48,220 nt of DNA from positions 1-48,220 of the forward strand of contig JAFUIN010000007.1 of assembly GCA_017468465.1 (NCBI GenBank), given 5' to 3'. The number at the start of each line of letters is the position of its first letter. Within the stretch, counting starts at the first letter, position 1. Below are positions 1 through 48,220 of this stretch, piece after piece. Made by a program: the position numbers and the translations under genes. Below the pieces are notes generated by a model. The model saw only the letters and a list, made by a program, of their open reading frames with translations. It was not told the origin of the DNA and searched no databases. The DNA comes from Clostridia bacterium. GTDB taxonomy: Bacteria; Bacillota; Clostridia; UMGS1840.

Positions 1-88
1 CTTTCTTCAAAAACTCTTAGAATTTCAAGGTCCGTTATGTTATTCAGTTTTCAAGGTTCATTCTGCTCTCTCAAAAGACAGCTTTAAC
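1..88 (-). other. rRNA operon leader, 5' part (operon continues outside window)
   Basis: Read on the minus strand this stretch contains ACCTTGAAAACTGAATAA (about 41-58), a sequence typical of Firmicutes pre-rRNA leaders, followed by a second partial copy ACCTTGAAATTC near 22-33. It lies directly downstream of a strong promoter, so a ribosomal RNA operon probably starts just left of the window edge. No mature 16S sequence is present, so this is inferred from leader similarity only. Confidence 0.6.
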
Positions 89-117
89 ATTCTACCACAG
101 CTTCTTCTCTTTGTCAA
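89..117 (-). promoter_or_regulatory. strong sigma-A promoter, probably of the rRNA operon
   Basis: Minus-strand TTGACA (112-117), exactly 17 bp, then TAGAAT (89-94). It fires leftward into the rRNA-like leader. The upstream flank (118-160) is rich in A/T tracts that could act as an UP element. Confidence 0.75.
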
Positions 118-205
118 GCTTTTTTTTGAACTTTTTTGAAATTTTTTTTGACATTTATCCGCCGGGCAGATTCTTCTATACTATTATATAATATATCTTA
201 AAAAT

Positions 206-1102
206 TTACTCAACTTCACCAATAAATTCGGTTTTTATTAAATTTCTGGTTTTTTGAACATCACAAATAACATAAGAAATACCGTTGATGGTCTGGGTTG
301 TCATAGGCATTTCGTAGGTGCGGATGCTGTCTCCCTTCAAACTGTCGAATATCTTCAGAAAAATGGGAATGTCGGAAACAGAAAAGTTGGTATCCACACA
401 GTCTTCAATATGTTGATAAATTTCGCCGGATTTCATCAGATATTCCGGCTTCAGCTTCTGCTCAAACAATGCTTTGACAAAATTCTGCTGTGCTTCAATT
501 CTGCCCAGATCCGCATTGGCATAACCGGAACGGAAACGGCAGAACTGTTCCGCTTTTTTGCCGTCTAACAGCTGATAGCCCGGTTTTAAGTCGATATATA
601 AGCCCTGATCCGGATCGCTATAGTACATCCGGATGGGGACGTCAATCCAAACGCCGTCCAGCGTATCAATAATCCGACGGAAGCCGTCCGGATTAACCAC
701 CACATAATAGTGCACCGGAAGCCCGGTCAGCTCCTTGATATATTCAATGGTATTCTCATGACGCTCTCCCTCTTTGCCCAAAGCATAAACAGCGTTCAGC
801 TTTTGATAGCTTCTTCCATACTGCACTCTGGTATCTCTGGGGAAGGACATGATGTTAATTTGCTTCCGGTCAGAATCGCAGGAGGCAAGCATCATGGTAT
901 CGGTTAAAAGCCCGCCCTTATCGGTTGCCATAATCATCACGTTGATTCTGCCGCCTACCACAATATCCATACTGCTGGGAGTGATGCGTTGTTCCGGATT
1001 AACATATAAATATCCAAGGCGTGCGCCGGATGCCGCAACCAGACAGCAAACTGCCACAGCCAATATTCTTTTGACGAGTTTCCAAAAAGTTTTGGTGTTC
1101 AT
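206..1102 (-). CDS. LytR-CpsA-Psr (LCP) family cell-wall polymer ligase
   Basis: LCP proteins transfer undecaprenyl-linked glycopolymers such as teichoic acids or capsule onto peptidoglycan outside the membrane. The 298-residue protein has one N-terminal membrane segment (about 10-32) and then the LCP core. Visible motifs are TDTMML (67-72), SFPRDT (86-91, with Arg89 and Asp90), FCRFR (187-191) and DLGRIEAQQ (198-206), which hold the conserved Arg/Asp residues that bind pyrophosphate and metal. Length is normal for a minimal LCP protein without accessory domains. It is monocistronic behind its own promoter and reads toward the rRNA promoter; I see no clear terminator between them. The exact polymer handled cannot be told from sequence. 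Confidence 0.9.
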   Translation of the reverse strand: MNTKTFWKLVKRILAVAVCCLVAASGARLGYLYVNPEQRITPSSMDIVVGGRINVMIMATDKGGLLTDTMMLASCDSDRKQINIMSFPRDTRVQYGRSYQKLNAVYALGKEGERHENTIEYIKELTGLPVHYYVVVNPDGFRRIIDTLDGVWIDVPIRMYYSDPDQGLYIDLKPGYQLLDGKKAEQFCRFRSGYANADLGRIEAQQNFVKALFEQKLKPEYLMKSGEIYQHIEDCVDTNFSVSDIPIFLKIFDSLKGDSIRTYEMPMTTQTINGISYVICDVQKTRNLIKTEFIGEVE

Positions 1103-1136
1103 ACTCTATTCTCACAATCTGCATTCAGAATTGAAT

Positions 1137-1192
1137 TTGAGACAAAAGTCTCAACGGGAATTTATTATACACCAATTTTTTCATTCTGTAAA
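1137..1192 (-). promoter_or_regulatory. promoter and leader hairpin of the LCP gene
   Basis: Minus-strand TTTACA (1187-1192), 17 bp, TATAAT (1164-1169). Just downstream is a perfect 7-bp inverted repeat TTGAGAC-tttt-GTCTCAA (1137-1154) in the untranslated leader. It has no U-tract after it, so it is more likely an operator or mRNA-stability hairpin than a terminator. Confidence 0.7.
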
Positions 1193-1313
1193 CCCAAATC
1201 ACAAAAAAATCACAAAGAAAAACAGTCTTTTTTGGAAAAACGTTCGCTTTATGGCAGATATTTGGCGAGATTTTTGGATAAGATAATTTTTTTTGAAAAA
1301 ATTGAAAAAACGC

Positions 1314-1342
1314 TTGACAAATCATTTTTCCTATGTTATAAT
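1314..1342 (+). promoter_or_regulatory. tRNA promoter
   Basis: TTGACA (1314-1319), 17 bp, TATAAT (1337-1342): a full consensus promoter about 40 bp upstream of tRNA-Thr, driving both tRNAs. Confidence 0.85.
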
Positions 1343-1381
1343 TGGCGAGGTGAAAATGATGATTGAACTTTTCCCGTTTGT

Positions 1382-1457
1382 GCTGGTGTAGCTCAATTGG
1401 CAGAGCAGCTGATTTGTAATCAGCAGGTTGCGGGTTCGAGTCCCATCACCAGCTCCA
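1382..1457 (+). tRNA. tRNA-Thr (anticodon TGT)
   Basis: Cloverleaf folds by eye: acceptor GCTGGTG (1382-1388) pairs with CACCAGC (1447-1453); anticodon stem GCTGA/TCAGC flanks the loop with TGT at 1415-1417; GGTTCGAGTCC forms the T arm. Discriminator T1454, and CCA is encoded at 1455-1457. Confidence 0.97.
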
Positions 1458-1476
1458 CCCTTGTAAAATTGAATAT

Positions 1477-1561
1477 GGAGGGGTTCCCGAGTGGCCAAAG
1501 GGGGCAGACTGTAAATCTGTTGCATCTTGCTTCGATGGTTCGAATCCATCTCCCTCCACCA
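1477..1561 (+). tRNA. tRNA-Tyr (anticodon GTA)
   Basis: Class II tRNA of 85 nt with a long variable arm. Acceptor GGAGGGG (1477-1483) pairs with TCCCTCC (1551-1557) with one G-U pair; anticodon GTA at 1511-1513; T loop GGTTCGAATCC; encoded CCA at 1559-1561. It lies 19 bp after tRNA-Thr in the same transcript. Confidence 0.97.
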
Positions 1562-1562
1562 A

Positions 1563-1591
1563 AAAAGACATCCGAATGGATGTCTTTTTTC
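1563..1591 (+). terminator. intrinsic terminator of the tRNA pair
   Basis: AAAAGACATCC (1563-1573), 4-nt loop, GGATGTCTTTTTT (1578-1590). Because the stem starts with an A run it may also work on the opposite strand, at the end of the glycosyltransferase gene. Confidence 0.85.
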
Positions 1592-1639
1592 ATATCATCA
1601 AAGATGGATGAGAACCATGTGGCAAACTGTTTCTCCCCC

Positions 1640-2821
1640 CTAAATGCTGCGGTTACAAACCTGTATAATTTTGTCTGCCGCGCCCTTTGCACCGGAACAA
1701 TTCCGGAAGCTTGTGGCGATTTTTTTGACATTTTTCTGATAGGTGTCAACACTTAGTATTTTATTTATTGCACTCAAAACGTATGCTCCGTCTGATTGAT
1801 CAAGTTTTATGCCGGCGCCAAGCTCCAGAACTCGCTGGGCAACACCTTTTTGCTCGGATGTTTGTGGTAGCATAACGAGCGGGACTTCAAAATAAAGACT
1901 TTCGCTGACACTGTTCATTCCGCAGTGCGATACAAACACATCAGCTTTTTTCAAAACAGCAATTTGGTCAACATATGAATAAACCGATATATTTTCAGGA
2001 AGCTCTCCAAAGTCCTCGGTAGATACTAAATTGCCAACAGACATAATCACCTGATAATCGGTATTTTGAAACGCTGTGATACAACTTTTATAAAATTCCA
2101 TTTTGTCGTTGTTGACCGTTCCCATGGAGAGATAGATGAGTTTTTCTCTCTTTTTTTCGATTTCAGCAGTGGCAGGCCGAATGGAAGGTCCAACAAACAC
2201 ATACTTTTCCGAAAAAGTCTCTGAACAGGGTTGAAACCAAGGAGATGTATATACAATAGTATGTGTGTTATCGTCATTGCCGATAATATCAAGAATACTA
2301 TTTACGGGATACCCCTTATCCTTTAGTCTTTTGACTTGTTTAGATGTTTTTGGCATAGCGAAAAGCAGCTTCATCAGGTCACCAAGCCCCTGTTTCATAA
2401 TCTTTGCTGAATGCCTGTTAAATGCAAAGGTTGTTGTGGAGGAAACAAAGGGAATCCCAAGCTTTCTGGCAACGGCTTTTCCCCATAATGCCATAGAATC
2501 TGCCACGATACAATCCGGTTTTAAGGCTTTCATTTCTTGACAAACCTTGTCATCAAGAGCCAATGTAGTATCTACCAATATCTTTGTCGAGAATGCCAAG
2601 TCTTTTCCCACACGGGTAGAATCTTTGGCAGCCAGGTTTTGCTGTGTATCATACTCATCACAAGAAATAAAGGTTGCCCCTGCTGACTCGATTTTTTCGC
2701 GCATGCTGTTATAACAATAGTACCACACCTGATGTCCGCGGGAAACCAATTCCCACACCACCTCCAAAGTAGGATTGATATGTCCGTGGGCGGGAATACA
2801 GAAAAACACAATTTTTTTCAT
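1640..2821 (-). CDS. macrolide-type (MGT family) UDP-glycosyltransferase
   Basis: GT1-family GT-B fold enzyme of 393 residues that would move a sugar from an NDP-sugar to a small acceptor such as a macrolide, flavonoid or lipid. The N-terminal acceptor half starts MKKIVFFCIPAHGHINP, with the conserved HGHINP at 12-17. The C-terminal donor half has YLSMGTV (230-236) and the nucleotide-sugar signature VSHCGMNSVSES (297-308), followed by the PQTSEQ region (319-324). The acceptor cannot be predicted. The gene is 6 bp downstream of an AbrB-type regulator and is almost certainly co-transcribed with it, so the pair may be a resistance or self-modification unit switched by AbrB. No signal peptide; cytoplasmic. 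Confidence 0.88.
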   Translation of the reverse strand: MKKIVFFCIPAHGHINPTLEVVWELVSRGHQVWYYCYNSMREKIESAGATFISCDEYDTQQNLAAKDSTRVGKDLAFSTKILVDTTLALDDKVCQEMKALKPDCIVADSMALWGKAVARKLGIPFVSSTTTFAFNRHSAKIMKQGLGDLMKLLFAMPKTSKQVKRLKDKGYPVNSILDIIGNDDNTHTIVYTSPWFQPCSETFSEKYVFVGPSIRPATAEIEKKREKLIYLSMGTVNNDKMEFYKSCITAFQNTDYQVIMSVGNLVSTEDFGELPENISVYSYVDQIAVLKKADVFVSHCGMNSVSESLYFEVPLVMLPQTSEQKGVAQRVLELGAGIKLDQSDGAYVLSAINKILSVDTYQKNVKKIATSFRNCSGAKGAADKIIQVCNRSI

Positions 2822-2827
2822 GCAATT

Positions 2828-3037
2828 TCATTCTCCAATTTCGCCAAAAATTTGCTTTACAATGTCTTGTTGCTTTTCTTTTGGTAAAATGGCGATGCCT
2901 CTTTCTTCGTCGCCAAGAACTAAAATCTCGTCTCCCGGCTGTAAATGAAACAATTCTCTCGCCTGTTTGGGAATGACAAACTGTCCCTTTTCGCCAATTT
3001 TGACCATCCACGCATATTTTCCTGCCTGTATATCCAT
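2828..3037 (-). CDS. AbrB/SpoVT-family transition-state regulator
   Basis: Small swapped-hairpin DNA-binding protein of 69 residues. The AbrB signature reads VKIGEKGQFVIPKQARELFHLQ, here split over the first half, followed by GDEILVLGDEERGIAILPK, which closes the beta barrel. The ATG at 3037 is chosen; a TTG two codons upstream (3043) also fits the GGAGGG ribosome site. It is the first gene of a two-gene unit with the glycosyltransferase. A perfect palindrome covering its own -10 box suggests negative autoregulation, a common arrangement for this family. Confidence 0.88.
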   Translation of the reverse strand: MDIQAGKYAWMVKIGEKGQFVIPKQARELFHLQPGDEILVLGDEERGIAILPKEKQQDIVKQIFGEIGE

Positions 3038-3062
3038 ATCCAATTCTCCCTCCAGTATGATT

Positions 3063-3101
3063 GGTATGAATAATCATACCCTATTTTTGCAGAAATGTCA
3101 A
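3063..3101 (-). promoter_or_regulatory. abrB-glycosyltransferase promoter with overlapping operator
   Basis: Minus-strand TTGACA (3096-3101), 17 bp, TATGAT (3073-3078). A perfect inverted repeat GGTATGA-ataa-TCATACC (3063-3080) covers the -10 element, and another GTATGAT half-site adjoins it (3055-3061). Binding here would block RNA polymerase, so this is the likely operator of the AbrB-type protein encoded downstream. Confidence 0.75.
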
Positions 3102-3119
3102 GAGGGAATACAAAAAAAG

Positions 3120-3156
3120 AGGCTGTAGCAAAATAAATTTCATTTTGCTACAGCCT
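3120..3156 (-). terminator. bidirectional intrinsic terminator
   Basis: AGGCTGTAGCAAAAT (3120-3134) pairs with ATTTTGCTACAGCCT (3142-3156), a 15-bp perfect stem with T runs on both sides. It ends the ilvE/DivIVA-like unit and shields the abrB promoter. Confidence 0.9.
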
Positions 3157-3164
3157 TTTTTCAT

Positions 3165-3725
3165 TTAATCCAACCGTTCTTTTAAGTCGGCAGTCAGTTT
3201 GTCCATCAATTTTTTGATGTCATAGGTAAAGTCAGAAACATCTGCTTTGGATTTTTTGTAGCGTTCTTTTTCCAGATCCGCTTTCTTTTTGGCTTCTTCC
3301 ACGATGGTGTCTGCCTTTTTCTTCGCCTCATCAACGATGGCGTTGGCAGTTTCTTCTGCTGTCAGGAGTGCTCTGCCGATTTTTTCTTTTTCTACAGTGA
3401 ATTGGATTTTCAAATCTTCCAGCTTTTCGCGCAGTTCTTCTTTTTCTTTGCGAAAATCTTCTTTTAAGCGGTCGGTTTTTTCAGAAAAATCATCCTTTTG
3501 GGAAGCTAATTTTTCTTCGTATGCTTTTTTCTGGTCTTCCAATTCCTGCTTGAGTTCTTTCACTTTATCCTTCTTGTCGGAAAGCTCTTTTTTCAGATTG
3601 CGGATGTCATCTTCCTTGTTTCGGAGCTTGGTTTCCACATCCTGAGACATCTGTTCCAAATAAGAAAGAACCTGGCTTTTTTTCAGTCCGCCAAACATTG
3701 ATTTCTTAAATCCGTTTACCTGCAT
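3165..3725 (-). CDS. DivIVA-like coiled-coil protein
   Basis: Predicted 186-residue protein. The N-terminus (GFKKSMFGGLKKSQVLSYLEQ) matches the membrane-binding start of DivIVA/GpsB-type proteins, and the rest is a long highly charged coiled coil (about 25-165) with the tandem repeat VDEAKKKADTIVEEAKKKAD typical of this group. Such proteins sense negative membrane curvature and organise division or polar growth. I chose the ATG at 3725 because the DivIVA motif begins there and GGGAG lies upstream; an in-frame start at 3812 would overlap ilvE. It follows ilvE by 38 bp with no promoter or terminator between, so the two are probably co-transcribed. The specific role is unknown. Confidence 0.75.
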   Translation of the reverse strand: MQVNGFKKSMFGGLKKSQVLSYLEQMSQDVETKLRNKEDDIRNLKKELSDKKDKVKELKQELEDQKKAYEEKLASQKDDFSEKTDRLKEDFRKEKEELREKLEDLKIQFTVEKEKIGRALLTAEETANAIVDEAKKKADTIVEEAKKKADLEKERYKKSKADVSDFTYDIKKLMDKLTADLKERLD

Positions 3726-3763
3726 ATTCTGACACACTCCCAAATTGGTTATTTTTGACGGGT

Positions 3764-4828
3764 TTATTTTACCTCTACGGTCCAACCCATGTCGTCTTCG
3801 ATTTTGCCCCACTGAATACCGGTGATGGTATCATACAATTTCTGAGACACTTCGCCGATTTCATTGTTGTTGATAATCATTACATCGTCCTGATAACGAA
3901 GCTTACCTACCGGAGAAATAACCGCTGCAGTACCGGAGCCAAAGCATTCTTCCAGCTTGCCTGCTTTTTGTGCAACAATTAGTTCTTCTGCACTGATTTT
4001 GCGTTCTTCTACGGTGTAACCCATTTTTTTGCAAATCGCAATTACGCTGTCACGGGTAACACCGGGCAGAATGCTTCCGTTTAATGCAGGTGTTACAATT
4101 TTGCCGTCAATTTTGAAGAAGATGTTCATTGCGCCAACTTCTTCGATGTATTTTCGTTCCACACCGTCCAGCCAGAGCACCTGAGAATAGCCATCGTCAT
4201 GTGCTTTCACCTGAGCTGCCAGGGATGCCGCATAGTTACCACCGGTTTTGGCAAAGCCGATGCCACCCTTTACTGCACGGACATACTCGTCTTCAATCCA
4301 GATGCCAACCGGTGCCAGACCGCTTGCATAATAGGCTCCGCTGGGAGAAAGAATAATCATAAATTTATAGGTTTTAGAAGGTGCAACACCCAAAAATTCG
4401 TCGGTTGCAATAATAAACGGACGAATATATAAAGAAGTGCCGTCAGCAGTGGGAATCCAATCTTCATCCACTTTTACCACAGCCTTCACCGCTTCTACAA
4501 AATCTTCCACCGGAATGTGGGGAATGCAGAGACGGTCATTGGTGTTGTTGGTTCTTTTTGCATTCATTTCGGGACGGAACAGACGCACCTTACCATCTTT
4601 TCCGCGGTATGCTTTTAAGCCTTCAAACATTTCCTGTCCATAGTGGAACACCATGCAGGCAGGATGCAGGCTTAAATTGTGAATGGGCACAATTTTGGCG
4701 TCGTGCCAGCCGATGCCCTCGGTATAATCCATTTCAAACATATGGTCTGTAAAAATTTTACCAAACCCTAAATTAGACTGGTCCGGTTTTTGTTTGAGCT
4801 GGGTTGCTCTTGTGATTTTGATTTCCAT
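3764..4828 (-). CDS. ilvE: branched-chain amino acid aminotransferase
   Basis: PLP fold-type IV transaminase (354 residues) that interconverts Val/Leu/Ile and their 2-oxo acids with glutamate/2-oxoglutarate. The PLP lysine is Lys194 in FAKTGGNYAAS; EEVGAMNIFF (about 229-238), GSILPGVTRDS and FGSGTAAVISPV form the rest of the active site. The EVGAMN version places it with the longer eukaryote/actinobacteria-like BCATs rather than the E. coli EGAGEN type. ATG 4828 is preferred over 4885 because GAAGGAAGG precedes it and the family starts here. It could work with the isoleucine T-box-controlled acyl-CoA ligase at 8.8-11.1 kb if the organism makes isoleucine by reductive carboxylation. Confidence 0.93.
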   Translation of the reverse strand: MEIKITRATQLKQKPDQSNLGFGKIFTDHMFEMDYTEGIGWHDAKIVPIHNLSLHPACMVFHYGQEMFEGLKAYRGKDGKVRLFRPEMNAKRTNNTNDRLCIPHIPVEDFVEAVKAVVKVDEDWIPTADGTSLYIRPFIIATDEFLGVAPSKTYKFMIILSPSGAYYASGLAPVGIWIEDEYVRAVKGGIGFAKTGGNYAASLAAQVKAHDDGYSQVLWLDGVERKYIEEVGAMNIFFKIDGKIVTPALNGSILPGVTRDSVIAICKKMGYTVEERKISAEELIVAQKAGKLEECFGSGTAAVISPVGKLRYQDDVMIINNNEIGEVSQKLYDTITGIQWGKIEDDMGWTVEVK

Positions 4829-4908
4829 GTTAGAAAAACGACCTTCCTTCTTATGTGCGTCCCGAAAACAAGTGCTGTTTTCCACAGGACTCTTATATTC
4901 TACCCTAC

Positions 4909-4937
4909 ATTATACAATAGATTTCTCAAAAATTCAA
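4909..4937 (-). promoter_or_regulatory. ilvE promoter
   Basis: Minus-strand TTGAAT (4932-4937), 17 bp, TATAAT (4909-4914). The leader is only about 75 nt, too short for a T-box. Confidence 0.8.
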
Positions 4938-5019
4938 CTGTTTTTTTAGAAAAACCAAAAAATCATACAGGAAAAATATTTGTTTTTTGCAATAGCCCGA
5001 AAAAATTTCGGAAATGTTA

Positions 5020-5048
5020 TTGAAATTTTCACAAATCTATAGTATAAT
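5020..5048 (+). promoter_or_regulatory. degV operon promoter
   Basis: TTGAAA (5020-5025), 17 bp, TATAAT (5043-5048), divergent from the ilvE promoter. Confidence 0.8.
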
Positions 5049-5096
5049 ATAATGAAACTTAATTTACCCCTATGTCCCAAGAAGGAGATGTTCACC

Positions 5097-5975
5097 ATGC
5101 CTAAAATCAGAATTCTCGTGGATACCGCCAGCGACATTGATTTGAAAGCAACTGAGAAGTATGATGTTCAGCTGCTCCCTATGACGGTTACCATCGGGCA
5201 AAAAGAATATAAAGAAGCTTACGATTTTACCAAAGAAGAATTTTATAATATGCTTCCCGAAGGGGATGAAATTCCCACCACGGCACAGGTGCCGCCTTTT
5301 GAATTTTTAGATGCAATCAAAGCCGCTTATAAAGACGATGTGAAAGATTTAATCATTGTCACCATCAATCAGAAAGCGTCTTCCACCTTCAATTCAGCAC
5401 AGCTGGCACGGAAGATGTTTGTAAATGATATCCCCGAAAGCGGCATGAATATCCACATTGTAAATACCATGGGCTATTCCGCTTGCTACGGCTACCCCGT
5501 TATGCAGGCAGCCAAAATGGCAAAAGACGGAAAACCTGTGGAAATCATCTTAAATTATCTGGAAAACTGGTTCTCCCGGCTGGAAATATATTTCACCGTT
5601 TACGATTTGAAATATGCCAAAAAATCGGGCAGAATCGGCACTGCTGCAGCCATTGCAGGAGAACTTCTGGGCATTAAACCCATTATGTGCCTCACCCGGG
5701 GTGACTCGGTGACCTATCAGAAGGCCCGCGGCATTCCCAAAGCAATAGATGCTCTCTTGGAAATCACCAAAGAACGCATCGGGGAAGATAAACAGTATAT
5801 TTTATTCCACGGCAAAAACGATGCCAAGGAATTCACAAAAATCATGAAAGACGGTCTCAAGGAAAAAGCGCTGGATTCCAACTTAATCGGTCCCTGTATC
5901 GTTCTGAATGCCGGTCCTGAAGTGGTTGGTGTTGCATTTTTGGGCGAAAAGCGTGACGAAGAGATTATCTGCTAA
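5097..5975 (+). CDS. DegV family fatty-acid-binding protein
   Basis: DegV/FakB proteins bind a fatty acid and, in Firmicutes, present it to the FakA kinase for phosphorylation and entry into phospholipids. The 292-residue protein shows the N-terminal RILVDTASDIDLKATEKY strand-loop, the PTTAQVPP segment with the conserved Thr/Ser, and the EDD-fold C-terminal half. The ATG at 5097 is chosen because AAGGAG sits 9 nt upstream; an ORF extension to 5052 lacks a ribosome site. It is the first gene of a four-gene operon with ybeY, holB and yaaT. No FakA homologue is nearby, so partner and ligand are inferred. Confidence 0.88.
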   Translation: MPKIRILVDTASDIDLKATEKYDVQLLPMTVTIGQKEYKEAYDFTKEEFYNMLPEGDEIPTTAQVPPFEFLDAIKAAYKDDVKDLIIVTINQKASSTFNSAQLARKMFVNDIPESGMNIHIVNTMGYSACYGYPVMQAAKMAKDGKPVEIILNYLENWFSRLEIYFTVYDLKYAKKSGRIGTAAAIAGELLGIKPIMCLTRGDSVTYQKARGIPKAIDALLEITKERIGEDKQYILFHGKNDAKEFTKIMKDGLKEKALDSNLIGPCIVLNAGPEVVGVAFLGEKRDEEIIC

Positions 5976-5993
5976 CGAAAAGAGAGTAGCCAT

Positions 5994-6482
5994 ATGCACA
6001 CCGTAGAATTTTATAACGAAGCAGAAGACGTATTTCAGGCGGGAGACAATTTGGTCTCGTTTGTGAAAGAATGCCTTTCGCACATTAAGCCAAGCTTTCC
6101 CCTGTCGATGACGGTTACTGTGACTGATAATGAAAATATCCATCAGGTCAATCTGGAGCAACGTGGAATTGACAAGCCCACAGACGTGCTTTCCTTTCCG
6201 ATGCTGTTTTTCAAAGAGCCGGAAGTGCCTGAAGAACTGACCGAGCTGGATTATGACCCCGAAACCAACCAGGTGGTTTTGGGAGACCTGCTGATTTCTT
6301 ATGAAAAAATTCTGGAGCAGGCAGAAGAATACGGCCACAGCAAGGAGCGGGAGCTTTGTTACCTCACCCTCCACGGCATTTTGCATCTGTTTGGCTACGA
6401 CCACATGACCGACGAAGACAAAAAAGTGATGCGGCAACGGGAAGAAGAAATTTTAGCACTTTGTAACGCCGCAGAAAGGTAA
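5994..6482 (+). CDS. ybeY: rRNA maturation endoribonuclease YbeY
   Basis: Single-strand-specific metallo-endoribonuclease (162 residues) involved in 16S rRNA 3' maturation and ribosome quality control. The zinc motif HGILHLFGYDH (127-137) supplies His127, His131 and His137, and the DKPTDVLSFP segment (60-69) is the other family signature. Length is typical. It starts 18 bp after the degV gene behind an AGAGAG site and ends 4 bp before holB. Confidence 0.96.
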   Translation: MHTVEFYNEAEDVFQAGDNLVSFVKECLSHIKPSFPLSMTVTVTDNENIHQVNLEQRGIDKPTDVLSFPMLFFKEPEVPEELTELDYDPETNQVVLGDLLISYEKILEQAEEYGHSKERELCYLTLHGILHLFGYDHMTDEDKKVMRQREEEILALCNAAER

Positions 6483-6486
6483 ACCT

Positions 6487-7440
6487 ATGTTTGAACGGGT
6501 GATTGGGCAGGATTTGCCCAAAGAAATGCTCCGAACCGCTATCAAAACGAATAAGCTCAGTCATGCGTACATCTTTCACGGAAAAGCCGGCGTTGGGAAA
6601 ACCACTATGGCTGTGGAATTTGCAAAAAGCATTCTTTGTGAGCATCAGTCAGCCTGCGGAGAATGCCGCAGCTGTAAACAGTTCTATTCCACCTCTGATG
6701 TGCAAATCATTCGCCCGGAAAAGAGCATTTCAGTGGAAAATGTACGGGAAATTACGTCAGAAATTTTCTTAAAACCCTTCCATTTCCCCAAAAAAATTTA
6801 TATCATTACCGAAGCGGAAAAAATGACCGTTCAGGCACAGAATGCGCTTTTGAAAGTGTTTGAAGAACCGCCCTCTTATGCCGTCATCATATTGGTGACC
6901 TCTAACGTCTCGCTGCTTTTACCCACCATTTTGTCCCGGGGAACAGAGGTTCGGTTTCAGCCCCTTACCATTCACGAATTAAAAGAATATTTTATAACAA
7001 ACAACCGGGAACTTCCTCCGGAGGAAATTCTTCATCAGGCAAACGGCTCGGTAACCGAGGCACTCTCTCTTTCCCAGTCGGAAAGCTTTTTGCAGATGAA
7101 AGCTTCGGTGCAGGAGAGCATCTTCTCGTTTTTATCCCGTAAAACTACAGGTGCTATGCTTCGGCTTTACCGCGACTTTCTCGCCTATGAAGAAAGCATA
7201 GACAAGCTTTGCGATTTGTTTTACACCTGTGTGTATGATTGCACCGTGTGTGACAGCTCTTTGAAAAAAAATCCGTCTGCCACACAATCCGTTTCTCTGC
7301 CGCTTTCCACGGCAAGCCGTATTTACAAGGAGCTGACACAATTAGCGGCACGGCTGTCCGCCAATGCAGGATACGCGCTTTCGGTGCTGTCTTTTCTGAT
7401 TCAGGTCAGAAACCATCTCAACCAAGAAAGGAATTTTTAA
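6487..7440 (+). CDS. holB: DNA polymerase III delta' subunit (clamp loader)
   Basis: AAA+ clamp-loader subunit of 317 residues that helps load the beta clamp. Walker A is GKAGVGKTT (32-40); the zinc module has Cys51, Cys57, Cys60 and Cys63; NALLKVFEEPP marks sensor/Walker B. The usual SRC motif of delta' is SRG here (SRGTEVRF), so the Cys is replaced while the conserved Arg remains. The neighbouring yaaT downstream is the usual Firmicutes arrangement (holB-yaaT), which supports delta' over the DnaX ATPase. Ribosome site GAAAGG. Confidence 0.93.
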   Translation: MFERVIGQDLPKEMLRTAIKTNKLSHAYIFHGKAGVGKTTMAVEFAKSILCEHQSACGECRSCKQFYSTSDVQIIRPEKSISVENVREITSEIFLKPFHFPKKIYIITEAEKMTVQAQNALLKVFEEPPSYAVIILVTSNVSLLLPTILSRGTEVRFQPLTIHELKEYFITNNRELPPEEILHQANGSVTEALSLSQSESFLQMKASVQESIFSFLSRKTTGAMLRLYRDFLAYEESIDKLCDLFYTCVYDCTVCDSSLKKNPSATQSVSLPLSTASRIYKELTQLAARLSANAGYALSVLSFLIQVRNHLNQERNF

Positions 7441-7443
7441 TGT

Positions 7444-8307
7444 ATGATAGAAGTAATCAGTGTCAAATTCAAGGATTTCGGCAAGGTTTATTACTTTGAC
7501 CCCAACGGGCTGCAGGTATCTGCCGAGGATTCGGTTATTGTGGAAACTGCCCGCGGATTAGAATATGGCAAGGTTGTCCGTCCGAATTCTATGGTGCCGG
7601 AAGAAGATTTGGTGCCCCCCTTGAAACCGGTGATTCGTATTGCAACGCCTGAGGATGCCAAGCAGTTGGAAGAAAACAAAGAAAAAGAAAAGAAAGCCTT
7701 TGGCATTGCAGAAGAAAAAATTAAAAAACACGGGTTGGAAATGAACTTGTTGGAAGTGGAATACACCTTTGACCGCAGTAAAATTCTCTTTTACTTTTCC
7801 GCAGACGGCAGAGTGGATTTCAGAGAATTGGTAAAAGATTTGGCAAGTGTGTTCCGCACCAGAATCGAGCTTCGCCAGATTGGTGTCAGAGACGAAGCAA
7901 AAATGCTAAAATGCTTTGGCACTTGCGGACGTCAATGCTGTTGCTCCACCTTCCTGTGCGAATTTAAGCCTGTTTCCATCAAAATGGCAAAAGACCAGAA
8001 TCTGTCGTTGAATCCCACCAAAATTTCAGGTGCCTGCGGCAGACTGATGTGCTGCTTAAACTACGAACAAAGCTCCTATGAAGAAATGTGGAAGGATACC
8101 CCCCGTCACGGCTCCATTGTAAAGCTGCCCGGCGGAAGCGAAGGCACCGTCATCGACGTGAATGTAATTACCGGTATGCTTCGTGCAATTTCTTCCGACA
8201 CGGAAGCCATTGTTTCCTGCCACAAAAAAGATGTCAAGCTCATCAAGCAGGCAATGGTACACGACGATGGCGATACCCCCGAAATGAAGGAATTAACAAA
8301 AGAATAA
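7444..8307 (+). CDS. yaaT: PSP1 domain protein YaaT
   Basis: Homologue of B. subtilis YaaT (RicT), part of the Y-complex that controls Spo0A phosphorylation and RNase Y-dependent mRNA processing. The 287-residue protein has an N-terminal beta domain (MIEVISVKFKDFGKVYYF) and then the cysteine cluster (Cys157, 161, 165-167, 172, 198, 203, 204) within CFGTCGRQCCC and SGACGRLMCCLNYE, which could hold an Fe-S centre as reported for the Ric proteins. Start ATG is 3 nt after the holB stop. It ends the operon; a terminator follows. Confidence 0.93.
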   Translation: MIEVISVKFKDFGKVYYFDPNGLQVSAEDSVIVETARGLEYGKVVRPNSMVPEEDLVPPLKPVIRIATPEDAKQLEENKEKEKKAFGIAEEKIKKHGLEMNLLEVEYTFDRSKILFYFSADGRVDFRELVKDLASVFRTRIELRQIGVRDEAKMLKCFGTCGRQCCCSTFLCEFKPVSIKMAKDQNLSLNPTKISGACGRLMCCLNYEQSSYEEMWKDTPRHGSIVKLPGGSEGTVIDVNVITGMLRAISSDTEAIVSCHKKDVKLIKQAMVHDDGDTPEMKELTKE

Positions 8308-8374
8308 CAGTCGCTAAATTTGAAAAATATGGCAGCAGCATCGCCTTGCCATATAAAATGATATAATAAAAAAG

Positions 8375-8423
8375 AAACCCGCTTAAACAGTGTAATTGAT
8401 ACACGTTTCAAGCGGGTTTTTTG
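8375..8423 (+). terminator. terminator of the degV-ybeY-holB-yaaT operon
   Basis: AAACCCGCTT (8375-8384) pairs with AAGCGGGTTT (8410-8419), followed by TTTTT; the loop itself contains a GTGTA/TACAC inner stem. Confidence 0.85.
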
Positions 8424-8449
8424 TGGTTTATTTTGATTCCCATGCATGC

Positions 8450-8801
8450 CTCGCAAGTGCTGCGCACGGCACAGTAATCAATGAATAATGCAGAATGTAC
8501 AATTTCGGTGGCAGACGTTTATCTGCATCGAAAATATGTGGGTCGTCGGGGACGCCGACCCCTACCATGCTACGGCGAATGGTGAGGTTCATTGATTCCG
8601 GACTGTTCTACCGAGCGGGAACCGCGAAGGGAAAAGGATTTGGAATTAACAAACTGACCCCGAAGCTGTACATAGGTACTGCGAGAGGGGAAGTTTGTTG
8701 ATAGCGACAAGCATTTCCAAATCAAATTTCGTTATCAAACGAAATTTCACTTTGTAAAAAAATTATATTTCCTTCCTATGCTTGTCGCGTTCCAGATTCT
8801 T
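8450..8801. repeat. composite repeat island 1 (downstream of the acyl-CoA ligase)
   Basis: Non-coding. It holds a hairpin module GGGTCGTCGGGGACGCCGAC... at 8540-8565 and then a multi-hairpin module at 8648-8699 (outer arms AACAAACT/AGTTTGTT, conserved CCCGAAG and GCGAG). A long closing stem GCGACAAGCAT (8703-8713) / ATGCTTGTCGC (8779-8789) surrounds an inner stem CAAATTTCGTT/AACGAAATTT. The unit ends with GATTCTTTTACCGAGCG right at the ligase stop codon. The same modules recur in six other islands in this window. Confidence 0.75.
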
Positions 8802-11096
8802 TTACCGAGCGGCATCTTTGTTACGGATTTCTACACGGCGTACCTTTCCGCTGATGGTCTTGGGTAAATCATCCACAAAATCCACGATTCTGGGGTATTT
8901 ATAAGGTGCGGTGTGAGTTTTTACATATTCTTGAATTTCTTTTTTGAGCTCGTCGGTGCCTTCGGTACCTTTCACTAAAACGATGGTTGCTTTTACAATC
9001 TGGCCTCTGACTTCATCGGGAACAGCGGTGATGGCACATTCCAACACATAGGGAAGCTCCATGATAACACTTTCGATTTCAAAAGGTCCGATACGGTAAC
9101 CGGAGGATTTGATAACATCATCAATACGGCCCACATACCAGAGGTAACCGTCTTCGTCCATGGTTGCCTGGTCGCCGGTGTGATAGTAGCCATCGTGCCA
9201 AACTTCTTTGGTTTTTTCGTCATCCAGATAGTAGCCGATGAAGAGTCCGCAGGGAACATTTTCTTTGGTGCGGATACAGATTTCACCGGTATCCCCGATT
9301 GCACATTCTTTTCCGTCGGGGTCTAAAATTACCACATCATATAAGGGGCTGGGTCTGCCCATGGAGCCGATTTTGGGCGTAGAACCCACAAAGTTTGCGA
9401 TGGAAAGGGTGGTTTCTGTCTGCCCGAAGCCTTCCATAATGGTCAAGCCCGTTGCTTTTTTGAACTGATTGAACACTTCCGGATTCAATGCTTCGCCGGC
9501 TGTGGTTGCATATTCGATGGAGGAAAGGTCATATTTTGACAAATCTTCCTTGATGAAGAAGCGATACATTGTGGGGGGAGCGCAGAAGGTTGTAATGTTG
9601 TATTTTTTGAATAAAGGTAAAATATCTTCGGAATGGAAACGGTCAAAATCGTAAGTAAATACGCCGGCTTCACAGAGCCACTGACCGTATAATTTTCCCC
9701 AAAGGGCTTTTCCCCAGCCGGTATCGGAAATGGTAAAATGAAGCCCGTCTGGATTCACATTGTGCCAATGCTTTGCAGTGGGATAATGGCCCAACGCATA
9801 TTTATAGGAATGGGTTGCAATGCGGGGATAACCGGTAGTTCCGGAGGTAAAGAGCATCAGCATGGGGTCATTGCCGCAGGGAGAATCCTCTTTGCGGAAA
9901 TAATGGGTGCTGAATCGTTCCATTTCCACATTGAAGTCGTGCCAGCCATCTTTTTTTCCACCAACCATTATTTTAATCATATCAGGGAAGGCGGCTGCCG
10001 CTTTTTCTGCTTCCATGGAAACGTCACCATCGGCAGTACATACAATGGCTTTCACTTTTGCTGCCTTGTAGCGATATTCAAAATCGTGTTCTACCAGCTG
10101 ATTGGTGGCAGGAATTGCAATCGCACCGATTTTATGAAGTGCCAGCATCGAGAACCAGAACTGATAATGCCGTTTTAACACCAGCATAACGGTGTCGCCA
10201 CGCTTGATGCCTAAAGATTCAAAATAGTTGGCAGTTTTGGCGGAATATTTTTTCATATCCGAGAAGGTGAATTTTCTGTCGGTTTTGTCATTTGCCACCC
10301 ACATCATTGCCAGCTTGTCGGGATTCTTTTTGGCAATTTCATCCACACAGTCAAAAGCAAAGTTAAATTTATCATCATTTTTGAAGGTAATGCCGTTAAA
10401 GACACCGTTTTCGTCATAGCTGGATTCCACAAAATTATCTGCAACGGTTTTTCTTGCAGTTTCTTTTGCTTTTGCCGCCTTTGCCGCAATAAAGGGTGCT
10501 TCGGGATATTCTTCGGAGAAATGACCGTCCTGGGGATTCAACACCACCGCGTGAAATTCGCAGCCACCCTCGGACACTGCAATCATCCCATGAGGAATGA
10601 TGCTGTTGTAGAAAATGGAATCTCCTTCGTGTAAAACATCAACATGATTGCCTACCTGCACCTTCAGAGAACCTTTTACGATGACGTCAAACTCCTGCCC
10701 GTTATGGGAATTGAGCTTGATGGGCGCATTCTGTTCTTCTGCAAGATAGGGGAATTTTACCAAGAAAGGCTCTGCCAGCTTTTCTTTGAATTTGGGTGCT
10801 AAGTTATTGTATACCACACCCTGCTTTTTGATAATTTTTAAGCCTTCGCCTTTTCTTGTGATGGCAAAGGAAGTCAGGGTGGTGGAGGTTCCTTCCAACA
10901 GGTCAACCACTTCAACACCGCAGGCTTTCGCACACTTGTAAATAAAGGTAAAGGAAAAATCGGTGTCTCCCTGTTCCAGCAGGATATAGTCTTCCACCGA
11001 TACCCCGGTAAGCTTTGCCAGCTCTTCGGGAGAATAGCCTTTTGCTTCTCTGAGGTCTTTGATTCTGCCTGCTACCTCTTTCAGATTGTAGTCCAT
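8802..11096 (-). CDS. XRE-HTH / cupin / AMP-dependent acyl-CoA ligase fusion
   Basis: Three domains in 764 residues: an XRE helix-turn-helix (about 5-66), a cupin-2 beta barrel (about 135-186, GDSIFYNSIIPHGMIA) and an ANL-superfamily acyl-CoA/acid ligase (about 218-758). Ligase motifs are MLMLFTSGTTGYPR (AMP/P-loop), GFGQTET, YHTGDQATMDEDGYLWYVGR and the catalytic lysine in PKTISGK. It resembles medium-chain acyl-CoA ligases that form an acyl-AMP and then an acyl-CoA. The HTH-cupin part is normally a regulator, so the protein may sense a small molecule as well as catalyse. ATG 11096 follows AAAGGAG. An isoleucine-type T-box lies upstream, suggesting a substrate linked to isoleucine, for example 2-methylbutyrate (inference). 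Confidence 0.88.
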   Translation of the reverse strand: MDYNLKEVAGRIKDLREAKGYSPEELAKLTGVSVEDYILLEQGDTDFSFTFIYKCAKACGVEVVDLLEGTSTTLTSFAITRKGEGLKIIKKQGVVYNNLAPKFKEKLAEPFLVKFPYLAEEQNAPIKLNSHNGQEFDVIVKGSLKVQVGNHVDVLHEGDSIFYNSIIPHGMIAVSEGGCEFHAVVLNPQDGHFSEEYPEAPFIAAKAAKAKETARKTVADNFVESSYDENGVFNGITFKNDDKFNFAFDCVDEIAKKNPDKLAMMWVANDKTDRKFTFSDMKKYSAKTANYFESLGIKRGDTVMLVLKRHYQFWFSMLALHKIGAIAIPATNQLVEHDFEYRYKAAKVKAIVCTADGDVSMEAEKAAAAFPDMIKIMVGGKKDGWHDFNVEMERFSTHYFRKEDSPCGNDPMLMLFTSGTTGYPRIATHSYKYALGHYPTAKHWHNVNPDGLHFTISDTGWGKALWGKLYGQWLCEAGVFTYDFDRFHSEDILPLFKKYNITTFCAPPTMYRFFIKEDLSKYDLSSIEYATTAGEALNPEVFNQFKKATGLTIMEGFGQTETTLSIANFVGSTPKIGSMGRPSPLYDVVILDPDGKECAIGDTGEICIRTKENVPCGLFIGYYLDDEKTKEVWHDGYYHTGDQATMDEDGYLWYVGRIDDVIKSSGYRIGPFEIESVIMELPYVLECAITAVPDEVRGQIVKATIVLVKGTEGTDELKKEIQEYVKTHTAPYKYPRIVDFVDDLPKTISGKVRRVEIRNKDAAR

Positions 11097-11150
11097 TTTT
11101 TTGTCTCCTTTCGTTTCCGTTACAGTTTTCAAACGGATTTTTGAATAAAA

Positions 11151-11435
11151 CAAAAAACTCGTCTCAAAAGAAACCCTTTGAGACGAGTATAACACCCGCG
11201 GTACCACTCAAATTACGGAAAAATTCCGTCACTCACCGGGCTCAAACAAGCCCTTTGCCTTAACGCAGCAATACGGGAGGAATCTACTTGCATAAACTAT
11301 GCTTTCGGTCCTCCGACTCAGAGGTGATAAGTCATTGGAAAGCGCCCCCATTGCCTCGCACCACCCGGCAACTCTCTCTTTGGTTCTGCAATCCGACCGT
11401 CCTCGTCGCAGTCGTTTTTTGTGATATTCAAATTT
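11151..11435 (-). promoter_or_regulatory. T-box leader, specifier ATC (isoleucine)
   Basis: Minus-strand leader of about 285 nt. The T-box sequence GAGTGGTACCGCGGGT lies at 11194-11209 and a terminator ACTCGTCTCAAA/TTTGAGACGAGT with U-run at 11157-11188. Stem I closes with CGACT (about 11410-11414) / AGTCG (about 11315-11319) and GAGG/CCTC; AGAGAG and GGTGGTGCGAGG form its apical part. On the 3' side of the specifier loop, GACTTATCACC reads ATC followed by the conserved A, giving isoleucine; the TGGT bulge would pair with a tRNA ending ACCA, as expected for tRNA-Ile. Uncharged tRNA-Ile would turn on the ligase gene. Confidence 0.88.
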
Positions 11436-11441
11436 GAGTGC

Positions 11442-11470
11442 ATTATACTACGATATATTTCATTTGTCAA
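11442..11470 (-). promoter_or_regulatory. T-box/ligase promoter
   Basis: Minus-strand TTGACA (11465-11470), 17 bp, TATAAT (11442-11447): full consensus. Confidence 0.88.
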
Positions 11471-11542
11471 GTGTTTTTTTGAAATTTTTTTATTTTTTTT
11501 TGAATGAGTGGGATTTTCTTCATATTTCTTTTTATTCGCCTA

Positions 11543-11571
11543 TTGCAATCATGAAAAACTTGTGTTATAAT
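11543..11571 (+). promoter_or_regulatory. FGGY kinase promoter
   Basis: TTGCAA (11543-11548), 17 bp, TATAAT (11566-11571). Confidence 0.8.
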
Positions 11572-11635
11572 AAAGGTTGACAGAAAAACATTAGCTTCCA
11601 TGGAATGATTACAGAAAAGAAGGAAGGTTATTCTT

Positions 11636-13114
11636 ATGATTCTTGGCGGATTGGATGTCGGCACAACCGGCTGTAAAATTGCACTTTATAACGACAAAGC
11701 AGAGCTTTTAACTACCTATTATAAGGAATATGACGTGGTTCGTAAAAACGGACAGCACGAAATTGATTTTAACGATGTAAAGATGGGCGTTATGATGCTT
11801 CTGAAGCAGGCAGTAAAAGAATATCAGATTGATGCCCTGGGTGTTACCAGCTTTGGCGAAACCTTTGCCATGCTGGACGAGGAGGACAATATTTTGGCTC
11901 CCTCTATGCTTTACACCGACCCCAGAGGCGAAGAAGAATGTAAATTTATTTGCGAACAGCTGGGAAAAGAGCATCTTGCACTTTTGACAGGTGTGCAGCC
12001 GCACTCCTTATACAGCTTCCCCAAAATTCTGTGGCAAAAAAACAACAATCCCGAAGTTTACAAAAAATGTAAACGAATCCTGTTAGGCGAAGATTTTATT
12101 GTATATACCTTAACAGGAAATCCCCAGATTGACTATTCTCTGGCGGCTCGTACCGGAATGTTTGACATTGAAAAGAAATGCTACTACGAAGAAGGCTTCC
12201 AAAAGCTTGGCGTAGATGTGGGGCTGATGTCAAAAGCGGTTCCCACCGGCAGCGTTGCAGGGGTTGTGAAAGACGAAATCAAAAAAGAGCTGGGCATTTC
12301 CTATGACATTACCATCGTAAACGGCGGTCACGACCAGGTTGGCGGTATGATCGGTGCCGGAATTTTCTCCACCGACTCCGCAATGGACGGAACAGGAACG
12401 GTAGAATGTATCCCCGTTGTATTGAATGAAAAACCCAATATCCCCGGTATTTATGAATGCGGCTATTCCATTGTGCCTTACATTGACGATAAATATGCTT
12501 GTTATGCACTTTCTTATACCGGTGGCGCAACCTTAAAATGGTTCCGTGACAACTTTGCAGAATTGGAAAACAAAGAAGCGGAAAGCGCAGGTAAAAACGT
12601 ATATGCCGAGCTGGACAAGAAAGTTCCCCAGGAACCTACCGGCATTCTGATTCTTCCTCACTTTGCCGGAGCAGCAACTCCATACATGGATAATGACTCC
12701 CAGGCTGCCATCGTAGGCATCACTCTGGAAACCTCTAAATTTGACTTATATAAAGCCCTGATGGAAGGCACCTCCTACGAAATGCTCTTAAACTTCAACA
12801 CTATGAAAGAAATGACCGGGCAGATTAAGGAAATCCGTGCTACCGGCGGCGGTGCAACCTCTGATGTGTGGCTGCAGATTAAAGCTGACATCTTAAATAC
12901 CGATATCACTGCACTGGATTGTAAGGAAGTTGGCTCTGCCGGAACCGTTGCATTGACCGGTGTGGCGATGGGTGTTTGGAACAGCCTGGAAGAAGCCATT
13001 GAAAAATTGGTAAAGGTTCGTAAAATTTTCCATCCCAATGGGGAAAACAGCAAAAAATATGAAACACATTACAAAAAATACGAAAACCTTTACAAAGCAG
13101 TAAAAGGATTATAA
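11636..13114 (+). CDS. FGGY-family carbohydrate kinase (xylulokinase-like)
   Basis: Sugar kinase of 492 residues. The N-terminal phosphate-binding loop is GGLDVGTTGCKIALY (4-18); the middle has NGGHDQVGGMIGAG and MDGTGTVECIP (catalytic and second phosphate region), and the C-terminal domain has RATGGGATSDVWLQIKADIL, the FGGY signature region. This layout fits xylulokinase/gluconokinase-type members. The sugar cannot be assigned because no transporter or isomerase is nearby. Monocistronic, with GAAGGAAGG before the start and a terminator after. Confidence 0.88.
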   Translation: MILGGLDVGTTGCKIALYNDKAELLTTYYKEYDVVRKNGQHEIDFNDVKMGVMMLLKQAVKEYQIDALGVTSFGETFAMLDEEDNILAPSMLYTDPRGEEECKFICEQLGKEHLALLTGVQPHSLYSFPKILWQKNNNPEVYKKCKRILLGEDFIVYTLTGNPQIDYSLAARTGMFDIEKKCYYEEGFQKLGVDVGLMSKAVPTGSVAGVVKDEIKKELGISYDITIVNGGHDQVGGMIGAGIFSTDSAMDGTGTVECIPVVLNEKPNIPGIYECGYSIVPYIDDKYACYALSYTGGATLKWFRDNFAELENKEAESAGKNVYAELDKKVPQEPTGILILPHFAGAATPYMDNDSQAAIVGITLETSKFDLYKALMEGTSYEMLLNFNTMKEMTGQIKEIRATGGGATSDVWLQIKADILNTDITALDCKEVGSAGTVALTGVAMGVWNSLEEAIEKLVKVRKIFHPNGENSKKYETHYKKYENLYKAVKGL

Positions 13115-13165
13115 TTGAAAAAGCTGTCATAAAGACTGCATAAAAAAGCAATCAGCAAATAAAAG

Positions 13166-13210
13166 GAGCTGAAGCAAAATAAAATGTATTTTGCTTCAGC
13201 TCTTATTTTT
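13166..13210 (+). terminator. terminator of the FGGY kinase gene
   Basis: GAGCTGAAGCAAAATA (13166-13181) and TATTTTGCTTCAGCTC (13187-13202) form a 16-bp perfect stem with a T-rich tail. Confidence 0.9.
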
Positions 13211-13262
13211 TAGAGATATCGCCTGTTTGCAAGGATACCCCTGCAACCTTTACAAAATTTAG

Positions 13263-13275
13263 ATTATTCCCACTC
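13263..13275. other. attL direct repeat
   Basis: ATTATTCCCACTC, identical to the right copy. The left flank is chromosomal sequence originally downstream of guaA. A small hairpin AAGGCT-tttatc-AGCCTT (13282-13299) lies just inside. Confidence 0.85.
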
Positions 13276-13379
13276 TACTACAAGGCTTTTATCAGCCTTA
13301 TTTTATGGCGTTTTTTCGTATCTTTCATATCACTATTATCACGGAATACCCCCTCAAAAAAGAGAGTATCAATTTTTGT

Positions 13380-13397
13380 AGTACGATTTTAGTACGA
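13380..13397 (+). promoter_or_regulatory. left arm-type site, AGTACGA repeated
   Basis: Two AGTACGA direct repeats starting 11 bp apart (13380-13386, 13391-13397). The same pair occurs beside the right end (20340-20357). The position between att and the excisionase gene fits binding of the integrase N-terminal arm domain or of Xis. Confidence 0.65.
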
Positions 13398-13414
13398 ACA
13401 TAAAACGCTATGTA

Positions 13415-13591
13415 TCAGCAGTAGAATTTTTCGTTAAAATACTTCTTTGGTACTCTACCGCTAACAACTATAAAGCCTTTGTTTGTTAGTTCGTCATTCA
13501 ACCGTTTTATAATGCGGTATGCAGTAGGCTTTGACACGGTGAGTATAACGGAAATATCATCAGCAGTATAGAATACGCTCGTATCTGTCAA
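13415..13591 (-). CDS. small winged-helix protein, excisionase-like
   Basis: Short gene of 58 residues starting at TTG (13591) behind AAAGGAG. The sequence FYTADDISVILTVSKPTAYRI is a helix-turn-helix start, and the tail GRVPKKYFNEKFY matches small Firmicutes mobile-element DNA-binding proteins of the pattern TAYRIIKRLN...KG. It sits next to attL and the AGTACGA arm sites, the usual place for a recombination directionality factor. The function as Xis is inferred from size, fold and position; it could instead be a small transcription regulator. Confidence 0.7.
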   Translation of the reverse strand: MTDTSVFYTADDISVILTVSKPTAYRIIKRLNDELTNKGFIVVSGRVPKKYFNEKFYC

Positions 13592-13990
13592 TATTATATC
13601 ACTCCTTTATAAATTTTTCAATATTATTTTTGAATTTCAACATTTTTCAACATCTATATATTTTTGAATTTCAGGTTTTTTCAGGTTGTTTCCCCCACTA
13701 TATAATGAAAATGTTAGGTTTTGTAAGGTTGTTATCCCTTTTTTTATATCTGCCCAGTATTCTTTTTTATAGTGGGGAAAATCTCTTTTTTTATAGTGGG
13801 GAAGTATTCAAAATTTATCTTGCTTCGTTCTCGCTTCGTTCCCTTTTTTATGGACTCCAAAAACTCCAAATACTCACCGCTTCCGCACCGCTTCAAACGG
13901 ATTTTTCACGGCTTCCTCTTGGCTTCGTCTTGGGTAAATTTTGTTTTTCTCGGGCTTCGCTCGTGCTTCGTTCTCACAGTTCGCTCACAG
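13592..13990. other. AT-rich intergenic region with iteron-like repeats (candidate origin)
   Basis: No convincing gene. Two copies of TTTTTGAATTTCA (13627-13639, 13661-13673) are followed by CAACAT and CAGG direct repeats. CCCCACTATA (13693-13702) is the inverse of two TATAGTGGGG copies (13768-13777, 13792-13801). The rest is rich in TTCG/GCTC short repeats. For an element with a P4-like primase-helicase this is the best candidate for a replication origin, though it could also be an operator array. Confidence 0.45.
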
Positions 13991-14203
13991 TTAATTTTTG
14001 CATTTTCTCTTTGTTCGCTCTCTGTTCGTTCTTCTGTTCGGCTTCTGTTCGTTGAGAAAATCAAAGTCAAAAGAGAGGTCAATATCAAGGTCAATTTCAA
14101 AGTCATCAAAAGAAAAATCAAGGTCATCAAAATTGAAATTTATCGACAGTTCCTCGACAGTTAAATTGTCATTTTTCGCCTGTTCATCACCTGTTCGTTT
14201 CAT
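13991..14203 (-). CDS. small Phe/Asp-rich protein of unknown function
   Basis: A 70-residue ORF whose start codon overlaps the upstream gene's stop (TAATG), implying translational coupling. Residues about 20-50 alternate Phe/Leu/Ile with Asp (FNFDDLDFSFDDFEIDLD...), a strongly acidic low-complexity stretch, and the C-terminus turns basic (RRTNRERTKRK). No known domain is recognised. Acidic strips of this kind occur in DNA-mimic proteins, but nothing here proves it. Confidence 0.55.
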   Translation of the reverse strand: MKRTGDEQAKNDNLTVEELSINFNFDDLDFSFDDFEIDLDIDLSFDFDFLNEQKPNRRTNRERTKRKCKN

Positions 14204-14859
14204 TACTCACTCACCGTGATATAAACGCCCTCTGCATCTGCAAAAATCTTGTCAGCCTGTTCGTCATATACTCTTGCTATACCGTCAGAAAGTCCCCTGT
14301 CATCACGCATAGCCTTTTGACTCCACATAATAAGCGTGTCAAGATGTTCGTTGTATGGTATGCGATAATCTTTGAATTGTGTACCGATAGCAAATAGCTC
14401 TTTGTCCTTTTCTTCCTTGCCTTTTTTATAGGCATAATCTCCGATAATACGGAGCATAGCGGAATTGCCGTCAAAATCATTTATTAGTGCCTTGATTTCA
14501 TCAGGTCGCAAAATACCGCTCTTTAACAGTTCAACTGTTGCAAGGTCAACTTTCTTTCCTGTTGCTCGGTCATACTCACCGAAAACCGCCTCACATTCAG
14601 ACTTTATTCTTTCGTATTCAGCATTAGTATTATTGATAAGTTCAGAAAGTTGCTTTTTGATTTCTGCTTTGTTTTTCTGATATGTTTCGGTGTCCTCTTT
14701 TTGAAATTGAGGATTTGCCCACCCTCTTTCAATATCACGCTTTCTCAATGCCTCAATTTTATCAAGTCTATCATTCAAGAGGGTATATTCTTCTCTTGCT
14801 TTGTTGTATGTTTCTCTGATTTTGGTTAAAAACTCCGTTACATTTCTATACTGTGCCAT
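14203..14859 (-). CDS. hypothetical coiled-coil protein of the element
   Basis: Unrecognised 218-residue cytoplasmic protein. Residues 1-110 are mostly charged helix predicted to form a coiled coil (KIRETYNKAREEYTLLNDRLDKIEALRKRDIERG...); the rest is mixed alpha/beta with LLKSGILRPDEIKALINDFDGN. It reads like a phage-type accessory or structural helper, but I cannot name a family. It follows the lipoprotein gene by 2 bp and is coupled to the FD-rich peptide downstream, so the three are one unit. Confidence 0.7.
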   Translation of the reverse strand: MAQYRNVTEFLTKIRETYNKAREEYTLLNDRLDKIEALRKRDIERGWANPQFQKEDTETYQKNKAEIKKQLSELINNTNAEYERIKSECEAVFGEYDRATGKKVDLATVELLKSGILRPDEIKALINDFDGNSAMLRIIGDYAYKKGKEEKDKELFAIGTQFKDYRIPYNEHLDTLIMWSQKAMRDDRGLSDGIARVYDEQADKIFADAEGVYITVSE

Positions 14860-14861
14860 AA

Positions 14862-15182
14862 TTATTTTATCTTCCTTTCGATAGTAAAAATTTTGTTTTC
14901 CGTTTTGTCATATACTCGCAAACCTGACGGAATAATCTCTATTTTTATTGTGTCCGTGTCAACCGTTGTATAAGGCTCTGAAACGCCCTCTGAACGCTTT
15001 ACACGCTTTGTTATGTAGTTGTATTCCTTATCTGCTAAAAGGTCATATACAGCCGTTTTATTGCCCTCTCGGACGATTTCAACGCTATTGCTCTGATATA
15101 GCATTTTCGGCTCATTGTTGCACCCTGCAAATAACATCAAACACATAGACAAAAGCAACACAAAAGCAACTTTATTCTTCAA
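14862..15182 (-). CDS. small lipoprotein
   Basis: Protein of 106 residues with a lipoprotein signal: MKNK, a hydrophobic stretch and the lipobox LFAGC with Cys20 as lipidation site. The mature part (KMLYQSNSVEIVREGNKTAVYDL...) is a short beta-rich domain with no recognised family. Start codon is TTG (15182), overlapping the preceding small ORF. Lipoproteins on temperate elements often change phage adsorption or entry (superinfection exclusion); that role is inference. Confidence 0.75.
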   Translation of the reverse strand: MKNKVAFVLLLSMCLMLFAGCNNEPKMLYQSNSVEIVREGNKTAVYDLLADKEYNYITKRVKRSEGVSEPYTTVDTDTIKIEIIPSGLRVYDKTENKIFTIERKIK

Positions 15183-15321
15183 CTGCGTTCACTCCCTTTT
15201 TAAGTTCTCGGATTTCAGCCTTTAACTTTTTAATCTCTTTACGCATTGCGACTTTATCATTGATTAAGTCTTTTATTTTCTCATTGAGTAGGTCAATAAG
15301 CATAGCGTTATAGTCCGTCAA
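15172..15321 (-). CDS. small coiled-coil protein A (49 aa)
   Basis: TTG start at 15321 behind GGGGGTG; 49 residues, mostly a charged helix (LLNEKIKDLINDKVAMRK...). It overlaps the lipoprotein start by 11 bp in another frame and the preceding small ORF by 14 bp, an overlap chain typical of compact phage operons. Function unknown. Confidence 0.6.
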   Translation of the reverse strand: MTDYNAMLIDLLNEKIKDLINDKVAMRKEIKKLKAEIRELKKGVNAVEE

Positions 15322-15445
15322 AATATTCACCCCCTTTTATTTTTTCAAGTTCTTTTATTAGTTTCTTTATACGCCTGCAGTCTTTTTCTAAATTGTGCAG
15401 TTTTGCATATAACTTTTCTAACATTTCATCAATGTATTTTGTCAA
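15308..15445 (-). CDS. small coiled-coil protein B (45 aa)
   Basis: TTG start at 15445 behind AGGAGTG; 45 residues predicted as one amphipathic helix (EMLEKLYAKLHNLEKDCRR...). Its end overlaps the start of small protein A. Both tiny proteins have heptad-like spacing and could pair with each other. Function unknown. Confidence 0.6.
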   Translation of the reverse strand: MTKYIDEMLEKLYAKLHNLEKDCRRIKKLIKELEKIKGGEYFDGL

Positions 15446-15558
15446 AAAATCACTCCTGTTTTTGTATCTGTGCAAAATGTGCTTTTTTTATGTAAAGTAT
15501 CTCTATTTGATATAATAGAGTAGTTCACATATTTTTTGCACAAATTGCACATTTACAG

Positions 15559-17943
15559 TTAATCATAATAATTTCGGTCAGATTTACGGCTTGAATATGA
15601 ATAATAAGGCGGTCTTTCCTCGATTTCGTCCCGAATAAGAACATAATCTTTTATAACATTGCGGACGGTAACACCGTTGATTGTTCCGCTCGGTGCAAAG
15701 ATGTTCTTTCCCCTTAATTCATCAAAGAAATTGCCTTTATTTTCTACACCAAAACCATTATTTGAACACCATTCTTTATATTTGATATAAACATCAAGGG
15801 CTTTTGTGTTCGTGCCTGCCTGCTGTTCCAAACATTCCGCTATAAAATTACCGATTTTGTCGCTGTTCGTCCTGTATTCATCGGTGGCGGTGGTAACTGC
15901 CTGCGGTGGCTTTGCTCCGTCTTTGTAGTAGAGTTTCAAGCCCTCAATACACCAATTAAGAATACCGCTCAAATTTTCCGCTTTTATCAACTTGTTTTTT
16001 AGGTTTTTATCCTGTTCGTGAGGCTCAAAATGTCGGTCAAATGTAATTACATTGATACGCCCACTTGTAAACAGGGTATCGTCTGTAATAAGCGGTAAAA
16101 AGTTAGTGTTTATAAATAACTTAAAGCGTGGTATAAACTCAAATTCTCGCTCGTGCAAGTGCCTTGCTGTGATACTATCACGCCCCAAAAGGTTTTTTAG
16201 TAAGCCTACATCAAATATCATTCTTTTAGGTGGCTCGGAAGCGTTTAGAAAACGGCAACCGTCAAGCCTTGCAATATCTCCGCTCGCTTGTCTGCTGTCC
16301 TTGTTTTGCTTTTGTGCAAGTGTTTGAGGTTGCATACTCATTCCGTAGCCTGCCGTATTGCCTAACATATAAAGCATTGTTTCAATGAGTGTAGATTTGC
16401 CGTTTCTCGTAGTTGCACCGTACAAAATAAAGCAAGTTTCAAGATTTGTGTCAGCGGTCAGCGAATACCCTAAAATCTTTTGCAGATATTCTGTTTTATC
16501 GGTATCGCCCTGCATAACCTCATTTATAAACTTTTCCCATTCTTCCGACTTTGCGAACGGCTCATATATAACATTGCTGATTTTAGAAAGTAAATCATCT
16601 GAATTATGAGGCGTAAAATCAAAAGTTTTCAGATTAAGAGTGCCATTTTGACAGTTAAATAAATCAAGGTTTTTGTCAAAGTCTGATTGCGTTACAAAGT
16701 GAATATCCCTGCTGTCTTTTACCATTGTTTCACGGAAGCGGAGCTGTCCCAACTTTGAAACATAATCAATGTAGTTTTGTTTCTGCTTTTCATCTTCAAT
16801 GGTAGTAGCATAAATAAGCAAACCGTCAGCAAGTTCCTTTGCCTTGTTCAGAGTCCGCATACTGCCCTCGTCCCTCGTCCATACTTTGCCGTTATAAAAA
16901 TACCATTCTTTAGCGGTGGCGTTGTATCTGCAAGTGTCTTTGAAAACCTCTGCAAATAATGCTCCAAAACCTTTATCATCAAGGGAATATTTGCGGTAAG
17001 CGTCTAACTCTATGAGTTTTGATACTATGCCCTCATTAGCCTTTATTTTGGCTTTTATGGCGTATTCTCTCTTGCTTGGTCTTGTTATGCCTGACAACTC
17101 ATAAAGGCGGTCTATTGCCCCTTTTAAGTCCGTCTTTTCAACTGCTATTATGTAGTCAATAACACTACCGCCAACATTACCACTCGCACCGAAACAGTTA
17201 AAAGTCTTTGTTTCGTGATAATAAACAAGGTCTTTTTTGTGTCCGCATATTTCGCACCGCTCAAACATTGCACATTTTGAGTTATTAAAAACCGTTTTGC
17301 CGTTCCGCTCCTGTAAGTATCTGAAAAAGTCAAAATCTTCTTTTAATAGGTCAAGTTCTTCATTGCCTGTTTTGACTTGTTTCTGTTGCTGTGGCTCTTG
17401 CAGTTTCAAAACATTTTCAATGTCGATTGTAGCGGATAAATCGCATATAACTACATCTTTATTTGTGCCGTAAAATATGCGGTCTGCATTAGTGCAGGAA
17501 GTATCACTCTGCGGAAAGAGTTTTACAAGTGTTTGTGCAATTACAGCCCTCAACGCTTGATTTGTTACAGTTTCATTCATTACAAAACAAAGTCTGTATT
17601 TTTCCTTTTGCTCCGAATGTGAAAAACTATAATAATAAAATGCAGGCGGTAAATTGTATCTGTTGCAGATTTCAAGTGCATTGCTAACGGATAAAACAGG
17701 CTTGTCCGATTTGTCATTATCAATATCAACCATAAAAAGCCGTTGTTCTTTCCAATTTTCAGCCTTGCACCCTTTACCGTCCATTACTGCAGGGCTGATA
17801 CTGTACCCTCTCTGAATGTATTTTATAAGCGTTTCAAGGTCTATGTCTTTGATTGTATTTGCACCCTGTAAGCGTGGCTTTATAATTGAAATATGTTCTT
17901 TTGGCTTTTCCGTGTAGCCCTTTGTGTCAATGTGTATTAGCAA
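15559..17943 (-). CDS. P4-type primase-helicase (AEP primase, zinc finger, D5-N, SF3 helicase)
   Basis: Replication protein of 794 residues. The N-terminal archaeo-eukaryotic primase-like domain (about 40-180) has VDIDND (72-77) as metal site and DRIFYGTN. A zinc-ribbon follows (Cys224, Cys230, Cys233, His235, Cys250), then a D5-N type helical region (about 320-450) and an SF3 helicase with Walker A GATTRNGKST (509-518), Walker B RFLNASE (564-570) and sensor LFINTNFLP (609-617). It would open and prime the element's own origin. TTG start; the first 7 nt overlap the upstream winged-helix gene. The size and domain order match phage P4 alpha and satellite Pri-Rep proteins. Confidence 0.92.
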   Translation of the reverse strand: MLIHIDTKGYTEKPKEHISIIKPRLQGANTIKDIDLETLIKYIQRGYSISPAVMDGKGCKAENWKEQRLFMVDIDNDKSDKPVLSVSNALEICNRYNLPPAFYYYSFSHSEQKEKYRLCFVMNETVTNQALRAVIAQTLVKLFPQSDTSCTNADRIFYGTNKDVVICDLSATIDIENVLKLQEPQQQKQVKTGNEELDLLKEDFDFFRYLQERNGKTVFNNSKCAMFERCEICGHKKDLVYYHETKTFNCFGASGNVGGSVIDYIIAVEKTDLKGAIDRLYELSGITRPSKREYAIKAKIKANEGIVSKLIELDAYRKYSLDDKGFGALFAEVFKDTCRYNATAKEWYFYNGKVWTRDEGSMRTLNKAKELADGLLIYATTIEDEKQKQNYIDYVSKLGQLRFRETMVKDSRDIHFVTQSDFDKNLDLFNCQNGTLNLKTFDFTPHNSDDLLSKISNVIYEPFAKSEEWEKFINEVMQGDTDKTEYLQKILGYSLTADTNLETCFILYGATTRNGKSTLIETMLYMLGNTAGYGMSMQPQTLAQKQNKDSRQASGDIARLDGCRFLNASEPPKRMIFDVGLLKNLLGRDSITARHLHEREFEFIPRFKLFINTNFLPLITDDTLFTSGRINVITFDRHFEPHEQDKNLKNKLIKAENLSGILNWCIEGLKLYYKDGAKPPQAVTTATDEYRTNSDKIGNFIAECLEQQAGTNTKALDVYIKYKEWCSNNGFGVENKGNFFDELRGKNIFAPSGTINGVTVRNVIKDYVLIRDEIEERPPYYSYSSRKSDRNYYD

Positions 17944-18242
17944 TTATCACCACCGCCATTTTTTAGATATTCAATAGCAGGCTTCATAGCCCTTTGCATA
18001 TCTTTTATTCTGCCTTGCATTTGTCGGACGAATTGCTCAATATCTCGGTCATCAGCAGGCAACCAAAAACCGCTTTGCGTATTACTACAAATAAGTGTCC
18101 CTTGTTTGCGTAGTGCATTTACAGTTATCGTTATATCTCGCTCATTCCAACCTAAATATTTAGCAAGGTCTTTCGCTGTGATTGCGTTTTCCTCTCCGAC
18201 AGACAAATAATCGGTTAAAATAAGAGGTTTATTTTGCTTCAT
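17937..18242 (-). CDS. winged-helix DNA-binding protein of the element
   Basis: Protein of 101 residues with a helix-turn-helix (ITAKDLAKYLGWNERDITITVNALRKQG, about 21-48) and a beta wing (TLICSNTQSGFWLP), like replication-initiation or DnaD/MarR-type accessory proteins next to primases. The C-terminal part is helical. Its end overlaps the primase start, so the two are translationally coupled and probably act together at the origin. Confidence 0.72.
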   Translation of the reverse strand: MKQNKPLILTDYLSVGEENAITAKDLAKYLGWNERDITITVNALRKQGTLICSNTQSGFWLPADDRDIEQFVRQMQGRIKDMQRAMKPAIEYLKNGGGDNC

Positions 18243-18408
18243 TCTGCTTTGCCTCTCTTTCCGCTATAATGCGTTTTGCTCTCTTTTCCCAATAGGTCGC
18301 ATTATGCTTTTTAACCTTGTCTTTGTTGTTTGCTCTCCATTCTCTGAAATATGCAAGGCGTTCCTCTCTTGCAATTTCTTCAACGGATTTTTGCTGTTTA
18401 TTACTCAA
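18229..18408 (-). CDS. small basic protein, first gene of the leftward operon
   Basis: 59 residues, TTG start at 18408 behind AAAGGAG. Highly charged, with EERLAYFREWRANNKDKVKKHNATYW in the middle; similar small phage proteins have this R-x(2)-FREWR-x-NN-x-(D/E)KVK pattern. Function unknown. It overlaps the winged-helix gene start by 14 bp. Confidence 0.6.
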   Translation of the reverse strand: MSNKQQKSVEEIAREERLAYFREWRANNKDKVKKHNATYWEKRAKRIIAEREAKQNEAK

Positions 18409-18472
18409 TAAATCAACTCCTTTGTATTTCTTTTTCGTTTTCTCTTGACTTTTAGCTAAAAGCGTGATATAA

Positions 18473-18605
18473 TTTAGAAAACTGAATATTTTATCTTTAT
18501 ATTTAGTTTTCTGTTTCTATTATAGCAACAAAAAACCGCCTTGTCATAAAAGTACAACAAGACGGAAAAAGTAAATTTTTCACAAAAATATTTAGAATAC
18601 TGAAT
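18473..18605. promoter_or_regulatory. divergent control region: leftward promoter and repressor operators
   Basis: Leftward promoter: minus-strand ATGACA (18542-18547), 17 bp, TATAAT (18519-18524). Operator-like copies: TTTAGAAAACTGAAT (18473-18487) and TTTAGAATACTGAAT (18591-18605) in direct orientation, plus an inverted copy around 18499-18512 that makes a 14-bp palindrome arm with the first. They lie downstream of the leftward start and just before the repressor gene, as expected for a CI-like switch. Confidence 0.7.
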
Positions 18606-18621
18606 TTTTAGAGGTGATTTT

Positions 18622-19272
18622 ATGAAGTATGACAAACTGATTGAAGTAGAGGACAATGCCCCTACATATTCAAGACGAATTGCACATTTATTAAATGAGC
18701 AAGGTTTAACACAGGAAGATTTAGCAATAATGAGCGGTGTATCAAAATCAAGTATAACAGCTTGGATACAAGGGGACAAACACGGTAGAAGAACAGAACC
18801 TAAAATTATCGGTCTTAACGATGTTGCAAAAGCGTTAGGCGTAACGGTAGATTATTTGATAGGCAATACAGATGTAAAGCAACCTAATATCAAATTACAG
18901 GCTATAAGCAACTATACAGGATTGGTAGAGAGTTCGTTAGAGTTTCTAAAAAAGATAAACTCCTATAAGATAGGCGATTATATTAGTATGCCTGTGAGTT
19001 CCGAAAAGAATATACAAAGTCAGGTAACTTGCGAATTTGACCACCCCTCGTATATTCTTAATCTGTTGTTAAACAACCCACATATAATGGGCTTAATTCA
19101 TTCTTATATGTGCGTATTTAATGATGATGATTATAAATATTATCAAGGGGATAGAGGCTCTGCAATATTGTTTGAGTTGATGTTAGAATTACGGAAATTA
19201 AGAGACGGATTTCAGCCGTACTATAAAGAAGCATTTTACCAATTTTATAAAAAGGACGGTGAAAAAGAATAA
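18622..19272 (+). CDS. XRE-family repressor (CI/Stl-like)
   Basis: Protein of 216 residues with an N-terminal XRE helix-turn-helix (about 16-78: RIAHLLNEQGLTQEDLAIMSGVSKSSITAWIQG...LGVTVDYLIG). The C-terminal half (about 95-216) has no recognised domain; no LexA-type Ser-Lys protease motif is evident, so induction by autocleavage seems unlikely and an antirepressor may be used, as in satellite Stl repressors (inference). Ribosome site GAGGTG. Stop codon overlaps the integrase start (TAATG). Confidence 0.82.
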   Translation: MKYDKLIEVEDNAPTYSRRIAHLLNEQGLTQEDLAIMSGVSKSSITAWIQGDKHGRRTEPKIIGLNDVAKALGVTVDYLIGNTDVKQPNIKLQAISNYTGLVESSLEFLKKINSYKIGDYISMPVSSEKNIQSQVTCEFDHPSYILNLLLNNPHIMGLIHSYMCVFNDDDYKYYQGDRGSAILFELMLELRKLRDGFQPYYKEAFYQFYKKDGEKE

Positions 19273-20333
19273 TGTCAGCATATAAAAATGAGCGTGGTAC
19301 TTGGAATGTAAAGTTTTACTATACCGATTGGACAGGCAAACGCAAACAAAAGAAAAAAGAGGGATTTGCAACAAAAAAAGAAGCCCAAACCTTTGAGGCG
19401 GACTTCCTTAACAAGTGCAAAACATCTGTTGATATTACTTTCTCAAATTTAGTTAAAAACTATATGGAAGATTGCAGGGTGCATTTGAAGCCTACTACAT
19501 TAGCAAACAAAGAACACCTTATATCAACAAAGTTATTGCCCTATTTCGCTGATATGCGTATATGTGATATTGATATATCTACCGTGAGAAAATGGCAAAA
19601 TGAATTGATTTCGCACGAAAACGGCTATGCTCCAACATACTTGAAAACCGTACATAATCAGTTATCAGCAATATTCAATTTTGCGGTCAAATACTACAAA
19701 CTACCGTCAAACCCTGCCTCTGCCTGTGGCTCTATGGGAAAGAAAAAAGCGGAAAGTATGCAGTTTTGGACAAAAGAAGAATTTGACTCTTTTATAAAAT
19801 GCGTATCAGATAAACCGCTTTCAAAAGTTGTATTTCACCTTTTCTTTTATAGCGGTATGCGTGAGGGTGAGTTATTGGCTCTCACTCTGAACGATTTTGA
19901 TTTTGATAATAATACTGTCAGCATTACAAAGAATTACGCACGGCTCGGATATGAAGAAATAATACAAGCACCCAAAACACCGAAAAGCAAACGCACAATA
20001 ACCCTGCCTGCTGAAATAATGGAAATGGTAAAAGAATATAGTTCAATGCTCTATGACTACAAACCAACGGACAGGCTATTTCTAACAAGTAAGCAAAGTT
20101 TAACAAGAGAAATGATTAGAGGTTGCACCGCTTCGGGCGTGAAAAGAATACGCATACACGATTTAAGACACTCTCACGCCTCATTGCTCATTGAGTTAGG
20201 TTTTGCCCCTCTGTTAATCTCTGAACGGCTCGGACACGAAAACATAGAAACAACTCTGAACACATACTCTCACCTATACCCGAATAAGCACGGAGAAGTA
20301 GCAGAAATATTGTCAAAATTGATACAAAATTAA
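19272..20333 (+). CDS. int: tyrosine site-specific integrase
   Basis: Phage-type tyrosine recombinase of 353 residues. N-terminal AP2-like arm-binding domain (about 1-48, ERGTWNVKFYYTDWTGKRKQ), core-binding SAM-like domain (about 55-150) and a catalytic domain with Arg197 (YSGMREGE), Lys240, HDLRH (His296, Arg299), His322 (LGHENIETTLNTY) and nucleophile Tyr332. All catalytic residues are present. It is co-expressed with the repressor by start-stop overlap and sits next to attR. By position its target is the guaA 3' end. Confidence 0.95.
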   Translation: MSAYKNERGTWNVKFYYTDWTGKRKQKKKEGFATKKEAQTFEADFLNKCKTSVDITFSNLVKNYMEDCRVHLKPTTLANKEHLISTKLLPYFADMRICDIDISTVRKWQNELISHENGYAPTYLKTVHNQLSAIFNFAVKYYKLPSNPASACGSMGKKKAESMQFWTKEEFDSFIKCVSDKPLSKVVFHLFFYSGMREGELLALTLNDFDFDNNTVSITKNYARLGYEEIIQAPKTPKSKRTITLPAEIMEMVKEYSSMLYDYKPTDRLFLTSKQSLTREMIRGCTASGVKRIRIHDLRHSHASLLIELGFAPLLISERLGHENIETTLNTYSHLYPNKHGEVAEILSKLIQN

Positions 20334-20339
20334 AAATTT

Positions 20340-20357
20340 AGTACGATATTAGTACGA
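20340..20357 (+). promoter_or_regulatory. right arm-type site, AGTACGA repeated
   Basis: AGTACGA at 20340-20346 and 20351-20357, the same 11-bp period and orientation as the left-end pair at 13380-13397. Confidence 0.65.
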
Positions 20358-20372
20358 TTAGAAAATAAAAAG

Positions 20373-20410
20373 TCCCGAAAGCCCTTGTAAATAAAGGCTT
20401 TCGGGATTTC
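20373..20410 (+). terminator. terminator after the integrase gene
   Basis: TCCCGAAAGCC (20373-20383) pairs with GGCTTTCGGGA (20396-20406), followed by TTTCTTG. On the minus strand the hairpin is followed by CTTTTTATTTTC, so the element may also supply the terminator for guaA. Confidence 0.85.
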
Positions 20411-20415
20411 TTGTT

Positions 20416-20428
20416 ATTATTCCCACTC
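20416..20428. other. attR direct repeat (guaA 3' end)
   Basis: ATTATTCCCACTC, the reverse complement of GAG TGG GAA TAA: the last three codons and stop of guaA. Confidence 0.85.
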
Positions 20429-21397
20429 GATGGTGCCAACCGGCTTCGGAGTCAGGTCTAACAGCACACGGTTGATGCCGTCAACTTCCGCAGTGATACG
20501 GTTGGTGATTTTGTGAAGTACTTCGTAGGGAATTTCTTCGATGGTGGCAGTCATTGCATCCTTGGTATTCACGGCGCGGATGATTGCCGGCCAGCCTTCG
20601 TAGCGTTTGTCGTCTTTTACGCCAACGCTTTTCATATCCGGCACTGCAATAAAATACTGCCAAACGGTTTTGGAAAGGCCGCAGATGTCAAATTCTTCTC
20701 GTAAGATTGCATCTGCTTCTCTTAATGCGTGGAGTCTGTCACGGGTGATGGCACCCAGGCAACGTACGCCCAATCCGGGACCCGGGAAAGGCTGACGGTC
20801 TACCATTGCTTCGGGCAAGCCCAATGCCTTGCCAACAACACGAACTTCGTCTTTATACAGCAGTTTTACAGGCTCTACCAGTTCAAACTGCAAGTCTTCG
20901 GGAAGACCACCCACGTTGTGATGCGCTTTTACGCCGTCACTTTCTAAAATGTCGGGATAAATGGTACCCTGTGCCAAAAAGTCAATATCGTCAAATTTAC
21001 GGGCTTCTTCTTCAAACACGCGGATGAATTCGCCACCGATGATTTTACGTTTTTCTTCGGGAGCACAAACGCCTTCCAGCAAACCTAAAAAGCGGTCGGT
21101 TGCATCCACATATACCAAATTGGCATCCAACTGATTGCGAAACAGCTCTACAACAGCTTCGGATTCGCCTTTTCTCATTAACCCGTGGTTAACATGCACA
21201 CAAACCAGCTGTTTTCCGATTGCTTTGATTAACAACGCTGCAACAACCGAGCTATCTACACCGCCGGACAATGCCAGGAGAACTTTTTTATTGCCTACCT
21301 GTGCCTTGACTTGGGCAATCTGTTCTGCGATGAATTTGTCTGCCAGTTCTTTTGTTGTGATACGTTCCATGGTATCCGGTCTTTTGTTGGTGTCCAT
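20417..21397 (-). CDS. guaA: GMP synthase, stand-alone ATP-pyrophosphatase subunit
   Basis: Converts XMP to GMP using ATP and ammonia. The protein has 326 residues and contains only the synthetase half: the N-type PP-loop LLALSGGVDSSVVAALL (about 40-56) and the C-terminal dimerisation domain ending LTPKPVGTIEWE. The usual bacterial GuaA has about 510-525 residues with an N-terminal glutamine amidotransferase domain, missing here. The ATG is preceded by GGAGGG, so the start is convincing and the gene is not truncated. Either a separate amidotransferase subunit is encoded elsewhere, as in archaea, or free ammonia is used. Its 3' end is the attachment site of the mobile element. Confidence 0.93.
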   Translation of the reverse strand: MDTNKRPDTMERITTKELADKFIAEQIAQVKAQVGNKKVLLALSGGVDSSVVAALLIKAIGKQLVCVHVNHGLMRKGESEAVVELFRNQLDANLVYVDATDRFLGLLEGVCAPEEKRKIIGGEFIRVFEEEARKFDDIDFLAQGTIYPDILESDGVKAHHNVGGLPEDLQFELVEPVKLLYKDEVRVVGKALGLPEAMVDRQPFPGPGLGVRCLGAITRDRLHALREADAILREEFDICGLSKTVWQYFIAVPDMKSVGVKDDKRYEGWPAIIRAVNTKDAMTATIEEIPYEVLHKITNRITAEVDGINRVLLDLTPKPVGTIEWE

Positions 21398-21432
21398 ATT
21401 ATCCCTCCGATTATATAAAAAATATTTGTCTT

Positions 21433-21461
21433 ATTCTATCATATTTTTTTCTGTTTTTCAA
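21433..21461 (-). promoter_or_regulatory. guaA promoter
   Basis: Minus-strand TTGAAA (21456-21461), 17 bp, TAGAAT (21433-21438). The leader is about 30 nt, so there is no room for a purine riboswitch. Confidence 0.75.
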
Positions 21462-21539
21462 GTATTTATTTACACATTCTTATGATTTTTTATAATTTTA
21501 TAGATTTTCTATAAAAGGAACAAAACCCAAGACCGAAAA

Positions 21540-21973
21540 ATCTATGATTTTCTCACAAATAATTTTATAGCAACGATGAAGACGGTTGAACACAGCAGAA
21601 CCGTTCCCTTGTGCTGTCCACATCGGGTCGTCGGGGACGCCGACCCCTACCATGCAGTGTTCCTCTGTTTGGCGCACTTTTATAAGCTATGCCTTTCCAT
21701 TGGAAAGGAAGAAAAACGGATGATAGTTTCTGCAATCGCAGAGCATTGCTCTTTCCCGAAGGCGTACCATGTGCCGCATACAATGCTACGCCGAGCGGTG
21801 AGATTCACCCATTTTGAGCAGATTTTCCATTTTCTCATCCTTACTATCGGGCGAAAGAAAACAGATGCAAAACGGAAAAACTGAACCCGCAGGGGTTACC
21901 CGAAGCTGTACCGTGTGTACAGCGAGCGGTGAAGTTCTTTCGTTTGGCGCACTTTTATAAGCCACCACCTTAA
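21540..21973. repeat. composite repeat island 2 (downstream of rodA)
   Basis: Non-coding. It contains the GGGTCGTC hairpin (21625-21650), a first structured unit around 21755-21805 (CCCGAAG, GGCGTA/TACGCC) and a second at about 21880-21936 (GCTGTAC/GTACAGC between CCCGAAG and CGAGCGG). TTTGGCGCACTTTTATAAG occurs twice (near 21669 and 21943). Open reading frames here are repeat-encoded and not credible genes. Confidence 0.7.
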
Positions 21974-23086
21974 CTACATGAAATTGAGGTTCTTATGCCT
22001 CATCTTCACATTCAACACCAAGCCAATGGCTATCATATTGGTGACCATGGAGGAGCCACCGTAGCTTAAGAACGGCAGGGTGATGCCGGTAACGGGGGTT
22101 AAACCGATGGTCATGCCGATGTTTTCAAAGGATTGCACCAGAAGCATGGTGCCAACGCCAATGGCGATAAAAGCACCCAGATGGTCCCGGGCGTGATAGG
22201 CGATATAGAAACAACGGAACACGATAAATGCGATGAGGACAAGGATGATTAAAGCTCCCACGAAGCCAAGCTCTTCACAGGCAACAGCGAAGATGAAGTC
22301 GGTATGCTTTGCGGGAAGAAAGCTGTTCTGGGTCAGGATTCCGTTATAGAGGCCCTGTCCGAAAATCTGTCCTGCGCCTACTGCGGTTTTGGACTGCATT
22401 ACCTGATAGCCGGACATTTGTGCATCCATTTCGGGATTCAAAAATGTGAGGATTCTGTTTTTTTGATATTCCTTGAAAATGAAAAACCAAAAGACCGGAA
22501 ATGCCACCGCAATGGCACCCACGGCACCAAGAATATACTTCCAGCTGATTTTTGCAAGGAAAATCATCACTACAAAAATAGCCACAAACACCATGGTTGT
22601 GCCAAAGTCGGGCTGTTGCATAATGAGAAACACCAGCACACCGATATGCGCCAGACAGCACATAGCAACAGGAAATTCGTTGATGCGCTCTTTGTATTTA
22701 TCCAGTTGGAAAGAAAAGGATAAAATGAAGCCGATTTTCACAATTTCCGCCGGCTGAATTCCGATGGGTCCAAACCGAATCCAGCTTTTTCCGCCCACCT
22801 CTTCGGAGCCGGTGCCAATCAATAACACAAGCACCAGCAAAAAGATGTCAATGCCGATGATGTAGAGGTATTTGGAAGCCATAAACTCGTAGTCATAAAA
22901 GGCTAAAAACAAGCAACACAAAAGACCCAGAACAAAGGCGCAGATTTGCACAATGACCTGAGTGGTGCCTCCGGAGTAGGATGCAGTTGCCGAAGAAACC
23001 AGCAAAATGCCGATAACAGACAGCAGACATACAGCGCCTAACAGAGGTAAATCCAGATTTTTGAGATTCTGTCGAAAATTTTGCAT
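21974..23086 (-). CDS. rodA: SEDS peptidoglycan glycosyltransferase RodA
   Basis: Integral membrane protein of 370 residues with about ten membrane segments that polymerises lipid II in the elongasome with a class B PBP. SEDS signatures: GGKSWIRFGPIGIQPAEIVKI, IMQQPDFGTTMVF (with the catalytic-region Asp), FLPAKHTDFIFAVACEELGFVG and TGITLPFLSYGGSSMVTNM. The length and the KHTDFIF motif favour RodA over FtsW, and the lack of a neighbouring division cluster agrees. It lies 25 bp downstream of trkH and may be transcribed from the trkA promoter. Confidence 0.9.
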   Translation of the reverse strand: MQNFRQNLKNLDLPLLGAVCLLSVIGILLVSSATASYSGGTTQVIVQICAFVLGLLCCLFLAFYDYEFMASKYLYIIGIDIFLLVLVLLIGTGSEEVGGKSWIRFGPIGIQPAEIVKIGFILSFSFQLDKYKERINEFPVAMCCLAHIGVLVFLIMQQPDFGTTMVFVAIFVVMIFLAKISWKYILGAVGAIAVAFPVFWFFIFKEYQKNRILTFLNPEMDAQMSGYQVMQSKTAVGAGQIFGQGLYNGILTQNSFLPAKHTDFIFAVACEELGFVGALIILVLIAFIVFRCFYIAYHARDHLGAFIAIGVGTMLLVQSFENIGMTIGLTPVTGITLPFLSYGGSSMVTNMIAIGLVLNVKMRHKNLNFM

Positions 23087-23111
23087 GAAACCATCCTTTA
23101 TTACGAAGAAA

Positions 23112-24548
23112 TCAGCGTTTCCAGATTTTTCCGGAGAATAAAATCAGAATGGGGAAAATCTCCAATCTGCCAATAATCATAGCCAAAGTGAGAACCACCT
23201 TGGACAAAGAAGAAAAGCAAGCAAAATTGCGGGTGGGTCCCACCAAAGAAAGACCCGGTCCGATATTGCCGATGGTTGCCGCAACGGCGGTGAAATTAGT
23301 TGTAAAATCTAAATTATCCAGGCTGATGAGCAACAGCGATGCGGCAAAAACAAAGCAATACGCCATAAAAAACACACTGATTCCACGCAAGGTTTCGTGC
23401 TCTAAAGGGCGACCGTTTAATTTTACTTTGATGGTGCTTTTCGGATGCACCAAAACCCGCACCTCTTTGATAATGCTTTTTACAAGCACCAAAAGACGGG
23501 ATACCTTGATACCGCCGCCGGTGCTTCCTGCACAGGCACCCAAAAACATCAGCCCCAAAAGAATCATCTTGGAAAACTGAGGCCACAAATCAAAGTCGGT
23601 GGTAGAAAAACCGGTTGTGGTAATAATCGATGCAACCTGAAAGGCGCTGTAACGGATATTCTCCCAGATATTTGGAATCTGGGAAGAAACGTTTAGACAA
23701 ACAAGAAAAACACAAGCAAGAATTACGCCGATATAAGTACGAACCTCTTCCATTTTCAGTGCATTTTTGAAACGGCGCATCAAAATGCAGTAATAAAAGG
23801 TGAAATCCACACCAAAAATAATCATAAATATGGTAATCACCCACTGCACATAGGGAGAGTACGACGCAATGCTGGAATTCAAGACACCAAACCCACCGGT
23901 CCCCGCTGTGCCGAAGGATAACGTGAGAGACGAAAACCAGTCCAGCCCTCCGAGCTTCAACAAGCCAATCTGCAGCAAGGTGAGACCGAAATATATTGCA
24001 TATAAAATTTTTGCAGTAGTTTTAACATGAGGCACCAGCTTTCCAACCGAATGCCCCGGGCTTTCCGCACGAATGAGATGCAGATTGTCACCGCCGGACA
24101 AGGGAAGCAGCGCCACCAAAAAAACAATAACTCCCATCCCGCCAATCCAATGGGTAAAGCTGCGCCAGAACAAAAGGGATTTTGGCAACGCCTCCACATC
24201 AGTCAGAATGGAAGCTCCCGTCGTTGTAAAGCCGGAGGCAGTTTCAAACAGTGCATCCACAAAATTGGGAATATAACGAGACAAAAAAAACGGAATTGCA
24301 CCGAAAATACTCATTAAAATCCAACTCAGGGCAACAATGACAAACCCTTCCTTTGCAAACATATTCTTCTGCCGGGGGCGAATCAGCGTGAGGGGAATGC
24401 CTGCCAGAAAACAAATGGCCATGCAAATTAAAAACAGCCAGATATTTTGTTCTCCATATATTAGGGCACAAAGAAAGGGCAGCAGCATGCAAATGCCTTC
24501 CAGGCTGATAACCCAACCCAATACATGAGAAATCATTCTGTAATTCAT
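23112..24548 (-). CDS. trkH: TrkH/KtrB-family potassium transporter, membrane subunit
   Basis: Potassium uptake channel-like transporter of 478 residues with four membrane-pore-membrane repeats. The selectivity-filter loops are visible: SGFTTTGAS (105-113), FGTAGTGGFG (212-221), ITTTGFSTTDFD and AATIGNIGPGLS. It works with the cytoplasmic RCK subunit encoded 10 bp upstream (trkA). Length is normal for TrkH. Confidence 0.93.
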   Translation of the reverse strand: MNYRMISHVLGWVISLEGICMLLPFLCALIYGEQNIWLFLICMAICFLAGIPLTLIRPRQKNMFAKEGFVIVALSWILMSIFGAIPFFLSRYIPNFVDALFETASGFTTTGASILTDVEALPKSLLFWRSFTHWIGGMGVIVFLVALLPLSGGDNLHLIRAESPGHSVGKLVPHVKTTAKILYAIYFGLTLLQIGLLKLGGLDWFSSLTLSFGTAGTGGFGVLNSSIASYSPYVQWVITIFMIIFGVDFTFYYCILMRRFKNALKMEEVRTYIGVILACVFLVCLNVSSQIPNIWENIRYSAFQVASIITTTGFSTTDFDLWPQFSKMILLGLMFLGACAGSTGGGIKVSRLLVLVKSIIKEVRVLVHPKSTIKVKLNGRPLEHETLRGISVFFMAYCFVFAASLLLISLDNLDFTTNFTAVAATIGNIGPGLSLVGPTRNFACFSSLSKVVLTLAMIIGRLEIFPILILFSGKIWKR

Positions 24549-24558
24549 AGTGTTTCCT

Positions 24559-25917
24559 CTATTCCATAATGTCCTTGATATCGGTAAAGCCTTTGTGCGT
24601 GGTAACGATAATCACCGTGTCTCCGGGTAGAATGATATCTTTCCCGCGGGGAGTGATGATGGTGCCGTCACGGTTGATGCAGGCAATTAAGATACCGCTT
24701 TTTAAGGACAGGCTTTCAATGGTCTGATTGGCAATGGGTGCATTCTTTTTGATGTTGAATTCCAATGCTTCTGCCTTGCCGTCTAAAATATCGTGCATGG
24801 TTTCAATATTACTGCCGATGGAGTTGTTTTTTGCACGGACAAACCGAAGAATGTATTCTGCTGTGATATCTTTGGGGTAAATGATGGTGTCCAACCCCAG
24901 ATTGCTGATAACCTCATCGTAGGTAATGCGGTTGATTTTTGTGATAATTTTCCCTTGATTCATGGTTTTTGCATAGAGAGAAAGCATCACGTTTTCTTCA
25001 TCCATATTGGTAAGCGCCACAAAGGATTCTGTGGTTTCAATGCCTTCTTCCAACAACAAACGGTTTTCGGTGCCGTCGCCGTTAATGATGGTAGCTTTGG
25101 GCAATAAACTGCACAGCTCCTCGCATCGGTCTGTATTTTGTTCGATGATTTTTACGTCGATGCCTGCACGGATTAAAAGAGTGGCAAGATAAACTGCGGT
25201 TTTTCCGCCTCCTACAATCATCGTGTCTTTTACTTTGTTGGTTTTTAAGCCAACCTTTTTGATAAAATGCGTGGCGTCCTTAATGGTTCCTACAATGCTG
25301 ATGTAGTCATCCTGCCGAAGCACAAAATCACCGCCGGGAATAAACGCATCGTCCCCGCGCTCTACACCGCATATCAAAATGTCGCAGCTTAATTTTTGAG
25401 AAATATCTGCTACCTGTATATTGCAAAGAGGAGAATCCTTCTGAATCTTGAATTTTAAGATTTCCACTCTGCCCTTGGCAAAGGTGTCAATCTGAATGGC
25501 AGACGGAAACCGAAGCAATCTTGCAATTTCCTGCGCTGCTGTAAATTCGGGGTTAATGACCATTGCAAGCCCCAAATCCTCCTGAAACAGCTGCACCTCT
25601 TTTTTATATTCCGGATTTCTGACACGGGCAATGGTGTTGCAGCCGCTCAACTTGCGGGCAATCATACAAGTGAGCAGATTCAGCTCGTCAGACCCTGTAA
25701 CCGCAATTAAAATATCGGTTTTCCCGATGCCGGCTTCGGTAAGAATCTCTAAAGATGCACCGCTTCCGGAAACGCCCATTACGTCATAAGAATTGACAAC
25801 ATCTTCCAATATATTTCTGCGCAGGTCAACCACCGTGATGCTATGCTCTTCTTCACGGCTCAGGCGTTCCACCAGCTTCTGGCCAACCTTGCCCAGACCA
25901 ACAATAATAATATTCAT
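24559..25917 (-). CDS. trkA: Trk potassium uptake regulatory subunit (RCK protein)
   Basis: Cytoplasmic gating subunit of 452 residues with two tandem RCK_N-RCK_C pairs. The first Rossmann motif is VGLGKVGQKLVERL (6-19), the second MIVGGGKTAVYLATLLI near residue 233; each RCK_C domain follows. It binds NAD(H) or nucleotides and gates TrkH. It is the first gene of the trkA-trkH-rodA unit. Confidence 0.94.
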   Translation of the reverse strand: MNIIIVGLGKVGQKLVERLSREEEHSITVVDLRRNILEDVVNSYDVMGVSGSGASLEILTEAGIGKTDILIAVTGSDELNLLTCMIARKLSGCNTIARVRNPEYKKEVQLFQEDLGLAMVINPEFTAAQEIARLLRFPSAIQIDTFAKGRVEILKFKIQKDSPLCNIQVADISQKLSCDILICGVERGDDAFIPGGDFVLRQDDYISIVGTIKDATHFIKKVGLKTNKVKDTMIVGGGKTAVYLATLLIRAGIDVKIIEQNTDRCEELCSLLPKATIINGDGTENRLLLEEGIETTESFVALTNMDEENVMLSLYAKTMNQGKIITKINRITYDEVISNLGLDTIIYPKDITAEYILRFVRAKNNSIGSNIETMHDILDGKAEALEFNIKKNAPIANQTIESLSLKSGILIACINRDGTIITPRGKDIILPGDTVIIVTTHKGFTDIKDIME

Positions 25918-25967
25918 AAAAAAACTCCCGTTTATTTCAAACGATTCTCTTGGTATCTTTTGCCGAT

Positions 25968-25996
25968 ATTATAACAAATATTTTTCCCAAAGTCAA
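25968..25996 (-). promoter_or_regulatory. trkA operon promoter
   Basis: Minus-strand TTGACT (25991-25996), 17 bp, TATAAT (25968-25973). The leader of about 45 nt is too short for the c-di-AMP riboswitch often found before potassium genes. Confidence 0.82.
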
Positions 25997-26084
25997 TAAA
26001 ATATGCAAAAGAATCTGCCCCGCCTGAAAACATCCCTTCGTTTCCAAAAAAAGGTTACATTCTCGTTACAATTCGGCAAAAGAA

Positions 26085-26113
26085 TTGCATTCAATTTTCA
26101 TCTTTGATATAAT
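26085..26113 (+). promoter_or_regulatory. deacetylase operon promoter
   Basis: TTGCAT (26085-26090), 17 bp, TATAAT (26108-26113), divergent from the trkA promoter. Confidence 0.75.
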
Positions 26114-26163
26114 AAAATTGATATATTATAGAAATCCTTGTCCCATTTTGTGAGGAAATACAA

Positions 26164-27711
26164 ATGAAAAAGATTCTTGTTTTATGTCTGACGGCAATGC
26201 TTTTTATAACCCCTGTCTTTGCCGAAGAAATCAAACAATTTGCATATTATGAAAACGCTTATCCCCACTGTGCCGTGTATGAAGTTACCAATCAGGAAAC
26301 CGGCACGGTTTCCTACCAAGTAAACACGCAGGAAAAAGCTCCGTGGGACTCTCGGTTTATGCCTTACCGCTGGGAAACAAAATATCCTTATTTTATCTGG
26401 GAAAAACGGTTCACCAATCTGCCGGACGCCGGTTGGGTGGAGCAGAATGTGTATCCCCAGATGAATGTCACCGAGAACGATATTTTCCGTCTCGGTATGC
26501 TGGAGCCGGTGGAAAAGCATTATCAGCCCTTTGGCTATTACGGCATCCGCATTGTGGGAGAAAACCGTGTGGCAGACGGGAAGAAAGCCTTTGCCACCTA
26601 TCCCGGAAAAATCCCTGTTCCCGATTGGGATTTGCTGACGCCCGAAAATCTTTCCAGAATGGACAGCACCGGCAAATATCTGGTATCCGATGAACAGATT
26701 GCCGCTCAATTTCCGCTGTTTGATTCGGCATATCTTACCGGCAGAAATTATGCAAAAGGTACCACACTTACCATAGATGCTGCACAGGAAATTATGGACG
26801 GTGCCGACCCCGGGCGCTTTGACCCATCGGTGCTTCAGCCTTCTTGGAAAGAGCGGTCGGTAAGCTGGCAACTGCGCAGTGAAAACGAACCTCCCTACCG
26901 TCAGTATGAAGTGCTTTGTCTGGACAGTATCCTCTTAGACGGTCGAAAAGAAAACGGTGTCATTCTTCCGAATATCTACCGCTATAACGGAAAATACGGC
27001 GAAGTTGCCGAGACGGTTTCTACCTATCGTTCTGCCCGGATTTATGTCTTTACCTATCACTGGATTTCCGAAGACCCCTTGAATTGGGGGGATTATACCA
27101 TCACCAAAAAACAGTTCCGTGATGATATCCGCTATCTGTATGAAAATGGCTTCCACTTTACAACGATGAGCGAATTATACCAAATGAATGGCACCTATCC
27201 TGCAGAAAAAATTGCTCTCATTACCTTTGATGACGGCTACGCCTCCTGCTACACGGAAGCACTGCCCGTTTTGGAGCAGTATGGTGCAAAAGCCACCATG
27301 TTTGTTGTGGGTTCTTATCTGGACACCCAGGACTATCTCACCAAAGACCAGCTTCTGAAGCTGTCTGAAAGTCCGCTTGTGGAAATCGGGAACCATTCCT
27401 ATGAAATCCATAATCTGCCCAAAGAGGACGTGTTAGCCTTGTATCGGAAGGATGTGGACACTGCCCTTGCAGACTATTACCAAAACGAAGAGCTCATTTA
27501 CCAGATTACCAGTAAAAGACCGACTGCACTTTCGTTTCCCTATGGTGCCTACACCAAAAATCTGGAGCGTTTCTTAAAAGAACACGGCTACGAAATCACC
27601 GTTTCAACTTATGCGGCAAACAATCACAACACAAAGCTGAAGGCGCCGCTGAACCGATTGAACCGTTCCTATTATACCACCCCTGAAATGCTGATTCAGG
27701 AATTTCAATGA
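26164..27711 (+). CDS. secreted polysaccharide deacetylase (NodB domain) with novel N-terminal region
   Basis: Protein of 515 residues with a signal peptide (1-20, cleavage after VFA). Residues about 21-290 have no recognised domain and are rich in Tyr/Trp/Pro. The C-terminal NodB domain (about 293-510) has TFDDGY (354-359, Asp356 and Asp357), the metal histidines in NHSYEIH (His411 and His416; the usual HxxxxH) and LSFPYGAY. It should remove N- or O-acetyl groups from cell-wall glycan or an exopolysaccharide outside the cell. It heads a unit with an M20 amidohydrolase 22 bp downstream. Confidence 0.88.
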   Translation: MKKILVLCLTAMLFITPVFAEEIKQFAYYENAYPHCAVYEVTNQETGTVSYQVNTQEKAPWDSRFMPYRWETKYPYFIWEKRFTNLPDAGWVEQNVYPQMNVTENDIFRLGMLEPVEKHYQPFGYYGIRIVGENRVADGKKAFATYPGKIPVPDWDLLTPENLSRMDSTGKYLVSDEQIAAQFPLFDSAYLTGRNYAKGTTLTIDAAQEIMDGADPGRFDPSVLQPSWKERSVSWQLRSENEPPYRQYEVLCLDSILLDGRKENGVILPNIYRYNGKYGEVAETVSTYRSARIYVFTYHWISEDPLNWGDYTITKKQFRDDIRYLYENGFHFTTMSELYQMNGTYPAEKIALITFDDGYASCYTEALPVLEQYGAKATMFVVGSYLDTQDYLTKDQLLKLSESPLVEIGNHSYEIHNLPKEDVLALYRKDVDTALADYYQNEELIYQITSKRPTALSFPYGAYTKNLERFLKEHGYEITVSTYAANNHNTKLKAPLNRLNRSYYTTPEMLIQEFQ

Positions 27712-27733
27712 TCCGTAAGAGAGGTGTTTTGCA

Positions 27734-28888
27734 ATGGAGCTTTTTACAAAAGAAGCATATTGCTCCTACGAAAAAGAAGTAATAACGCTACGCCGGATGT
27801 TCCATCAGATTCCGGAAATCTGTTACCGGGAAGAAAAAACTGCTGAAAAAATCACCGAGCTGTTAAAAAGCTATGGCATCACCCGTGTAGAGCGGATGTT
27901 TGGGACCGGTGTTGTGGCAATATTAGGAGACGAAACAAAAGAATGTATCGCCTTTCGGATGGATATTGACGGCTTACCGGTAACCGAAAAAAACGACGTG
28001 CCTTACCGTTCCTGTCACCAGGGAATGATGCACGCCTGCGGTCACGATGCCCATATCGCCATCTTGTTAATGACAGCTAAAATCCTGAAAGAAAAGGAAC
28101 ATGATCTTCCCTGTTGTGTGAAGCTGATTTTTGAACCGGGAGAAGAAGGAGACGGCGGAGCTCTTCCCATGATTGAAGAAGGAGTGCTGAAAAGCCCTGA
28201 GGTTACAAAGGTTTTTGGCTCCCACGTATGGCCCAAGGTGCCGTTGGGTGTGCTGGAATATGTACCGGAGACTTGTTTTGCCGGCTGTGACCGGTTTGAT
28301 TTGAACATTTCGGGTAAGGGCGGTCACGGTGCTATGCCAAAAGAGGCAAAGGAACCCCTTGCTCCTATGGCAGAATGGATTCTGGGCTTAAAAGCTATTG
28401 GAAAATCCGAAAAAAACGCTGTGATTTCTGCTTGTGCCTGTCAGGCAGATGGCTACTATAATGTGTTTCCCGACGAAGCCAACGTGAAAGGAACCATCCG
28501 CACCTTAAATGAAGCACAAAGAACAAGAATTTTTCACAAAATTGAAAAGCTCACAAAAAAATGCAATAAAAAATGGGGAATCCCCTTTACCTTTTCTCCG
28601 GTAACTGAATATCCCCCCTGTCAAAATGATGCTGCTGCTTTGGAAGAAGCAGTAAACGCCTGCATCAAAACTGTTGGGAAACATAGTGTAAGAAAAGGGG
28701 TCTCCACCTATGCGGCAGAAGACTTTGCCTTTTTTGCAAAGGAATGCCCGTCAGCCCATATCCGTATTGGCTGCACCGACTCTGCCGAAACAGGCTATCC
28801 CTTGCATAACCCCAAGTTTCAGATTGCCGAAGCCTGCCTGATGTATGGAGTGGAGCTGTTTTGTAACATTGCTTTTTTCCACCGGTAA
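27734..28888 (+). CDS. M20-family metal-dependent amidohydrolase
   Basis: N-acyl-L-amino acid amidohydrolase/carboxypeptidase type of 384 residues. Metal ligands: MHACGHDAH (99-107, Cys102, His104), FEPGEEGDGG (134-142, catalytic Glu137/Glu138) and later the conserved His region HVWPKVPLG. The dimerisation lid domain starts at SGKGGHGAMP. It probably deacylates N-acetyl amino acids or related conjugates in the cytoplasm. No signal peptide. It follows the deacetylase gene, though a shared pathway is not evident. Confidence 0.9.
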   Translation: MELFTKEAYCSYEKEVITLRRMFHQIPEICYREEKTAEKITELLKSYGITRVERMFGTGVVAILGDETKECIAFRMDIDGLPVTEKNDVPYRSCHQGMMHACGHDAHIAILLMTAKILKEKEHDLPCCVKLIFEPGEEGDGGALPMIEEGVLKSPEVTKVFGSHVWPKVPLGVLEYVPETCFAGCDRFDLNISGKGGHGAMPKEAKEPLAPMAEWILGLKAIGKSEKNAVISACACQADGYYNVFPDEANVKGTIRTLNEAQRTRIFHKIEKLTKKCNKKWGIPFTFSPVTEYPPCQNDAAALEEAVNACIKTVGKHSVRKGVSTYAAEDFAFFAKECPSAHIRIGCTDSAETGYPLHNPKFQIAEACLMYGVELFCNIAFFHR

Positions 28889-28910
28889 CAAAAAATATAA
28901 TGAAGCAAAA

Positions 28911-28938
28911 AACTGCCTTATATTGAGGCAGTTTTTTT
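28911..28938 (+). terminator. terminator of the deacetylase-amidohydrolase unit
   Basis: AACTGCCT (28911-28918), 7-nt loop, AGGCAGTT (28926-28933), then TTTTT. Confidence 0.85.
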
Positions 28939-28939
28939 C

Positions 28940-29102
28940 TGTGGAAAACCGGTTTTTCAAAGAGTGCAACATTCCCAACACTTTTCCTGACTTTTCCACA
29001 ATTTTGCACACGAATTTCTCGCAATTCCACAATAGTTTTTTCAGTTTTCCCCAAAAAATGTGGATAACTTGCCAAAATCAGTTTTTTGGATACTGTGGAC
29101 AC
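28940..29102. promoter_or_regulatory. cluster of DnaA-box-like 9-mers
   Basis: TTATCCACA on the minus strand (29059-29067, exact consensus), TTTTCCACA on the minus (28940-28948) and plus strand (28992-29000), AATTCCACA (29023-29031) and GTGTCCACA on the minus strand (29094-29102); TTTTGCACA at 29002-29010 is weaker. The 226-bp gap has no gene. It may titrate DnaA or mark a DnaA-regulated site. Confidence 0.5.
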
Positions 29103-29114
29103 TTGTCCTTAAAA

Positions 29115-29711
29115 TCAGCTTGAAATCCGGTCTCCGGTGCGGATATTTTTGGGAGAAATAATGAGTCTTTCATTGGGAAAAACGCCACTTAAAATTTCTC
29201 TGCCTTTCCCTGCCTTCAGTTTGCCTGTTTCCACGTTCCGAAGCACTGCATAACCGTTTACTTCCACAAAAACGGCATCTTTTCCCCGTTCATCTGTTAT
29301 AATACATTCCGGCGGCACAAAAATTAAATCCCGACGAAGCTCTCCATAGAGTGTGGCTGTGGCAGAAAGTGTATCGGGAGGCGGAGAGACCACCGAAACC
29401 GTTGCCAACGCCACATCTTCAAAGGCAGGCTCCAGACGGTATAAGTATCCGTCTAACCGGGTGTTGCCCACCGTTACCACCACGGAAGAATTTTCATCAA
29501 TGCCACGGTCGATAGGAACGGCTCCCGTGATAAAGGAAAGCCCGTTCTCTTGCAAAATGGGCGCGGAAAATTCTGTTTTTTCCTGAAAATCGGTGAGAGA
29601 AACGGTGTGAAACTCCACTCGATGAAACCGGTCGTTATAAAGATAATCAAACACCATTGCACCCAAAATCAACAGGGCACATACAAAGGAAAACCATACC
29701 ACTTTTTTCAT
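29115..29711 (-). CDS. membrane-anchored HlyD/MFP adaptor-like protein
   Basis: Protein of 198 residues with one N-terminal membrane segment (about 4-23) and an extracytoplasmic beta-rich part. The C-terminal 70 residues (VFVEVNGYAVLRNVETGKLKAG... ending NIRTGDRISS) look like the membrane-proximal barrel of HlyD/RND periplasmic adaptors, but the lipoyl and hairpin domains are short or missing. ATG 29711 is preferred to a start at 29858, because GAGGTG precedes it and the signal-anchor begins there. Function unknown; no transporter partner adjoins it. Confidence 0.65.
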   Translation of the reverse strand: MKKVVWFSFVCALLILGAMVFDYLYNDRFHRVEFHTVSLTDFQEKTEFSAPILQENGLSFITGAVPIDRGIDENSSVVVTVGNTRLDGYLYRLEPAFEDVALATVSVVSPPPDTLSATATLYGELRRDLIFVPPECIITDERGKDAVFVEVNGYAVLRNVETGKLKAGKGREILSGVFPNERLIISPKNIRTGDRISS

Positions 29712-29720
29712 AAAAAAACA

Positions 29721-29744
29721 CCTCGTAATATTCTTGTTACGAGG
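29721..29744 (-). promoter_or_regulatory. hairpin covering the ribosome site of the adaptor-like gene
   Basis: Minus-strand CCTCGTAA-caagaata-TTACGAGG, 8 bp perfect, followed by TGTTTTTTT and the ATG. The 3' arm contains the GAGG ribosome site, so it can act as a translation block or a transcription attenuator. Confidence 0.55.
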
Positions 29745-30026
29745 GTTGCCAAAATTTTCCTGATTTATTCTGTTTTCATTCCTCCGACAAAGGAAATGCA
29801 GCAAAACAGCTTCAAAAGGCTTGCTGTTATCCATTTGCTGCACTTTAATTTTTTGCATCTTAAGAGATGAAAACAGCGAAGAATTTCTTTACAGGATATG
29901 AAATGATGGAAAAATCCTCTTGGATTTCTGCCCCCCTTCCGACAAGGATGGACAAAAAGATTTCTCAATCCATTGCTCTTCTGAAAGACATAAAAAATGG
30001 CAAGGTGATGTTGATTCACTTTGCCA
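29745..30026. other. intergenic region with long imperfect hairpin
   Basis: No gene supported. GCAGCAAAACAGC (29798-29810) pairs with GCTGT (29823-29827) plus TTTGCTGC (29834-29841) to form a bulged stem. No clear promoter for the downstream adaptor-like gene was found. Confidence 0.45.
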
Positions 30027-30887
30027 TTACGTCTGCCTTTGTAAATAAAGCACCGAACATAACACCATCAGAATTCCCGCTCCGCCGCTTACGGTAATGG
30101 TTTCGCCCAACAAAAAGCCGCAGACTGCCGCTACTACAGGCTCTACGGTTGCTAAAACCGATGCTTTTGCAGGAGGGGTATTTTCCAGCCCTTTGGTGTA
30201 GCAATAATAGGCTCCTGCTCCTGTTGTGATGCCGTACAGCACGAGAACCCATACACTTTTGGGTGCTTGCGACAGGGTGTGTATCATCTCCGTGGGCTGA
30301 CACAAAAAGGTTGCACCCACCGATGCGACAATGAATGTGTAAGTAATCACCGTTAGGGTGTCATACTTTTTCAGTGCAAATTTTGCAAACACAGAATAGA
30401 GCGCATAGCCAAACCCTGCGCCCAATCCCCAAAGAAGCCCAATGGGAGAAAGCTGCACGCTCCGGTCTGCTGCTCCCGATACCAACACACAACCCAAAAA
30501 GGCAAACATCAGCGCAAAAAGCTTATGCTTCGTGACTTTTTCCCGAAAGAAAATGGCAGACATCCCCATCACAAAAAAGGGTGCGGTGTATAACAGAATT
30601 GCCGCTACCGAAAGGGAGGCATATTCCATGGTTTTGAAATAGCAAGTGTTAAAAAACACAAAGCTAAGTAACCCTGTCCCCAAAAACAAGGGGAAATCTT
30701 TGAAACGAATCTTTAATTTTTGAGGTTGGGTGAAAAGAAGAATCAGCACCAACCCCACAACCGTGATATAAGAGCGGAGAGCAACCAACTGCATCGCAGT
30801 AAAGCCGAGCGGGGTAAGATATCGCACAAACAGCCCGATGATGCCCCAAAGCACTCCCCCTGCAAGAATAAGTAACGATGATTTCAT
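30027..30887 (-). CDS. EamA/DMT-superfamily transporter
   Basis: Ten-helix inner-membrane transporter of 286 residues made of two EamA repeats (about 5-135 and 148-280). Typical features are the N-terminal LLILAGGVLWGIIGLFVRYL and the second-repeat GLLWGLGAGFGYALYSVFAKFAL. These carry amino acids, metabolites or drugs out of or into the cell; substrate unknown. It begins 8 bp after the potD stop, so it is probably the last gene of the polyamine operon and might export a related solute. Confidence 0.85.
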   Translation of the reverse strand: MKSSLLILAGGVLWGIIGLFVRYLTPLGFTAMQLVALRSYITVVGLVLILLFTQPQKLKIRFKDFPLFLGTGLLSFVFFNTCYFKTMEYASLSVAAILLYTAPFFVMGMSAIFFREKVTKHKLFALMFAFLGCVLVSGAADRSVQLSPIGLLWGLGAGFGYALYSVFAKFALKKYDTLTVITYTFIVASVGATFLCQPTEMIHTLSQAPKSVWVLVLYGITTGAGAYYCYTKGLENTPPAKASVLATVEPVVAAVCGFLLGETITVSGGAGILMVLCSVLYLQRQT

Positions 30888-30895
30888 AACGAATC

Positions 30896-32104
30896 CTAAT
30901 AATTGTTTCTGTATTTTTTCAAAAGGAAATTAAATAAAAACAACAGCAGCAATGCTCCAACGATGATCCCTGCGGTAATGTAAATCCAGGGTTCCACTGC
31001 GTTTTCAATTTTCAAGGTTTCCCATAAGCTGTTCTGTAAAGATAAGGTTTCGGGTGCCAGGCTTTCGAAATATTCGGTTGGAATGTCCATATCCTCAGCA
31101 TATAAAATTTCCATTACATCTTCGTGCCAGTCCTGCATATAGGCGATGTATTCTTCATCCTCACGAACCAATTTATGAGGAGACGCATAGCCGATATATT
31201 CAGCATTGGCAATGGCAATATCCTTTTCCAGCATAAAGTTGATGTAGCACTCTGCAAGCTCCTTGTTTTTGGTGCAGGAGGGAACACACATAGCATCCAC
31301 AAATACGTTGGTCCCTTCTTCGGGATAGTAAAAGCCAAGTAAATCGTTGGAATCGTACATGGTCATATAATCCCCTGCATAGTAGGGAGCAATGGCTGCC
31401 GAGCCGTTTTTCATTTTATTGAAAATTTCGTCCATGACATAGCTCTGAATCAAGGGCTTTTGCGTTTTCAGATTTTCTGCTGCCTTGTGCCACACTGCTT
31501 CATCGGTGGAATTGACGCTATCCCCCGCCCAGTAAATTGCGGTTCCGAAGGCGTCACGGGGATTGTTAAACTGCAAAATCTGCCCCTTATATTTTTCGTT
31601 CCACAGCAAATCCCAGCTTCCCAAATCTTCTTCATCAACCATTTCGGAATTGTAGATAATGCCCACCATTCCGCAGGTGTAGGGAACAGAATAGGTATTC
31701 TCGGGGTCATAAAACAGATTCTTAAACGTATCATCAATATACTGATAGTTGGGGATATTGGAAAAATCCAGCGGAGAGAGCATATCCTCCGCTATCATTT
31801 TTTCAATCATATATTCTGAGGGGATCACAACATCATAAGTGGCAGAGCCGCTTTTTAATTTGTTATACATATCCTCATTGCTGGCATAGGTGGTGTAATT
31901 CACCAAAACATCCAAGCCAAGCTCGTCGCGACAATAAGCTTCAAATTCTGCATTGACATCTAACGAATCTTCACTGCCGTCGGAGATATATTCGCCCCAG
32001 TTATACACATTTAAGGTAAGCGTTTTTGTTTCAGTTGCACAGCCTCCCAAGGAGAAAACCACAAACACTGCCAGACAGATAAGCAAAAGATATCTTTTTA
32101 TCAC
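30896..32104 (-). CDS. potD: spermidine/putrescine-binding lipoprotein with C-terminal membrane segment
   Basis: Solute-binding protein of 402 residues of the polyamine ABC importer. Lipobox SLGGC with Cys22; mature domain begins NVYNWGEYI, the hallmark of PotD/PotF. GTG start overlaps the potC stop by 4 nt. Unusually, the last 30 residues form a hydrophobic helix (about 375-394, IYITAGIIVGALLLLFLFN) with a basic tail KKYRNN, so the protein would be anchored at both ends. That is not part of the standard family. Confidence 0.92.
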   Translation of the reverse strand: MIKRYLLLICLAVFVVFSLGGCATETKTLTLNVYNWGEYISDGSEDSLDVNAEFEAYCRDELGLDVLVNYTTYASNEDMYNKLKSGSATYDVVIPSEYMIEKMIAEDMLSPLDFSNIPNYQYIDDTFKNLFYDPENTYSVPYTCGMVGIIYNSEMVDEEDLGSWDLLWNEKYKGQILQFNNPRDAFGTAIYWAGDSVNSTDEAVWHKAAENLKTQKPLIQSYVMDEIFNKMKNGSAAIAPYYAGDYMTMYDSNDLLGFYYPEEGTNVFVDAMCVPSCTKNKELAECYINFMLEKDIAIANAEYIGYASPHKLVREDEEYIAYMQDWHEDVMEILYAEDMDIPTEYFESLAPETLSLQNSLWETLKIENAVEPWIYITAGIIVGALLLLFLFNFLLKKYRNNY

Positions 32105-32907
32105 AGGGTCAACCTTCTTTCTGAACTTTTTTCCTTAGAGGACAGATTGGATAAAACAAGAAGCACCGTAACTGCCACAATCATCAGGGTGGACAGCGCA
32201 TAAATATCGGGTTTCACTTCTTTTTTGGTCATAGAATAAATCAGCAAGGGAAGGGTTTGAAAATCGTTCCCTGTGGTAAAATAACTAATCACAAAATCAT
32301 CTAAGGATAAGGTAAACGCCAGAATGAAGCCGGAGATTACTCCGGGAAGAATCTGCGGCAGCTCTACCTTGAAAAAGGACTGAAGCGGCGTGCACCCCAA
32401 ATCCTGTGCCGCCTCGGGCAAAGCACGGGGCATGGACATAATTTTGGGACGGACTGATAAAATGACATAGGGCAAACAGAAGGAAACGTGAGCAGTGAGC
32501 AAGGTGAAAAAGCTTAATTTTTCATCTTTTCCCATCATATTTCCCAAAAATACAAACAAAAGCATCATAGAAATCCCCGTTACGATATCAGGATTCATCA
32601 TGGGAATATTGGTAACCGAAAGAACGGTGTTGCGCCAGAAATTTTTACGGAATTTGCAAAGCCCCACTGCCGCTGCTGTACCAATTACGGTGGAAATCAC
32701 CGATGCACTGATTGCAAGAATCAGGGTGTTTTTTAAGGCATTAAAGGTGTCCGGAGAAGAAAACAGCTCCCGATACCAATACAAAGAAAGCCCCGTCATA
32801 TCACCGGTGTTTGCTGTGGAGTTGAAGGAAAACAGCATCAGCACCAGAATGGGGATGTATAAAATAATAAAAATGAATGCGGTGTAAATGCGGGACAGTA
32901 CTTTCAT
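32101..32907 (-). CDS. potC: polyamine ABC transporter permease PotC
   Basis: Membrane permease of 268 residues with about six segments and the ABC-permease EAA loop EAAQDLGCTPLQSFFKVELPQILPGVISG that contacts the ATPase. Pairs with PotB. The start has a weak upstream site and lies after an 870-bp repeat island that separates it from potB. Confidence 0.93.
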   Translation of the reverse strand: MKVLSRIYTAFIFIILYIPILVLMLFSFNSTANTGDMTGLSLYWYRELFSSPDTFNALKNTLILAISASVISTVIGTAAAVGLCKFRKNFWRNTVLSVTNIPMMNPDIVTGISMMLLFVFLGNMMGKDEKLSFFTLLTAHVSFCLPYVILSVRPKIMSMPRALPEAAQDLGCTPLQSFFKVELPQILPGVISGFILAFTLSLDDFVISYFTTGNDFQTLPLLIYSMTKKEVKPDIYALSTLMIVAVTVLLVLSNLSSKEKSSERRLTL

Positions 32908-32924
32908 AACAAAATATTCCTTTC

Positions 32925-33777
32925 TGTAGAAGCAGTGGAATAACCGCCACCGGCGGTTTTAGAAGTGGAAATTTGAAAATGGATAATTTAAGATTACAGT
33001 TAAGGGAAGGTTTCGTTTCCTCTGTCATTCTGAACGAAAGGGCTTGCCCTGCAGTGAAGAATCTCTTGTGTAAAGTGTGTGCGAACCCACAATCCCTCCA
33101 CCGCAAGCGGTCCCCCTCCCTTTAGGCAAGGGAGGCGTTGAGATTCCTCAAGGCGTTGCCTTTCGGAATGACAGCCAATGGCGGTTCTTGTGGTTGGTTT
33201 ATTGCGGTAAATCATTTCGTGGGTCGTCGGGGACGCCGACCCCTACGATATCAATGAAAAAGATGAAAACAAAATGGGAAACGATGCTTATTTACGCCAT
33301 TGCTTCTTTGTGGCGACAGATTGCAAGAGGGTGTGAAAAAAGAAGCTTATCTGTAAGAGTGATAAAAACCTCTGCAATGAGATTCTTCACTTCGTGCTTT
33401 GCACTCCCGTTCAGAATGACAAAGGAGTGTTTACGATTCTTCTTATCCAATTTGGCGGATGTAAAATCTTCCATATTGTAATCTTTCAGTGACTGCCGCG
33501 TATCTGGTGTACTAAAAGAAGCAGAAACGGGAAAAGATGCTTGTTTTACGCCATCGCTTCTTTGTGGCGGCAGGAAAACGAGATGTATTTTTTCGTTTTC
33601 TGTGACTGCCGCGTACCTGGTGTACTAAAAGGAGCAAAAAACGGAAAAAGACGCTTGTTTTACTCCATTTCTTCTTATCCAATTTGGCGGATGTAAAATC
33701 TTCCATATTGTAATCTTTCAGTGAGTGCCGCGTATCTTTGTATACGCAAACGAACGTAAAGTTGCAAGATGGAGATT
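32925..33777. repeat. composite repeat island 3, interrupting the pot operon
   Basis: No gene. Contains a TGTCATTC-ended MITE-like unit (33023-33173) carrying a nested CCACCGCAAGCGGTCCCCCT element with a hairpin CCTCCCTTTAGGCAAGGGAGG core, the GGGTCGTC hairpin (33221-33246), an inverted MITE fragment (about 33376-33422) and a 67-bp direct repeat with one mismatch (33439-33505 and 33671-33737), each followed by related TGCCGCGTA units. ORFs here are repeat-encoded. Confidence 0.75.
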
Positions 33778-34599
33778 TTACGACGCCAACTCTTCTTCTT
33801 CGGCGAAACGATTCATAACCGCCAGCGAAACCAACACCAAAATCATCATGACTAAAGAGATTGCGGCACCGACGTTGTAGGTGGAAACGTTTTGGAATTG
33901 GCGTTCGATGGTGTCACCGATGAGTTCAAAGGTACCGCCACCCAGCTTTTGCGAAATATAGAAGGTGGAAATGGAGGGGACGAACACCATGGTGATGCCG
34001 GAAACAATCCCTGCAGAAGACAGGGGAAGCACCACTTTCCAAAGAACCTGCAGCGTGTTACAGCCCAAATCCCGTGCGGCTTCCAAAAGATTTTCGTCCA
34101 ATTTGGAGATGATGGTGTAAATGGGAAGCACCATATAGGGCAAAAAGTCATATACCATGCCGAAAATTACGGCGCCCTTTGTACCGATTAAGTGTACTTT
34201 TCCAAGATTTAATGCGCCTAAGATACTGTTTAAGAAACCACCGTCGTCCATAATTGCCATCATGGAATAGGTACGGATTAGCAGATTGGTCCACATGGGG
34301 AGCATTAAAAGGGTAATCATAATTTTTTGCGATTTTTCCTTATAGCCTGCAATGATATATGCCAGCGGATATCCGATAAGAAAGCAGATGAAGGTGGCAA
34401 TCACCGAAAGGCTGACCGAAAGTAAAAAAGTGTTGGCATGCTCTTTTAAGGCAAAAATATTTTCCAAAGTAAAGCCGCCATAAGCATCGGTAAAGGTGTA
34501 ATAAACCACAAACAACAGCGGCGCCAGAATAAACAGAGCAGCCCACACAATATGAGGAGCGGCGGTGAGTCTGCCAAGGTTTTTTGTGCTTTTTTCCAT
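33778..34599 (-). CDS. potB: polyamine ABC transporter permease PotB
   Basis: Membrane permease of 273 residues, about six segments, EAA loop EAARDLGCNTLQVLWKVVLPLSSAGIVSG. ATG 34599 is taken as start (AGGTGA nearby, 1 nt after the potA stop); an in-frame GTG at 34608 is possible. Forms the heterodimeric channel with PotC. Confidence 0.92.
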   Translation of the reverse strand: MEKSTKNLGRLTAAPHIVWAALFILAPLLFVVYYTFTDAYGGFTLENIFALKEHANTFLLSVSLSVIATFICFLIGYPLAYIIAGYKEKSQKIMITLLMLPMWTNLLIRTYSMMAIMDDGGFLNSILGALNLGKVHLIGTKGAVIFGMVYDFLPYMVLPIYTIISKLDENLLEAARDLGCNTLQVLWKVVLPLSSAGIVSGITMVFVPSISTFYISQKLGGGTFELIGDTIERQFQNVSTYNVGAAISLVMMILVLVSLAVMNRFAEEEELAS

Positions 34600-34600
34600 C

Positions 34601-35716
34601 CTAATCACCTACCGTTTCTGTGTTAGAAAGCTCATCAATTTCGTCAGAGAAGGTGGAATAGTCACCATACTGACCGGAAAATTCGGATTTTTTCATAATA
34701 TGGATGGCATCGGGTTCAATGAAAATGCCGATTTCAGCCCCCACAGCAACAAAATCGGTGGACTGAATCATCCATTTGAAGCCGCTGATGTCTACGATAA
34801 TTTCATAGTGAACTCCTTTGAAGGTCACCGAAGTCACCGTTCCCTGCAGCATTCCGTCGGCTACAGCTACCACGTCAACATCCTCAGGGCGTACCACAAC
34901 GTCCACTTGTTCATTTTTGTCGAAACCTTTGTCTACACATTGGAAGGTGTGACCGGAAAAGGTTACCTTAAAATCTTCATTCATCACACCGTCTACGATG
35001 TTACTTTCTCCGATAAAGTCTGCAACAAAGGCGTTTTCGGGTTCGTTATAAATGTCGGTGGGAGATCCGATTTGCTGAATTTTGCCATCTGCCATAACCA
35101 CTACCACGTCAGACATGGAAAGAGCTTCCTCCTGGTCATGGGTAACATAGATAAAGGTAATGCCGGTTTGTTTCTGAATTTTTTTCAACTCGTTTTGCAT
35201 ATCCTTGCGGAGTTTTAAGTCCAGAGCGCCCAGGGGTTCATCCAGAAGCAACACTCTGGGATGACTGATTAAGGCTCTGGCAATGGCAACACGCTGCTGC
35301 TGACCGCCGGACAGCTTGGTCACGTTTTTGCGCTCAAAGCCTTTTAAGGCAACCAGCTCCAGCATTTCTTTCACCCGGCGGATGACTTCCCGGTTGGGTG
35401 TTTTTTTCACTCTTAAGGGAAAGGCAACATTTTCAAATACATTCAAATGGGGAAATAAGGCATACTTTTGAAAAACAGTATTGATATGACGTTTATGAGC
35501 AGGCACATGGTTAATGGGCTGCCCCTCAAATAAAATTTCGCCCTCGTCAGGAGTTTCAAACCCACCAACAATGCGCAATGTGGTGGTTTTTCCACATCCG
35601 GAAGGACCAAGCAAAGTTACAAACTGCTTGTCATAAATATCCAGATTGATAGAGTCTAATACCCGTTCGTCTTCAAACTCTTTGGAAATGTTTTTGAGTT
35701 CAATAATTTTTTTCAT
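34601..35716 (-). CDS. potA: polyamine ABC transporter ATP-binding protein
   Basis: ABC ATPase of 371 residues. Walker [10 protein letters not shown] (37-45), signature LSGGQQQR (135-142), Walker B VLLLDEP (155-161), D-loop GALD and the switch histidine in [10 protein letters not shown]; a C-terminal TOBE/OB region (about 240-350) as usual for the PotA/MalK group. First gene of the operon, with AAGGAAG before the ATG, directly after a structured leader. Confidence 0.95.
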
Positions 35717-35750
35717 AACGCCATACTTCCTTTTATGTAAAAATTAGCTT

Positions 35751-36098
35751 GCAATAAAAAAAGCGACTGTGCATAAAACACATCGCTTGCATTCTGTCAG
35801 ATAGAAAATGGGGAACAAAAAACAACCCCCATCAACAGCTTTGGATAGGTATCAGAGCGTGATACGCGTACTCTTATTGACCGTTTCACAAGTCGATGTG
35901 TGCCGATGACCGGCACATGGTTATAAAGTAACCAACTTATAAAATTTGAGCTTCTAACTCAATCAATAAGGCAGAGTTAACTGCCAACCGGAAAATCCGG
36001 CGTTTCGGCGTTCGACCCGGCTGTCCGTGTGGCCTTGGCTGAAAAATCAGCGGTCGTATTTCTCACCCTCCGGAAGATGCTCTTCCAAAGTCTGATGA
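35751..36098 (-). promoter_or_regulatory. structured leader of the pot operon, riboswitch-like
   Basis: Minus-strand leader of about 380 nt in total. An outer stem CATCAGACTTTGG (36085-36097) / CCAAAGCTGTTGATG (35830-35844) encloses hairpins GGAAGA/TCTTCC, GCTGA/TCAGC, CCGG/CCGG, GGTTA/TAACC, TGTGCCG/CGGCACA and GTATCA/TGATAC. The 3' strand of the outer stem overlaps a hairpin ATGGGG/CCCCAT (35808-35832). A stronger terminator AAGCGATGTG/CACAGTCGCTT with U-run follows (35751-35788). This arrangement fits a multi-helix sensor domain with a terminator platform. It matches no riboswitch class I know. Confidence 0.65.
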
Positions 36099-36105
36099 TA
36101 GTGTC

Positions 36106-36134
36106 AGTATATCACATATTTTTTGTAATGTCAA
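36106..36134 (-). promoter_or_regulatory. pot operon promoter
   Basis: Minus-strand TTGACA (36129-36134), 17 bp, TATACT (36106-36111). Confidence 0.85.
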
Positions 36135-36149
36135 CAAATTTTTACGTAA

Positions 36150-36985
36150 AATTTCCCGAAGTGCTGCGCACGGCATAATTTGCGCACGGCATAAGCTGCG
36201 CACGGCATATGGACGAATGAATCATGAATAATGAATAGTGCATAATTTTGGTGCCAGTCGTTTGCCTGCATTAAAAATATGCGGGTCGTCGAGGACGCCG
36301 ACCCCTACAATGCTACGACATGCGGTGAGGTTCCGGCATCATAAGCAATTTAATCTGTCATTCTGAACGGAAAGGCTTGCCTTGCAGTGAAGAATCTCTT
36401 TTTTTGAAATTTGAAATCACTCTTACATAGAGATTCCTCGGCTTCGCTCGGAATGACAATAGAGGAAGTCATCAACTTACATTGAGATTCCTTTCTGCAC
36501 TGTGCCATTGGCACTTTCAAGCAATAAATAATGCAGAATGCTTAGTGAATAATTTCGGTGCCAGTCGTTTGCCTGCATTAAAAATATGCGGGTCGTCGTG
36601 GACGCCGCCCCCTACAATGCTACGGCGAGAGGTGAAATTCATTGATTCTGTGCCTTTTATCAAACTATTGGCGCAGAGAAAATGGTTCAGAATGTTGGAA
36701 TTGAACCCGAAGGGAAGTTCCCGAAGCCGTACCGAGTGTACGGCGAGTGGTTCAATTCCGGCATTATGGGTTCTTTTATCAAACTTTTGGCGCAGAGAAA
36801 AGGATTCAGAACGGACAAACTGAACCCGCAGGGGTTACCCGAAGGCGTACACAAGTACGCCGAGAGGTGAAGTTTGTTCGTAACAAAAAAGCAATTACAA
36901 TCCAAAATTGTTGCAAACAATTTTCACATTATAAAAATAAATATATTCTCATTCCCATTGCTTTTTTGTGGTCTGGATTCTTTTA
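36150..36985. repeat. composite repeat island 4 (downstream of the DUF2156 gene)
   Basis: Non-coding. GGGTCGTC hairpins at 36283-36308 and 36590-36615 (the second mutated), a TGTCATTC unit (36356-36458) and a partial one after it, and two structured units: 36697-36759 (GGAATTGAACC/GGTTCAATTCC outside, CCGTAC/GTACGG inside) and 36815-36877 (ACAAACT/AGTTTGT outside, GGCGTAC/GTACGCC inside). AAGTGCTGCGCACGGC at the left is also repeated nearby and at 8455. Confidence 0.75.
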
Positions 36986-37870
36986 TCAAGCCATCGGCTT
37001 GCCACTATACATTTCGATCATCATATCCGGCTGATAAGACAGCTTTGCCTTCCGGAGGCCTTCGATTCCCATATCGTCTTCCCGGTTGATGTAAGCTACG
37101 TCCTGCCAGGCGTTTTTCACAAATTCCTGATTGATTAAGGGATAAGCACCGTGGTAGGTGGTATCCGCTTTTTCAAAATGAATGAGGGCAGTATCCTCGT
37201 TTAAGCGTTCGCCGATGGAAAAGGCAACCACTTTTCCCTCCACGATGATGGCGCCACCCTTTAATTCCAGTGCATCAAAATGGGACAGGGCATTTTCCAA
37301 TGCTGTTTTTTCCAATAAAATGGAGGTGTCTCCCTCCACTTGTTTTTTTTCGTACCAGTCTTCGATGAAGGAACGAAGCATGTCTAAATTGGCAGAGGTC
37401 AACGGTTCATAGGAATAAGAATACTGCTGTTTGAACTGATTGATGTGGTTTCTCTTTCCGTGGAGCTTCTTTCCTGCCAGGGTACAAAGCTTTTCCTGAA
37501 GATACACATAGTTATCCATATCCCGCACCCGTTCAATGTGAAAAAATTCACCGCAATTTTCCCGCACTTTTTCCACGTCCAGATGGGTGATGCCGTAAAT
37601 ATGATAGCTTTGTCCGAAGTTCTCGTCTAAATGGGCTTTCAGCTTTTTACACAGACAACCGCCCAATGGCATCATGAAGTAGCGCTCTCCGTCATAAATG
37701 CTTTTTCCGGTAACAACCAGATGATTTTCATATTCAAAATAGTGAATCTCTTCCGCATCTTTCCATAAAAACAAATTGGCAAAGCTAAGATAAGAACACT
37801 TTGCCGGATTTTCTTTATAATATTGATAAAACAACTTTCTGTCGTGAATGGTCAAGGGTTTTAGCTGCAT
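36986..37870 (-). CDS. DUF2156 / lysyl-phosphatidylglycerol synthase C-terminal-like protein
   Basis: Protein of 294 residues with the double GNAT-like fold of DUF2156. Conserved pieces are SYLSFANLFLWK, the GKKLHGKRNHINQFKQQY region (acyl/aminoacyl-tRNA binding part of the family), FSIGERLNEDTALIHFEKAD and AYINREDDMGIEGLRKAKLSY. Related domains transfer an aminoacyl group to phosphatidylglycerol, but here the membrane flippase half is absent, so the acceptor is unknown. ATG 37870 overlaps the tmk stop by 10 nt; an upstream in-frame start (37948) would lie deep inside tmk. Confidence 0.82.
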   Translation of the reverse strand: MQLKPLTIHDRKLFYQYYKENPAKCSYLSFANLFLWKDAEEIHYFEYENHLVVTGKSIYDGERYFMMPLGGCLCKKLKAHLDENFGQSYHIYGITHLDVEKVRENCGEFFHIERVRDMDNYVYLQEKLCTLAGKKLHGKRNHINQFKQQYSYSYEPLTSANLDMLRSFIEDWYEKKQVEGDTSILLEKTALENALSHFDALELKGGAIIVEGKVVAFSIGERLNEDTALIHFEKADTTYHGAYPLINQEFVKNAWQDVAYINREDDMGIEGLRKAKLSYQPDMMIEMYSGKPMA

Positions 37871-38529
37871 ACACACTTCCTGATTTCTTCCTGAATTTCT
37901 TCGATCGAACGTAAATTTCCGTCTATGACGCAGGAAATAACGGTCCAATTATATTTTTTTGCTACATAGCAGGCATTGTTATAACAGGTTTTCAGATATT
38001 CTTTATCAGACTCGTGAATATCTTTTTGTGCCTCATTGGTAATTTTATTGACACGGTTTTTCATCAGAATTTCTGCTTGTTCGGGAGGCATATTGAGGAA
38101 AATAATATGGTCCGGCTGAGGAAGCCCTAAAATGCCGTATTCCAAATCATACACCCAATCTAAAAACGCATCTTTTTCGGCAGCATCTTTCACCTTTGCC
38201 GCCTGATGAATCATGTTGGAGGTCACATACCGGTCAAAAATAATCACCGCATTTTTTTCCTTGGAAAGCGCTTCCCATTTGGTTTTGTAGGAAGCGTAAC
38301 GGTCTGCCGCATAGAAAATAGAGGCAATTTTGCCGTCCACCGCATCGGGAGTTTTGCCAAAGTCTCCGTTTAAGTACATCTTCACCAAGGAAGAAGAGGG
38401 ACTTTCGTAGTCGGGAAAGCAAAGCCTTACCACATTAGTATTCTCTTTTTTGAAATATTCATACAAAAGCTCCGACTGGGTTTGTTTGCCGCTGGCATCG
38501 GTGCCTTCAATTACAATCAGCTTTGCCAT
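37861..38529 (-). CDS. tmk: thymidylate kinase
   Basis: Phosphorylates dTMP to dTDP. Protein of 222 residues with P-loop EGTDASGKQTQ (8-18), the DRY-type motif FDRYVTSN (about 98-105) and a lid region NRVNKITNEAQKDIHE. The P-loop differs from the common GxDGAGKTT type and matches a divergent Firmicutes subgroup. Operon with the DUF2156 gene. Confidence 0.9.
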   Translation of the reverse strand: MAKLIVIEGTDASGKQTQSELLYEYFKKENTNVVRLCFPDYESPSSSLVKMYLNGDFGKTPDAVDGKIASIFYAADRYASYKTKWEALSKEKNAVIIFDRYVTSNMIHQAAKVKDAAEKDAFLDWVYDLEYGILGLPQPDHIIFLNMPPEQAEILMKNRVNKITNEAQKDIHESDKEYLKTCYNNACYVAKKYNWTVISCVIDGNLRSIEEIQEEIRKCVCS

Positions 38530-38600
38530 AGTGTTTCTCCTTTTTTAGTTGTTGCCACAGGGCAACATATCGCAACGGTAAATGAACCAATGCTGACTAT

Positions 38601-38629
38601 ATTATACAATATTTTCTCAAAAAATTCAA
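38601..38629 (-). promoter_or_regulatory. tmk promoter
   Basis: Minus-strand TTGAAT (38624-38629), 17 bp, TATAAT (38601-38606). The spacer and flanks closely resemble the ilvE promoter. A GTTGCC/GGCAAC hairpin lies in the leader (about 38550-38566). Confidence 0.8.
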
Positions 38630-38691
38630 TAGGTTTGGGATTGGTTTTGGAAAAAAACCACCGAATGAGTCAAAAAAATTCAAAAAAAATG

Positions 38692-38720
38692 TTGCAATGA
38701 TGCTTCATTCGTGATAAAAT
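38692..38720 (+). promoter_or_regulatory. ddh promoter
   Basis: TTGCAA (38692-38697), 17 bp, TAAAAT (38715-38720). Confidence 0.7.
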
Positions 38721-38767
38721 ACTTTTTAGAAATTTTTTTATAAAAATCGTTTTGGGGGGAATATCCT

Positions 38768-39757
38768 ATGAAAAAAATCAAAGTTGGTATTGTTGGTCAC
38801 GGAAATTTGGGCAGAGGCGTGGAAATGGCGATTTCCCATACATCTGATATGGAGCTTGCTGCCGTATTTACCAGACGAAATCCCGATTCCTTAACCCCTT
38901 TAACCAAAGGCGTTCCGGTGTATTCGGTTCATGATATCTTAAATTTCAAGGATGCGTTGGATGTGTTGATTCTTTGCGGCGGTTCCGCAACCGATTTACC
39001 GGTTCAGGGGCCGGAGCTTGCTTCCCATTTTAACACGGTGGACAGCTTTGATACCCATGCAAAAATTCCTGCATATTTTGATGCGGTAAATGAGGCTTCC
39101 CAAAGTGCCGGTAAAACCGCTATTATTTCAGTTGGTTGGGACCCGGGGCTGTTCTCCATTCAAAGAGCTTTGTTCGGTGCAGTTCTCCCCACAGGCAAAG
39201 ATTATACCTTTTGGGGAAAGGGTGTGAGCCAGGGGCACAGCGACGCCATCCGCAGAATTGAGGGTGTCAAGGATGCCAAGCAGTACACTGTTCCCGTTCC
39301 TGCTGCTATTGAGGGTGCAAGAAGCGGTCAGAATCCCGACCTCTCCACCAGGGAAAAGCACACCAGAGAATGCTATGTGGTAGCAGAAGATGGTGCCGAT
39401 TTAGCACGAATTGAGCAGGAAATCAAAACCATGCCCAATTATTTTGCCGATTATGACACCACGGTAAACTTCATCACAGAAGAAGAATTAAAAAGAGACC
39501 ATGCGGGCATTCCTCACGGTGGATTTGTAATTCGCAGCGGAAAATCCGGCTTCCAAAATGAAACCAATCACGTGTTGGAATTTTCCTTAAAATTAGAGTC
39601 CAATCCGGAATTTACCTCCAGCGTGTTGGTGGCTTATGCAAGAGCTGCAGTCAAGCTGAACCAGGAAAAGAGTGTCGGTGCAAAAACTGTGCTGGATGTG
39701 CCAATCTCCTATTTGTCTGAAAAAGACGGTGCCACCCTCCGCAAAGAGTTGGTATAA
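38768..39757 (+). CDS. ddh: meso-diaminopimelate dehydrogenase
   Basis: NADPH-dependent enzyme of 329 residues making meso-DAP from tetrahydrodipicolinate in one step, giving lysine and the peptidoglycan cross-link residue. Rossmann motif VGIVGHGNLGRGVE (7-20), CGGSATD (71-77 region), SVGWDPGLFS and WGKGVSQGHSDAIRRIEGV are family signatures. Monocistronic with its own promoter and terminator. Confidence 0.95.
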   Translation: MKKIKVGIVGHGNLGRGVEMAISHTSDMELAAVFTRRNPDSLTPLTKGVPVYSVHDILNFKDALDVLILCGGSATDLPVQGPELASHFNTVDSFDTHAKIPAYFDAVNEASQSAGKTAIISVGWDPGLFSIQRALFGAVLPTGKDYTFWGKGVSQGHSDAIRRIEGVKDAKQYTVPVPAAIEGARSGQNPDLSTREKHTRECYVVAEDGADLARIEQEIKTMPNYFADYDTTVNFITEEELKRDHAGIPHGGFVIRSGKSGFQNETNHVLEFSLKLESNPEFTSSVLVAYARAAVKLNQEKSVGAKTVLDVPISYLSEKDGATLRKELV

Positions 39758-39774
39758 AGGGCAAAAAACCAATC

Positions 39775-39822
39775 AGGAGCGATAGAAAATGATTTTATTT
39801 TTCTAATCGCTCCTCTTTTTTA
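39775..39822 (+). terminator. ddh terminator
   Basis: AGGAGCGAT(39775-39783)...ATCGCTCCT (39806-39814) with inner AGAAAA/TTTTCT pairing and a T-run. Confidence 0.88.
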
Positions 39823-39915
39823 TAAAATCGTCATTTTGAAAAACGAAGAAAACAAGAGAAAACAAAAGAAAATGAAAGAAAACTATTTTTAGATTGAAAA
39901 ATTTCAAAAAAACGG

Positions 39916-39944
39916 TTGACAAATGAAAAATCATCTTGTATAAT
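39916..39944 (+). promoter_or_regulatory. rplM-rpsI promoter
   Basis: TTGACA (39916-39921), 17 bp, TATAAT (39939-39944): full consensus, as expected for ribosomal protein genes. Confidence 0.88.
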
Positions 39945-40012
39945 AAAATCCGTTCGGAAAAACCGACCAATGACAGATTAAAATAAAGATTAAATAAACT
40001 CGGAGGTTTCTT

Positions 40013-40444
40013 ATGAAAGATACTTATCTTGCAAAAGCAGGACAGACCGAAGCAAAATGGTACATCGTTGATGCAGCAGATATCCCGCTGGGAAGAACCG
40101 CTGCAAAAGTTGCATCTATTTTAAGAGGAAAACATCGTCCTGAATTTACTCCCAATGTTGATTTGGGTGACCACGTTATCGTTATCAATGCTGAAAAAGC
40201 AGTTCTGACCGGTAACAAGCTGAAAAACAAAATCTACTACAGACACACCGGTTACATCGGCGGCTTAAAAGCAGTTCCCTACGAAAAGCTGATGGCTGAA
40301 AATCCGGAAAAAGCAATGATGCTGGCAATCAAAGGCATGCTGCCCCACAACTCTCTGGGTAGAAAAATGATTACCAAAGTTAGAATTTACAAAGGTGCTG
40401 AGCATGAAAATCAGGCTCAGAAACCCGAAGTATACAACGGTTAA
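40013..40444 (+). CDS. rplM: 50S ribosomal protein L13
   Basis: 143 residues; [35 protein letters not shown] and [12 protein letters not shown] are diagnostic. Early-assembly large-subunit protein. Ribosome site GGAGG; 17 bp before rpsI in the standard L13-S9 operon. Confidence 0.98.
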
Positions 40445-40461
40445 TAGGGAGGATATAAGAT

Positions 40462-40860
40462 ATGGCTAAAAATTTAGAAGTATATCTTGGCACCGGCAGA
40501 AGAAAAAGCTCTGTTGCAAGAGTTCGTCTGGTTCCCGGTAAAGGTAACATCACCATCAATAAAAGAGATATCGACGATTATTTTGGTTTGGAAACCTTAA
40601 AATTAGTTGTTAGACAGCCCCTGAACTTAACCGCAACCGCTGGTCAGTTTGACGTTATCGTTAACGTATTTGGCGGCGGTGTATCCGGTCAGGCAGGTGC
40701 AATCAGACACGGTATCACCAGAGCGCTGATCAGCTACAATGCTGAACTGAAAAGCGAGCTGAAAAAAGCTGGCTTCGTAACTCGTGACCCGCGTATGAAA
40801 GAAAGAAAGAAATACGGCTTGAAAGCTGCTCGTCGTGCACCGCAGTTCTCCAAACGTTAA
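40462..40860 (+). CDS. rpsI: 30S ribosomal protein S9
   Basis: 132 residues; [19 protein letters not shown] near the start and the basic tail ending APQFSKR that reaches into the ribosomal P site. Second gene of the L13-S9 operon. Confidence 0.98.
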
Positions 40861-40882
40861 TCTTATTTCAAAAAGAAATGGA

Positions 40883-40917
40883 AAAACCCACAACATTTTT
40901 GTTGTGGGTTTTTGTTT
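40883..40917 (+). terminator. rplM-rpsI terminator
   Basis: AAAACCCACAAC (40883-40894) pairs with GTTGTGGGTTTT (40901-40912), followed by T's. Confidence 0.9.
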
Positions 40918-40924
40918 TGTTGGT

Positions 40925-41530
40925 TATTCTTTTATCATTCTGAGGAGTCCGTCCGCAGTCTGTCATTCTGAACGAAATGGCTTGCCATGCAGTGAAGAAT
41001 CTCCTTTTGTAGAGGTTACGCTAACCTTACATTGAGATTCCTCAACAAAATGTGCCATTGGCACTCGGAATGACAGCCATACAGGGAAATGAATGATGAA
41101 TGATGGATAGTGAATAATTTCGGTGGCAGACGTTTGCCTGCATTAAAAATATGCGGGTCGTCGAGGACGCCGACCCCTACAATGCTACGCAGAGAGGGGA
41201 AGTTGGCGGATAGCAAAAGGCATTTTAATCCAAAATTTGCAACCTGCAAATTTTCACCTTATAAAAATAAAAAGGCATAGAAAACCTATGCCTTTTGCAG
41301 TCTTGTCGATTTTATGAAAGCCGGGCGGCGCAGAGAAAAGGATTCAGAATTAACAAACTGACCCCGAAGCCGTACATGGGTACTGCGAGAGGGGAAGTTT
41401 GTTGATAGCGACAAGCATTTTCAATTCAAATTTCGTTCTTACGAAATTTCACCTTGAAAAATAAATTTATACTTATTCCTATGCTTGTCGCGCTCTGGAT
41501 TCTTTTATCAAGCCGTAAGAAAAAGCCGTA
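40925..41530. repeat. composite repeat island 5 (downstream of the malic enzyme gene)
   Basis: Non-coding. A TGTCATTC-ended unit (40961-41075), the GGGTCGTC hairpin (41155-41180), a hairpin CCAAAATTTGCA/TGCAAATTTT (about 41230-41253), an AAAAGGCATAG/CTATGCCTTTT stem (41268-41294, terminator-like) and a structured unit at 41352-41403 inside a long GCGACAAGCAT (41407-41417) / ATGCTTGTCGC (41481-41491) stem. The island ends with GATTCTTTTATCAAGCC next to the gene. Confidence 0.75.
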
Positions 41531-42703
41531 TCAGATGCGTGCTACTCCGGTATCACGAGCCGCCTGTGCTACTGCTTTTGCAACGGTTTCTGCAACACGG
41601 GGATCAAAGGGTGCGGGAATGATATAATCGGGAGTTAATTCACTGTCGGCAACCAATCCTGCGATTGCTTTGGATGCTGCAATTTTCATTTCGTCATTGA
41701 TATCGGAGGCTCTGACGTCTAATGCACCGCGGAAAATTCCGGGGAATGCCAGCACGTTGTTAATCTGATTTGCAAAGTCAGAACGACCGGTACCCATAAC
41801 AGCAGCACCTGCTTTTTTCGCTTCTTCGGGGAAAATTTCGGGAGTGGGATTTGCCATTGCCAGAATAATGGGGTCACGATTCATAGACTGAATCATTTCT
41901 GCAGTGAATGCCCCTGCAACAGATACCCCTACCAACACATCGGCACCTTTTGCAACATCTGCCAATGTGCCTTGTTTCTTCTCTTTGTTGGTAATTTTAG
42001 CCACTTCCACAATTTCACTGTTCAGGCCTTCCTTGCCTTCATAAATAACCCCTTTGGAGTTACACATAATTACGTCTTTTACGCCGGAAGAAAGAAGCAG
42101 CTTTCCGATTGCAACCCCTGCAGCACCGGCACCGTTAATAACAACAACCAAATCTTCAATTTTTTTGTTCACCAGTTTTACAGCATTTAACACAGCTGCC
42201 AAACATACCACGGCAGTGCCGTGCTGGTCATCGTGAAATACGGGGATATCCAGCTCTTTTTTCAATCTTCTTTCGATTTCAAAGCAGCGGGGTCCGGAAA
42301 TATCTTCTAAATTGATGCCACCAAAGGTCGGCGCAATCATTTTGACAGTTTCTACGATTTTATCCACATCCTTAGTTGCCAGACAAATCGGAACTGCATC
42401 CACTCCGCCAAAATGCTTGAACAATACAGCTTTTCCTTCCATAACAGGCATGCCGGCTTCGGGACCGATATCACCCAAGCCTAAAACAGCGGTGCCATCG
42501 GTTACCACTGCTACCAGATTTCCTTTTCTGGTATATTCGTAAGCATTGTTCACATCCTTATTGATTTCCAGACAAGGCTGTGCAACACCGGGAGTATATG
42601 CGATGGACAAGTCATCTTTCGTTTTCAAAGGGCAAAGAGGGGTAACCTCAATTTTGCCTTTTAATTTTTTATGTAATTTCAGCGCTTCCTGTGCATAATC
42701 CAT
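41531..42703 (-). CDS. NAD(P)-dependent malic enzyme (malate to pyruvate + CO2)
   Basis: Short-form bacterial malic enzyme of 390 residues. SIAYTPGVAQPC carries the catalytic Tyr36; GKAVLFKHFGGVDAVP supplies the catalytic Lys; FHDDQHGTAVV holds metal-binding Asp residues; INGAGAAGVAIGKLLL is the NAD Rossmann motif. Lacks the phosphotransacetylase domain of larger forms. Links dicarboxylates to pyruvate in fermentation. Monocistronic. Confidence 0.94.
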   Translation of the reverse strand: MDYAQEALKLHKKLKGKIEVTPLCPLKTKDDLSIAYTPGVAQPCLEINKDVNNAYEYTRKGNLVAVVTDGTAVLGLGDIGPEAGMPVMEGKAVLFKHFGGVDAVPICLATKDVDKIVETVKMIAPTFGGINLEDISGPRCFEIERRLKKELDIPVFHDDQHGTAVVCLAAVLNAVKLVNKKIEDLVVVINGAGAAGVAIGKLLLSSGVKDVIMCNSKGVIYEGKEGLNSEIVEVAKITNKEKKQGTLADVAKGADVLVGVSVAGAFTAEMIQSMNRDPIILAMANPTPEIFPEEAKKAGAAVMGTGRSDFANQINNVLAFPGIFRGALDVRASDINDEMKIAASKAIAGLVADSELTPDYIIPAPFDPRVAETVAKAVAQAARDTGVARI

Positions 42704-42755
42704 ATTGATTACTTCCTTTCAGATTTTATTTTTTATAGTAATTTGAAAAAATTTT

Positions 42756-43691
42756 TCAGGAATGGGTTTTATAGGGTGTTACCTTACCAATATCATAAGG
42801 CGTAATCTGATACACACAATAGTTGAGCCAGTTAGAAAACAGCAGCGTTGCATGGCTCCGCCAGCGATTAACAGGCTTTTTGTCGGGGTTATCATCCGGA
42901 TAATAATTGCAGGGAACATGGATGGGAAGCCCCTTATCTACATCACGGCGATATTCCAGATCGAGGGTTTCATCATCATATTCAGAATGTCCCATAATAA
43001 AAATCTGGCGATATTTCTGAGTCGTTACTGCGTAAACGCCTGCCTCCTTGGAGGTGGCAACCAGTGTCAACTCCGGCACCTTTCTGATATCCTCCTCCCG
43101 CACCTCGGTGTGTCGGGAATGGGGAGCAAAAAAGGTATCCTCAAATCCGAAAAAGAGCTTCTTGTGCTTTTTTAATAACTGATGCTTGAAAATGCCAAAC
43201 ATTTTTTCGGGCAAATCATACTTCGGCACACCGAAATGATGGTACAGCCCTGCCTGAGCACCCCAGCAGATGTGAAGGGTTGACCACACATGCTTGGTAG
43301 ACCAATCCATAATTTCCTTTAGCTCTTCCCAATAATCCACTTCTTCAAATTCCAGCTTTTCCACAGGGGCACCGGTAATAATCATACCGTCAAAATGCTC
43401 TTTTTTAATTTCGGAAAACCGTTTATAAAAAGCCGAAAGATGCTCCTGAGAAGTGTTTTTCGATTCATGAGAATCGGTCATTACCAGGGTAATTTCCACC
43501 TGTAATGGAGAGTTCCCCAACAATCTTAAAAGCTGAGTTTCGGTAACAATTTTAGTAGGCATCAGATTCAAAATGGAAATTTTTAACGGTCGGATATGCT
43601 GACTGCAAGCCCGCTTTTCCGACATAACAAAAATATTTTCACTCTCCAGTGTTTTTCTGGCAGGGAGCGCATTTGGTATTTTAATTGGCAT
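42756..43691 (-). CDS. metA: homoserine O-acetyltransferase, MetA type
   Basis: First step of methionine synthesis from homoserine. Protein of 311 residues with the class I amidotransferase-like fold: nucleophile Cys142 (HICWGAQAG), His235 and Glu237 (MGHSEYD). Residue 111 is Glu (TGAPVE), the residue reported to select acetyl-CoA, whereas succinyl-CoA enzymes such as that of E. coli have Gly; so this should make O-acetylhomoserine. Monocistronic; I see no SAM riboswitch in its roughly 25-nt leader. Confidence 0.93.
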
Positions 43692-43715
43692 TTTGACACC
43701 TCTTTTCCTACATAC

Positions 43716-43744
43716 AATATATCACAAAATGAACCAAAATGCAA
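43716..43744 (-). promoter_or_regulatory. metA promoter
   Basis: Minus-strand TTGCAT (43739-43744), 17 bp, TATATT (43716-43721). Confidence 0.72.
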
Positions 43745-43770
43745 GCGTTAAATAAATAACAAGCACTTTC

Positions 43771-44769
43771 TCAAAGTTCTTGTAGCAAAATTTGGGTAAG
43801 AGCAACCATTGCTTTCAAATCTTCCTCAGAAATCACGCTTACCGGGGAATGAATATAGCGTCCCGGCAAGGACAACGCTGTGGTGGGAATCCCACCGGAA
43901 ATATAAGACACTGCGCCGGCATCGTTTCCGCCTTTGGTGGTCCGTTTTTTCTGTAATGGGATTTTATATTTCTTTGCCAGTGCAACAATCTGGGCGTTCA
44001 GGTCAGCATCTGCCACGCTTCCGCCATCTAACACAGAAAGGGCAACGCCCTCTCCCAGTTTGGTGGTGGGTTCCGAAACCCCGGGCATATCAGCACAGGT
44101 GGTAACCTCTAAAACCACTGCTTTTTCGCAGGAAACCAGAGGAGTTGCGGTTTTTGCACCGATAATACCGATTTCCTCACGGGTGGTAAACACTGCGGTA
44201 AAGGAATATTTTTTTTGAAGAAGCAGTGATAAAATCACAGCCACACCGGCACGGTCATCCAAAGCCTTTGCTTTGATAAGACCGTCTCCAAACCGCACAA
44301 AATCACTTTGCCAGTAAATCGGCTCACCAATGCGCACCCATTGAGCTGCCTGCTCTTTGGAGGTAGCACCGATATCAATAAACATATCGGCAATTTTAAT
44401 TTCCTGTTCGGTCTTTTTTTCCTGTAAATGCTTGGGAATGTTTCCAATTACACCGTTTATTTTGTTTTTCCCAACGGATACAGGGGTAGAAAAAAGAATT
44501 TTATCTGTCACGCCACCAATGGGGGCAAATTTAATTCTGCCGTCCTCCGTAATCCCACGAACGCCGAAGCCCACCTCATCCATATGGGAAAATAATGCCA
44601 AACGATGGGGATTTTCCCCCTGTTCCACAATGACATTTCCCAATCTGTCCTGATAATAGGGGATGCCGTATTCGGTTAACGTATGCGTGATAAATTCACG
44701 AACCTCGTCCTCATAGCCGGAGGTTCCGTTTTGCTGTGTCAAGGTTTCCAAAAGTGTTAAAAAATCCAT
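43771..44769 (-). CDS. M42-family metallo-aminopeptidase/cellulase-like, paralogue 1
   Basis: Cytoplasmic zinc or cobalt aminopeptidase of 332 residues. Metal and catalytic residues visible: FSHMDEVGF (His, Asp), KALDDRAGVAV (bridging Asp), TTREEIGIIGA (Glu-Glu), EVTTCADMPG and the final His in PGRYIHSPVSV. The GGNDAG motif is intact. ATG 44769 after AGGGGGG is preferred over 44814, since the family starts with MDFLTLLETLTQQNGTSGYE. It begins 10 bp after paralogue 2 ends. Confidence 0.9.
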   Translation of the reverse strand: MDFLTLLETLTQQNGTSGYEDEVREFITHTLTEYGIPYYQDRLGNVIVEQGENPHRLALFSHMDEVGFGVRGITEDGRIKFAPIGGVTDKILFSTPVSVGKNKINGVIGNIPKHLQEKKTEQEIKIADMFIDIGATSKEQAAQWVRIGEPIYWQSDFVRFGDGLIKAKALDDRAGVAVILSLLLQKKYSFTAVFTTREEIGIIGAKTATPLVSCEKAVVLEVTTCADMPGVSEPTTKLGEGVALSVLDGGSVADADLNAQIVALAKKYKIPLQKKRTTKGGNDAGAVSYISGGIPTTALSLPGRYIHSPVSVISEEDLKAMVALTQILLQEL

Positions 44770-44779
44770 AATTTCCCCC

Positions 44780-45766
44780 CTATCGCAATGCTTTTTCCCA
44801 ATCAAAACCGGCAAGAAAATCCGCCAGACTTCTCATATCGGCTTCGGAAAGGGTTTCCCGGGTGGTGTGCATATATTTTAAGGGAATGGAGAGCATCACC
44901 GCAGGCACACGACGCAGCACTGCTCCATAAGCGTTGGTGCCGGGATGAGAGGGTTCCAGCTCGGTGTGATGGGGAATATTCTCTTTTTCCAATGCAGTTT
45001 CCATCATACGGGTGATGCGGTTATCTAAAATCCCCCCGTAGCAGAGGGTAAATCCTTCTCCCACCGGATAGGAACGGCAAGGATTCAACCCTTCAAAATA
45101 ACCGTGCGTAACATCCAATATAATTGCCAAATCAAAGGTACGGTCTTTTAAGAATAAAGAAAGTCCCTGAAGACCGGTTTCCTCCCGGGTGCTTCCAACA
45201 ACAGTGAGACTCACATTCTGTTTCCATTTTTTTGCTGCCATCAGCCCGGTCACCAGCCCGGCTCTGTCATCCATTACAGCAGCAGAAAGCTGGTCATTTT
45301 TCAATTTCAAAAAGGGGGATTTCAGCTTCACGGGAGTGCCAACGGGGATTTTATCTTTTGCATTTTTGAGACCGGTATCTATCAGGAGAACTTCGTCTTT
45401 TTTTTCGTCTCCCTTTTTGGCAAGATGCGGTGGAACTGCACCAATAACGCCATAGATTGGATCTTCTGAAAGAACCGTAACCTCCTGACAAAGCAGATTG
45501 GTTTTATCAATACCGCCAACCGTGTCAAAACGAAGAAACCCACCGTCTAAAACTTCGGTTACAATGAGACCGATTTCGTCAATGTGGGCATCAATTAAAA
45601 TATGAAATTGTGAAAGAGGTGCTTTCTTTTCGGCAAAAATGTTTCCGTGGCTGTCGATTTCAGGGGTTAGTCCGAATTTTTCAAACAGCTTGAAAAATCC
45701 GTCTTTTCCCATGGTTTCAAAGCCGGAAACTGCCGGAATTTGAGTCGCTTTTTCTAATTGCTTCAT
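44780..45766 (-). CDS. M42-family metallo-aminopeptidase, paralogue 2
   Basis: Protein of 328 residues related to its neighbour but well diverged. DAHIDEIGL, AAVMDDRAGLV, GSTREETGLQG, ILDVTHG and KYMHTTRE supply all metal ligands and the catalytic Glu. The late motif is GTNAYG where relatives have G(T/N)DAG, so this site may have shifted specificity. The two genes form an operon and may build a mixed tetrahedral complex as M42 enzymes do (inference). No clear promoter is visible; a repeat island lies upstream. Confidence 0.88.
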   Translation of the reverse strand: MKQLEKATQIPAVSGFETMGKDGFFKLFEKFGLTPEIDSHGNIFAEKKAPLSQFHILIDAHIDEIGLIVTEVLDGGFLRFDTVGGIDKTNLLCQEVTVLSEDPIYGVIGAVPPHLAKKGDEKKDEVLLIDTGLKNAKDKIPVGTPVKLKSPFLKLKNDQLSAAVMDDRAGLVTGLMAAKKWKQNVSLTVVGSTREETGLQGLSLFLKDRTFDLAIILDVTHGYFEGLNPCRSYPVGEGFTLCYGGILDNRITRMMETALEKENIPHHTELEPSHPGTNAYGAVLRRVPAVMLSIPLKYMHTTRETLSEADMRSLADFLAGFDWEKALR

Positions 45767-45774
45767 ATGGAGTG

Positions 45775-46414
45775 GAAAACATCCTTTCCCAGCCGATGGC
45801 TGTTTTAGTGATTGAGTGATTCATCTGTCATTTTGAGGAGTTCCCTCTTAGTTTGTCATTCTGAACGAAATGGCTTACCTTGCAGTGAAGAATCTCTTTG
45901 TAGAGGTCATGCTAACCTTACAATGAGATTCCTCAAGGCAATGCCTTTCGGAATGACACCCGTCGGGTGTTTTAGCCGTTGGGTACTCTTTTGTCATTCT
46001 GAGGAGTTCCCCCTTAGTTTGTCATTCTGAACGAAAAGGCTTGCCTTGCAGTGAAGAATCTCTTTGTAGAGGTCATGCTAACCTTACAATGAGATTCCTC
46101 GGAGCCTAAATGTGCCATTGGCACCTCGGAATGACAGCCATACAGGGAAATGAATCATGAATGATGAATAGTGAATAATTTCGGCGGCAGACGTTTTCCT
46201 GCATTGAAAATATGCGGGTCGTCTTGGATGCCGACCCCTACAGCCCGTGGTGAAATTCATAGTTGACGCCTTTTATCAAAACCGAAACCAAGGCGCAGAG
46301 AAAAGGGCGCAGAATTAAGAAATCGAATCAAAGCTATGCTTTGACAGTGCCCGAAGCTGTACCGTGTGTACAGCGAGGGGTGAGATTCATTGATTCTGGG
46401 TTCTTTTATCAAGC
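45775..46414. repeat. composite repeat island 6 (between the M42 pair and murD)
   Basis: Non-coding. Two TGTCATTC-ended units in tandem (45854-45957, 46020-46136), a GGGTCGTC hairpin (46216-46241, diverged) and a structured unit (46325-46388: GAATC/GATTC outside, AAAGC/GCTTT hairpin, GCTGTAC/GTACAGC hairpin between CCCGAAG and CGAGGGG). CAGCCGATGGCTGTTTTAG at about 45791 recurs near 47941. Confidence 0.75.
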
Positions 46415-47755
46415 CTAAAGGGATTTGACGTAGTCTTTGAAGGTTTTCCCCCGCTCCATAAAGTTTTTGAAAAAGTCAAAGCTGGGGCAGGCAGGCGACA
46501 GCATTACCACGTCACCGGAGGTGGCGTGTGCTTTTGCAAGGTCGATTGCCTGGGTAAAGGTTTCTGCTTCTAAAATGGGGAAGTCAGGGTTTTCAGCCAG
46601 CACAGCAGCTTTTATCTGCTCTTTGGTCTGTCCCACCAACACTAAATATTTTACTCGTTCACAAACTTCTTTTGCATAGCTGTCAAAAGGGATTTTTTTG
46701 TCGGAACCGCCTGCAATAACGATAATTTTCTGGTTGAAGGAACGAAGTCCCGCAATGGCTCTTGTGGGGCTGGAAGCGATGGAATCATTATAATACCGCA
46801 CGCCGTCAAGCTCTCTGACAAATTCGATTCTATGTTCCACACCGCCAAATTCTCGTGCAACTTCCTTCACGATGGAGAGGTCGCACAGGGAGCTCACCAC
46901 ACAAATTGCCGCCAGATAATTGTCCACATTATGAATGCCGGGGAGCAGAATATCGGAACGCTTCATCACTTCTTCGCCGTTGAAATAAATGGTGTCATTT
47001 TGTAAGTAAGCACCTTTTTCCACCGGCTGTTTCAAGCTGAAAGCGAGAGAATCGTCACGAAGGAAGCCTTTTGTAATATCATTTTCCAGGTTAAACACAG
47101 TTTTGGATGCGCCGTGGCTGAAAATGTTGGTTTTTGCTTGAATATATTCTTCCATATCGGTATGTTTATCCAAATGATTGGGCGAAAGGTTGGTGACCAG
47201 TGCAATGTCGGGACTTTTTTGCATGGTCATCAGCTGGAAGGAGGATAATTCCACAATGACAAGGTCTTCCGGCTGAATGTTTTGTAAATCTTCTAAAAGG
47301 GGATGCCCGATATTTCCGCCTAAATGACAGGTGTAGCCGGCTTTTTTCAAAATTTCATAAATCAGCGTGGTGGTAGTAGTTTTTCCGTCACTGCCGGTGA
47401 TACCGATAATTTTTGCCGGGCAAAGGTCAAAAAATACTTCCATTTCAGAGGAAAGAACCGAGCCGTTTTCCACAGCCTTCCGGATTTCTGGTAGCGTTGG
47501 CATAATGCCGGGAGAACGGAAAATGTAATCTTCGGTCAAATTTTCCAGATAGCTTTCGCCCGTTATGCGCTTAAGACCATGGGCACGGGTAAAAAAGGAA
47601 ACCTGCGGGTCCGGGTTTTTATCCCGCACGGTGATGTTTGTAATGCCAAGCCCGAGCATCAGCTTCACCAATGGCAAATTGCTGATACCAAGCCCCAAAA
47701 TAGCAATGGTTTTTCCCTCTAATTTATGTTTGAAATCATTCAAATCGGTAAACAT
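46415..47755 (-). CDS. murD: UDP-N-acetylmuramoyl-L-alanine:D-glutamate ligase
   Basis: Mur ligase of 446 residues adding D-Glu to UDP-MurNAc-L-Ala in peptidoglycan synthesis. N-terminal Rossmann-like domain (IAILGLGISNLPLVKLM), ATP-binding loop GITGSDGKTTTTT (118-130), VELSSFQLM and NLSPNHLDKH, and the C-terminal ligase domain (HRIEFVRELDGVRYYNDSIASSPTRA). The NDSIASSP signature and length fit MurD. Outside the usual dcw cluster. Ribosome site AAGGCGG. Confidence 0.95.
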   Translation of the reverse strand: MFTDLNDFKHKLEGKTIAILGLGISNLPLVKLMLGLGITNITVRDKNPDPQVSFFTRAHGLKRITGESYLENLTEDYIFRSPGIMPTLPEIRKAVENGSVLSSEMEVFFDLCPAKIIGITGSDGKTTTTTLIYEILKKAGYTCHLGGNIGHPLLEDLQNIQPEDLVIVELSSFQLMTMQKSPDIALVTNLSPNHLDKHTDMEEYIQAKTNIFSHGASKTVFNLENDITKGFLRDDSLAFSLKQPVEKGAYLQNDTIYFNGEEVMKRSDILLPGIHNVDNYLAAICVVSSLCDLSIVKEVAREFGGVEHRIEFVRELDGVRYYNDSIASSPTRAIAGLRSFNQKIIVIAGGSDKKIPFDSYAKEVCERVKYLVLVGQTKEQIKAAVLAENPDFPILEAETFTQAIDLAKAHATSGDVVMLSPACPSFDFFKNFMERGKTFKDYVKSL

Positions 47756-47894
47756 ATTTTATAAACCGCCTTTCTCATGAATGTATGATATGTTATGATG
47801 GATTTCATGAAAACATTCAGCCATCGGCTGGATGAAATGCTTTGGTGACAGACATTTTTCTGCATTCCAACAGGCAAATTGTCTATTCTTTATT

Positions 47895-47923
47895 ATTATA
47901 ATACGGAATGAATTTTTTTGCAA
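47895..47923 (-). promoter_or_regulatory. murD promoter
   Basis: Minus-strand TTGCAA (47918-47923), 17 bp, TATAAT (47895-47900). The roughly 130-nt leader contains a repeat-derived CAGCCATCGGCTG palindrome (about 47819-47831). Confidence 0.75.
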
Positions 47924-47934
47924 TAGAAAACCAA

Positions 47935-48106
47935 AAAAAACAGCCGATGGCTGTTTTAATGATTGAGTAATTCATCTGTCACCCTGAGGAGTTCCTTCTT
48001 AGTTTGTCATTCTGAGGAGTAATACGACGAAGAATCTCTTAAGGGCAGCTGCCCCAATATTTTTCACTTTGTAAAAACAACACCTCATCCACCGCAAGCG
48101 GTCCCC
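47935..48106. repeat. repeat island 7, cut by an IS element
   Basis: Copies of the CAGCCGATGGCTGTTTTA module, a truncated TGTCATTC unit (about 48006-48045), and a CCACCGCAAGCGGTCCCC element (48089-48106) that stops abruptly where the IS begins; the intact form is at 33101-33136. Confidence 0.7.
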
Positions 48107-48220
48107 GGTAAATTGTCAAGCAAGTGCAACATAAATTTCTTTAGGCGATTTCCAACCAAGACATTTGCGAGGTCTATTGTTGATCAAATCAACCACGACA
48201 TCTAATTGAGATTGGGTTAA
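48107..48220 (-). mobile_element. IS30-family insertion sequence, 3' end (runs out of window)
   Basis: The element end is placed at about 48107 (GGTAAATTGTCAAGCAAGTG), where the host repeat stops. It contains the 3' part of a transposase gene. Only about 114 bp are in the window. Confidence 0.75.
48116..48220 (-). CDS. IS30-family transposase, C-terminal fragment (window edge)
   Basis: The last 34 codons are visible: LTQSQLDVVVDLINNRPRKC, then LGWKSPKEIYVALA and TGA. NNRPRKCLGWKSPKE matches the C-terminal end of IS30 DDE transposases. Cut by the window edge, so completeness is unknown. Confidence 0.85.
   Translation of the reverse strand, partial: LTQSQLDVVVDLINNRPRKCLGWKSPKEIYVALA

Follow-up and report, generated by a model that had tools for sequence, protein, structure and literature searches.

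The potABCD operon of the clostridial bacterium studied here is preceded by a structured RNA that we read as an OFF riboswitch acting by transcription termination; its structural class would be an undescribed one, and its ligand is most likely spermidine. The probability of this reading is put at roughly three in four, and binding, ligand and OFF direction are inferred. The RNA lies in a window of 48,220 nt (the whole stretch of DNA that was analysed), for which an original prediction had suggested a riboswitch-like leader ahead of potA. This suggestion has gained support from a conserved core, from covariation, from the association with spermidine genes and from a terminator and antiterminator that covary, ligand binding being not shown. 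One criterion for a riboswitch, a conserved structured RNA in the 5′ leaders of functionally related genes, is fulfilled.

Both the leader (35717..36099) and potA (34601..35716) are on the minus strand. The leader fills the roughly 380 nt between promoter and potA start codon, as had been predicted, and is headed by a sigma-70-type promoter, TTGACA-N17-TATACT, at 36134-36106 on the same strand (11 of 12 consensus matches); transcription is inferred to start near 36099. The MFE z-score of the leader is -4.6, none of 100 shuffled sequences being equally stable. Folding of the plus strand was used as a control only, since the minus strand carries both promoter and genes. A leader peptide was considered and rejected, because stop codons interrupt the conserved parts, which vary in the manner of RNA helices; the short ORFs in the window leader were not each compared across loci. 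Upstream of the leader, two 118-nt repeat copies (86%) are found at 36216-36333 and 36523-36640, and a 52-nt repeat (90%) occurs both there, at 36349-36400, and in the gap between potB and potC, at 33016-33067.

The product of potA is the ATP-binding protein of a spermidine/putrescine ABC transporter (NF043075, 566 bits with a cut-off of 550; TIGR01187, 370 bits with a cut-off of 356). The other genes, also on the minus strand, encode the permeases PotB (33778..34608) and PotC (32101..32907) and the substrate-binding protein PotD (30896..32104), which are named from best NCBIfam matches of 205, 226 and 166 bits, all below the curated cut-offs. This potD is the sole PotD match in the genome. 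Between potB and potC there is a repeat-filled gap of about 870 nt (32908-33777), with two 69-nt copies 99% alike plus inverted 48-nt arms, which is possibly an insertion splitting the operon. SpeD and SpeE had no match in the window genome, and NspC had none above cut-off, so that uptake is probably the source of spermidine for this host, possibly an auxotroph that lives on what it imports.

The RNA is about 250 nt long and has an outer stem and about eleven helices in all (P1-P11), with a strong terminator after them; every feature described below is on the minus strand. The outer stem P1 (35830..36097), which encloses the aptamer candidate, joins 36097-36085 to 35844-35830 through the strands CATCA-ga-CTTTGG and CCAAAG-ctgt-TGATG. 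It had been proposed to connect bases some 250 nt apart and was found as described, with every pair standard and a span of about 267 nt. Within it, P2 (35855..36070) pairs GAGGGUGA with UCACGCUC (36070-36063/35862-35855); its pairs were checked, and its region was included in the covariation test of P1. The 5′ domain comprises P3 (36056-36052/36017-36013), whose closing pair covaries, P4 (36051-36047/36042-36038), which covaries as well, and P5 (36034-36032/36021-36019), followed by a GCCGA strand. P6 (35985-35981/35974-35970) also covaries, and P6a (36000-35997/35991-35988, in the region 35970..36000) is an extra hairpin present in some loci only. The 3′ domain (35869..35970) contains P7 (35969-35963/35880-35874), P8 (35961-35958/35950-35947), P9 (35944-35935/35893-35884), P10 (35933-35929/35923-35919) and P11 (35916-35911/35905-35900), all with pairs checked. 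At least six local hairpins had been expected inside the outer stem, and P4, P5, P6/P6a, P8, P10 and P11 account for them. P9 (UUUUAUAAGU/ACUUGUGAAA) is a conserved weak helix, rich in A-U and G-U pairs (-6.7 kcal/mol). P12 (AGAGU/ACUCU) is a possible further helix, which competes with P1/P2 in some loci, and a UGCC/GGCA helix from RNAalifold was not adopted because it varies on one side only.

This fold was compared across 42 diverse leaders, in which many core positions are invariant. In P3-P11, standard pairs make up 91.7%, versus 86.1% with the 3′ letters shuffled and only 32-44% in slid-partner controls, and 145 double changes were seen where 48 were expected. For example, the closing pair of P3 alternates between U-A, C-G and G-C among loci, and in P5 a G-C pair is replaced by C-G. 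As P7 and P9 are nearly invariant, covariation is of little use for judging these two helices. P1 and P2 are too variable for alignment; for this reason, the pairing of each locus's own 5′ and 3′ strands was compared with that of partners swapped between loci. Own duplexes reach -21.7 kcal/mol versus -15.9 (sd 0.35) for permuted ones, and in 30 non-redundant loci the values are -19.8 and -15.0 kcal/mol, no permutation out of 20000 being as good. A comparative search for covariation had been named as a check on the prediction, and the fold passes it, outer stem included, far above the shuffled and slid controls.

The layout of an aptamer followed by an expression platform is also borne out, with a different platform from the one first proposed. 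In the window, an ATGGGG/CCCCAT hairpin with a weak U-rich tail (35832-35808, from sequence and scan) does share bases with the 3′ strand of P1, and a stronger intrinsic terminator does follow (35756..35790; stem 35788-35761, then a U-run; -12.1 kcal/mol). However, hairpins similar to ATGGGG/CCCCAT were found only in close relatives, mainly in the window's genus, and competition between this hairpin and P1 is rejected as the general platform. Of 112 related leaders, 108 have an intrinsic terminator after the RNA, with a 5′ arm complementary to two strands taken together, the 3′ arm of P11 and the invariant ACUUGUG of P9. It is these strands, rather than the outer stem, that form the platform against the strong terminator. 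In the window, the antiterminator strand ACACAUCG-a-CUUGU (35901-35888), made of the P11 3′ arm and the P9 3′ strand, forms 13 pairs with GCAAGCGAUGUGU (35790-35778) at -17.7 kcal/mol. Across loci the duplex covaries, with -13.3 kcal/mol for own partners versus -11.1 (sd 0.22) for partners permuted between loci; in 30 non-redundant loci none of 20000 permutations reached the own value, also when permuted within gene class. The terminator 3′ arm, taken as a control, has no own-locus preference. By eye, a matching change is seen in Streptococcus suis, where the leader has AUCUUG and the arm CAGGAU. In 103 loci, antiterminator and aptamer-type fold are balanced before the terminator 3′ arm is transcribed (median difference 0.5 kcal/mol), and once this arm is made the terminator state is ahead by 11 kcal/mol. 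Such energies are the profile of a co-transcriptional decision, which ligand binding to the core could tip. For the full window transcript at equilibrium the terminator state is favoured by about 9 kcal/mol, and thus the ON state must be kinetic. The criterion for an expression platform, mutually exclusive folds, is met by computation, not by measurement.

An Rfam scan, also named as a check, gave a single match, RF02440 (SpF59_sRNA), at 36005-36056, with 63.9 bits against a gathering cut-off of 37.2, so that membership of the family is established; the entry is an uncharacterised 54-nt sRNA and no riboswitch. No SAM, lysine, T-box, potC or speF family was matched in 35740-36140 at E up to 10, and the earlier statement that no signature of TPP, FMN, SAM, lysine, cobalamin, glycine, ykkC, c-di-AMP or T-box RNAs is visible holds in that Rfam gave no known class other than RF02440. 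The 54-nt model takes in about a fifth of the window RNA, namely P3-P5 with the GCCGA strand. The entry, titled ldcC RNA and also known as F59, srn235, Spd_sr49 or M7, is typed as a streptococcal sRNA without function; it lacks the outer stem, the 3′ domain, the expression platform, a ligand and a cis-regulatory role. The wording of its title suggests that a link to a decarboxylase gene had already been noticed by someone. The two RNAs are homologous and the window RNA belongs to the same family, which the sRNA description does not fit. In the literature the RNA was nowhere found described as a riboswitch, subscription papers and preprints being outside the search.

Of 196 relatives, 23 carry RF02440, and at these loci conservation extends from GACC to GACUCU, about 230 nt, and further to a terminator. 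A pattern scan of one genome per species added at least 118 further places; about 7 pattern matches in genome contigs are expected by chance, as estimated from pattern length, and L076, L110, L126, L129 and a few others, without the 3′ domain and without polyamine genes, were set aside. R1, a covariance model of 97 positions built on just the 3′ domain, has no overlap with RF02440. It matches the window with 99 bits (E 2.5e-17), a score that is not independent because the window is among its training sequences. Among 398 genomes sampled from the phylum, R1 was found in 19 and RF02440 in 18, of which 17 are common to both with adjacent matches; in a class sample R1 was found in 46 of 391 genomes. 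Two loci, L158 and L181, have an R1 match without RF02440 because their 5′ domain has diverged, and the 3′ domain, kept there ahead of a decarboxylase, is therefore the better marker. They are perhaps variants in which a change of ligand would be worth looking for. In its full form the RNA is found in Clostridia, Negativicutes, Bacillus, Paenibacillus and Streptococcus, and its cultured hosts include Faecalibacterium prausnitzii, Bacillus testis, Paenibacillus oralis and S. suis.

Other RNAs share some of these properties. The known spermidine riboswitch, a SAM-I variant, is also associated with polyamine genes (speE, speB and ldcC), is switched OFF by transcription termination and has been shown to sense spermidine (Salvail et al., 2023; PMC10853860). 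It has the four-stem architecture of SAM-I, with 13 representatives in its consensus, whereas the window RNA has a different, larger fold and a different sequence, without a SAM family match at E up to 10; it is outside that class and unrelated to it. The potC motif of marine metagenomes is likewise named for a polyamine transporter gene, and its relation to the window RNA had been left untested; no such family is among the Rfam matches at E up to 10. The speF, odc1 and potE motif RNAs are structured leaders of polyamine-related genes too (PMC8632094; PMC11477304). The speF family had no Rfam match in the window, and the odc1 and potE models were outside the comparison; a uORF takes part in the odc1 motif, and the authors of potE themselves regard it as a weak candidate (PMC8632094; PMC11477304). 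No T-box covariance model matches the leader. Lysine and SAM-I riboswitches that act by terminator and antiterminator likewise have a long-range P1 round a conserved core and an antiterminator opposing the terminator 5′ arm, but their core is different, and the antiterminator strand of the window RNA comes from P11 and P9 within the core, not from P1.

The genes downstream of the RNA point to the ligand. Of 132 distinct loci, 126 have an Orn/Lys/Arg decarboxylase (46), speD (40), potA (23) or carboxyspermidine dehydrogenase (17) as the first gene after the RNA. The remaining 6 (other or none) include four loci that end at a sequence edge, L162 with a more distant PotA, and L104, where an RNA copy (2001-2103, minus strand; R1 75 bits) is followed by a P-II-like gene and then by a potA-like ATPase that is only 46% identical to PotA, so that the regulon may have a new member here. 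By NCBIfam, speD, speE, nspC and the window potA are above cut-offs; carboxyspermidine dehydrogenase and decarboxylase are best matches below cut-offs. The linked genes represent two independent spermidine routes, precursor supply and import, and spermidine is their common product or cargo. The earlier guess of a polyamine ligand is thus well supported by comparative data and narrowed to spermidine, without binding data. The same cis-acting riboswitch could recognise another pathway compound, such as putrescine, agmatine, a carboxylated intermediate, SAM or decarboxylated SAM: the pneumococcal potABCD imports putrescine as well as spermidine (PMC7531197), many operons begin with the SAM-using speD, and others begin with a decarboxylase of the kind that in pneumococcus yields agmatine (PMC7531197). 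We regard this as unlikely, since only spermidine is product or cargo of all associated gene sets, the Bacillus and Paenibacillus operons with carboxyspermidine dehydrogenase and decarboxylase use no SAM, and putrescine and agmatine, as precursors, would be expected to turn speD or the dehydrogenase on, not off. That the RNA binds its ligand directly is inferred, not shown, and is held to be very probable. As long as it is not shown, a polyamine-responsive RNA-binding protein might instead hold the leader in one fold, proteins being known to use such terminator/antiterminator leaders, e.g., PyrR elements. This is quite improbable: an RNA of about 250 nt with a large invariant core far exceeds what protein-controlled antiterminators usually need, and no candidate protein gene was noticed beside the loci, where no systematic search was made.

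There remains the classification by Rfam and the pneumococcal catalogues, under which the RNA would be a trans-acting small RNA lying before polyamine genes by chance. F59/srn235 indeed came from sRNA screens and is listed with a lung phenotype (PMC4387999), and a 2025 survey retains it as sRNA candidate M7 (TIGR4 869478-869804, 327 nt) and removes two others as cis-regulators (PMC12323649). However, F59 sits between SP0915 and SP0916 (PMC3395615), directly upstream of SP0916, the arginine decarboxylase gene speA (PMC7531197), and its 327 nt are close to the length of a terminated leader, which is estimated at about 325 nt for the S. suis homologue from inferred start to terminator. F59/srn235/M7 is therefore probably the terminated leader of the speA operon. 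This link is drawn from position, from the S. suis homologue and from RF02440 having been built on the pneumococcal sequence, without a reading of that sequence itself. Cis control is indicated by the position ahead of co-directional polyamine genes in 126 of 132 loci, across several classes of bacteria, and by the covariation of antiterminator and local terminator. With the R1 3′ domain adjoining RF02440 in 17 genomes, the criterion for an independent sRNA is not met, and a purely trans-acting RNA is hardly tenable; the terminated RNA might still act in trans as well. When potABCD was deleted in pneumococcus and intracellular polyamines were reduced, speA and speE rose 16.9-fold and 14.4-fold by qRT-PCR, a rise absent from the RNA-Seq of the same paper (PMC8540371). 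The rise fits the prediction of an OFF switch for intracellular polyamine, and other causes are possible.

In the spermidine-sensing OFF switch proposed here, the P1-P11 RNA of about 250 nt would serve as the aptamer. Bound ligand would hold core helix P9 and P11, so that the terminator before potA would form and transcription would stop; P9 is thus the helix predicted to have to hold for OFF. When spermidine is scarce, the P11 and P9 3′ strands may pair with the emerging terminator 5′ arm and let the polymerase pass, and readthrough would give the importer or, at other loci, the biosynthesis operon. Spermidine binds RNA generally, so that specificity needs proof. Binding, in-line probing and reporter data are absent, and small-molecule binding, the identity of spermidine and the OFF direction are all inferred.

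In a wider sense, it is likely that these RNAs make up a widespread class of spermidine riboswitches, with a fold unrelated to known riboswitches, which is a common polyamine feedback sensor over three supply routes across much of the Firmicutes. If so, the class would reach from pneumococcus and from Bacillus and Paenibacillus to gut Clostridia, and a pneumococcal "sRNA" would be reassigned as a riboswitch, a testable switch. Confirmation would explain how polyamine synthesis is balanced with uptake in many Firmicutes of gut and soil, and it would add to the known aptamers a large new fold that recognises a simple cation.
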